A stretch of DNA of 40,607 nucleotides, taken from Nocardiopsis chromatogenes YIM 90109 (GTDB taxonomy: Bacteria > Actinomycetota > Actinomycetes > Streptosporangiales > Streptosporangiaceae). Shown here piece after piece: positions 1 to 40,607 of this stretch; the stretch's first letter is position 1; the number at the start of each line of letters is the position of its first letter. The position numbers were made by a program, and so were the translations under genes. The notes below the pieces were generated by a model. It did no database searches. It was not told where the DNA came from and saw nothing but the letters and a program-made list of their open reading frames with translations. The stretch covers positions 1-40,607 of the forward strand of contig NZ_ANBH01000098.1 of assembly GCF_000341185.1 (NCBI RefSeq), read 5' to 3'.

Positions 1-5
1 GGCCC

Positions 6-1022
6 TCAGGACTGCTCGGGCAGGACCGATTCGGGCAGTTCCACGCCGTTGTCCTCGGCCCACCTCACGGCGCCGGGGTGCATGGTCACGGAGGACTCGG
101 CCATGGTCTCGGGGACGAAGTAGTCCTCCCCGGCGGCGTAGACCGACGTGAGCTGGTCGGTGTTGCCGTACAGCGCCTCCAGCACGTCGTAGGCCTTGTC
201 CTCGGGGAAGTCCGAGGGGACCACCAGCAGGTTCCACAGCGCGATGGTGTCCACGTCGTCCTCGACGGTGGAGTAGGTCCCGCCGGAGATGACGTGCTCG
301 CTGTAGTAGGGGTAGCTGTCGGTGATCTGCTCGCGCTCGTCGTCGCAGAAGGGCACCAGGTGGATCGGGTCGGTGGCCTCCAGCTCCAGCAGCGTGTTGT
401 GGCCCTCGCCGACCACCCACGAGCCGGCGTCGATGGTGCCGTCGCGCAGCGCGGTGGAGGTGTCGGCGTAGTCGAGGTGCTGCACGTCGGTGCTGGTGAA
501 GCCGAGCTCCAGGGCGTTGAAGATGAGCTCGGAGGCCAGTGCGTTGCCGCTGCCGGCCGGACCGGCGGAGAAGCGCTCGCCGTCCACGTCGGAGAAGCAC
601 TCGAAGTCCTGCTCCTCGTTGATGGATTCGAGCGTGACCGCGTGGTACACGTTCGGGTACAGGGCGGTCAGCACCTGCGCGTCGACGGCGGCGTTCTCGA
701 AGTCCCGCTCCCCGTTGACCGCCTGGGAGGTGGCGTCGGCCTGGGCGATGCCCATCTGGAGCTGGCCGCTGCCGATCTGCTTCATGTTCGCCACCGAGGC
801 CTCGGTGGAGGTGGCCGAGGCGGTGGTGCCCTCGACCTCGGAGGAGATCACCTCGGCCAGGGCGCCGCCCAGCGGGTAGTACACGCCGGAGGTGCTGCCG
901 GTGCCGATGGTGATGTCGCCGTAGTCGTCGCCGCCGTCGCCGCCCTGCTGGGCGGGCTGGGCGCAGGAGGCGAGCAGGAGCGCGGCGGCGGGGAACGCGG
1001 CCAGAGCAAGGGGGTTGCGCAT
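6..1022 (-). CDS. TAXI-family TRAP transporter solute-binding lipoprotein
   Basis: 338 aa. The N-terminus is a lipoprotein signal peptide with lipobox LASC, so Cys20 should be lipidated and the protein anchored outside the membrane. After a Gly/Asp-rich linker comes the TAXI pattern: ITIGTGSTSGVYYPLGGALA (about residues 37-56), then a type II periplasmic-binding fold with the conserved AGPAGSGN-like ligand loop near residue 155. TAXI proteins deliver small organic acids or amino acids (for example glutamate) to a fused TRAP 4TM/12TM permease; the ligand here cannot be deduced. The stop codon is 6 bases from the window edge, so a permease gene may lie just outside, downstream on the same strand. 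A weak AGAGGA lies 12 bases before the ATG. Family assignment is firm; substrate is unknown. Confidence 0.88.
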   Translation of the reverse strand: MRNPLALAAFPAAALLLASCAQPAQQGGDGGDDYGDITIGTGSTSGVYYPLGGALAEVISSEVEGTTASATSTEASVANMKQIGSGQLQMGIAQADATSQAVNGERDFENAAVDAQVLTALYPNVYHAVTLESINEEQDFECFSDVDGERFSAGPAGSGNALASELIFNALELGFTSTDVQHLDYADTSTALRDGTIDAGSWVVGEGHNTLLELEATDPIHLVPFCDDEREQITDSYPYYSEHVISGGTYSTVEDDVDTIALWNLLVVPSDFPEDKAYDVLEALYGNTDQLTSVYAAGEDYFVPETMAESSVTMHPGAVRWAEDNGVELPESVLPEQS

Positions 1023-1326
1023 CGCGTGGGGGGTCCTCTCGAAGGCGGGGCGGTGCGCGGGCGCTCCGGGAGCCTGGGCCTCCGTCGGGTCGTGTCACGC
1101 CCCCCGGCGGGCCCGAACGGTGCCCCTTCGTGAGTTATTTGTCTGTTTCATCGATGAGATGCGCGAGAAGTCTAGTGATCTTCGGCCGGATCGTGCCAGT
1201 CGTCAGTCGTTTAAATTGTGAATTATGGAATTCAAGCACCGAATATCCGCTATGCGAATTATGTCGGAAACTCGGCTGTCCGGCTCCCCTGTGGCCGACC
1301 GGAACCGCAGGTCAGGCGGGGCGTGC
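1023..1326. other. Intergenic region with an AT-rich core
   Basis: No convincing gene. About 1130-1290 is far richer in A/T than anything nearby. It holds a perfect 10-bp palindrome TCATCGATGA (1148-1157) and an inverted repeat TGAATT-N4-AATTCA (1219-1234). It lies upstream of the TAXI lipoprotein gene and after the stop of the aldolase-like gene, so it is probably that lipoprotein's promoter and operator region. On the minus strand a TTGAAT hexamer is followed by TAAACG 16 bases later, only a loose promoter match. Confidence 0.5.
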
Positions 1327-1980
1327 TCAGCAGGGCAGGAACGGGTCCGGCCCGGCCCAGCCCTGCTCGTCGCGGCGGCGCACCTCGGCGAGCTCGTCCT
1401 CGGAGAGCACGCGCGGGGCGCCGAGCGCGCGGCTGCGCGTGTAGACCCCGCACAGCCACTCCAGCAGCCGCATGTTCTCGTAGGCGCGGTCGGCGTCCTC
1501 GCCGGTGGCGGCGCCGCCCAGGCACGCCAGCAGCGCGGCGCTGCGGCCCTTGAACGCCTTGACGGCCTGGTCGGCCAGGTCGCCCGAGCCGTAGGGCGCG
1601 TACCCGGCGACCGGCACCGCGCCGCCGAGGCGGGCCGCGGCCTGGTGGACCGGAGGCAGCTCGGACAGCACGGCCGAGACCGCGGCGGCGTGCTCGCCGG
1701 GCGCCTGCACCAGCGCGCCGACCGGGGTGCACCGGTGCACGGCGATGTGCAGGGTGGTGTCGGCGGCGGGGGACCGGCGCCCGTCCAGGACGCCGCCCTC
1801 CAGGGAGAGCACCGGGCAGTCGGCCGGCTCGACGCGGTCCAGCGGGACCCCGGCGGGGGTGACGGCGATCAGGTCGCCGGAGCGGACGCTGACGGTTCCG
1901 GAGCCGCCGTGGGCGAGGCCCTCGGCGGCCAGGCGGCGTGCGGTCCGGGAGGCGTCCCTGCGCTCTTGCTCTAGAAGCAT
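1327..1980 (-). CDS. Class II aldolase/adducin-fold protein lacking the metal ligands
   Basis: 217 aa from the ATG at 1980, the length of L-fuculose-phosphate aldolase. Hand alignment to E. coli FucA is good end to end: GTVSVR (FucA GNVSVR), VTPAGVP (FucA ITPTGIP) and the C-terminal VLSEDEL. The catalytic positions are replaced: FucA Glu73 is Asp74, zinc ligands His92 and His94 are Gln92 and Pro94, and His155 is Leu154. A zinc-dependent aldol cleavage is therefore unlikely. It may bind a sugar phosphate, act as a scaffold as in adducin, or have a new activity. The reading frame is open further upstream to 2088, but that part is Pro/Arg-rich and unlike the family, so I chose 1980. A possible iron box lies about 100 bp upstream. 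Confidence 0.8.
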   Translation of the reverse strand: MLLEQERRDASRTARRLAAEGLAHGGSGTVSVRSGDLIAVTPAGVPLDRVEPADCPVLSLEGGVLDGRRSPAADTTLHIAVHRCTPVGALVQAPGEHAAAVSAVLSELPPVHQAAARLGGAVPVAGYAPYGSGDLADQAVKAFKGRSAALLACLGGAATGEDADRAYENMRLLEWLCGVYTRSRALGAPRVLSEDELAEVRRRDEQGWAGPDPFLPC

Positions 1981-2080
1981 GGTCGCTCGCGTGGTCGGGC
2001 CGGTTCGGTGCGGCCGGCGGTGGCGGGGTGCGTGGGGGACTTCGGGCGTACCGGGCGGGCCCGGGTGTCCGGGGTCCGCC

Positions 2081-2099
2081 TTAGGCATGCCTTATCTAC
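2081..2099. promoter_or_regulatory. Possible DtxR/IdeR iron box
   Basis: The 19-mer TTAGGCATGCCTTATCTAC matches the DtxR/IdeR consensus TWAGGTTAGSCTAACCTWA at 13 of 19 positions by my count, including the full TTAGG half and the GCCT core. Its centre is also a perfect 10-bp palindrome AGGCATGCCT. It sits about 100 bp before the aldolase-like gene start (minus strand) and 330 bp before betB. Functional boxes are usually closer to consensus, so this is only a candidate. Confidence 0.35.
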
Positions 2100-2289
2100 G
2101 TTACCTCCCCTTGGGGCGGTGTTGTCCAGGGCGGACGCCGATGCGCCGGGGTGGCCCGAACCACCGGCGGGCTCCGGTGCCGGTCACCCTCCGTGCGTGC
2201 GGCGTCCGTGCGGCGGGGGCGGCGCGGTGGCGGTGCGGACGCGCGTCGACACCAAGAAACGGTCACGGTGTGTTACGAACTCGCATCTT

Positions 2290-2317
2290 GTTGCGTGATG
2301 TGAACCACGGTTGCGTG
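2290..2317 (+). repeat. GTTGCGTG direct repeat upstream of betB
   Basis: GTTGCGTG occurs at 2290-2297 and 2310-2317, exactly 20 bp (about two helical turns) apart, with a partial copy TTGCGCA at 2324. The same 8-mer forms part of both arms of the inverted repeat at 5573-5655 before proV. This spacing and reuse suggest sites for one regulator of the osmoprotection genes. Confidence 0.45.
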
Positions 2318-2430
2318 TCGTTCTTGCGCATGTTTTCGCAGGTCAGACGCGTGATTTTAGAAAGTCACGATAAAGTAACGTCAGGTTTAAAGTGTTTCGA
2401 GGTGTTTGTGCTGGGCACCACGGTTCCGTG

Positions 2431-3969
2431 ATGCAACCCTACGTAACCCTTCCGAGTAAGCAGTACCTGTCGGAACCGGAAGCGACCTCCGCCACGAGCA
2501 TGTTCGTCGGCGGCCGGTGGCGCGCGGCCGCCGAAGGCGGCACGCGCGAGGTCCTCAACCCCTACGACGCCTCGGTGCTCACCGTGGTCAGCGAGGGGAC
2601 GCGGGCCGACGCCGACGCGGCCGTGGCCGCGGCCCGGCGCGCCTTCGACGAGGGCGCCTGGCGCCGCACGCCCGCGGGCGAGCGCGGGGAGATCCTCGGC
2701 CGCATCGCCGACCTCCTGCAGCGCGACCGCGAGGAGATCGCGCTCATGGAGTCCCTGGACACCGGGAAGACGGTGGAGGAGGGCCGGATCGACGTCGACG
2801 ACGTCACCGGCGTCTTCCGCTACTACGCCGGGCTGGCCGACAAGGACGCCGGGCGGATCGTCTCCACGCCGGAGGGGATCTTCAGCCGCGTCGTCTACGA
2901 GCCCGTGGGCGTCTGCGCGATGATCACCCCGTGGAACTACCCGCTGCTCCAGCTCGCCTGGAAGATGGCCCCGGCCATCGCCGCGGGCAACACCATGGTG
3001 ATCAAGCCGAGCGAGATCACCCCGGTCACCACCTGCAAGCTGGTCGAGCTGACGGTGGAGGCGGGCGTGCCCGCCGACGGCGTGGTCAACCTGGTGCTGG
3101 GCACCGGCGCCGAGGTCGGCTCGGCCATGGTCGAGCACCCCGGCGTCGACCTGGTCTCCTTCACCGGCGGCCTGGCCACCGGCAAGCGGATCATGGCCTC
3201 GGCCGCCGAGACGGTCAAGAAGATCGCCCTGGAGCTGGGCGGGAAGAACCCCAACATCATCTTCCCCGACGTCGACCTGGACACCGCGGTCGACTACGCG
3301 CTCAACGCCGCCTTCTTCCACTCCGGGCAGGTCTGCTCGGCCGGGGCGCGGCTGATCGTGCACGAGGACGTCCACGACGCCTTCACCGCCGAACTCGCCC
3401 GCCGCGCCGAGGCCATCGTGATCGGCTGCGGCCAGAAGGACGAGGAGGGCGTGCGCTGCGGCCCGCTGGTCTCCGCCGAGCACCGCGCCAAGGTCGAGGC
3501 CGCGGTCGCCCGCGGCATCGAGGAGGGGGCCAGGGTCATCGCCGGGGGCAAGCGCCCCGACGACCCGGAGCTGCAGGACGGCTACTTCTACCGGCCCACG
3601 GTGTTCACCGGCTGCTCGCGCGGGATGGACATCGTGCAGACCGAGGTGTTCGGCCCGGTCGTCACGGTCGAGACGTTCCGCACCGAGGACGAGGCCATCG
3701 AGCTGGGCAACGACACCGACTACGGCCTGTCCGGCGCGGTGTGGACGAACGACGCCGGGCGCGGCGAGCGCGTCGCCGCCGCCCTGCGGCACGGGACCGT
3801 GTGGATCAACGACTACGGGCCCTACTTCGCGGGCGCCGAGTGGGGCGGGTTCAAACGCTCCGGCGTCGGGCGCGAGCTGGGCCAGGCGGGGCTCGACGAG
3901 TACCGCGAGGCCAAGCACATCTACCGCAACCTGGCCCCCGAACCGCAGCGCTGGTTCGGCGAGGTCTGA
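2431..3969 (+). CDS. betB: Betaine aldehyde dehydrogenase
   Basis: 512 aa from the ATG at 2431; 489 aa if the in-frame ATG at 2500 (MFVGGRW) is used, which is closer to the usual family length of about 490. Neither has a strong ribosome site and the first codons after 2431 have low GC3, so the start is open. It is an NAD(P)-dependent aldehyde dehydrogenase: TPWNYP (Asn169), IKPSE (Lys192), LELGGKNP (general base Glu268), FHSGQVCSAGAR (nucleophile Cys302) and the C-terminal GFKRSGVGRELG. It should oxidise betaine aldehyde to the compatible solute glycine betaine in the cytoplasm. The role rests on the adjacent choline-oxidising gene 51 bp downstream and the betaine importer beyond it; sequence alone cannot exclude another aldehyde. 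Confidence 0.9.
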   Translation: MQPYVTLPSKQYLSEPEATSATSMFVGGRWRAAAEGGTREVLNPYDASVLTVVSEGTRADADAAVAAARRAFDEGAWRRTPAGERGEILGRIADLLQRDREEIALMESLDTGKTVEEGRIDVDDVTGVFRYYAGLADKDAGRIVSTPEGIFSRVVYEPVGVCAMITPWNYPLLQLAWKMAPAIAAGNTMVIKPSEITPVTTCKLVELTVEAGVPADGVVNLVLGTGAEVGSAMVEHPGVDLVSFTGGLATGKRIMASAAETVKKIALELGGKNPNIIFPDVDLDTAVDYALNAAFFHSGQVCSAGARLIVHEDVHDAFTAELARRAEAIVIGCGQKDEEGVRCGPLVSAEHRAKVEAAVARGIEEGARVIAGGKRPDDPELQDGYFYRPTVFTGCSRGMDIVQTEVFGPVVTVETFRTEDEAIELGNDTDYGLSGAVWTNDAGRGERVAAALRHGTVWINDYGPYFAGAEWGGFKRSGVGRELGQAGLDEYREAKHIYRNLAPEPQRWFGEV

Positions 3970-4020
3970 GCGGCCGCGCACGCCTACCGACCCCCGTCCC
4001 CGGAACCATCTGGAGCGCCC

Positions 4021-5574
4021 ATGAGCGGGAACGCCCGCACCTTTGACTACGTGATCGTCGGCGGCGGCACCGCCGGCTCGGTGATCGCCAACCGGCTCAC
4101 CGAAGACCCCTCGGTCAGCGTCTGCGTGATCGAGGGCGGCCCCTCCGACCGCGGCCTGGACCGCGTGCTGAACCTGCGCGAGTGGCTGGGCCTGCTGGAG
4201 AGCGACCTGGACTACGGGTACACCACGACCGAGCAGCCGCGCGGCAACTCGCACATCGTGCACTCGCGCGCCCGCGTGCTCGGCGGGTGCTCCTCGCACA
4301 ACACCCTGATCAGCTTCCGCCCGTTCGCCGAGGACCTCGACGAGTGGGTGGCGGCCGGAGCCGAGGGCTGGGACAACGCCACCGTGCAGTCCTACGCCGA
4401 CCGGCTCAAGAACAACATCGTCCCCATCGCCGAGAAGGACCGCAACGACCTGGTCAAGGACTGGGTCCAGGCCTCGGCCAAGGCCACCGGCGTCCCCGTG
4501 GTGGAGGACTTCAACGCCCGGACCTCGCACGGCGGCGGCTTCCGCGACGGCGTCGGGTTCCTGTCGATCTCCTACGACCCCTACACCGGTCAGCGCTCCT
4601 CGGCGTCGGTCGCCTACCTGCACCCGATCATGGACGTGCGGGAGAACCTGACCCTGATGCTGGAGACGTGGGCCGACCGGATCGTCTTCGACGGCGACCG
4701 TGCCACCGGCGTCGAGGTCGTCACCGCCGACGGCGAGCGGGTCACCGTCTCGGCGGGCAGCGAGGTCATCCTGAGCGCCGGGGCGATCGACACCCCGCGC
4801 CTGATGCTGCTCTCCGGCGTCGGCCCCAAGGGCGACCTGGAGCGGGTCGGCATCGACGTGCGGCACGACCTGCCGGGCGTCGGGGAGAACCTGATGGACC
4901 ACCCGGAGTCCATCATCATGTGGGAGACCAACAGGGACGTCCCGGACGAGACGGTCATGCACTCCGACGGCGCGCTGTTCATCCGCCGCGACGAGTCCGA
5001 CCCGCGCCCGGACCTGATGTTCCACACGTACCAGATCCCCTTCGACGACAACACGAAGCGGCTGGGCTACGAGTCGCCGGGGTGGAGGCGCGCCATGTGC
5101 ATGACGCCGAACATCCCGCGCTCGCGTTCGCGGGGCAAGCTCTGGCTCAAGAGCTCCGACCCCCGGGAGAAGCCGGCGCTGGACTTCCGGTACTTCACCG
5201 ACCCCGACGGCTACGACGAGCAGACCATCGTGGACGGGCTGAAGATCGCGCGGAAGATCGCCGAGACCGAGCCGTTCAAGTCCTGGATCGCCCGCGAGGT
5301 GGCCCCCGGACCGGAGGTCGTCACCGACGAGCAGCTCTCCGAGTACGGGCGGCGCGCGGCGCACACCGTGTACCACCCGGCCGGGACCTGCAAGATGGGC
5401 GCCGCCGACGACGCGGCCGCCGTGGTCGACCCGAAGCTCAGGGTCCGGGGCCTGCGCGGCCTGCGGATCGCCGACGCGTCGGTGTTCCCGACCATGCCCT
5501 CGCCCAACCCGATGGTCACGGTCCTGACCGTCGGTGAGCGCGCGGCGGACCTGATCCGCGCCGAGCGGATCTAG
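4021..5574 (+). CDS. betA: Choline oxidase/dehydrogenase (GMC flavoprotein)
   Basis: 517 aa; GGAG lies 7 bases before the ATG. The N-terminal FAD site is VIVGGGTAGS (residues 11-20). It resembles Arthrobacter choline oxidase more than proteobacterial BetA: the block RVLGGCSSHN carries His93 at the position of the histidine that covalently holds FAD (His99 there). Catalytic residues align as Glu296 (E312), His335 (H351), His452 (H466) and Asn496 (N510). Choline oxidase Ser101 is Thr95 here. It oxidises choline to betaine aldehyde and, if a true oxidase, might carry on to betaine using O2 and make H2O2. No membrane segment is visible, so it should be cytosolic. It follows betB by 51 bp, probably in one transcript, and its stop codon touches the large inverted repeat at 5573-5655. 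Confidence 0.88.
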   Translation: MSGNARTFDYVIVGGGTAGSVIANRLTEDPSVSVCVIEGGPSDRGLDRVLNLREWLGLLESDLDYGYTTTEQPRGNSHIVHSRARVLGGCSSHNTLISFRPFAEDLDEWVAAGAEGWDNATVQSYADRLKNNIVPIAEKDRNDLVKDWVQASAKATGVPVVEDFNARTSHGGGFRDGVGFLSISYDPYTGQRSSASVAYLHPIMDVRENLTLMLETWADRIVFDGDRATGVEVVTADGERVTVSAGSEVILSAGAIDTPRLMLLSGVGPKGDLERVGIDVRHDLPGVGENLMDHPESIIMWETNRDVPDETVMHSDGALFIRRDESDPRPDLMFHTYQIPFDDNTKRLGYESPGWRRAMCMTPNIPRSRSRGKLWLKSSDPREKPALDFRYFTDPDGYDEQTIVDGLKIARKIAETEPFKSWIAREVAPGPEVVTDEQLSEYGRRAAHTVYHPAGTCKMGAADDAAAVVDPKLRVRGLRGLRIADASVFPTMPSPNPMVTVLTVGERAADLIRAERI

Positions 5575-5655
5575 GGGGCGTTGCGTGGATCATGGCCCTG
5601 GCGGGGGCCCTACCCGGGCACCGCGCAGTAGGTTGTGATCCACGCAACACCCCCT
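5573..5655 (+). repeat. Long inverted repeat after betA, in the proV leader
   Basis: Two 20-base arms (5573-5592 and 5636-5655) are complementary at 19 of 20 positions, and wobble pairs extend the stem to about 25 bp in RNA. The 43-base centre contains a smaller GCCC/GGGC hairpin. The arms include GTTGCGTG / CACGCAAC and start inside the betA stop codon. It may end betA transcription or act as an operator or attenuator for the downstream importer genes. There is no T tract, as is common in actinomycetes. Confidence 0.75.
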
Positions 5656-5808
5656 GGGAGAGGCCGCCCCCGGTCGGCGGCCGCGCCCGCCCGTGCCCAT
5701 CTGCCCGAAGGGCGCGGCACCGCCCCTGCGCAGCGGGGGCCTGGACCGCGTTCGCCGACCGGAGGGCGTCCGCCGCACCCCGACCCCTTCCCATCCGTCC
5801 CCCCGAAC

Positions 5809-5829
5809 GGCACCGGCCCCTCCGGTGCC
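5809..5829 (+). promoter_or_regulatory. Leader hairpin 1 before proV
   Basis: A perfect 8-bp stem GGCACCGG / CCGGTGCC closes a 5-base loop about 75 bases before the proV start. The region 5656-5902 holds no gene and forms the untranslated leader or promoter region of the importer operon. Confidence 0.5.
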
Positions 5830-5850
5830 CTGTACCCGACGAGCGCCGCC

Positions 5851-5875
5851 GTGCGCACGGCCGTTCTGTGCGCAC
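5851..5875 (+). promoter_or_regulatory. Paired palindromes before the proV ribosome site
   Basis: GTGCGCAC, itself palindromic, occurs at 5851-5858 and 5868-5875. The two copies can form a hairpin with a 9-base loop or serve as two protein-binding sites. They end about ten bases before the AGAGGTGG ribosome site of proV, where a repressor or RNA fold could control translation or initiation. Confidence 0.5.
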
Positions 5876-5902
5876 TGCGGCCATCAGAGGTGGACTTCTT
5901 CT

Positions 5903-7020
<1,118 letters not shown>

Positions 7021-7024
<4 letters not shown>

Positions 7025-9021
7025 GCATGCCCGCGACAACCGCGACAACCGCGACAACCGCGACCCCCGAGACCCCCGCGACCCCCGAGAAGGTGCCGGC
7101 CACGGCCGACGGCGCCGAGCAGGCCGGTACCGGCTCCGGCGCGCTGCGCTCACTGCTGTCCCGCACGTGGGTGCAGGCCGCCGCGGTGCTGGCCGTGCTG
7201 GCGCTGGCCGCGGCCCTGCCGCTGCCCGGCGGCGTCCCCGCCTTCCCGGCCGGGCCGGGGGAGTGGCTGGACGGCCGCCTCAAGGAGCTCTTCTCCTGGG
7301 TGGTGTCCAACCGCGACACCAGCCCGCTGTTCGTGTACGGCTTCAACTACGTGTCGGTCTACCTGGGCTCGGCCGTCGTCCTCATCAACGACCTGCTGAC
7401 CACCCTGACCTGGACCGGCGTCACGGTGCTGGGCGTTCTGGCCGCCTGGCGGCTGGCCGGGTGGCGGGTCATGCTCGTCGTCCTGGCGGCCTTCGCCGTC
7501 TTCGGGCTGTTCGGCCTCTGGGAAGAGGCCATGGAGACGCTGGCGCTGATCACCGCGGCGGTGCTGCTGGCCCTGGTCGTCGGGCTGCCGCTGGGCATCT
7601 GGTCCGGGCGCAGCGACCGCGCGGAGCGCGCGATGCGGCCGGTGCTGGACTTCATGCAGACCATGCCGGCCTTCGCCTACCTGATGCCGATGCTGCTGAT
7701 GTTCGGCATCGGCAACCCGTCGGCCGCGGTGGCCACCGCCATCTACGCGCTCCCCCCGGCCGTGCGCATCACCTCCATGGCGCTGCGCGGCGTGGACAAG
7801 GGGGCGGCGGAGGCCGCCGAGTCCCTGGGCTCGACCAACCTGCAGATGCTGCTGAAGGTGCGGCTGCCGCTGGCCAAGCGCACCATCATGCTCGGCGTCA
7901 ACCAGACCATCATGCTGGGCGTGTCCATGGTCGTCATCGCGTCGGTCATCGGCGCGGGCGGCCTGGGCGACGCCGTCTACCAGGCGCTGCAGAAGGACCG
8001 CATCGGCCTGGCCCTGGAGGCCGGGCTGGCCATCGTCATGCTCGCCATCTCGATGGACCGGGTCACCGGCGCGATCGGCCACGGCCGCCCGGTGCCGCCG
8101 CGGTGGCGGCGGCTGGCGTTCGGCGGCGGCCTGCTCGCCGCGCTGGCGGTGTTCCTGCTGCCCACCCCGCTGCGCGCGGTGGACGGCTGGCCGCGCGCCT
8201 GGGAGCTGGACCTGGCCACCCCGGCGCAGGCCTTCTACGAGGCCATGAAGGACACCATCGGCCCCGTCACCTCCGCGATCGGCGACTGGACCGTGGTCTG
8301 GGTCCTGGAGCCGCTGCACCAGATGCTCGCCGGTGCCCCGTGGTGGCTGGTCGTCATCGCCGCCGCGGTGCTGGGCGGGCTGCTGGCCGGGCGCCGGGCC
8401 GCCGTGGTGGGCGTGCTGTCGCTGCTGGCCATGGGCCTGATGGGCCAGTGGGGCAACGGCATGAACACGCTCTCCCAGGTGCTGCTGGCGACCGTGCTGG
8501 TGCTGGCCCTGGGCGTGGTGCTCGGCATCGGCATGTCGCGCAGCGACCGGGCCGCGGCCGTGATCCGCCCGGTGCTGGACGCCATGCAGACCCTTCCCCC
8601 CTTCGTGTACCTGATCCCGGCCGTGGCGCTGTTCAGCGTGGGGCGCGTCCCCGCGCTCGTCGCCGCGGTGGTGTTCGCGCTCCCGCCGGTCATCCGGCTG
8701 GTGAACGACGGGATCCGGGGTGTTCCGGCGAACACCGTGGAGGCCGCCCGCTCGCTGGGTTCCTCCCGTTCGCAGCTCCTGGCCAAGGTGCAGCTGCCGC
8801 TGGCGCGCTCTTCGATGCTGCTGGCGGTGAACCAGGCGATCATGCTCATCCTCTCGATGGTCGTGATCGGCGCCCTGGTCGGCGGAGGCGCGCTCGGATA
8901 CGACGTCGTCTTCGGCCTCAAGCAGAACGAGTTCGGAATGGGACTCACCGCGGGCCTGGCCATCGTGTGCCTGGGCCTCCTCCTCGACCGTATGACCCAA
9001 GGCAGGAAGAACAATGCGTAG
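7021..9021 (+). CDS. proW: Fused double ProW-type ABC permease for glycine betaine
   Basis: 666 aa, about twice a usual ProW. It carries two complete permease units. Each has a (D/M)F/AMQT(M/L)P motif and an EAA loop ([10 protein letters not shown] near residue 264, [10 protein letters not shown] near 575), followed by LPLA and the conserved NQ(T/A)IML helix. Both halves of the membrane channel are thus on one chain, and it should work as a single-chain dimer with two ProV subunits. The N-terminal 25 residues are a Thr/Ala/Pro repeat encoded by tandem GCGACAACC units (about 7030-7060). The GTG at 7021 overlaps the proV stop; the ATG at 7027, with a GGGGGTG just before it, is an equal candidate start. 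The ProX gene overlaps its 3' end by 8 bp. Confidence 0.9.
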
Positions 9022-9988
9022 AACGACCGCTACCCGTAACGCTTCGATCGCCGTCAAGGGGGCGGCCGCCGTCTCCGCGATGGCCGTGCTGTCCGCCTGC
9101 GGCGGCGCGACCTCCCAGGATGTGGCCGGCGATGACGAGACCGTCCGCATCGCCGTCAACGGCTGGGTGGGCTACGAGGCCTCCGCCGCCGTGCTGTCCT
9201 ACCTCCTCGAAGAGGAGATGGGCGTCAAGGTCGACCAGCAGAAGATCGACGAGCAGCCCTCCTGGCAGGGCCTCAACGACGGCGACCTCGACGTGATCCT
9301 GGAGAACTGGGGCCACGAGGACCTGATGGAGCAGTACGGCCCCGACGGCAACGGCACCGTCGTCGACGGCGGCCCCAACGGCAACACGGGGACGCTGGGC
9401 TGGTACGTGCCCAAGTACCTGGTGGACGAGAAGCCCGAGCTGGCCACCTGGGAGGGGATCAGGGACAACACCGACCTGTTCACGACCCCCGAGAGCGGTG
9501 ACAAGGGCGAGTTCCTGGCGGCCGACCCGGCCTTCGTCACCCAGGACCAGGGCATGATCAACCACTTCGACATGGACCTGAAGATCGTCCACGCCGGGTC
9601 CGAGGCCGCGCAGATCACCGAGATGCAGGGCCGGTACGAGAAGGAGGAGCCGTTCCTGGCCTACTTCTACGACCCGCAGTGGCTGCAGAGCGAGATCGAC
9701 CTGGTCCACGTGGAGTTCCCGGAGTACGAGGAGGGCTGCGCGGACGACGAGGAGGACGTGTCCTGCGGCTACCCCCAGTACGACCTGAACAAGATCTTCA
9801 GCAAGGAGTTCGCGGACGCCGGCTCGCCCGCCTACGAGCTGCTGAAGAACTGGGAGTGGACCAACGAGGACCAGAACGAGGTCGCCAAGATGATCGCCGA
9901 CGACGGGATGGACCCCGAGGAGGCGGCTGAGAAGTGGGTCACCGACAACGGTGACGTGTGGCAGGACTGGATCCCCGCGGACGCCTGA
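9014..9988 (+). CDS. proX: Glycine betaine-binding lipoprotein of the ABC importer
   Basis: 324 aa, starting inside the last codons of the permease gene (8-bp overlap). A lipobox LSAC gives a lipidated Cys29, so the protein is tethered outside the membrane. The mature part is an OpuAC/ProX-type binding protein: NGWVGYEASAAVLSYLLE near the start, DVILENWGHEDL, GWYVPKYLVD and NHFDMDL. The several Trp/Tyr residues in these blocks fit the aromatic cage that holds quaternary ammonium ligands. The gene order ATPase, permease, binding protein makes a complete importer. A second, closely similar binding protein follows after a hairpin. Confidence 0.92.
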   Translation: MRRTTATRNASIAVKGAAAVSAMAVLSACGGATSQDVAGDDETVRIAVNGWVGYEASAAVLSYLLEEEMGVKVDQQKIDEQPSWQGLNDGDLDVILENWGHEDLMEQYGPDGNGTVVDGGPNGNTGTLGWYVPKYLVDEKPELATWEGIRDNTDLFTTPESGDKGEFLAADPAFVTQDQGMINHFDMDLKIVHAGSEAAQITEMQGRYEKEEPFLAYFYDPQWLQSEIDLVHVEFPEYEEGCADDEEDVSCGYPQYDLNKIFSKEFADAGSPAYELLKNWEWTNEDQNEVAKMIADDGMDPEEAAEKWVTDNGDVWQDWIPADA

Positions 9989-10018
9989 TCCGCGCGGGCA
10001 CCTAGAATTGTCTGGTAT

Positions 10019-10051
10019 ATGCGGCGGCGGGCGGTGTTTCCGCCGCCGCAT
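10019..10051 (+). terminator. Hairpin between the two ProX genes
   Basis: A perfect 11-bp stem ATGCGGCGGCG / CGCCGCCGCAT with an 11-base loop, followed by GTTTCTGT. It lies 30 bases after the first proX stop. It could end transcription, or let only part of it through so that the second binding protein is made at another level. There is also AT-rich sequence just before it (TAGAATTGTCTGG). Confidence 0.65.
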
Positions 10052-10131
10052 GTTTCTGTCCGGTTCCCCCGCCGGGTGGACCCCTGCCCTTCCCCCGCAG
10101 CACCGAGACGATCCCCGAGGCGGTAGTCCCC

Positions 10132-11115
10132 ATGTCCGGTAACCCCAGCACGCCGAGCACCCCCCGCAGGGCCGTGCAGGCCCTCGCCCTGACCCTCGCG
10201 GCCGGGCTCGCCGCCTCGTGCGGCGCCCCGGACGGCGACACCGGCGGCAGCGGCGGCGGCAACGCCCCCGTGCGCATGGCGGTCAACGGTTGGGTGGGCT
10301 ACGAGGCCTCCGCCGCCGTCTTGGCCTACCTCATCGAGGAGGAGCTGGGCGGCACGGTCGAGAAGGTCGAGGACGACGAGGAGACCTCCTGGCACAAGCT
10401 GGCCGAGGGGGAGGTCGACGTGATCCTGGAGAACTGGGGCCACCAGGACCTGATGGACCTCTACGGCGCCGAGGAGAGCCCGCTGGTCGTGGACGGCGGC
10501 CCGAACGGCAACGACGGGCGCATCGGCTGGTACGTGCCGAAGTACGTGGTGGACGCCCACCCCGAGGTGGCGACCTACGAGGGGCTCGCGGAGAACACCG
10601 GCCTGTTCCGGACCGGCGCGGGCGAGGGGCCCGGCCGGTTCCTGGCCGCCGACCCCACCTTCGTCACCCAGGACCAGGGGATGATCAACCACTTCGACCT
10701 GGACCTGGAGATCGAGTACGCCGGGTCCGAGGAGGAGCAGCTGGAGGAGGTCCGAGCGGCCTACGAGAAGGAGGAGCCGGTGCTCTTCTACTTCTACGAG
10801 CCGCAGTGGATGACCGAGGAGATGGACCTGGTCAAGGTCGAGTTCCCCGAGTACGTCGACCTGTGCGAGATCGACGCCGACGACGTCGCCTGCGACTACC
10901 CCGAGTACGAGCTGAACAAGGTCTTCGCCAAGCCGTTCGCCGACGCCGACTCCCCGGCCTACCGGCTGCTGAAGAACTGGCGGTGGACCAACGAGGACCA
11001 GAACGACGTCGCCGAGAAGATCGCCGGTGAGGGCATGGCCCCCGAAGAGGCGGCGGCCGAGTGGGTCGAGGACAACCCGGACGTCTGGCAGGAGTGGATC
11101 CCCGAGGACGCCTGA
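10132..11115 (+). CDS. Second glycine betaine-type binding lipoprotein
   Basis: 327 aa; GAGGCGG precedes the ATG. Lipobox AASC, lipidated Cys30. It is a close paralogue of the preceding ProX over the whole length, sharing NGWVGYEASAAVL, DVILENWGH, VDGGPNGN, GWYVPKY, FVTQDQGMINHFD and the C-terminal NWRWTNEDQN. It most likely serves the same ABC permease with a different affinity or ligand (betaine against choline, carnitine or ectoine); sequence does not say which. It sits 143 bp after proX behind a hairpin, so it may be separately or weakly transcribed. An inverted repeat follows its stop directly. Confidence 0.9.
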   Translation: MSGNPSTPSTPRRAVQALALTLAAGLAASCGAPDGDTGGSGGGNAPVRMAVNGWVGYEASAAVLAYLIEEELGGTVEKVEDDEETSWHKLAEGEVDVILENWGHQDLMDLYGAEESPLVVDGGPNGNDGRIGWYVPKYVVDAHPEVATYEGLAENTGLFRTGAGEGPGRFLAADPTFVTQDQGMINHFDLDLEIEYAGSEEEQLEEVRAAYEKEEPVLFYFYEPQWMTEEMDLVKVEFPEYVDLCEIDADDVACDYPEYELNKVFAKPFADADSPAYRLLKNWRWTNEDQNDVAEKIAGEGMAPEEAAAEWVEDNPDVWQEWIPEDA

Positions 11116-11147
11116 CCGGCGCCGCCCCGTCGCCGTACCGGCGCCGG
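11116..11147 (+). terminator. GC-rich inverted repeat ending the importer operon
   Basis: CCGGCGCC and GGCGCCGG form a perfect 8-bp stem with a 16-base loop directly after the second binding-protein stop. No T tract follows. Position and symmetry suggest the operon terminator. Confidence 0.5.
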
Positions 11148-11293
11148 ACCCGAGGGGCGGGCTCGTAGCCGCTGCGCCGGTCGGCACCCCCGCCGGGCGA
11201 GGGGCGGTGTTCCCGGTTCCATCCCCGCCGTCCGTCGCCTGTGCGTCCGCTCGCGTGGCGGGCCCACCCCGCCCCCGGTTGGCGCAAGCCCGG

Positions 11294-11854
11294 TCACCGT
11301 GTCGGGAACGGGGTGCCCCAGGTCTCCTCTTCCAGGAGGAGTCCGTTGGCCAGGTAGCTGATGGTCCGGTACCAGCCGGCCAGTACGAGGAATTCCAGGA
11401 GCCGGGCGTCGTCGTAGTGGGCGCGCAGGGCGTCCCAGGCGGGTTGCGAGAGATGCGACGTGTCGTGCAGTTCGTCGACCGCGTTGAGCAGTGCCGCGTG
11501 GTGGGGCGGCCACGAGGCGTCGGCCGTCGTGTCGGTGTCGGTGGTGGCCTGGAGCCGTTCCGGGGTGAGTCCGGCCTGTCGGCCGAGCGTCGCGGCGTGG
11601 ACGCCCCATTCGTAGCCGCAACCGGCGCGCGCGGTCGCTCGGGCGATGACGATCTCGCGGTCGGCGGCGGGGAGAAGCCCGTGTCCCAACAGGCCGGACC
11701 CCAGGGCGAACATGCGTGAGGCCAGTTCCGGGTTGCGGTGCAGCACCCGGAACAGCATGAGCGGCTCGTGCGGCACGTCGGGCGGCATCCACCGGCGGAG
11801 CGCCTGGTCGATGGGCGCGGGGTAGGGCGGGGTGAGCGGTTCGATGCGCGGCAT
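11294..11854 (-). CDS. Carboxymuconolactone decarboxylase (AhpD-like) family protein
   Basis: 186 aa, all-helical. The family core is present: RNPELASRMFALGSGLL, then REIVIARATARAGCGYEWGVHAATL. The usual AhpD redox pair ExxCxxH is not seen; instead there is a single Cys in the variant CGYEWGVH, common in a subgroup whose chemistry is unclear. Possible roles are peroxide defence or decarboxylation or isomerisation of a ring compound. It is divergent from an HxlR regulator with only 67 bp between the starts, so that regulator probably controls it. Family assignment is firm; activity is unknown. Confidence 0.85.
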   Translation of the reverse strand: MPRIEPLTPPYPAPIDQALRRWMPPDVPHEPLMLFRVLHRNPELASRMFALGSGLLGHGLLPAADREIVIARATARAGCGYEWGVHAATLGRQAGLTPERLQATTDTDTTADASWPPHHAALLNAVDELHDTSHLSQPAWDALRAHYDDARLLEFLVLAGWYRTISYLANGLLLEEETWGTPFPTR

Positions 11855-11921
11855 GCCGCACCTCCTGCTTCGGTTTTCGGACCACTATGATGCTTTGGAA
11901 ATCGAAGCGCAAGGAGCGGGC

Positions 11922-12281
11922 ATGGACGCCAGAACGCCTCGGCCGGGCGTACCGGTACGCGGGTCGGAGTCGGGCCGCCCGGTCATGGCGGCACTCGATC
12001 TGCTCGGACGGCGCTGGACGCTGCGCATCCTGTGGGAACTGAGCCACGGCCCGGCGGGCTTTCGTGAACTGCAGCGCCGTTGCGGGCGGATGTCCTCCAG
12101 CGTGCTCAGCACGCGGCTCAGCGAACTGACCGGCGTCCGCCTCCTCGCTCTGCACGGTGACGCCTACCGCCTCACCCGGCTCGGTGAGGACCTCGTGGAG
12201 GCGCTCAGTCCATTGAGCGACTGGAGCCGACGGTGGGCGGAGGAGACGGGCGCCGGTACGACAGGAGACACCGAGGGCTGA
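11922..12281 (+). CDS. HxlR-family winged-helix transcriptional regulator
   Basis: 119 aa from the ATG at 11922, which has AAGGAG six bases upstream; the open frame extends to 11832 but would overlap the divergent gene. The HxlR core is clear: LDLLGRRWTLRILWELSHGP (helix and turn), FRELQRRCGRMSSSVLSTRL (recognition helix) and the wing DAYRLTRLGEDL. The usual N-terminal cysteine of redox-sensing HxlR proteins is absent from the first 30 residues, so thiol sensing there is unlikely; a Cys lies in the DNA-binding region (RRCGRM). It probably regulates itself and the divergent carboxymuconolactone decarboxylase gene. Confidence 0.88.
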   Translation: MDARTPRPGVPVRGSESGRPVMAALDLLGRRWTLRILWELSHGPAGFRELQRRCGRMSSSVLSTRLSELTGVRLLALHGDAYRLTRLGEDLVEALSPLSDWSRRWAEETGAGTTGDTEG

Positions 12282-12308
12282 CGGTGCGGGTCCTCGTCCC
12301 GGGGTCGG

Positions 12309-12355
12309 CCGAGGAGGCCGATGGCGAAGGCGGCTATCGCCCTCCGAGGAGGCCG
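12309..12355. repeat. 12-bp direct repeat between convergent genes
   Basis: CCGAGGAGGCCG occurs at 12309-12320 and again at 12344-12355, 35 bp apart, with a small GGCGA/TCGCC inverted repeat between them. It lies between the ends of the HxlR gene and the beta-propeller gene. It may be part of a bidirectional terminator; no other role is apparent. Confidence 0.35.
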
Positions 12356-12485
12356 CGGAGGCGCCTGGCCCCTGCCGACGCCTGCCGACCCCTCGATGCG
12401 CTCACCCCTGGAGCCGCGCTCCGGCCGTCCGTTCACATGACGGGCACGACCTCCTCTGACGGGCGGAGCAGCTCCCCTTCCGGCC

Positions 12486-14105
12486 TCACCGGGCCGCGGT
12501 GAGGGGGACCGGCGGCCCGTCCGTATAGGGGTCGGTCGGCGCGCCGACGGCGTACCCGCCGTCGATCGCCACCGCCCGCACGATCCCGTCGGCGCTGTAC
12601 GACTGCTCGGGCAGGCCCACCGCGAGCACTTGGGCGCGGTCCTCCCCGTCCAGGGGCAGGCGAAGCACGCGCGTCTCCCTCTCCCCGGGGTCGCCGTACT
12701 CGGCCACCGCCAGCACACCGTCCCCGTCCGCGCCGACCACCTGCACCGCGTGGTCGTCGACGCGCCGGTTCCACAGGATCTCCCCGGCCTCCAGGTCGAT
12801 CGCCACCATGCGCTCGTCGGCCGACCAGTTCCCGGGGGTCGCGTACAGCACCCCGTCGTGCGCCGCCAGCGCGGTGTCGGGATCGCCCAGCTTCCACTCC
12901 TCGCTGGCCGCCCCGTACCCGGACTCCTGTTCCGCGTCGATCCGCTTCCAGCCGTCCTCGCCGTCGGCGATCAGCAGCTCGGAGCCGATGGCCGACTCGT
13001 CATCGCCGTCCGACAGCAGCGACGACAGCGAGGAGTGCACCACGGCCAAGGGGTCCGTGCTGACGACGGTGACCGAGCTCAGGAAGTCGATGGACATGTC
13101 CGTGGGGAAGGCCCGCACCCCGGACACCTCCCCGGTCGCCGTGTCCAGCTCGGCGGCGAACGGCACGTCCGTGCCGTCGGAGGTCTCGCAGCTCCCCGAC
13201 ACCGCCGCACTCCCGCCCTCGGTCATCACGTCGTTGCGGAGCGAGACGCAGTCCTCTCCGGGCCCCCGGATCTCGGTCTCGGCCCACAGCGTCTCCCCGT
13301 CGGCGGCGTCCACCCCGACCAGCAGCGGCCCCCAGGAGGCCAGCGCCCGCGGCCCGTCGGCCCACACGTGCACATCCCGCCCGGAGAGCCCTTCGGCCTC
13401 GTTCAGCTCCGGTACCTCCCACCGCCACCGCTCCTCGCCGGTGTCCAGGTCGAGTGCCACCAGGGTGTCGCACAGGGAGCCGTCGTCCCCGGTGCCGCCC
13501 TCGGCCTCGACGATCACCAGCGCCAGGTCCCCGTCCTTCCCGGCGGGGTCCTCGGCGGCGGCGCACAGCCCTTCGCCCCCGGTGAAGCGCCAGGAGGCCG
13601 ATCCGTCCTCGGCGCCGTAGGCGGTCACGCCCGCCCGGTCGGCCCGCACGGCACCGCCCCCGCCCGGCCACAGGGCGAAGACCTCGTCGAAGTCGGTGGT
13701 CGCCTCGCCCGGCCGGTAGACGTCGTCCACCGGGGCCTCCCAGACGGGGACCGCGGCCTCGGACTCCCCCTCGGTCTTCATGGGCGGGTCGAAGATCGCC
13801 GTGACGTTCTGGCTCCCCCAGTAGTACGAGGCGAACACCGACGCCGCGAGTCCTGCGGCGAGGAAGGGGAGGCGCTTGAGGGTGAAGAGGCGCTTGAAGT
13901 CCTTGCGCTTGGGCCCCTCGACCACCCGGGCCAGGCGCGATTCGCGCGCGTAGAGACCGGAGCGGACGTGCTCGGGGTCGAGGGGGACGCCCCACTCGTC
14001 GCGGGGGACGTCCGAACCGCTGCCGCTGTTGCCGCCGTGGGCGCTCTGGCGGGCCTTGCGCCGCGCCTCGCGTGCGAGCCTTCTGATCCGGTCCTCGTCG
14101 GCCAT
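12486..14105 (-). CDS. Membrane-anchored PQQ-like beta-propeller protein A
   Basis: 539 aa. A charged cytosolic N-terminus (MADEDRIRRLAR...) leads to one membrane helix at about 79-95, and the rest should face outside. The outer part has repeated propeller blades with the PQQ/quinoprotein-like signature (VALDLDTGEERWRWEVP, VGVDAADGETLWAE, IDLEAGEILWNRRV). No PQQ-binding or catalytic residues can be assigned, so a binding or scaffold role at the envelope is more likely than an enzyme, comparable in architecture to BamB-type propellers. Cys residues in the outer domain (SLCDTLVA, EDCVSL, GSCETS) may form disulfides. A full-length paralogue lies directly upstream on the same strand, 112 bp away. 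Confidence 0.75.
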   Translation of the reverse strand: MADEDRIRRLAREARRKARQSAHGGNSGSGSDVPRDEWGVPLDPEHVRSGLYARESRLARVVEGPKRKDFKRLFTLKRLPFLAAGLAASVFASYYWGSQNVTAIFDPPMKTEGESEAAVPVWEAPVDDVYRPGEATTDFDEVFALWPGGGGAVRADRAGVTAYGAEDGSASWRFTGGEGLCAAAEDPAGKDGDLALVIVEAEGGTGDDGSLCDTLVALDLDTGEERWRWEVPELNEAEGLSGRDVHVWADGPRALASWGPLLVGVDAADGETLWAETEIRGPGEDCVSLRNDVMTEGGSAAVSGSCETSDGTDVPFAAELDTATGEVSGVRAFPTDMSIDFLSSVTVVSTDPLAVVHSSLSSLLSDGDDESAIGSELLIADGEDGWKRIDAEQESGYGAASEEWKLGDPDTALAAHDGVLYATPGNWSADERMVAIDLEAGEILWNRRVDDHAVQVVGADGDGVLAVAEYGDPGERETRVLRLPLDGEDRAQVLAVGLPEQSYSADGIVRAVAIDGGYAVGAPTDPYTDGPPVPLTAAR

Positions 14106-14217
14106 GGGGATGGGTTCTTCCTGGGGTTCGAGGGGGAGCCGGGGAGGCGCCCTTGCGGGGGTCTGACGCGGCCGTGCGCCGGGCGGTTCCGGTCGGAGAG
14201 GGGCAGAGGGTGCGGGG

Positions 14218-15774
14218 TCAGTGCGCGGCGACCAGGAACGCCGAGCCGTCGCGGTCAGGGTCCCTGGGCGCGGTGCCGACGGCGTACCCGTCGCCGACGG
14301 CGACCGCCCACGGCCCGCCCGACCGCGCGGGGGCGGGAAGCTCGGGCAGGTCGGCGGCGAGCACCCGGGCGGGGCCGTCGCCGTCGGTGGGCAGGTCGAC
14401 CAGCCGCGTGGTCACCCCGGCGTCGTCGTCCTCCGTCGCGGCGGCGGCCAGCAGCCGGTCCCGGGAGAAGCCGATGACGTGCAGGTCGCGGACGGCCAGG
14501 CGGCGGTCCCACAGGGGCCGTCCCGTGGCCAGGTCCAGGGCGACGAGGCGGGCCCATCCCCCCAAGCCGCCCGGCGTGGCGTAGAGGACCCCGTCGCGGG
14601 TCGCGGACGTGGTGTCGGAGGAGGCCAGCGACCACGACGACTTCGCCGGTCCGAACCCGGACTCCCCCGCGGGGCGCGTGCTCTTCCAGCCGTCTCCGTC
14701 GGCCCCGTCGGCTCCGTCGGCGGTGAGCAGTTCGCCCTGTGGGCCGTCGTCGTCCTCGGAGAGGAGGCGTTCGAGGCCGGGGGTGCGGAGCACGGCCACC
14801 GGGTCGGCCGACACGAGGGTGTACCGCGCCCCCGCCGCCGCGGAGGCGGAGGGGAGGCCGCGGATCCGGGAGGTCTCCCCGGTGCCGGTATCCAGCACGG
14901 CCGAGAGCACGCGGGAGGAGTCGGGGCCGCAGTCGCCCAGGAGCGCCGCCCCGCCCCGGCCGTCGGCGGAGAACGCGGACGGGGTGAAGGCGCAGGCCTC
15001 CTCGGACACGTCGAGCTCGGGGGCGCTCCACAGCTCCTCACCGGCCCCGGTGTCGATGCCGACGGTGAGCGGCCCCCAGGCGGCGACGGCGCGGGCGCCG
15101 TCCGCCCAGAGGTGCGCCGCCCCGGGTGCCAGGTCCTCGGCCCCGTCGATCTGCGACGGGGTGAGGCGCCACCGCTCCTCGCCGCTCTCCAGGTCGAGGG
15201 CGACGACGGTGTCGCAGACGATCCGGGGGGTGCCGGAGCCGTCCCCGTCGCCTTCCCCGTCCCCGTCGGCCCCCTCCTCGTGCCCGACGACCACCAGGCC
15301 GGTGCCGCCGCCGCTTCCGGCGGCCTCCTGGGCCGCGGCGCACAGGTGCCCCCCTTCGGGGGTGAACGTCCAGTCCTCCTCGCCTTCCGCGATGCGGAGG
15401 GCGGTCACTCCGGAGGGGGCCGCCAACACCGCCGTCTCACCGCCGGACCAGAGCGCGGAGGCGTTCGGCGCCCCTCTGCCGTCGTCCGCCGGGCCGGGGC
15501 CGGGGGCGGCCTCCCGGTGGTCCCAGGCGGGGCCGGGCGCGTCCGCCGCGCCTTCGAGCGGTACGACGGGGTCGACGATCCGGTCCACGGCGGTGATGCC
15601 CCCATAGACGACGGCGAGCAGGGCGAGCACGACGCCGGCGCCCAGCATCCGCCGCTTGGAGTGCGGTTTGTGGAGGGGATACGGGCGCAGGGGACGGTCG
15701 TCGGGCGGTTCCTCCCGCGCGAGGAACTCGGCCCGCCGTTCGCGTGCGCGGCGTTTGATCCGATCGTCGGCCAT
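14218..15774 (-). CDS. Membrane-anchored PQQ-like beta-propeller protein B
   Basis: 518 aa from the ATG at 15774 (MADDRIKRRARERR); the longer frame to 16002 is Arg/Pro-rich and unlike the paralogue. One membrane helix at about 43-61, then an outer beta-propeller. Paralogous to the downstream gene through the shared N-terminus, the VVALDLESGEERWR blade, LWADGARAVAAWGPLTVGID and a final segment on transcript-proximal blades (YATPGGLGGWARLVALDL). Cysteines line up between the two (HLCAAA, IVCDTVVAL, GDCGPD). Function unknown; the pair probably arose by tandem duplication and may act together at the envelope. Confidence 0.75.
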   Translation of the reverse strand: MADDRIKRRARERRAEFLAREEPPDDRPLRPYPLHKPHSKRRMLGAGVVLALLAVVYGGITAVDRIVDPVVPLEGAADAPGPAWDHREAAPGPGPADDGRGAPNASALWSGGETAVLAAPSGVTALRIAEGEEDWTFTPEGGHLCAAAQEAAGSGGGTGLVVVGHEEGADGDGEGDGDGSGTPRIVCDTVVALDLESGEERWRLTPSQIDGAEDLAPGAAHLWADGARAVAAWGPLTVGIDTGAGEELWSAPELDVSEEACAFTPSAFSADGRGGAALLGDCGPDSSRVLSAVLDTGTGETSRIRGLPSASAAAGARYTLVSADPVAVLRTPGLERLLSEDDDGPQGELLTADGADGADGDGWKSTRPAGESGFGPAKSSWSLASSDTTSATRDGVLYATPGGLGGWARLVALDLATGRPLWDRRLAVRDLHVIGFSRDRLLAAAATEDDDAGVTTRLVDLPTDGDGPARVLAADLPELPAPARSGGPWAVAVGDGYAVGTAPRDPDRDGSAFLVAAH

Positions 15775-16078
15775 GGGGAGAAGTACGGCTCCGGAGGTTT
15801 CTGGGGACGGCCGGGGGCGAGCGGCCCCCGGCCGTCCGGAAGCGCACCGGATCTGGGGGGACCGATCGGCACGCCGGCGCGGTGGAACCGAGGGGCGCCT
15901 CCGCCGTGCGGAGAGGAGGGGATGGACGGCGGAGGCGTCCTCGGTGCGGTCCCCATGATGCCCGCAGGCGCGTGGGGTGCTGCAAGGTGTTTCGACGGTC
16001 ATGGAAACGCCCAGGAAGACCGGCGGTCGAGGGCCGCACGGGGCCGCACGGGGGCGCGCGGCCCGGCCCGCGCCGGTC
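15775..16078. other. Intergenic stretch, no feature seen
   Basis: About 300 bp between propeller gene B and a small hypothetical gene. It should hold the promoter of propeller gene B. I see no credible gene, strong hairpin or repeat. Confidence 0.4.
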
Positions 16079-16378
16079 TCAGGGCGCGTCCAGGAACCCG
16101 GTCACCGGGGGCTCCCGGCCACGGGCGTCCGCCTCCCGGATCAGGTGGTCGGTGGCCGGCTCGGCGGTGCGGGCGCCGCGGAATCCGTCCGCGGGCCCGT
16201 CGGAGTCCTCCGGCGGCACCGGCCGGTCCTTGAGCGCCTCGACCACCGGCACCGGGACGCCGATCGACGCCGGGTCGCCGCGCACGTCGGCGGCGAGCGG
16301 CAGCGCCGGGCCGTCCCCGGTGGCGGTCGTGCCCAGCGGTGCCGGGGCCGCCGCACCGCCGGAGGTCGGGTCGTTCAT
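16079..16378 (-). CDS. Small hypothetical protein
   Basis: 99 aa, Ala/Pro/Asp-rich with no membrane segment or known motif; it looks mostly disordered (for example TATGDGPALPLAADVRGD). Its amino-acid composition is not that of an Arg-rich shadow frame, which is the main reason for keeping it. The ribosome site is weak. It lies in a run of same-strand small genes. Function unknown; it could be spurious. Confidence 0.45.
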   Translation of the reverse strand: MNDPTSGGAAAPAPLGTTATGDGPALPLAADVRGDPASIGVPVPVVEALKDRPVPPEDSDGPADGFRGARTAEPATDHLIREADARGREPPVTGFLDAP

Positions 16379-16423
16379 GGACCGGAACCTACCGGAGGGC
16401 GGGCGAACGGGCGGGGACGGAGT

Positions 16424-16720
16424 TCACCCCTGGCCCCCGTAGGGGCCCTGCGGCGGCACGGGGGCGCTGTAGTGCCGCTGGGGCGGCGCCTGCCGGGCGG
16501 GGGTGTCCTGCCGCCGCTTCCGTTCCACGGGCGGGATCGACCACAGGGTGGGGGAGAACGCGATCGCGAGGAGGCCGAACATGGTGAACCCCCCGATCAT
16601 CAGGTGGTCGTTGGGGCCCGGGTCGTCGCTGACCACGATGAGGGAGATGGTGCCGAGGACGGCGAATCCCAGGCAGATGCCTTGCAGGATGTGCAGGATG
16701 ACGCGGGCGGCCGTGACCAT
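16424..16720 (-). CDS. Small two-helix membrane protein
   Basis: 98 aa with a strong GGAGGAG ribosome site. Two membrane helices (about 5-29 and 40-62) are followed by a basic, Pro/Gln-rich cytosolic tail that includes ERKRRQDTP and ends in PYGGQG. It belongs to the poorly characterised membrane proteins common in actinomycetes. No function can be assigned; neighbours are other membrane proteins of unknown role. Confidence 0.72.
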   Translation of the reverse strand: MVTAARVILHILQGICLGFAVLGTISLIVVSDDPGPNDHLMIGGFTMFGLLAIAFSPTLWSIPPVERKRRQDTPARQAPPQRHYSAPVPPQGPYGGQG

Positions 16721-16814
16721 CGGGTGTTCTCCTCCGTGAGGGCGGGCCGTGTGCCGGACCCGCGGTGATTCTTCCTTTATGTGACTGAATGTCCGGTGAT
16801 CCGGTTCCCGGTTG

Positions 16815-17618
16815 CTACCGGCCCGTCGCGGCGACGATGACGCGCGCGACCGCCAACGCCTCCACCCCTGCCAGGCTGTGGGCGATCAGCGGGAGGGCGG
16901 CGTGCCCGGAGCGGGGGCCATAGCCCGGGGCGGGCCGACCGCGACACCCGGCCCCGGACGGAGCAGGTCCGGCCGCCCGGCCGCGGCCGCGGCGGCGACC
17001 CGCCGCACGCCGTCCTCCATCGGCACGCTCACTCCTCCGACACGCACCAGATAAGGGGCGAGGGCGCGGCCGTCGGGACCGTGCGCGTCCCCGCGTCCGG
17101 CCTTCTGGCAGGGGGCGAAGTCGGGCAGGCCGCCGACGTGCCGGTGCACGAACAGGTCGAGCACGCCGCGCCGGACGCGCCTGTGTCCGAGGTCGGACTC
17201 CGCCTCCCGGTGCACGATCAACGCGACCGACTCCCACCGGACGAAGCCCGTGCGCTCCTCCCGTCACGGCAGGCCGCGCTCGGTGATCTCCAAGCCGTCG
17301 GGAGCGGCGACGGCCTCGGTGCGGGCGAGCGCGCCGGGGAGCATCAGCAGGGCGGCCACCGGAAGGCCCACGGTGAACAGGACGGAGGCGACGAGGGCGA
17401 GCGCGTCGGCCGGGTGGCCCTGTGCGGAAAGGACGATGGCGGCGACGCCGATCCCTTCCCCCCTCGGGCCCGGTCCTGGCGGGCAGGATCATCGCGAAGG
17501 CGACGGGAGGGGCCGGGGCACCGGCCACGTACAGCGCGAAAGCGTTCCAGTGCCAGGGCCGGGCCCGGCGCAGCGGAACGACGGCGCGGGGCGGTGTGCC
17601 CTCGGCGGATGCCGTCAC
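16815..17618 (-). pseudogene. Decayed copy of the adjacent membrane protein gene
   Basis: Read against the intact neighbour (17615-18400), this copy has three lesions. A GTG start at 17618 overlaps the neighbour's TGA. The first about 50 codons read in one frame, then the frame shifts at the six-C run 17458-17463 (one extra base). It continues to GLEITERGLP, where a TGA at 17266-17264 aligns with the Trp codon of the neighbour's KLWRRG. It then runs through VLDLFVHRHVGGLPDFA and APYLVRVGG, and shifts again near the G run 16913-16917 (one base short), ending in LIAHSLAGVEALAVARVIVAA. Both frameshifts are in homopolymer runs and could be sequencing errors; the nonsense change is harder to explain that way. 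Confidence 0.75.
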
Positions 17619-18400
17619 GCCGCCGCTGCGAAGACGAAGGTCGCGGCCATGCCGAGGAACAGAGCGCCGACCAGGGCCGTCGCCTCGACCATCCACCCCT
17701 TGAGCAGCCACAGGTCCGGTGCGCCCACGGTGGTCCCCGGGGCCGGGTGGAACAGGTCCCGCCGGTAGTGGGCCGCGAGGTCGGCGACGTACCGGACGTC
17801 CTTCTCCCGGTTCACCGTGGTGGATCCGATCCGCAGCAGGTAGGGGGCCACGGGGCGGCCGTAGGCGTCGCGCGAATCGCCGGCCCCCGCCTCTCGGCAG
17901 GTGGCGAAGTCGGGCAGGTGCTCGAAGGGCCGGTCGGTGAAGAGTTCGAGGACGGGGCGCATGGCGGTGGTGTACCGGCCCGCGCGGAAGGGCCCTTCAC
18001 GGGACACGGCGAGGCGGACCGCCTCCCACGGCACCCGGGTGGTGCGGCCCCGCCGCCACAGCTTCGTGTGCTCGGTGATCTCCAGGCCGGAGGGGCCGAC
18101 GGAGACCGAGCAGCGCGCGAGCACGCTGGGAAGGGCCGCCATGAAGCCCACGAGCAGGCCGATACCGACGAGGGCCAGGCAGACGAGCGCGAGTATCGCG
18201 GGGAGCGGTGCCTGCCAGGGCGCAAGCAGCGCGGCCCTGGCGCCGGGGTCGTCTTCCGTGACGGATAGGAGCAGGCCTGAATTTCCCACCGCGAACCAGA
18301 TGAACACGACGGCGATGCCGATCCGCCTCGCCTTGGCCCGTCCGAAAGGCACGGCTTGGGGAGGCGCGTGGCGAGGGGGATGGGGCATGTGGCCGTGCAT
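17615..18400 (-). CDS. Membrane protein with a PH-like cytosolic domain, single-copy form
   Basis: 261 aa from the ATG at 18400 (MHGHMPHPPRH), 278 aa if begun at 18451. Two membrane helices (ARRIGIAVVFIWFAVGNSGL and ILALVCLALVGIGLLVGFM) precede a soluble part, and a last hydrophobic stretch (ATALVGALFLGMAATFVFA) ends the chain. The soluble part has GLEITEHTKLWRRGRTTRVPWEAVRLAV, similar in pattern to bacterial PH-like domains (a Trp-x-x-Val/Ile strand after a basic hairpin), then RPVLELFTDRP and PYLLRIGSTTV. The family is repeated here: a decayed copy overlaps its stop by 4 bp and a double-domain copy lies upstream. Function unknown; PH-like assignment is my inference. Confidence 0.7.
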   Translation of the reverse strand: MHGHMPHPPRHAPPQAVPFGRAKARRIGIAVVFIWFAVGNSGLLLSVTEDDPGARAALLAPWQAPLPAILALVCLALVGIGLLVGFMAALPSVLARCSVSVGPSGLEITEHTKLWRRGRTTRVPWEAVRLAVSREGPFRAGRYTTAMRPVLELFTDRPFEHLPDFATCREAGAGDSRDAYGRPVAPYLLRIGSTTVNREKDVRYVADLAAHYRRDLFHPAPGTTVGAPDLWLLKGWMVEATALVGALFLGMAATFVFAAAA

Positions 18401-18522
18401 GGGGTCCCTACGGGTGTCGTGTTCGGCTGCGGAGCGGCCGGGCAGAGGCATGGGCAGGGCCGGGCCGAGGGCCGGGCGCTCCGCTCAGAAGGTTCCCAAT
18501 GGTCGGAGGTTTGGACAACGGT

Positions 18523-18540
18523 TTTCGACCACCGTCGAAA
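18523..18540. promoter_or_regulatory. Short perfect inverted repeat between the two membrane genes
   Basis: TTTCGAC-CACC-GTCGAAA, a 7-bp stem with a 4-base loop, in an AT-richer patch 120 bp upstream of the single-copy gene and 52 bp after the end of the double-copy gene. It may be an operator for the former or a terminator for the latter. Confidence 0.4.
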
Positions 18541-18592
18541 GGCACAGCATGGCGGCGGTGCGGGACGTCGGGCCCCCGGTCGCAAAGGGGCT

Positions 18593-20098
18593 CTACCGGG
18601 TCGAACGCCCCTCTCCGCCCCACAGGTCGTCGAAGCCGTGGCACAGATCGGGGCGGAAGGCGTGCAGCGCGGCGCGAAGCTGCGTCGCCGGGACCCGGGC
18701 CGGTCGGGGGCCGCTGCCCAGAAGCGCTTCGCGCAGCGGCGGGCCGGTCTCCGGAGGGCCGGTCGGGGAGAGGATCCGCAGCCGGTACGCGGGGAAGGAG
18801 ACCCGTTCCGCCATGGCGGCCGAGTCCGGTTCCTCCTGCAGCCCGCAGGTCAGCTTGAGGCCGGTCCCGGGCACGCCCCAGGGGTGCAGCGGGTCGCCGC
18901 CGTGCAGGAAGACGTCGACGACCTCGGTCTTGAGGTCCTCCCGGACCGAGGTCCGGTCGGCGCGGTCGCGCGTGACGACCGCCTGGACGCGTTCCCACTC
19001 GACGGCGGTCGTCACCGTGGCCCGGAGGTGCATCGGCTTCTTGCGGACGAACTCCAGCCCGCCCTCGCCGACGCGGATGGCGAGGGGCGCGGTGGACCTG
19101 GGGAGCGTCCACAGCGATACCCCGAGGAGGAGGGCGCAGCCGATGCACGGGACGACCAGGACGAGCGCGAGGAGCCCGGCGGGCAGGGTCCCCCACCCGA
19201 ACGGGTTGGACATCAGGGAGACGCTCCCGGCGACCACGGCCGCCGCCAGCACGATGACGCCCAGCATCGTCAGGACGCGGGCCCGGTAGTCGACGGTGAC
19301 CGGGGGACCGGTCACCGGACGGCCGGGGCCGCCATGGGGTGGGGCGGGTTCCGTGGGCTGGCCTGCGGCCCGCTTCGTGGCCCGCTCCGACGGCTCGTCG
19401 GTGCCGGTGGACTCGGGGACGGAACCGGGAACGGCTTCGGGAACGAACCACTGCTCGGCGCGGAGCCCCTGAGGGAAGAGGCCGGGGCGGGCCGAGCCCA
19501 GGATCGGGGCGAGCGCCCGTACCGCCTCCTCGTACTTCGCGCCGTTGCCGCCGAAGCGCACCCGGTACGCGGGGGCGGGCACCTCGTCCACGTCGATCTC
19601 GTCGTCGGGGACGCGCTTGGGCCGCGCGGCGTTCGGCAGCCCGGAGACGCCATGGCGGACGTAGACGTCCAGCACCGGGCGCCGCACGGTGCCGCCCTCC
19701 GCGCCCTTGCGGTAGTTCACCGTGCGCGCGCTGATCGCCCGGATGTCGTCCCAGGCCAGGACGGCGTGGCCGCCGCGTGCCCACCAGCGCCGCCGCTCGG
19801 TGACGGCGATCCCGGCGGGAAGGACCTCGACCTCCAGGCGGGTGTGCCGGTACGGCACCCGATAGGCGGCGTAGACCAGCCCGGCGGTCACCGTGAGGAC
19901 CAGGACGCGGTGGAACAGGTACCCGTCCTGCCACAGGGCGGCGACGCCCTGCAGGCGCAGCGTGGCGGCCGTGCCGGAGGACAGGCCGTAGACGATCGCG
20001 GCGACGGCCGCCGTCAGCGCCGTGAAGCCGACGAGGCCGCCGCGGCCGTCACGGATCTCGATCCGGGGTGCGGAGCCCCGGGCGGGGGAGGAGGCCAT
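18593..20098 (-). CDS. Membrane protein with two tandem copies of the same TM/PH-like module
   Basis: 501 aa made of two similar halves. Each has two membrane helices (about 22-44 and 63-80; then about 275-297 and 303-328) followed by a soluble module: first LEVEVLPAGIAVTERRRWWARGG with VLAWDDIRAISA, RRPVLDVYVRHG and PAYRVRFGG; second LAIRVGEGGLEFVRKK with AVEWERVQAVVT, EVVDVFLHGG and PAYRLRILS. The single-copy gene downstream carries the same order of motifs, so this looks like an internal duplication or fusion. The soluble modules lie on the same membrane side. Function unknown. Confidence 0.72.
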   Translation of the reverse strand: MASSPARGSAPRIEIRDGRGGLVGFTALTAAVAAIVYGLSSGTAATLRLQGVAALWQDGYLFHRVLVLTVTAGLVYAAYRVPYRHTRLEVEVLPAGIAVTERRRWWARGGHAVLAWDDIRAISARTVNYRKGAEGGTVRRPVLDVYVRHGVSGLPNAARPKRVPDDEIDVDEVPAPAYRVRFGGNGAKYEEAVRALAPILGSARPGLFPQGLRAEQWFVPEAVPGSVPESTGTDEPSERATKRAAGQPTEPAPPHGGPGRPVTGPPVTVDYRARVLTMLGVIVLAAAVVAGSVSLMSNPFGWGTLPAGLLALVLVVPCIGCALLLGVSLWTLPRSTAPLAIRVGEGGLEFVRKKPMHLRATVTTAVEWERVQAVVTRDRADRTSVREDLKTEVVDVFLHGGDPLHPWGVPGTGLKLTCGLQEEPDSAAMAERVSFPAYRLRILSPTGPPETGPPLREALLGSGPRPARVPATQLRAALHAFRPDLCHGFDDLWGGEGRSTR

Positions 20099-20135
20099 GG
20101 CGTAAGGATCCCAGAGGGCTCCGTGAGCGGGCCCG

Positions 20136-20609
20136 TCAGCCGTCCAGGAGCTCGGTGAAGTGGAAGGCGGGGATGAACATCCCCGAGGAGAGGTAGAAGC
20201 GGTGCGCGGGGTGGCGGTCGGTCCCCGAGTCCAGGTGGAGCTGTGTGCAGCCGTGGGCGCGGGCCTCGGCGCGCACCCAGTCCATCAGCAGGCGGCCGAG
20301 GCCGGTGCCGCGGGCGTCGGCCATGGTGACCAGGTCGTCCACGTAGAGGTAGCGGCCCCACGCGAGTGAGGTTCCGGTGCGGAACCCGGCGACGGCCCGC
20401 GCGGGCCGGTCGGGGCCGTCTTGGCCGTCCGGGTCGTCCGGGGCGTCGAAGACCCCGGCCAGCCGGTAGCCGTCGGGGCGCATGTCCTCGTCGACCGTCT
20501 TGGTGAACGCGTCCACGTCGGGTAGGGAAGGGCGCAGCTCCAGGAGCGCGGGGTGGGCGAGGTGCGTGCGTCCGGCCGGGATCTCCCGGACGAAGGGGGC
20601 GTTGGTCAT
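20136..20609 (-). CDS. GNAT-family N-acetyltransferase
   Basis: 157 aa from the ATG at 20609. The acetyl-CoA loop DARGTGLGRLLMDWV is preceded by the beta strand YLYVDDLVTM, and the C-terminal part LDSGTDRHPAHRFYLSSGM completes a standard GNAT fold. Enzymes of this type transfer the acetyl group of acetyl-CoA to an amine. The substrate is not predictable. It stands alone between the double-module membrane gene and a long non-coding stretch. Confidence 0.85.
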   Translation of the reverse strand: MTNAPFVREIPAGRTHLAHPALLELRPSLPDVDAFTKTVDEDMRPDGYRLAGVFDAPDDPDGQDGPDRPARAVAGFRTGTSLAWGRYLYVDDLVTMADARGTGLGRLLMDWVRAEARAHGCTQLHLDSGTDRHPAHRFYLSSGMFIPAFHFTELLDG

Positions 20610-21423
20610 GGCCGCCAGCTTATGCCCGCGCAGGGGACGGGTTCGGGGCAAGCGGCGACGGAAGATCAGGTGCCCCGTTTAGGCCCCGTCCGGGCGGCGG
20701 TCCGCCGGGGTGCGAGGGAGAGGGTATCCCGTTTCGGGTTTATCGGAGGCTCGGAAGCAGCGCCCGGCCCTCGGCTGAGGCCTCTTCCTGCGGGGAGAAG
20801 TCTGCTCCGAACCCGGTCGGCGGGACCCGGTCTCCGTCCCCGCGGCGCGTTCACGCAGCCCATCGGGGTACTTCCCCGGCCCTGGCAGGTCCTTCATCCT
20901 TCCCGTGCCGGAGAGCCTCCCTCACACCCGGCACGAAACAAGGGCGGTGACGGAGTGAGCGGGGCGGTTCCCCGATCCTGCCTGCCGGGCGGCGGGTCTC
21001 TCGCGGTCGGGGAATGCGGCACAGCAGGTATCCCACTCACGGGCTCCGGCCGGGCGGACGGCCGGGGCCCCTGAGCGGCGTACCTGCCGGGTCCGTCGGC
21101 GTCGTGCCTTCCGGACCGCGAGGAGGCCTCCGTTCGGCCCGTATGGCCGGGGTGCGCCCGGTCGTGCCGGTGCCCTTCTCCGCTCCGGGGTGCGGTGATC
21201 TTCCTCCTATTCGCTTGAGGCCACAGGTCTGACCTGGGGCGGAACCCGGAGGGTCGCGAGTCCGTCATGTCCTGTGGGGGTGGAACATGTCCGACAGGGG
21301 ATGACATCCGTCATCCCCGCCGCACAGCGGTCCGTCACGTCCGGCCGGTGACAGTGGCGCCTACCTGCCGACCCCCACACGGCGGGAACCTGGATGCGGC
21401 GGAGCGACGAGGAAGGACGGAAC
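20610..21423. other. 814-bp region without a supported gene
   Basis: Open frames here are short, Arg/Pro-rich and conflict with each other, so I accept none. The stretch holds a GTGCCGG/CCGGCAC inverted repeat near 20905-20934 and, close to the next gene, a cluster of TCCGTCA repeats with a 9-bp hairpin (21261-21342). No tRNA or known small-RNA signature was seen. Confidence 0.45.
21261..21342 (+). promoter_or_regulatory. Three TCCGTCAYSYCC repeats upstream of the CPBP protease gene
   Basis: TCCGTCATGTCC (21261), TCCGTCATCCCC (21307) and TCCGTCACGTCC (21331) are direct repeats. The middle copy is part of a perfect inverted repeat with 9-bp arms, GGGGATGAC (21297-21305) and GTCATCCCC (21310-21318), and a 4-base loop. 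The cluster ends 81 bases before the ATG. This is the layout of a multi-site operator. Confidence 0.5.
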
Positions 21424-22698
21424 ATGAACGAGCCGACGGAGCAGGGAGCGGGCGGGGGCGGGACGCCGCCCGGCGGGCCGGTCCCGCCGGACGGGGGCCG
21501 CCCCGGGGCCGTGCCTCCGGGCGGCCCGCCGCACCCTGACCAGGCCGTCCCACCTGCGGACGGTCCGGCGTTCTCCGGTGAGGCCGTTCCCCCGGCGGGG
21601 GGTCCGCCGCCGGGCGGGCCCGTTCCTCCGGGAGGGGCGCCGTCCTCGGGTGGGGACGTTCCTTCCGCAGGAGGCCCGCCCCCGGGCGGGGCCCCGCAGC
21701 CGGGCGGGTACCCTCCGTACGGCGCCGGAGGCGGTGCCCAGTGGGGCCACCCGGACGCCTACGGTGCCTCCGCCGTCGTCGCGCCCCCTCCGCCCGCGGT
21801 GGATCCGGTCCCCGAGGGGGAGCCCTACCACCTGCTCGCCCGCACCGCCCGGAACCGGTGGTGGCGGCCGGTCGTCGGCTCGCTGTTCGTGCTGGGCATC
21901 GGCGCGGTGTTCACCCTCGGGCTGGGACTGGTGCTGGGCATCGTGGCCTACGCGTCCGGCGTGGACATGTCCGACCCCGAGGCCCTGTACACCGAGATGC
22001 CGCTCCTCACCTTGGTGACCACCGCGCTGGGCCTGGCGCTGACCCTCCCGCTGGTGCTGTTCGCCGTCCGGTTCATCCAGCGGCGCCCCGTGGGCTCGGC
22101 CTCCTCGGTCACCGGCCGGCTGCGGTGGGGCTGGATGGGGCTGTGCGCCGCGGTCGCGCTCGGAGCCATGCTGGCGGGCTGGGCGGTCTCGATCACCTAC
22201 TACCTGCTCTCCGGCCAGGGCCTGGGCGAGTTCGAGACCGACTGGGCCGGGTGGGGGGCCTTCCTCCCGGCGGCGGCCGTGATCGTGGTCCTCATCCCCT
22301 TCCAGGCGGCCGCCGAGGAGTACGTCTTCCGCGGCTGGCTGATGCAGGCCTTCGGCGCGTTCATGCGCACCCCCTGGCCCGGCGCGGTCGTCAGCTCCCT
22401 GATCTTCATGTCCCTGCACGGCTACCGGGACTGGGGCATGGTCTGGGTGTTCCTGTTCGGCCTGGGCCTGGCCTACGTGACCATCCGCACCGGCGGCCTG
22501 GAGGCGGCCATCGGGCTGCACGTGGTGCACAACGTCGGCGGCTTCCTGATCGCCGCCGCCGCGGGCGAGACCGCCGGACCGCTGGACCAGGGCTCCGTCT
22601 CCTGGGAGATCATGCTCGGGCCGGGCGTGGAGCTGCTCGTCTTCCTGGCCGTCGTCATCCCGCTGGCCAAGAGGAAGGGCCTGGCCACCCGCTCGTGA
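21424..22698 (+). CDS. CPBP-family intramembrane metalloprotease
   Basis: 424 aa; GAGGAAGG precedes the ATG. The first about 125 residues are a Pro/Gly-rich disordered cytosolic tail. Several membrane helices follow, with the CPBP (Abi) motifs: AAEEYVFRG (Glu298, Glu299, Arg303), FMSLHG (His332) and LHVVHN (His366, Asn370). These are the metal-binding and catalytic residues of the Rce1/CAAX-type fold. Bacterial members cleave or mature membrane peptides and some give bacteriocin immunity; the substrate here is unknown. It stands alone, ending in a strong hairpin shared with the convergent gene, and has a candidate operator cluster upstream. Confidence 0.88.
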   Translation: MNEPTEQGAGGGGTPPGGPVPPDGGRPGAVPPGGPPHPDQAVPPADGPAFSGEAVPPAGGPPPGGPVPPGGAPSSGGDVPSAGGPPPGGAPQPGGYPPYGAGGGAQWGHPDAYGASAVVAPPPPAVDPVPEGEPYHLLARTARNRWWRPVVGSLFVLGIGAVFTLGLGLVLGIVAYASGVDMSDPEALYTEMPLLTLVTTALGLALTLPLVLFAVRFIQRRPVGSASSVTGRLRWGWMGLCAAVALGAMLAGWAVSITYYLLSGQGLGEFETDWAGWGAFLPAAAVIVVLIPFQAAAEEYVFRGWLMQAFGAFMRTPWPGAVVSSLIFMSLHGYRDWGMVWVFLFGLGLAYVTIRTGGLEAAIGLHVVHNVGGFLIAAAAGETAGPLDQGSVSWEIMLGPGVELLVFLAVVIPLAKRKGLATRS

Positions 22699-22746
22699 GC
22701 GCCGCTCCGCGCGGCGGCATCCGGGAGCGCGCGGAGAGCACGGGAA

Positions 22747-22775
22747 GAGGCAGGGCGGCCGGACCGCCCTGCCTC
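22747..22775. terminator. Bidirectional hairpin terminator
   Basis: A perfect 12-bp stem GAGGCAGGGCGG / CCGCCCTGCCTC with a 5-base loop sits between the ends of the converging CPBP protease and small secreted protein genes. Confidence 0.8.
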
Positions 22776-22797
22776 GCCGTCGCCCCGGGGTCCGGGG

Positions 22798-23010
22798 TCA
22801 GCCGCCGTGCGTGACGCCGATCTTCTGGCAGGCGTTGTACTCGCCCGAGGGCGAGAGCACGTTGACCGGGCCCTCCCAGTTCCAGGGCAGCGCGGTGCAG
22901 GGCAGGACGTCCCCGTTGACCAGCGCGTAGTCGTCGGCGGCGGCGGGCGCGGCGGCGGCCAGGGCCCCCGCGGCCCCCGCGATCGCCGCCACGGCGAGAA
23001 GCTTCTTCAC
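22798..23010 (-). CDS. Small secreted protein with two cysteines
   Basis: 70 aa from the GTG at 23010, which has AAGGAG seven bases upstream. A Sec signal peptide (VKKLLAVAAIAGAAGALAAA, cleavage after about APAAA) leaves a mature part of about 44 residues with two Cys, in VLPCTAL and NACQKIG, likely one disulfide. A second in-frame GTG at 23061 has an even better site (AAAGGAGG, five bases) and would add 17 basic residues (87 aa). The size and cysteine pair recall small actinomycete surface proteins such as chaplins, but the core motif is not clear enough to name it. Promoter region: an AT-rich TACTT-A-AAGTA repeat near 23084. Confidence 0.78.
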   Translation of the reverse strand: MKKLLAVAAIAGAAGALAAAAPAAADDYALVNGDVLPCTALPWNWEGPVNVLSPSGEYNACQKIGVTHGG

Positions 23011-23223
23011 GTCGGTTCTCCTTGGTCGGATCAGCGGCCGAGGTCGGGTTCGGGACGGCACCCGAACCTCCTTTCGGTCACTACTTAAAGTAAGCAATCA
23101 ATCGCGGAAAGTCAGGGAATGGCGGAGGGGTCGGCGTGTCCGCACCTGCGGACGTGAAAACGGCCGCCGACGGCCGTGCGGTGTCGGCGACCGGAAGTCG
23201 CGCTCGGGCGTCGGGGCCCGGGG

Positions 23224-23496
23224 TCAGCGCTCGTGGCGCAGGCGCTGCCGGACCCAGTAGACGTTGAGGCAGGCCCCCAGGAACCCGGCGCCGAACACCA
23301 CCGCCAGCGGCGTGTGGTGGGCCCACACCGCCGCGAGCGCCGTCGCGGTGAGCAGCACCGCCGCCCCGAACCAGGCCAGGACCAGCCGGAACGCCAGCGC
23401 GCTCGCCGGGCGCTCGTGGCTGCCCAGGGCACCCTTGAGGCGACCGGGACGGCCGCGCCGCCCGAACCCGCCGGGCGCCGTGCCCGCGTCGGTCAT
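23224..23496 (-). CDS. Small two-helix membrane protein (DUF6343-like)
   Basis: 90 aa with a GGAGGTG ribosome site. A basic Gly-rich N-terminus is followed by two membrane helices (about 37-58 and 62-80) and a basic end (RQRLRHER). Size, layout and the ALAFRLVLAWFG segment recall the DUF6343 group of actinomycetes, an assignment I hold loosely. It follows purL on the same strand, beyond the purL terminator. Function unknown. Confidence 0.7.
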   Translation of the reverse strand: MTDAGTAPGGFGRRGRPGRLKGALGSHERPASALAFRLVLAWFGAAVLLTATALAAVWAHHTPLAVVFGAGFLGACLNVYWVRQRLRHER

Positions 23497-23617
23497 CGTG
23501 CACCTCCGAAGCGAAGCCCGGCCTCGGCCGGGAAGGGGGCTGAGCCGTGCGCCGCCGGGCGGCGGACCCGGTCCTCCTCCCAGGCTACGCCCGGCCCGGC
23601 GACGCGCCGAGGGCCCA

Positions 23618-23642
23618 GCGGGCGGCCGGTCCGGCCGCCCGC
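23618..23642 (-). terminator. purL terminator
   Basis: A 25-base near-perfect palindrome: 12-base arms GCGGGCGGCCGG and CCGGCCGCCCGC around one base, starting 15 bases after the purL stop. The hairpin is very GC-rich with no T tract, the usual actinomycete form. Confidence 0.75.
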
Positions 23643-23656
23643 GGGACCGCTGTGCG

Positions 23657-25966
23657 CTACTCGGCGTCGAAGATCTCCGGAAGCGTGGAGGCGTGCGCCG
23701 TACGCAGCTCCTCGACGGGGATCTCGAACCCGCCGCCGTCGAAGGACACCGCCAGCGCCCCCCCGCCGACCGTGCCGATCCGCGCCGCCGGAACCCCGTG
23801 CCGCGAGCACAGCTCCCCGAAGGCGTCCTCGGCGTCCGGGCGCACCGCCACCACGGCCCGCGCCGTCGACTCGCTGAACAGCGCGGTGAACGCGCCCTGC
23901 ACGCCGCCCTCCAGGCGCACCGAGCAGCCCGCGCCGCCGCGCATCGACGATTCGGCCAGCGCCACCGCCAGCCCGCCGTCGGACAGGTCGTGCGCGGCCG
24001 CCGCCACCCCGTACTCGGCGGCCGAGGCCAGCACCTCGCCCAGGGCGCGCTCGGCCTCCAGGTCCACCCGCGGCGGCAGCCCGCCCAGGTGGCCGTGGAC
24101 CGTGCCCGCCCAGGCCGACCCGCCCAGCTCGTCGCGGGTCTCGCCGAGCAGGTACAGCGCGGCGCCGTCGTCGGCGGCGCGGAACGCCGAGGTGAGCCGG
24201 TCGTGCACGTCCCCGATCACCCCGAGCACCCCGATCACCGGCGTCGGGTCGATGGCGCTGTCCCCGGTCTGGTTGTAGAAGCTGACGTTGCCGCCGGTGA
24301 CCGGGGTGCCCATGTCCCGGCAGGCCTCGGCCAGCCCGCGGGTGGACTCGGCGAACTGCCACATCACCCCCGGATCCTCCGGCGAGCCGTAGTTCAGGCA
24401 GTTGGTCACCGCGATCGGGCGCGCCCCGGTGGCGGCCACGTTCCGGTAGGCCTCGGCGAAGGCGGCGCGGGTGCCGGTGTAGGGGTCGAGCCGGGTGAAG
24501 CGGCCGTTGCCGTCGGTGGACAGCGCGATCCCGCGGTCGGAGTCGTCGGCGATGCGGATCATGCCGCCGTCGGCGGGCGCCCCCAGCACCGTGTTCCCCA
24601 TGACGTAGGAGTCGTACTGCTGAGTGACCCACGTCGGGTCGCACACCCCCGGCGCCGCCAGCACCGACACGACCTGCTCGCGCAGCCCCTCGGCGTCCTT
24701 GGGGCGGTCCAGCCGGTCCGGGGTGTCGGCCTGCAGCGCGTCCTGCTCGGCGGGGCGGGCGTAGGGGCGGTGGTAGACCGGCCCCTCGTCGGCGGCGGTG
24801 CGCGGCGGCAGGTCGACGATGGTCTCGCCGTGCCAGGTCATCACCAGGCGCCCGCCGCGCTCGGCCTCCTCCGGCGCCACGTCGGTGACCTCGCCGATCA
24901 CCGCGGCCTCGATGTTCCACTTGCCGCAGGTGGCCAGGAACGCCTCCAGCCGGGCGGGCTCCACGACCGCCATCATGCGCTCCTGGGACTCGCTCATCAG
25001 GATCTCTTCGGGCGTGAGCGTGGAGTCGCGCAGCGGCACCCGGTCCAGTTCGATGCGCATGCCCCCGGTGCCGCCCGCGGCCAGCTCGGTCGTGGCGCAC
25101 GAGACCCCGGCCGCGCCCAGGTCCTGGATGCCGACGACCAGGTCCTCGGCGAACAGCTCCAGGCTGCACTCGATGAGCAGCTTCTCCAGGAACGGGTCGC
25201 CGACCTGCACGCTGGGCCGCTTGGCCTGGCTCTCGTCGTCGAAGGTGGCGCTGGCCAGCACCGAGGCGCCGCCGATGCCGTCCGGGCCGGTGGTGGCGCC
25301 GAACAGCACCACCTTGTTGCCGGGGCCGGGCGCCTGGGCGAGCTTGATGTCCTCGTGCCGCATCACGCCCACGCACAGGGCGTTGACCAGCGGGTTTGCC
25401 GCGTAGCCCGGGCCGAAGCCCAGCTCGCCGCCGATGTTGGGCAGCCCCAGGCAGTTGCCGTAGAAGGAGATGCCGGAGACCACCCCGGGCAGCACGCGGC
25501 GGGTGTCGGGGGCGTCGGCCGGGCCGAACCGCAGCGCGTCCATCACCGCCACCGGGCGGGCGCCCATGGTGAGGATGTCGCGCACGATGCCGCCGACGCC
25601 GGTGGCCGCGCCCTGGTGCGGCTCCACGTAGGAGGGGTGGTTGTGCGACTCGATCTTGAAGGTGACCGCGCGGCCCTCGCCCACGTCCACCACGCCCGCG
25701 TTCTCGCCCATGCCCACCAGCAGGGCGTCGGACTCGGGGGCCATCTCGCCGAACCTCTTCAGGTGCACCCGGGAGCTCTTGTAGGAGCAGTGCTCGCTCC
25801 ACATCACCGAGTAGATCGCCAGCTCGGCCGCTGTCGGGCGGCGGCCGAGGATCTCCCGGACGCGCGCGTACTCGTCGTCGGCCATGCCCAGCTCGGCGTA
25901 GGGCTGAGGGCTGTCCGGCGTGGTCTCGGCGTTGGCCACGGTGTCCATGGCACGGGTGTGGGACAT
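23657..25966 (-). CDS. purL: Phosphoribosylformylglycinamidine synthase subunit PurL
   Basis: 769 aa from the ATG at 25966 ([10 protein letters not shown]), with GGAAG nine bases upstream; the length is that of the small PurL used with separate PurQ and PurS. Clear motifs: [32 protein letters not shown] (nucleotide and Mg binding), [22 protein letters not shown] and [14 protein letters not shown]. It performs the ATP-dependent amidination of FGAR to FGAM in de novo purine synthesis, with PurQ supplying ammonia and PurS bridging the two. purQ lies upstream on the same strand but is separated by a 160-aa hypothetical gene. Confidence 0.97.
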
Positions 25967-26091
25967 GCGGAGATCTTCCGTTCGGTGCGCTGCGGTCGTG
26001 GTGCGCGGTGGTCTGCTGCGGTGCGGGCGGGGCCGCCCGGGGAGAAGGGGCCGGTTCCGGCGCGGTCCGTCCCGGGCCGGCCGGGGCGCGG

Positions 26092-26574
26092 TCAGTAGTG
26101 GGCGAGCACCACCGCCGCGGGGGTCGCGTCGTCCGAGGGGACGGGGCTCGCCATGGCCATCACCGACCCGTCGGAGAGCACGAACTCGTCGGCGGCCACG
26201 TCCTCGGGGTCGGTGCCCTGCGGCACCAGCGGCTCCCACCCGTTGTCGAGCAGGTGCCCGCGCACGGCCTCCAGGGCGTCGTCGGTGCCGACGTCCTCGC
26301 CCTCGGCGGGCTGCAGCCCGACGGTGCGGTAGCACTCGCCGGGCCGTCCGGCCTGGCCGGACCGGCACTGCTGGCCCAGGTCGACGTAGCCGACGGTGGA
26401 GGGCGAGCCGCCGAGCGCCTCCACCGCGGGGGCGTCCTCGGGGGGCGCCTGCTCCTCCGGCGGCGGCGTGTTCAGCGCGTTGAACAGGCCCGCCGCGCCG
26501 GTGGCCACCATCGCGACGATGACCAGCCCGACCATGACGGCCATCGTCCGCCGGGACCGCATCAGCGCCATCAT
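26092..26574 (-). CDS. Membrane-anchored hypothetical protein between purQ and purL
   Basis: 160 aa. One N-terminal membrane helix (about 11-33) is followed by an acidic, Pro-rich linker and an outer domain with two Cys (QQCRSG and GECYRTVG) and a mixed alpha/beta C-terminus ([18 protein letters not shown]). A GGGGGG lies about 10 bases before the start. No family recognised. It sits in the purine gene cluster on the same strand, 37 bp after purQ, so it is probably co-transcribed, but nothing ties an envelope protein to purine synthesis. Confidence 0.72.
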
Positions 26575-26611
26575 CGAAGGACCGCCCCCCTGCGTTCGCG
26601 TGTCAGCCTGC

Positions 26612-27319
26612 TCAGCCCGACCGGTGGGCCCCGGCCGGGACGGTCCCGGCGAGGTGGGACAGGACGGAGGTGAAGAAGCCCAGCCCGTCCTCGGAGGGGC
26701 CGGTCAGGGCCTCGACGGCGTGCTCGGGGTGGGGCATCAGTCCCACCACGTTGCCGTGCTCGTTGGCGACCCCGGCGATGTCCCGGTCGGACCCGTTGGG
26801 CGCCTGGCCGGCGTAGCGCACCACCACCCGTCCCGCGCTCTCCAGCGCGTCCAGGGTGGCCGCGTCGGCGGTGTAGCGGCCCTCGCCGCTCTTGAGCACC
26901 ACCGTGATCTCCTCGCCCGTGGTGTAGCGGCCCGTCCAGGCGGTGTCGGCGGACTCCACGCGCAGCCGCTGCTCGCGGTTGATGAAGTGCAGCGACCGGT
27001 TGCGGGTGAGCGCCCCGGGCAGCAGGTGGCTCTCGCACAGGACCTGGAAGCCGTTGCAGATCCCCAGGACGGGCAGCGCGCCGGAGCGGGCGGCGGGCAC
27101 CAGCTCGCCCATCACCGGGGCGAACCGGGCGATGGCGCCGCAGCGGAGGTAGTCGCCGTAGGAGAAGCCGCCGGGCAGCACCACCGCGTCCACCCCCTTG
27201 AGGTCGGCGTCGGCGTGCCAGAGCGGCACGGGTTCGGCGCCGGCGATCCGGACGGCGCGCGCGGCGTCCCGGTCGTCGAGGGATCCGGGGAAGGTGACGA
27301 CGCCCACACGGGCTGTCAT
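26612..27319 (-). CDS. purQ: Phosphoribosylformylglycinamidine synthase subunit PurQ (glutaminase)
   Basis: 235 aa from the ATG at 27319, which has GGAGAG five bases upstream (better than the GTG at 27325). Class I glutamine amidotransferase triad: Cys88 in [10 protein letters not shown], His197 and Glu199 in MPHPEH. The N-terminal [10 protein letters not shown] and [12 protein letters not shown] are typical. It releases ammonia from glutamine for PurL. The next gene upstream on this strand is an RsbW-like ATPase, not purS as in many actinomycetes. Confidence 0.96.
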
Positions 27320-27407
27320 GGGCACTCTCCGATGGGTCGGTGGAGGCGCCGCGGCTCGCGGCGCGGCGAACGGACCGGCCGGTGCCCGCGCGGCGGGCGG
27401 GACCTGG

Positions 27408-27851
27408 TCACGAGGTTACCGGTAGCCGGGCCCCGGGCGCGTCCCGCCCCCCGGGCCGGAGCAACTCGGTGAGCAGCACGGTGGTGCGGCCCCGCCGCCC
27501 CGGCGGCGGGGTGCTCACCCGCACATCGGAGACCAGGCCGTCCATGAGCAGCAGACCGCGCCCGGACTCCCGGTCGGGGGTGGGCGGGCGCGGCGCGGGG
27601 ACGAAGCCGCGCCCCCGGTGGCTGACGGCGATGCGGCAGTGGTCGTCGTCGGTGTGCACGTGGACACGGAACGCGTGGGCGGGGTCGCCGTGCTCGACGG
27701 CGTTGGCGCACGCCTCGGAGGCGGCGGTGAGCAGGCGGAAGACCCGCTCGTCGTCGAGCCCGGCGGCGTGCAGCGCGGACCCGACCCACGCGCGCATCAC
27801 GGAAACGGAGGAGGCCTGTCTGGGGAGGGCGAAGGATATGTCGACGTCCAT
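27408..27851 (-). CDS. RsbW-like ATP-binding (HATPase) regulator with altered G1 box
   Basis: 147 aa from the ATG at 27851, with GAGGAC eight bases upstream; the open frame to 27992 is not family-like. The GHKL fold of anti-sigma/serine kinases is clear: N-box EACANAVEH (Glu46, Asn50, His54), G2 [11 protein letters not shown] and the C-terminal GRTTVLL. The G1 box, normally D-x-G-x-G, reads HRGRG, with His78 replacing the Asp that contacts the adenine ring of ATP. ATP binding may be weak or changed. Such proteins usually bind an anti-anti-sigma factor or sigma factor; no partner gene is adjacent, though a SigR-type sigma factor starts 760 bp away. It lies between purS and purQ on the same strand. 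Confidence 0.82.
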
Positions 27852-27916
27852 GCTGGATGTCCTCGGTTCCCCGCTGTCGGTGGCGCTACTACCACCGCTG
27901 CCCGTGGCTCCGGCGA

Positions 27917-27965
27917 TGAAACGGGCACTTCGGGCCCTGCGTCCGTGAAACGGGGCCTTCCGGGC
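27917..27965. repeat. Imperfect 20-bp direct repeat between purS and the RsbW-like gene
   Basis: TGAAACGGGCACTTCGGGCC (27917) and TGAAACGGGGCCTTCCGGGC (27946) are 29 bp apart and identical at most positions. They lie 66-115 bases upstream of the RsbW-like start within a 247-bp gap after purS. They may be regulator sites or part of the purS terminator. Confidence 0.4.
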
Positions 27966-28098
27966 GCGCGCCCCGGCCCCGACCGCGTCCACCTCGGGAG
28001 AAGCGGCCTCGCAGGGAGGGGTATACGTTCGTTACCTGCGGGTGGCGCGGTCGTCGCGGACGGCGCCCCCGCCCGGCGGCCGCTCCGCCGTCCGGCCC

Positions 28099-28344
28099 CT
28101 ACTCGGCGACGCGGAGCTCGAAGTCCTCGATCACGGGGTTGGCGAGCAGGGTCTCGGCCAGGCGGCGGACCTCCTCCAGGCGGGCCTCGTCGGCCTCGCC
28201 GTCGACCTCCACCTCGAAGCGCTTGCCCTGGCGCACCTGCTCGACCCCGGGGAAGCCGAGGCGGCCGCAGGCCCCCACGATCGCCTGCCCCTGCGGGTCC
28301 AGGATCTCGGGCTTGAGCATGACGTCGACGATGACGCGGGCCAC
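28099..28344 (-). CDS. purS: Phosphoribosylformylglycinamidine synthase subunit PurS
   Basis: 81 aa, GTG start with GGAGG upstream. Matches PurS throughout: ARVIVDVMLKPEILDPQGQA, VRQGKRFEVEVDG and ETLLANPVIEDFEL. PurS dimers bridge PurL and PurQ and help pass ammonia. It is the first gene of the minus-strand purine cluster and is divergent from the SigR-type sigma factor gene, with a 267-bp shared control region. Confidence 0.95.
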   Translation of the reverse strand: MARVIVDVMLKPEILDPQGQAIVGACGRLGFPGVEQVRQGKRFEVEVDGEADEARLEEVRRLAETLLANPVIEDFELRVAE

Positions 28345-28566
28345 GGTTCCTCCGGCTGGTCTGGGAGTGGAGTCGAGGGAGCAGGGAAAGCGTACGGTAC
28401 CTGCGGCGTCGGCCGGGTAGCGGGACCCCGGGCGCCCCCCCTGGGCGGGCGGGGAAGGTAAAGGTCTGCGCCGGAAATTCCCGATTTGCGGGCCGATACG
28501 TGTTCCGTGATGCGCATCACCCGGGTAGCTGTCATCATTCGGCGCTAGTCTGCGCGTCTAACAGTT

Positions 28567-28584
28567 CGGTACCGATCGGTACCG
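28567..28584. promoter_or_regulatory. 18-bp perfect palindrome before the sigma factor gene
   Basis: CGGTACCGATCGGTACCG is a perfect palindrome and also contains a direct repeat of TCGGTACCG (28566 and 28576). It ends 17 bases before the ribosome site and 27 before the TTG start of the sigma gene, in the divergent region with purS. A dimeric repressor could cover it and block expression. Confidence 0.6.
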
Positions 28585-28611
28585 GACACCCGGTCGTCCC
28601 AAGGGGGAGTT

Positions 28612-29217
28612 TTGACGACCATCGAACTGGAGCGCACCGCCCCGCAGGCCGAGGAGCAGGACAAGGGCCTCGACTTCGCGGAGGCCGTGGCCCCGTACGC
28701 GGACCAGCTCTACCCGACGGCGCTGCGGATGACCCGCAACGCCGCCGACGCCGAGGACCTGGTGCAGGAGACCTTCGCCAAGGCCTTCGCCAACTTCCAC
28801 CAGTTCAAGGCCGGCACCAACCTCCGGGCCTGGCTGTACCGCATCCTCACCAACACCTTCATCAACGGATACCGCAAGAAGCAGCGCGAGCCGCGCCAGG
28901 ACTCCACCGACGAGATCAAGGACTGGCAGCTGGCCGCCGCCGAGGCGCACACCTCCACCGGCGCCCGGTCCGCCGAGGCCGAGGTGCTCGACCACATGCC
29001 CGACTCCGGGATCCGCTCGGCCCTGGCCGCGCTCCCCGAGGAGTTCCGCCTGGTCGTCTACCTCGTCGACGTGGAGGGCTTCTCCTACAAGGAGGTCGCC
29101 GCGCGCATGGGCACGCCGCTCGGCACGGTGATGTCGCGGCTGCACCGCGCCCGCCGCCAGCTCCGCGAGCAGCTCGGGGAGTACGCCCGCGAGCGCGGGG
29201 GGAACGCCGCCGCCTGA
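28612..29217 (+). CDS. sigR: ECF RNA polymerase sigma factor, SigR type
   Basis: 201 aa, TTG start with AAGGGGGAG just upstream. Very close to Streptomyces SigR: region 2 ([49 protein letters not shown]), the linker [21 protein letters not shown] and region 4 ([42 protein letters not shown]). SigR drives the thiol-oxidative stress regulon (thioredoxins, mycothiol) and is normally held by the zinc anti-sigma factor RsrA encoded directly after it. No rsrA-like frame (HxxxCxxC) follows; 488 bp of non-coding DNA do. Either the anti-sigma gene is elsewhere or control is different. An 18-bp palindrome lies upstream. Confidence 0.9.
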
Positions 29218-29457
29218 GCGGCCGCCGCACCCCGCCCCGGGCGCGCACCGCCGCGCCCCCGGTGCCCCCGCGCCCCTTCGGGCCCTTCCCGCGCCCCCGC
29301 ATCTCCCGCGACGCTCACTTCGGGTGAACACCCGTGACCGTCGCCACCCAGATAAGTCACCCTGAGTAGTCGAACCCGCGGCGTTCGTGGCCGGTCCCCA
29401 CTCCCCGGGGGCCGGCCGCCCGCGTGTGCAGGGGGAGGGGGTGGCGGGTGCTCGGGG

Positions 29458-29498
29458 GTCCGAATTTTTCTTCGGACGGCCTTGTGCTTCCTAGGAAG
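29458..29498. promoter_or_regulatory. Hairpin followed by the palindrome CTTCCTAGGAAG
   Basis: GTCCGAA-TTTTTC-TTCGGAC (29458-29477) forms a 7-bp stem with a 6-base loop. Nine bases later comes the perfect 12-bp palindrome CTTCCTAGGAAG (29487-29498), about 210 bp before the E1 alpha start. Candidate terminator plus operator. Confidence 0.4.
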
Positions 29499-29571
29499 TC
29501 CTGGTAGTTGCGGTTTTCCCGGTCTCGGGGATCATGGGCCCGCAGCCGAAAAGGTGGCGCCGGGGCTTGCG

Positions 29572-29605
29572 CTGGGCATGGTGAGGTCTGTCACGATATG
29601 CCCAG
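29572..29605 (+). promoter_or_regulatory. Compound inverted repeat upstream of the dehydrogenase operon
   Basis: Outer arms CTGGGCAT / ATGCCCAG (8 bp, perfect) enclose inner arms GTGA / TCAC, giving an extended hairpin or a two-tier operator. It ends 100 bases before the E1 alpha start codon, in the expected promoter or 5' leader. Confidence 0.5.
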
Positions 29606-29705
29606 GGCCGCCCGACAGACCCGTTACCCCGGGTGAGCGGGCGGAGGACCGGCCGGCGGCGTCCACCCACGCGGCTCGGCCCCGACGTACCCGAGGAGCG
29701 ATCAG

Positions 29706-30821
29706 GTGTCGGACACCACCGCGCACGACGAACCGGAGCTCGTCCAGCTCCTGACACCCGACGGGGAGCTGGTGACGCACCCCGACTACCCGCTGGAGGT
29801 CGACGCCGACCAGGCCCGGTCGCTCTACCGCGACCTGGTGCTGGTGCGCCGCGTGGACACCGAGGCGGTGGCCCTGCAGCGCCAGGGCGAACTGGGCCTG
29901 TGGGCGTCGCTGCTGGGGCAGGAGGCCGCACAGATCGGCTCCGGCCGCGCCCTGCGCGATGGCGACATGGCCTTCCCCTCCTACCGCGAGCACGGCGTCG
30001 CCTGGTGCCGCGGCATCGCCCCCAAGGAACTGCTCGGCATGTTCCGGGGCGTCACCAACGGCGGGTGGGACCCCGCCGAACACGGCTTCCAGCTCTACAC
30101 CATCGTCATCGGCAGCCAGGCGCTGCACGCCACCGGCTACGCCATGGGCGTCCAGCGGGACGGCGCCGTCGGCGACGACGGCGAGGCGGTCATCGCCTAC
30201 TTCGGCGACGGCGCCACCAGCCAGGGCGACACCAACGAGGCGTTCAACTTCGCCGCCGTCAACAACGCCCCGGTGGTGTTCTTCTGCCAGAACAACCAGT
30301 GGGCCATCTCCGAGCCGCTGGACCGCCAGTCGCGGGTGCCGATCTACAGGCGCGCCTCCGGCTTCGGCTTCCCCGGCGTGCGGGTCGACGGCAACGACGT
30401 GCTGGCCACCCTGGCGGTGACCCGGGCCGCGCTGCACAACGCCCGGGAGGGCAACGGGCCCACCCTGATCGAGGCGTTCACCTACCGGATGGGCGCCCAC
30501 ACCACCAACGACGACCCCACCCGCTACCGGGCCTCCGCCGAGCTGGAGGAGTGGAAGCGCAAGGACCCCATCCTGCGGCTGCGGACCTACCTGGAGAAGC
30601 AGGGCCTGGCCGACGAGGCGTTCTTCGCGGGCGTCGACGAGGAGGCCGACCGGATCGGCGAGCAGGTGCGCGCCGAGTGCCGCGCCCTGCCGGACCCCGG
30701 CCCCCTGGAGATCTTCGACGAGGTCTACGCCGAGCCCAACGTCCACATCGACCGCCAGCGGGCGGACTTCGCCGACTACCTCGCGTCCTTCGAGGACGCC
30801 GGGGCCGAAGGGGGTCGCTGA
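29706..30821 (+). CDS. pdhA: 2-oxoacid dehydrogenase E1 component, alpha subunit (pyruvate or branched-chain)
   Basis: 371 aa, GTG start with GAGGAGCG eight bases upstream. Thiamine diphosphate site YFGDGATSQGDTNEAFNFAA (residues 165-184) ending in CQNNQWAIS, the phosphorylation-loop-like HTTNDDPTRYR and the N-terminal LQRQGELGLWASLLGQEAAQ. It resembles Bacillus PdhA and also the mycobacterial protein first called PdhA that works in branched-chain 2-oxoacid breakdown, so substrate is open: pyruvate, or the keto acids of Val/Leu/Ile that feed branched fatty acid synthesis. Forms an alpha2beta2 enzyme with the next gene, 3 bp away. No E3 gene is in the operon. The symbol reflects the closest named family, not proven substrate. 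Confidence 0.88.
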   Translation: MSDTTAHDEPELVQLLTPDGELVTHPDYPLEVDADQARSLYRDLVLVRRVDTEAVALQRQGELGLWASLLGQEAAQIGSGRALRDGDMAFPSYREHGVAWCRGIAPKELLGMFRGVTNGGWDPAEHGFQLYTIVIGSQALHATGYAMGVQRDGAVGDDGEAVIAYFGDGATSQGDTNEAFNFAAVNNAPVVFFCQNNQWAISEPLDRQSRVPIYRRASGFGFPGVRVDGNDVLATLAVTRAALHNAREGNGPTLIEAFTYRMGAHTTNDDPTRYRASAELEEWKRKDPILRLRTYLEKQGLADEAFFAGVDEEADRIGEQVRAECRALPDPGPLEIFDEVYAEPNVHIDRQRADFADYLASFEDAGAEGGR

Positions 30822-30824
30822 CCG

Positions 30825-31805
30825 ATGAGCACCAACCTGACCATCGGCAAGGCCATCAACGCGGGGCTGCGCCGCGCCATGGAGACCGACCCCAAGGTCC
30901 TGGTCATGGGTGAGGACGTGGGCCGCCTGGGCGGCGTCTTCCGGGTCACCGACCAGCTGCACAAGGACTTCGGCGCCGACCGGGTCATCGACACCCCGCT
31001 GGCCGAGTCCGGCATCGTCGGCACCGCCATCGGCCTGGCCCTGCGCGGCTACCGGCCGGTGTGCGAGATCCAGTTCGACGGGTTCTTCTTCCCCGCCGCC
31101 AACCAGACCTTCACCCAGCTCGCGAAGCTGCGCCGCCGCTCGGCGGGCAAGGTGAGCGTCCCGGTCGTGCTGCGCATCCCCTACGGCGGCGGCATCGGCG
31201 CGGTGGAGCACCACAGCGAGTCCCCCGAGGCCTACTTCGCGCACACCGCGGGGCTGAGGGTGGTCACCGTCGCCAACGCGGTGGACGCCTACTGGATGAT
31301 CCAGCAGGCCATCCGGAGCGACGACCCCGTCGTCTTCCTGGAGCCCAAGCGCCGCTACTACGAGAAGGCCGAGGTCGACACCGGTGCGGCGCTGGAGAGC
31401 GCGGCGCCGATGGGCGGGGCCCGCATCGCCCGCCCGGGGACCGACGCCACCCTGCTCGCCTACGGCCCCATGGTCAAGACCGCCCTGCAGGCGGCGGAGG
31501 CCGACGAGGAGCGCTCCATCGAGGTCATCGACCTGCGCTCGATCAGCCCGGTCGACTACGCGACGGTGACCGAGTCGGTGCGCCGCACCGGCCGCCTGGT
31601 CATCGCGCACGAGGCGCCGCTCAGCCTCGGCCCCGGCGCCGAGATCGCCGCGCGCGTCACCGAGGAGTGCTTCTACCACCTGGAGTCCCCGGTGGTCCGG
31701 GTCGCCGCCTTCGACACCCCCTACCCGCAGTCCCGGCTGGAGGAGCACTACCTGCCGGACCTGGACCGGGTGCTGGACGGGGTCGACCGGGCGTTCGCGT
31801 ACTAA
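30825..31805 (+). CDS. 2-oxoacid dehydrogenase E1 component, beta subunit
   Basis: 326 aa. Standard E1 beta: MGEDVGRLGGVFRVTDQL, DTPLAESGIVGTAIGLALRG, EIQFDGFFFPAANQ, RIPYGGGIGAVEHHSES and the C-terminal domain EVIDLRSISPVDYATV with RVAAFDTPYP. It completes the thiamine diphosphate active sites at the alpha/beta interface and decarboxylates the 2-oxoacid, passing the acyl group to the E2 lipoyl arm. Starts 3 bp after the alpha gene and ends 18 bp before E2, so the three are one operon. Confidence 0.92.
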   Translation: MSTNLTIGKAINAGLRRAMETDPKVLVMGEDVGRLGGVFRVTDQLHKDFGADRVIDTPLAESGIVGTAIGLALRGYRPVCEIQFDGFFFPAANQTFTQLAKLRRRSAGKVSVPVVLRIPYGGGIGAVEHHSESPEAYFAHTAGLRVVTVANAVDAYWMIQQAIRSDDPVVFLEPKRRYYEKAEVDTGAALESAAPMGGARIARPGTDATLLAYGPMVKTALQAAEADEERSIEVIDLRSISPVDYATVTESVRRTGRLVIAHEAPLSLGPGAEIAARVTEECFYHLESPVVRVAAFDTPYPQSRLEEHYLPDLDRVLDGVDRAFAY

Positions 31806-31823
31806 GGGGAGTCGGAGAAGAGC

Positions 31824-33260
31824 ATGGCGCACAGTGGCATTCAGGAGTTCCGGCTGCCCGACGTCGGCGAGGGCCTGGTCGACGCCGAGATCCTGCAGTG
31901 GTACGTCCAGCCGGGTGACCGGGTCGAGGTCAACCAGATGATCTGCGAGATCGAGACCGCCAAGGCCGCGGTGGAGCTGCCCAGCCCGTACGCGGGCACG
32001 GTGCACGAGCTGCTGGCCGAGGCGGGGGCCACGGTCGAGGTCGGAAGCCCGATCATCCGGGTGGACGACGGCAGCGGCGCGGGCGGCGGCGACGGGTCGG
32101 CCGGGGCCGCCGGGGCGCAGGCGTCCCCGGAGCCCGCCTCGGACACCGAGGAGAAGAAGGAGAAGCCCCTCGTCGGCTACGGCGAGAAGGCCGGCTCCAC
32201 CAAGCGGCGCCCGCGGCGCCGCCCGGCGGCCGCCGCGAACGGGAGCGGGCCCGCACCGGCCCAGGCCGAAGCGGCCGCGCCGGTGCAGGAAGACCCTGCG
32301 CCGGTGCGCGAACGGCCCGCAGAGGAGAAGGCGGCGCAGGGCCCCGTCCTGACCAAGCCGCCCGTACGCAAGCTGGCCAAGGACCTGGGCGTGGACCTGC
32401 GGACGGTGGAGCCCACCGGCGAGGGCGGCCTCGTCACCCGCGATGACGTGCGGCGCGCCGCGGAGGGCGCTTCCGCCGCTCCCGCGGAGGCACCGGCCGC
32501 CGCCCCGGCGGCTCCCGAGGCCCCGGCGGCCGCCGCCCCGGCGGCGGACCGGTCGGCGCTGGAGGAGCGGATCCCGGTCAAGGGGGTGCGCAAGCGCACC
32601 GCCGCGGCGATGGTGGGCAGCGCGTTCACCGCCCCGCACGTCACCGAGTTCCTGCAGGTGGACGTCACCAAGACGATGAAGGCGGTGCGGCGGCTGCGCG
32701 AGCGGCCGGAGTTCGCCGGCACCAAGGTGTCGCCGCTGCTGCTCGTGGCGCGGGCGCTGCTGACGGCGGTCCGGCGGCACCCGGAGATCAACGCCTCCTG
32801 GGATGAGCAGGCCCAGGAGATCGTGCTCAAGAAGTACGTGAACCTGGGCATCGCGGCGGCGACCGAGCGCGGCCTGGTGGTCCCCAACGTCAAGGACGCG
32901 CACGCCAAGCCGCTGCCGGACCTGGCGCGGGACCTGCAGGCGCTGACCGAGACGGCGCGGACGGGCAAGACGTCCCCGGCGGACATGACCGGCGGGACGA
33001 TCACCATCACCAACGTCGGCGTCTTCGGCGTCGACGCGGGCACGCCCATCCTCAACCCCGGCGAGGCGGCGATCCTGGCGTTCGGCCAGATCCGCGACAT
33101 GCCCTGGGCACACAAGGGGAAGCTGAAGCTGCGGAAGGTGACGACGCTGTCCCTGTCCTTCGACCACCGCCTGGTCGACGGCGAGCTGGGCTCGAAGGTC
33201 CTCCGGGACATCGGCGCCATGCTGGAGGACCCCGAGGGCGTCGCCCTGGCCTGGGGCTGA
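31824..33260 (+). CDS. 2-oxoacid dehydrogenase E2 component (dihydrolipoamide acyltransferase)
   Basis: 478 aa; GGAGAAG precedes the ATG. Domains: one lipoyl domain (about 6-82) with lipoylated Lys47 in EIETAKAAVEL; an Ala/Pro/Glu linker with a basic patch (STKRRPRRRPAAAA); a peripheral subunit-binding domain (about 178-213, PPVRKLAKDLGVDL...GLVTRDDV); a second Ala/Pro linker; and the catalytic domain (about 250-478) with His448 and Asp452 in SFDHRLVDGE. It forms the core of the complex and makes the acyl-CoA. The binding domain would dock E1 and an E3 encoded elsewhere. Confidence 0.93.
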   Translation: MAHSGIQEFRLPDVGEGLVDAEILQWYVQPGDRVEVNQMICEIETAKAAVELPSPYAGTVHELLAEAGATVEVGSPIIRVDDGSGAGGGDGSAGAAGAQASPEPASDTEEKKEKPLVGYGEKAGSTKRRPRRRPAAAANGSGPAPAQAEAAAPVQEDPAPVRERPAEEKAAQGPVLTKPPVRKLAKDLGVDLRTVEPTGEGGLVTRDDVRRAAEGASAAPAEAPAAAPAAPEAPAAAAPAADRSALEERIPVKGVRKRTAAAMVGSAFTAPHVTEFLQVDVTKTMKAVRRLRERPEFAGTKVSPLLLVARALLTAVRRHPEINASWDEQAQEIVLKKYVNLGIAAATERGLVVPNVKDAHAKPLPDLARDLQALTETARTGKTSPADMTGGTITITNVGVFGVDAGTPILNPGEAAILAFGQIRDMPWAHKGKLKLRKVTTLSLSFDHRLVDGELGSKVLRDIGAMLEDPEGVALAWG

Positions 33261-33285
33261 CGTCCCGCCCTGGAGGTCGCCGAGG

Positions 33286-33317
33286 GCCCCGGCGGTGCGG
33301 AGGCGCACCGCCGGGGC
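33286..33317 (+). terminator. Terminator of the 2-oxoacid dehydrogenase operon
   Basis: A perfect 13-bp stem, GCCCCGGCGGTGC (33286-33298) and GCACCGCCGGGGC (33305-33317), with a 6-base loop, 25 bases after the E2 stop. Confidence 0.82.
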
Positions 33318-33728
33318 GCCTCTGTTCCGGGGCCGTCCGAAGGGGGCCGCGCTCAGAACCCCGTCAAAGCCCGTGGGGGAGGGAACGCGGGTTCTCCGGA
33401 CCGGTCGGCCGGTCGGCCGCTGGTGGGGCTCGGCGCCATCGACTCCGACCGAATGCCGTGCTCGTCGGCACGATCGCAGGGGGCGGCCTCGGACGCACCG
33501 GAGCGGCCCGGGGCCGGACTCTCGATGTGACCTCGTCGTCTTCGGCTCGGGCGGACGCGTCGCCGCCAGGGGCGGAGAGCCTCGGCCCGCCGCATCGGCC
33601 GCTCGCGTCCGCCCCGCTCCGGCCGCCTGGGCGGAACTCCGACCGCCGTGCGGCTCCCCGCGAAGGCCTCACCCGCCCCGGCCTCTGGGGGTAACCCCGG
33701 CCGCTGCACGCGCCTTCCGGCGAAGACG
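33318..33728. other. Intergenic stretch, no feature seen
   Basis: About 410 bp between the terminator of the dehydrogenase operon and the end of the convergent PhzF gene. Overlapping short frames on both strands are Arg/Pro/Gly-rich and none has a ribosome site or family motif. Apart from a short CGTGC/GCACG repeat near 33460 I see nothing. Confidence 0.4.
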
Positions 33729-34478
33729 TCAGAGGACGCCCTCGTCGGCCACACCCCCGCCGATGTCGACGGTGCCGTCCGGGGCCGGGCGGGTGCGGAT
33801 GAGGGACGCCTTGCCCTGGCGGATGTCCAGGGGGCGGTTCAGTTCACCGGCGAGGACCAGGGCGGCGGCGCCGGTGGCCTCGTCCTCGGTCACGTCGCCC
33901 CGGCGGGGGAAGCCGCGGGCGCGGACCCGTCCCCCCTCCTCGTCGATCCACGCCCAGGCGTACAGCCAGCCCCGGCCTTCGGGCGGCCCGGGAAGCGCCT
34001 CCACCGCCTCGGCGGAGGGGTAGCGCTCGGTACGGCGGCCCGCGGCCCATTCCGGACGGGCGCGGATCCACACGGTGCCGTCGGCGTCCTCGCGCACGGG
34101 CACGGTGCCCGCCTCGGGGCGCAGCGCCTCCACCGGGTGGCCGGACCGCCGCAGCAGCCACGCGGTGCCCACCAGCGGGTGCCCGGCGAAGGGCAGGCGG
34201 ACGCTCGGCGTGTAGATGTCGACGGCCCCGGTGTCCGGGTCGTCGACGAACACGGTCTCGCTGAACCCGAGCCGCGCCGCCAGGGCCCGGCGCGCCCGGC
34301 GGTCCGGGAGCACGGCCCCGTCGAGGACGACGCCCAGGGGGTTGCCCCCGCCGCCGGACCCGGTGAACACGCGCAGGACGCGCACGGCAGGAGAGCCGGG
34401 AAGGAGGGCGGCGGGCGGGCCGGGCGCCTCGTCGGCGGATCCGGTTGCGGCGTCGTCGTTGCTCACAGGAGGATTCAA
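33729..34478 (-). CDS. PhzF-family isomerase
   Basis: 249 aa, TTG start at 34478 with GGAAGG six bases upstream; a GTG at 34466 is an alternative. PhzF/diaminopimelate-epimerase fold: VRVLRVFTGSGGGGNPLGVVLDG, FSETVFV (Glu at the position of the PhzF catalytic acid), PFAGHPLVGTAWLL and the C-terminal GDVTEDEATGAAAL. PhzF isomerises a dihydro-anthranilate in phenazine synthesis, but most family members stand alone with unknown substrate, as here. The length of about 250 is slightly below the usual 260-300. No phenazine genes are near. Confidence 0.85.
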   Translation of the reverse strand: MNPPVSNDDAATGSADEAPGPPAALLPGSPAVRVLRVFTGSGGGGNPLGVVLDGAVLPDRRARRALAARLGFSETVFVDDPDTGAVDIYTPSVRLPFAGHPLVGTAWLLRRSGHPVEALRPEAGTVPVREDADGTVWIRARPEWAAGRRTERYPSAEAVEALPGPPEGRGWLYAWAWIDEEGGRVRARGFPRRGDVTEDEATGAAALVLAGELNRPLDIRQGKASLIRTRPAPDGTVDIGGGVADEGVL

Positions 34479-34578
34479 CCACCGCCTTCCGGGCGTGCGG
34501 AGTTTCGTCCGGGTATGGGGGGTGATGACGCATGTCCGTGTCCGGCCGCGCCGAGGCCCTCCCTAGGCGCCCGCACGG

Positions 34579-34588
34579 GTGATATCAC
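34579..34588. promoter_or_regulatory. 10-bp palindrome upstream of the small DUF6221-like gene
   Basis: GTGATATCAC, a perfect palindrome, lies 42 bases before the GTG start at 34631. Candidate operator; short palindromes arise by chance. Confidence 0.3.
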
Positions 34589-34630
34589 GACGCGTGAGGG
34601 CGCAGCCGCAGGTGAAGGGAGCATGGTCGC

Positions 34631-34948
34631 GTGACCATCGTCGAGTTCCTCTATGCACGGTTGGACGAGGACGAGAGGGCCGCGCACGCCGCTTCCCCCG
34701 CCACCGGCGGCCCCGGGCGCGCCCGTGCGGACGTGGCGGCCAAGCGGCGCATCGTGAACGAGTACGCGCGGGCCTACCAGGCGGGCGTGAACGCCATCGG
34801 CGGCCGGGGCGCACCCGCGAGCGACGACTCGTGGGGCGCGCTGCACGCATGGCGGAAGGCACTGGAGCACCTGGCGTCGGCCTACGCGGGCCACCCGGAC
34901 TTCGACCCCGCCTGGGCGGTCCAGAACGAGGGCGTTCCCCGAAGGTGA
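34631..34948 (+). CDS. Small actinobacterial protein, DUF6221-like
   Basis: 105 aa, GTG start with AAGGGAG ten bases upstream. Pattern IVEFLYARLDEDERAA, DVAAKRRIVNEYARAY and the end LEHLASAYAGHPDFDPAW match the small DUF6221-type proteins often found in actinomycete genomes, typically near mobile or prophage DNA. All-helical, soluble, function unknown. It ends 10 bp before a long hairpin, and a decayed transposase follows. Confidence 0.75.
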   Translation: MTIVEFLYARLDEDERAAHAASPATGGPGRARADVAAKRRIVNEYARAYQAGVNAIGGRGAPASDDSWGALHAWRKALEHLASAYAGHPDFDPAWAVQNEGVPRR

Positions 34949-34957
34949 GCCCCGGCA

Positions 34958-35017
34958 GACGAAGGGGCGGCTTCCGTCCCGCCCGCCCACGGGCTGGGGA
35001 CGGATTCCCCGTTCGTC
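34958..35017 (+). terminator. Long composite hairpin after the DUF6221-like gene
   Basis: A 60-base foldback in three stacked parts: GACGAA-GGGG against CCCC-(G)-TTCGTC, then TCCGTCCC against GGGACGGA, then GCCCG against CGGGC around CCCA. About 23 base pairs in total with one bulge and one internal loop. It starts 10 bases after the stop codon, so it is probably the terminator; it also marks the edge of the transposase remnant. Confidence 0.7.
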
Positions 35018-35069
35018 AGAGCGGAGGACGCCCCTAGATGAGTAATTCCAAGGGGTGCACGGTCATGTT

Positions 35070-35725
35070 GTGACGCAAGACCTGAACTCCCTCGCCCGTG
35101 CACTCTACGCCAGGACCGAACACCTCCTGGAACACCGCCCGGACCTGGCCCCGGCGACCCGAGACCGGCTTGCGACCCCGCCTGTCCGACGCCGACCTGG
35201 TCACCCTGGCCCTGATGCAGGCCCTGCTCGGCCACACCAGCGAGGCACGGTGGCTGCGCCATGCCCGCCCCACCTGTCCGACCGATTCCCCTACCTGCCC
35301 CAGCAAAGCGGCTACAACAAGCGCCTGCGCAAAGCCTCCGAGCTGATCGGCCACCTCATCCGCCACCTGGCCACCGACACCGGCGCCTGGACCGGTGACG
35401 TGTGGGTGGTGGACTCCACCCCTGTGGAGTGCACCCGCTCACGCGAGACCGTCAAACGCTCCGACCTGGCCGGATGGGCCCAATACGGGTAGTGCGCCTC
35501 CCACTCCCGCTACTTCTGGGGACTGCGCCTGCACCTGGTGTGCACCCCGAGCGGCCTGCCCGTGGCCTTCGCACTCACCGGCGCCAAAGCCGACGAGCGC
35601 ACCACCCTGGCAGGCATGCTCGCCGACGCCCCCGGCCTGGCCGCCCGATGCCCGGGGCAGACGCTGATCGCGGGCAAGAACTACTACGGGCGCGACTCCG
35701 AACAGGGCCTGGCCCGGGCGGGCCC
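35070..35725 (+). pseudogene. Decayed IS982-family transposase
   Basis: Recognisable from VTQDLNSLARALYARTEHLLEH through RLSDADLVTLALMQALLGHT, SGYNKRLRKASELIGHLI, DVWVVDSTPVECTRSR, KRSDLAGWAQYG, CASHSRYFWGLRLHLVCTP and AGKNYYGRD. Lesions: a frameshift near 35165, a compensating one near 35265, a TAG at 35490-35492 where related transposases have Tyr (YG-Y-CASHSR), a Gly where a catalytic Asp is expected (related proteins have ADKNYFGRD), and loss of the 3' third after about 35725. I could not define terminal inverted repeats. The element is dead. Its truncated end abuts the 3' end of the convergent flavoprotein gene. Confidence 0.85.
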
Positions 35726-35788
35726 CCTCGGGCCGGGGCGGGGCTGTTCCGGCCGGCTGCGGAGGACCTCTGGTCGCCGGTCCCCGTG

Positions 35789-37144
35789 TCAGGGCTCCAG
35801 TTTCTCCACGGCGTTCACGTAGGCCTCGCTGAAGGTCGGGAACTGGGCGATCCCGTCGGCCAGGACGTCCAATGGGACCCCCGCGCGTACCGCCAGGGCC
35901 GCGGTGTGGATCCACTCGCCCGCCATCGGCGCCACCGCCCACGCACCGATCAGCACCCGGCGCCCGGTGTCGGCCAGGACACCCAGGCGGCCCCGCGGGT
36001 CGGTCGAGTAGGTCCAGGGGCGCGCCAGCTCCGTCGGCAGGTCGACCTCCGCCGACGCGGTCGCGATGCCGCGCTCGGCCGCCTGCTCCGCGGTCAGCCC
36101 CACCGCCGCCGTCTCCGGGTCGGTGAACAGCACCCGGGGCACCGCCGTGTAGTCGGCCCTGCGGTCCTTGCCCAGAAGGGTGTCGGCGACGACGCGCCCC
36201 TGGTACTTGGCGACGTGCGTCAGCGCCGCGACCCCGGTCACGTCGCCGACCGCCCACAGGCCCTCCGTGACACGGCAGCGGTCGTCCACCTCCAGCCCCC
36301 TGCGGCCGACGTCGACCCCCTGCTCCTCCAGGCCCAGCTCCGCCGTGTTCGGGGTGCGGCCGGTGGCCGCGAGCACCACCTCGGCCTCCACCTTGGAGCC
36401 GTCGTCCAGCTCCAACGCGCTGAGCCCGCGGTCGCCGCGGAACACCTTGACCACCCCGGTCCCCGTGCGCACCCGCGCCCCGTCGCGCTCCAGCGCCGCG
36501 GCGACCTCCGCGCCGACCTCGGGCTCCTCCCGCCCCAGCAGGTGCTCCCCGCGCTCCAGCACCTCGACCTCGGCGCCCATGCGCGCGAGGAACTGGCCCA
36601 TCTCCACGGCCACGGCACCGCCTCCGATCACGGCCACGGACGCCGGGATGCGCTCCAGGGCGGTCGCCTCCCGGTTGGTCCACACCTCCACCGCGTCCAG
36701 CCCGGGGAGCGGCGGCAGCGCGGGCGACGAGCCTGTCGCGATTACCACGTCGGGCGCGACCAGGGTGCGGCCCGCCGCCTCCACCCGCCACGGGCCGCGG
36801 CCGGTCACGCGGGCCGCCCCTTCGACCACCGTGACGCCCTGGTCCTCGTAGCCCTGCACCTGCCGGGAGTCGTCGAAGTGCCGCACCATCGTGTCGCGGT
36901 AGTTCCGGATGCCCGGCCAGTCCAGATGCGGTTCCGGCGTCCCTGCCGCCCCCCGCGCCTCGGACCGCACCTCGGGCGGGCGCAGGAGCGTCTTGGACGG
37001 GATGCAGGCGTAGTACCCGCACTCGCCCCCGATCAGCTCCCGTTCCACGACCGCGACCCGCCTGCCCGCGGCCGCCAGGCGGGACGCGACCGTCTCCCCG
37101 CCCGGTCCCATTCCGATGACGACGGTGTCGAACCGTTCCTCCAT
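35789..37144 (-). CDS. NAD(P)/FAD disulfide-oxidoreductase-family flavoprotein (lipoamide dehydrogenase-like)
   Basis: 451 aa; GAGGAGG precedes the ATG. FAD site VVIGMGPGGETVA, redox pair Cys42 and Cys47 in GGECGYYACIPSK, NAD(P) site VAVIGGGAVAVEMGQFLARMG, second FAD site GLWAVGDVTG. True lipoamide dehydrogenases end in HPTxxE, where His is the acid-base catalyst; here the motif is AQFPTFSEA, with Phe435 in place of His. It is therefore unlikely to be the E3 for the dehydrogenase operon nearby. More likely it reduces a quinone, a metal ion or another small acceptor, as proposed for LpdA-type flavoproteins of mycobacteria. It stands alone between a transposase remnant and ispG. Confidence 0.85.
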   Translation of the reverse strand: MEERFDTVVIGMGPGGETVASRLAAAGRRVAVVERELIGGECGYYACIPSKTLLRPPEVRSEARGAAGTPEPHLDWPGIRNYRDTMVRHFDDSRQVQGYEDQGVTVVEGAARVTGRGPWRVEAAGRTLVAPDVVIATGSSPALPPLPGLDAVEVWTNREATALERIPASVAVIGGGAVAVEMGQFLARMGAEVEVLERGEHLLGREEPEVGAEVAAALERDGARVRTGTGVVKVFRGDRGLSALELDDGSKVEAEVVLAATGRTPNTAELGLEEQGVDVGRRGLEVDDRCRVTEGLWAVGDVTGVAALTHVAKYQGRVVADTLLGKDRRADYTAVPRVLFTDPETAAVGLTAEQAAERGIATASAEVDLPTELARPWTYSTDPRGRLGVLADTGRRVLIGAWAVAPMAGEWIHTAALAVRAGVPLDVLADGIAQFPTFSEAYVNAVEKLEP

Positions 37145-37523
37145 GGCGCCTCCTCGGTTGCCTGCCCGGTCCCCTGGCTACCCCGGGGGCCGGGACGGGA
37201 CGACACGCCGCGCCGGAGCCATGTCGTATCAGCATGCGGGGCGCCGGTGCCGGGGTGCGTCCGTCGGCCGGAACCCGGGGCCCGAGCACCGGCTACCGGA
37301 CGCACCTCGCCGGAGGACGGAACGTGTCCCGCGGTCGGGGACGTGACCGCGGGACGGGATGGCGTCTGCTGGAGGGGAATCTCCGGCCGCCGTCATCGCC
37401 ATGGCGGTCGGCCGCCGGTCGGGCACCGATGCGGAGGCGGGAACGCCCCGAAACCGGCGCGTTCACGTCGGCCCGGCCGGACAGGGGCCCCGGGCGTCCT
37501 CTCCTCCGTCCGGGGCCGGGCTG
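37145..37523. other. Intergenic region between ispG and the flavoprotein gene, with two hairpins
   Basis: No credible gene. It should hold the ispG terminator and the flavoprotein promoter. Two perfect inverted repeats are present: GGTGCGTCCG / CGGACGCACC (37254-37263 and 37297-37306, 33-base loop) and GTCCCGCGGTC / GACCGCGGGAC (37326-37336 and 37345-37355, 8-base loop). Confidence 0.5.
37326..37355 (-). terminator. 11-bp perfect hairpin downstream of ispG
   Basis: Arms GTCCCGCGGTC and GACCGCGGGAC with an 8-base loop, 169 bases after the ispG stop and 182 upstream of the flavoprotein start. Either a terminator of the dxs-ispG transcript or an operator of the flavoprotein gene. Confidence 0.45.
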
Positions 37524-38684
37524 TCATCCGTCGGTGTCCGCGGCGTCCGCGGTGTCCGCCTCCGCGATCTCCATCGCCTTCTCGATCAGGGCCTCCACGA
37601 TCCTGGACTCCGGTACGGTCGCCACCACCTCGCCCTTCACGAAGATCTGCCCCTTGCCGTTGCCGCAGGACACACCGATGTCGGCCTCCCGCGCCTCCCC
37701 GGGGCCGTTGACCACGCACCCCATCACCGCCACCCGCAGCGCCGCCGGGAACCCCTCGAACGCGGCGGCCACCTCCTGGGCCAGGGTGTGCACGTCCACC
37801 TGCGCCCGTCCGCACGACGGGCAGGAGACGATCTCCAGGCCCCGCTCCCGGAGCGCGAACGCCTCCAGGATCTGGATGCCGACCTTGACCTCCTCCACCG
37901 GCGGCGCCGACAGCGACACCCGGATCGTGTCGCCGATCCCCCGGCTCAGCAGCGCCCCGAACGCCGCCGCCGACTTCACGATGCCCTGCGGCGGCGGCCC
38001 GGCCTCGGTCACCCCCAGGTGCAGCGGGTAGTCGCAGCGCTCGGACAGCAGCTCGTAGGCGGGCACCACCACCGCCGGGTCGTGGTGCTTCACCGAGATC
38101 TTGATGTCGCCGAACCCGTGCTCCTCGAAAAGGGAGCACTCCCACAGCGCCGACTCCACCAGCGCCTCGGGCGTCGCGCCGCCGTGCTTGTCCAGCAGCC
38201 GCCGGTCCAGCGACCCGGCGTTGACCCCGATGCGGATCGGCACCTGCGCGTCGGCGGCGGCCCGCGCGATCTCGCCGACCCTGTCGTCGAACCTCTTGAT
38301 GTTGCCCGGGTTCACCCGCACCGCCGCGCACCCGGCCTCGATCGCGGCGAAGACGTACTTGGGCTGGAAGTGGATGTCGGCCACCACCGGGATCTGCGAC
38401 CGCGCGGCGATCACCGGCAGCGCCCCGGCGTCGTCGGCGCTGGGCACCGCCACCCGCACGATCTGGCACCCGGCCGCGGTCAGCTCCGCGATCTGCTGCA
38501 GGGTGGCGTCGACGTCGGCGGTGACGGTGGTCGTCATCGACTGCACCGACACCGGTGCGCCGCCGCCCACCGGCACACCGCCCACGTCGAGGCGGCGGGT
38601 GGGGCGGCGGTCGGGCGCGCGCGGCCCCGTCCACGGCCGGGGGTCGGAGGGCATCCGGGGGAAGCCCAGTTCGGTCGCGGTCAT
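37524..38684 (-). CDS. ispG: 4-hydroxy-3-methylbut-2-enyl diphosphate synthase
   Basis: 386 aa from the ATG at 38684, with GGAG seven bases upstream; the frame is open far beyond it inside dxs, which is a shadow. Family motifs: [53 protein letters not shown]. The [4Fe-4S] ligands Cys288, Cys291 (SCPSCGR), Cys323 and Glu330 ([10 protein letters not shown]) are all present. It converts MEcPP to HMBPP in the MEP pathway. Its ATG overlaps the dxs TGA (ATGA), so the two are translated together. A flexible Asp/Ala tail ([12 protein letters not shown]) ends the protein. Confidence 0.97.
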
Positions 38685-40607
38685 GGCGTGCTCCTCTCCC
38701 GGCGGACCCCCGAGTGCCCGGGGTGCCCGGGGGCTCCTGGACGGGACCCGCCGTGTGGAAGGTGGTCGAGGACGGCGGCGGCGATCCCCGCCGGGTCGAG
38801 GCCGTGCTCGTCGAGGATCCCCGCGCGCGGCCCGTGCGGAAGGAACCGCGGCGGCAGCGCCAGGGTGACCGTGCGGGTGGCCGACCCGCGCCGGGCCAGC
38901 TCCTGGCCGAGCCGGGCGCCCAGGGAGTTGGCGGACGTGGCGTCCTCGGCGGTCAGCACCAGCGGGTGCGCGGCGGCCAGCTCCACCAGGGCGTTGTCCA
39001 GCGGAGCGATCCACCGCGGGTCGGCCGCGCTGGTGCGCACCCCCCGCGCGGCCAGCATCCGGGAGGCCTCCAGGCAGGCCCCCGCCATCGGCCCCGCGCC
39101 CAGCAGCAGCACCTCGGCGGCCGGGTCCTCGCGCAGCAGGTCGCAGTGGCCGATCCGGGCCTGCGCGGGCACGTCCGGACCGGCCGAGGCCTTGGGGTAG
39201 CGCAGCGCGGTCGGCCCGCCGTCCTCGGCGACCGCCTCGCGCAGCAGCTCCCGCAGCGCGGCGCAGTCCCGGGGCGCGGCCAGCCGCAGCCCCGGCACCA
39301 CCGGCAGCAGCGCCGCGTCCCACATGCCGTGGTGGCTGGGCCCGTCCGGCCCGGTGACCCCCGCCCGGTCCAGCACCAGCACCACCGGCAGCCGGTGCAG
39401 GGCCGCGTCCATCAGCACCTGGTCGAAGGCGCGGCCGAGGAAGGCGGAGTAGACCGCCACCACCGGCCGGGCCCCGCCCAGCGCCAGCCCGGCGGCGGAG
39501 GCCACCGCGTGCTGCTCGGCGATGCCCACGTCGTAGACGCGGCCGGGGAAGCGGCGCGCGAACGCATCCAGCCCGGTCGGCCCGGCCATGGCCGCGGTCA
39601 CGCACACCACGTCCGGGCGCTCGGCGCCGATCGCCGCGATCTCCTCGCCGAACACCGAGGTCCAGGACGGTCCGGACGGGGCCCGGGCGCGGCCGGTGCG
39701 CGGGTCGACCACCCCCACGGTGTGCAGGTGGTCGGCCCGGTCCCGCTCGGCCGGCGGGTATCCGCGCCCCTTCCCGGTGACGCAGTGCACCACCGTCGGC
39801 CGCCCCAGGGCGGCGGCCTCGCGCAGCGCGTCCTCCACCGCCCGGGTGTCGTGCCCGTCGACCGGGCCCAGGTAGGCGAGGCCGAGGTCGGTGAACACCC
39901 CTCCGTTCCCGGTGTCGGCGTCCGTGTCGGCCCGGTCGCCGGTGGCGGACGGCGCGTCCGCACCGTGGGCGCCGTCCGCGCCGTCGGCGTCGGCCGCCCC
40001 GCGAAGCCGGGCCAGGTGGGCGGCCAGCCCGCCGGCGGTGGGCGAGTAGGACCGCCCGTTGTCGTTGAGCACCACCACGACCGGCCGGTCGGGGGCGGCG
40101 CCCAGGTTGTTCAGCGCCTCCAGGCTCATCCCGCCGGTGAGCGCCCCGTCGCCGACCAGCGCCACCACCCGGCGGCGCCGCTCGCCGCGCAGCGCCAGCG
40201 CCTTGGCCAGCCCGTCGGCGTAGGACAGCGCGGTCGAGGCGTGCGAGTTCTCGATGACGTCGGTGCCCGACTCGGCGCGGCTGGGGTAGCCGGACAGCCC
40301 GCCCTCCGAGCGCAGCCCGTCGAACCCCTCCCGCCGCCCGGTGAGCAGCTTGTGCACGTAGGACTGGTGGCCGGTGTCGAAGAGCAGCACGTCCCCGCCT
40401 TCGCGGACGTCGAACACGCGGTGCAGGGCCAGGGTCAGCTCCACCACCCCGAGGTTGGGCCCCAGGTGGCCGCCGGTCCGGCAGACCTTGTCGATGAGGA
40501 AGGCGCGGATCTGGGCGGCCAGGTCGGGCAGCAGCCCGTCGGGAAGGGCGCGCAGGTCGGCGGGGGAGTCGACGCGGTCCAGCAGCGGTGTCGGCGGGGG
40601 GGGGGGG
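38681..40607 (-). CDS. dxs: 1-deoxy-D-xylulose-5-phosphate synthase, 5' end cut by the window
   Basis: About 641 codons are visible; the frame runs off the right edge only a few residues before the expected start, since [15 protein letters not shown] is typical of the Dxs N-terminus. Motifs: [30 protein letters not shown], thiamine diphosphate and Mg site [16 protein letters not shown], catalytic Glu in [11 protein letters not shown] and [15 protein letters not shown]. It joins pyruvate and glyceraldehyde 3-phosphate, the first step of the MEP pathway. The linker before GPVDGHD is replaced by an Ala/Asp/Gly-rich stretch of about 35 residues (encoded around 39900-40010), unlike the usual ordered linker. 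Stop overlaps the ispG start. Confidence 0.96.
40596..40607. repeat. 12-base G run at the window edge
   Basis: The last 12 bases are all G. They fall near the expected dxs start and would encode consecutive prolines, which is odd for the start of Dxs. The run is probably a real short tract lengthened by, or causing, an assembly break. Confidence 0.6.

Follow-up and report, generated by a model that had tools for sequence, protein, structure and literature searches.

Introduction

The bet operons of Gram-negative bacteria, in which choline-to-betaine genes are under transcriptional control, are regulated by BetI. The textbook CRP site is TGTGA-N6-TCACA. Known MITEs are short elements with terminal inverted repeats, many dispersed copies and a CTAG-type target. 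Among actinobacteria, the GlxR site of C. glutamicum is given as GTG(N)8CAC (PMC10033298) and the Crp site reported for S. coelicolor reads GTG(N)6GNCAC. Promoters of the Streptomyces sigma-B/F group (SigB, SigF, SigH family) combine a GTTT or GNNT -35 region with a spacer of about 15 nt and a GGG-type -10 region; according to PMC8346170, GTTT is used by SigF, SigH and SigN and GNNT by SigB, SigL and SigM, and the B. subtilis ctc promoter is GTTTAA-N14-GGGTAT.

Here we analysed a 40,607-nt stretch of DNA from Nocardiopsis chromatogenes YIM 90109 (called the window, at its full length). On its plus strand, a betaine-aldehyde dehydrogenase-like gene, betB (2428-3969, start GTG 2428 or ATG 2431; TIGR01804, PF00171), scored 628.8 bits against TIGR01804, under the equivalog cut-off of 668.6, and is followed by betA, encoding a choline dehydrogenase-like GMC oxidoreductase (4021-5574; PRK02106/TIGR01810, below cut-off). 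Downstream on the same strand lie genes for a proV-like ATP-binding subunit of a betaine/choline importer (5903-7024; TIGR01186, above cut-off), a proW-like permease with two permease stretches (7027-9021; TIGR03416, above cut-off) and two substrate-binding proteins (9014-9988 and 10132-11115; TIGR03414, both below cut-off). The locus resembles BetI-regulated operons in having choline-to-betaine genes that appear to be under transcriptional control, but a scan of ten window proteins revealed no TetR-type gene next to the operon. The earlier note's remark that the locus lacks a regulator gene has to be qualified: there is an HxlR-type gene at 11832-12281, and related loci often (23 of 36) have a small HTH gene upstream of betB that is not present in the window.

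A class II aldolase-family gene (1327-1980, minus strand; PF00596) is divergent from betB and outside the operon. By tblastn, it was present in the 6-kb flank at 34 of 36 non-Streptomyces loci and at 0 of 44 Streptomyces/Kitasatospora loci. As judged by eye, the Streptomyces gene upstream of betB resembled malate dehydrogenase at 7 of 10 loci inspected, and at 2 of 5 it was MarR-GNAT-like. No Rfam match was obtained between 1000 and 12300.

Copies of the 8-mer in the window and genome

An exact search located exactly four copies of GTTGCGTG in the window, at 2290, 2310 and 5580 on the plus strand and at 5641 on the minus strand, just as the earlier note had them. Dinucleotide shuffles of the window contained a mean of 1.39 copies, and four were reached in 3 of 100 shuffles. 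The 6.91-Mb genome holds 63 copies against 51 of the pattern read backwards, so the 8-mer is not common, and the 59 copies outside the window predict, by simple arithmetic, about 0.03 per 3.36 kb, the length of the finding. The copies at 5580 and 5641 form the arms of a single inverted repeat and so are not independent of each other.

The earlier note had proposed that one trans-acting regulator binds GTTGCGTG both at betB and at the inverted repeat before proV and thereby co-ordinates the two units. The presence of the exact 8-mer in both regions and its rarity genome-wide speak for this proposal, which we examine below together with the inverted repeat. Genome-wide, there are two instances of the tandem arrangement GTTGCGTG-N4..24-GTTGCGTG, one in the betB promoter and one at C99:34599-34620. 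The latter was judged unrelated on the basis of its 14-bp period and an unrelated-looking ORF directly downstream, which we take to resemble a sugar-biosynthesis gene.

A conserved element and a predicted promoter upstream of betB

The first pair of copies belongs to a region that is conserved far beyond the genus. Comparison of related loci shows that GTTGCGTGATGTGAACCACGG (2290-2310, plus strand) is a conserved part of the region holding the betB promoter and forms an imperfect palindrome, with the core GTGATGTGAACCAC (2295-2308) of the form GTG-N8-CAC; we infer that it is an operator. The second direct copy (2310-2317, plus strand) is conserved in the genus only, being exact in five of six genomes and reading GTTGCGCG in the sixth. 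Both exact copies, spaced by 20 bp, were found in four of the five other genus genomes, and one exact copy in the fifth. When the six genus genomes were searched with TTGCGTGATNNNNNYCACNGTTGCG, allowing up to three mismatches, 14 rows were returned and none with reversed controls; the six exact rows were the betB sites, one per genome, and the remaining eight had two or three mismatches. A second conserved block, GCGCATGTTTTCGCAGGTCA (2326-2345, plus strand), lies between operator and promoter and is apparent from the alignment and from column information, which amounts to about 1 bit per base at 2330-2344. A terminator-like hairpin was scored at 2312-2330, overlapping the second GTTGCGTG copy (three found versus 1.0 expected), which counts against our explanation.

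For the wider comparison, 43 of 46 family loci were counted (L077, L088 and L097 were dropped, as the betB start was missing or there was no betB match). At the aligned position, 34 of the 43 had GTG-N8-CAC, compared to an upstream background of 0.88 per kb, while its absence from the other nine counts against our explanation. Among the 33 sites fitting GTG[AG]-N7-CAC, which include two at 85 and 149 bp, 27 were located 111-113 bp before the -10 element. The GTGATGTGAACCAC site was the top palindrome centre among 37 non-genus sequences (z 4.7), but only the third-best in the six genus sequences. The operator logo excluded four of the 43 sites, which had gaps; C precedes GTG in 30 of the 39 sites and the right half is mostly CCAC. 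In Streptomyces and Kitasatospora, GTGA-N7-CAC was found upstream of betB in 43 of 44 loci and G[CA]AT-spacer-GGGCA downstream of the site in 38 of 44. In the latter 38, the site centre precedes GGGCA by 42-44 bp.

One site pattern yielded 17 rows versus 14 reversed-control rows; 11 were at betB, including all six with 0-1 mismatch, and the six elsewhere all had two mismatches. With a stricter pattern, which the window's own betB site does not match, 12 genomes gave six rows, four of them at betB and two elsewhere (controls: none).

Closer to the gene, we predict a sigma-B/F-like promoter at a conserved position (2394-2418, plus strand), GTTT (2394-2397)-N15-GGGCAC (2413-2418). It has the elements of this promoter type near the start codon, GTTT or GNNT followed after about 15 nt by GGGNA; the form seen in the family is GTTT-N15/16-GGGNA. 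GTTT-N13..16-GGG[CTA]A occurred within the last 75 nt in 39 of 43 family loci, at one and the same distance from betB in all 39, and was absent from the upstream control stretches of the family loci; the four loci that lack it count against our explanation. The resemblance to Streptomyces sigma-B/F-group promoters covers the -35 region, the spacer of about 15 nt and the GGG-type -10 region, but in most loci here the -10 element is GGGCA rather than GGGTA. A sigma-70 scan detected no promoter at betB. Since GTG 2428 lies only 9 nt past the -10 element, betB is possibly leaderless. As described in PMC13011467, salt induced betaine-importer genes of S. coelicolor without substantial activation of 16 known SigB targets, an observation that weighs against our explanation.

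The inverted repeat after betA is a dispersed element

The second pair of copies has a different origin. At 5575-5653, 20-nt terminal inverted repeats that are 95% complementary (GGGGCGTTGCGTGGATCA and TGATCCACGCAACACCCC) enclose a 79-bp copy of what proved to be a repeated sequence, flanked by CTAG (5571-5574) on the left and CTGG (5654-5657) on the right. The own genome contained 34 near-matches to the arm (two being the window's own) versus 2 for controls, and genome G005 contained 29 versus 1. Among 41 sequences we found 23 paired copies, 22 of which measured 144-167 bp from arm to arm. Exact CTAG adjoined 13 of the 23 left ends and 12 of the right ends; its absence from ten left ends counts against our explanation. 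TA was present on both sides in 11 of the 23 copies, and abutting G/C runs blur the boundary of the target site. These comparisons identify 5575-5653 as a MITE copy shortened by internal deletion; the MITE itself is a dispersed element with terminal inverted repeats, and its ends contain GTTGCGTG. Short length, terminal inverted repeats, many dispersed copies and a CTAG-type target are shared with known MITEs, whereas the internal deletion to 79 bp sets the window copy apart.

The stop codon TAG of betA lies within the flanking CTAG, and the element presumably inserted into a CTAG that already held this stop codon; CTAG occurs at the corresponding betA end in two of five relatives. Since TAG, a stop codon, is part of the usual target, such elements would naturally land at the ends of genes. 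After betA, GTTGCGTG was found in none of five genus relatives and in none of the 45 other family loci; proV lies downstream in 37 of these 45.

The excess of GTTGCGTG in the window has two separate causes, a promoter element and a dispersed mobile element, and that both contain the same 8-mer appears to be a coincidence. How cheap a coincidence depends on what is compared. A shuffled betB upstream region had some 8-mer in common with the 19-nt MITE arm in 30% of trials, but shuffled arms shared one with 2290-2317 alone in 1.1% of trials; this chance of overlap with the operator itself (p ~0.011) argues against a cheap coincidence and in favour of a common regulator. Against such a regulator stand the dispersed nature of the repeat, with arm-like sequences at many genome places, the absence of the 8-mer after betA in all 45 other family loci, and the lack of a GTG-N8-CAC dyad in the inverted repeat. 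We rejected it as extremely unlikely, given that the second pair sits in a dispersed element. Recurrence of the 8-mer in orthologous loci, a check named in the earlier note, was seen at betB promoters of the genus and not on the importer side. Of the two control regions that the note had joined, only the betB pair, with its fixed genus spacing, belongs to a conserved element.

We consider it probable that the four copies represent two unrelated things, a conserved betB operator/promoter and the ends of a MITE, with a protein recognising GTG-N8-CAC and a single betB-betA-proVWX transcript accounting for control of the locus. Both parts are ordinary in kind; the operator and the MITE copy appear to be new members of their classes. 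The locus illustrates how a MITE can produce a false 'shared regulatory motif', and it supplies a concrete candidate for the site at which Nocardiopsis and Streptomyces control the synthesis and import of betaine, where the operon itself gives no clear hint of the regulator. Among the matches listed in open-access literature, no title concerned a betB operator, a link between GlxR/Crp and betaine, or a Nocardiopsis MITE, which is weak evidence of absence.

Candidate readers of the putative betB operator

The core GTGATGTGAACCAC has the GTG-N8-CAC spacing of actinobacterial GlxR/Crp sites, and among the proteins of the genome is a close relative of CRP (C223:32689; E 5e-81 to PDB 3d0s and 2e-79 to 4cyd). 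Its helix GASRETVNKALA is identical to that of 3d0s, and this SRETVNKAL helix is of the GTGA-reading kind. However, C instead of T precedes GTGA and the right half is CCAC, so that the outer bases of TGTGA/TCACA are not retained; neither is the conserved G of the S. coelicolor Crp site, and the strict betB site pattern is nearly single-copy. CRP is a possible binder of the betB site, to which we give somewhat less than even chances. An actinobacterial CRP/GlxR-type protein would bind GTG-N8-CAC upstream of betB and modulate, probably activate, the osmotic-stress-type promoter, and if CRP is the reader, cAMP would gate osmoprotection directly in these bacteria. Three observations speak against CRP: strict patterns are almost single-copy, where many sites would be expected of a global regulator; at about 111 bp upstream of the -10 element, the family site is distant for a classical activator; and a recurrent small HTH gene upstream of betB may encode a non-CRP reader.

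About as likely as CRP is a dedicated non-CRP regulator, sensing choline or an osmolyte, that reads the operator and has a single site, or very few, in each genome. The almost single-copy nature of the strict patterns and the imperfect match to the CRP consensus favour such a protein, whereas the GTG-N8-CAC spacing fits GlxR. One candidate is a small HTH_3 protein found in many relatives: 23 of 36 family loci, though not the window, carry its gene in the 6 kb upstream of betB. This gene is also missing from all 44 Streptomyces/Kitasatospora loci, as far as the loci themselves reach, though 43 of them have the site, and from L121 and L122, the closest relatives, though both have it too. More tentatively, an unnamed osmolyte- or choline-responsive regulator with about one operator per genome, at betB, might act from Streptomyces to Nocardiopsis, and together with the sigma-B/F promoter would form a switch with two keys, stress and substrate, for the synthesis and the uptake of betaine.

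We also considered an IclR-type regulator of betaine catabolism that would bind GTTGCG at betB. An IclR gene, named by eye, lies directly before betA in L246, IclR-like coding sequence lies upstream of betA in L244, L245 and L247, GTTGCG...CGCAAC repeats occur near such genes in more distant loci, and the own genome encodes a homologue, 58% identical. The locus of this homologue (L257) nevertheless contains no GTTGCG, conservation of the GTT in the betB site falls far short of that of GTGA and CAC, and the two copies at betB form a direct rather than an inverted repeat; for these reasons we judged IclR very unlikely as the binder. By eye, we further noted an ArsR-like ORF divergent from betA in L244, and, in L253, ORFs of TetR-like and LysR-like appearance at a distance of a few kb from a 49% betA. 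A small HTH ORF of the HTH_3 family lies beyond the aldolase gene in L254 and L255.

The junction of betA and proV

Of 41 Streptomyces loci, 40 have a betA stop codon that overlaps a proV-frame start codon, as do 15 of 38 family loci, so oxidation and uptake functions can share one transcript. Co-transcription is a simpler explanation than a common regulator, and a single betB-betA-proVWX transcript would couple choline oxidation to betaine/choline uptake.

Compatible with this preferred explanation, the MITE copy may have acquired a role between betA and proV as a terminator or attenuator, which we regard as doubtful. Its hairpin is predicted at -87.1 kcal/mol (z -5.73), strong but sequence-unrelated hairpins follow betA in two relatives (z -4.32 and -4.05), and a terminator function of MITEs is described as conceivable in a review (PMC10969869). 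On the other hand, the stem is followed by CCCCTGGGAG and not by a T-tract, the repeat is absent from the terminator prediction list, and the MITE, traced by its 8-mer, was not found here in 45 other loci. In the preferred explanation, so stable an mRNA hairpin may reduce read-through into the importer genes.

Another hairpin, at 5845-5881 (plus strand), directly precedes the Shine-Dalgarno sequence of proV. It is predicted in all six genus genomes with changed sequence; of 23 pairs predicted in all, 18 belong to this hairpin, and both-sided changes were seen in 5 of these 18, with single-sequence z values from -0.3 to -4.4.

A conserved operator-like element and a predicted promoter upstream of betB

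The genes lie in the order betB-betA-proV-proW-proX-proX, with a class II aldolase gene (1327-1980) upstream of and divergent from betB. In the profile comparison BetB and BetA scored under the NCBIfam equivalog cut-offs and are therefore named betaine-aldehyde-dehydrogenase-like and choline-dehydrogenase-like. Of the 36 non-Streptomyces loci, 34 have an aldolase gene no more than 6 kb from betB; none of the 44 Streptomyces/Kitasatospora loci has one there.

The earlier note suggested that a common regulator reads an 8-mer at the betB promoter and in the importer leader. Its copies are exactly where that note placed them, at 2290 and 2310 before betB and at 5580 and 5641 in the inverted repeat after betA. 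Both upstream copies recur at 20-bp spacing in four of the five other genus genomes, the first one 144 or 154 bp ahead of the reference codon, and the fifth relative has a single exact copy plus GTTGCGCG. Among 40 further family loci, eight keep the first copy alone exact (at 144-146 bp) and none has the second. The part that is conserved, in a logo of 39 gap-free sites, is CGTGAt-n-c-g-n-RcCACgG. It contains a GTG-N8-CAC palindrome (2295-2308), perfect in some relatives (e.g. GTGATGCGCATCAC in locus L107) and imperfect in the window (GTGATGTGAACCAC). This palindrome is found at the aligned position in 34 of 43 family loci (background 0.88 per kb), a count that, like those above, overstates the separate observations, since related genomes are not independent. 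The element is the top palindrome centre of the region in 37 non-genus sequences (z 4.7) but only the third in the six genus sequences (z 3.0).

A promoter pattern, GTTT-N13..16-GGG[CTA]A, ends 16 nt before the reference codon in 39 of the 43 family loci, with a spacer of 15 in 38 of these 39, and did not occur in the upstream control stretches. In the window, GTTT (2394-2397) and GGGCAC (2413-2418) end 9 nt ahead of GTG 2428, a gap which suggests that the betB message is leaderless or nearly so. Together, these sequence comparisons support a putative operator-like element and a predicted sigma-B/F-type promoter at betB. For S. coelicolor, PMC13011467 describes betaine-importer genes as salt-induced and 16 likely SigB targets as lacking substantial activation; the latter weakens a simple SigB story.

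Between operator and promoter lies a second block, GCGCATGTTTTCGCAGGTCA (2326-2345), whose conservation roughly equals that of the operator; in Streptomyces, GCGCATGCAT stands at a comparable offset. A terminator-like stem-loop with a T-rich tail (2312-2330) overlaps the second GTTGCGTG copy and may be due to chance.

We also compared 44 Streptomyces/Kitasatospora loci (L157-L200) that all contain betB, 41 of them with proV downstream of betA on the same strand. GTGA-N7-CAC was present within 260 nt upstream of betB in 43 of the 44, followed in 38 by G[CA]AT-spacer-GGGCA. The distance from its centre to GGGCA was 42 (15 loci), 43 (22) or 44 (one locus), and because it is so constant, the site looks like an activator site. 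In the Nocardiopsis relatives, the corresponding distance was 111-113 bp at 27 of 33 sites, 119-121 at four, and 85 and 149 at the remaining two.

Candidate readers of the putative operator

PF13545 gave six matches clearly over the cut-off in the genome and two barely reaching it. One matching protein, on contig C223, aligned to PDB 3d0s (E 5e-81), which we take to be CRP of M. tuberculosis, and to 4cyd (2e-79), presumably GlxR; its helix GASRETVNKALA is identical to that of 3d0s. PMC10033298 gives the motif of GlxR, the CRP homologue of C. glutamicum, as GTG(N)8CAC, and that of S. coelicolor Crp as GTG(N)6GNCAC. The window operator has the GlxR spacing and the genome encodes this close CRP relative, but the outer bases do not match those of the textbook site, and patterns that define the site strictly are nearly single-copy. 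In the genus, the six exact hits were the six betB sites, with eight further hits at 2-3 mismatches; in Streptomyces, all six hits with 0-1 mismatch were at betB. That CRP reads the operator is something we would give slightly less than an even chance.

A dedicated regulator, which we likewise consider a little short of probable, might be encoded by a small HTH_3 gene that lies beyond the aldolase gene, no more than 6 kb upstream of betB; 23 of the 36 family loci L121-L156 have it, as do L254 (8685-8966) and L255 (10310-10588). However, this gene was not found in the window (2.4 kb visible on that side), in L121 or L122, or near betB in any of the 44 Streptomyces loci. It may read the operator or be an unrelated neighbour. 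Among distant loci, an IclR gene directly precedes betA in L246 and IclR-like coding sequences lie upstream in L244, L245 and L247; GTTGCG...CGCAAC repeats occur near these genes, but we consider such a protein an unlikely reader of the betB site.

The inverted repeat after betA

The inverted repeat is a mobile element (MITE, 5575-5653). With up to two mismatches, its arm GCGTTGCGTGGATCA matched 34 times in the genome, including the window's two arms (control 2), 29 times in relative G005 (control 1) and 10 times in G002 (control 2), although not all matches are element ends. Converging arm pairs were present in 23 of 41 sequences examined, spanning 71 bp in the window and 144-167 bp in the other 22; CTAG adjoins the left end in 13 of the 23 pairs and the right end in 12. 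In the window copy the two ends and some of the right interior survive, and most of the middle is missing. The betA stop codon sits inside its left CTAG, and betA also ends in CTAG in two of the five genus relatives, all of which lack the element. With a 176-bp full copy as the query, relatives turned up in 9 of the 120 family genomes searched; nothing passed among the six candidates scored in G001 and G004. Some relatives in G055, G117 and G094 (e.g. L322, L326, L327) match the interior alone (approximately query positions 23-154), which hints that there are elements sharing a common core but bounded by different ends.

The 6.91-Mb genome has 63 copies of the 8-mer, versus 51 of the reversed control, and two close tandems, the betB site and an unrelated-looking one. 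Since at least a dozen of the 63 coincide with arm matches, the 8-mer is rarer still outside MITEs. In 30% of trials a shuffled betB upstream region had some 8-mer in common with the 19-nt arm. This is the fairer chance figure, because any shared word could have been chosen; restricted to the operator (2290-2317) it is 1.1%, which, we note, counts against coincidence. Of the proposed shared control, the conserved element at betB stands, but one regulator for the betB and importer units is not supported, the inverted repeat being a mobile element.

Linkage of betA to the importer genes

The betA stop codon and a start codon in the proV frame overlap in 40 of the 41 Streptomyces loci and in 15 of the 38 family loci, an arrangement that suggests a single operon and would co-ordinate the two units even with no second regulatory site. 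Within the genus the two genes are 112-328 bp apart, and the gap contains strong hairpins of unrelated sequence (z -4.05 to -5.73, three genomes folded), that of the window being the MITE. A better candidate for an importer-leader element is a hairpin predicted directly before the proV Shine-Dalgarno sequence in all six genus genomes (5845-5881 in the window), with partly compensated changes (5 of 18 pairs altered on both sides), though its z-scores in single sequences range from -0.3 to -4.4.

Elsewhere in the window, a broken transposase-like reading frame (35055-35720) presumably resembles IS982; Pfam matched nothing on the piece scanned. Right behind the importer genes, an HxlR-type regulator gene and a carboxymuconolactone-decarboxylase-like gene are arranged divergently (11294-12281).
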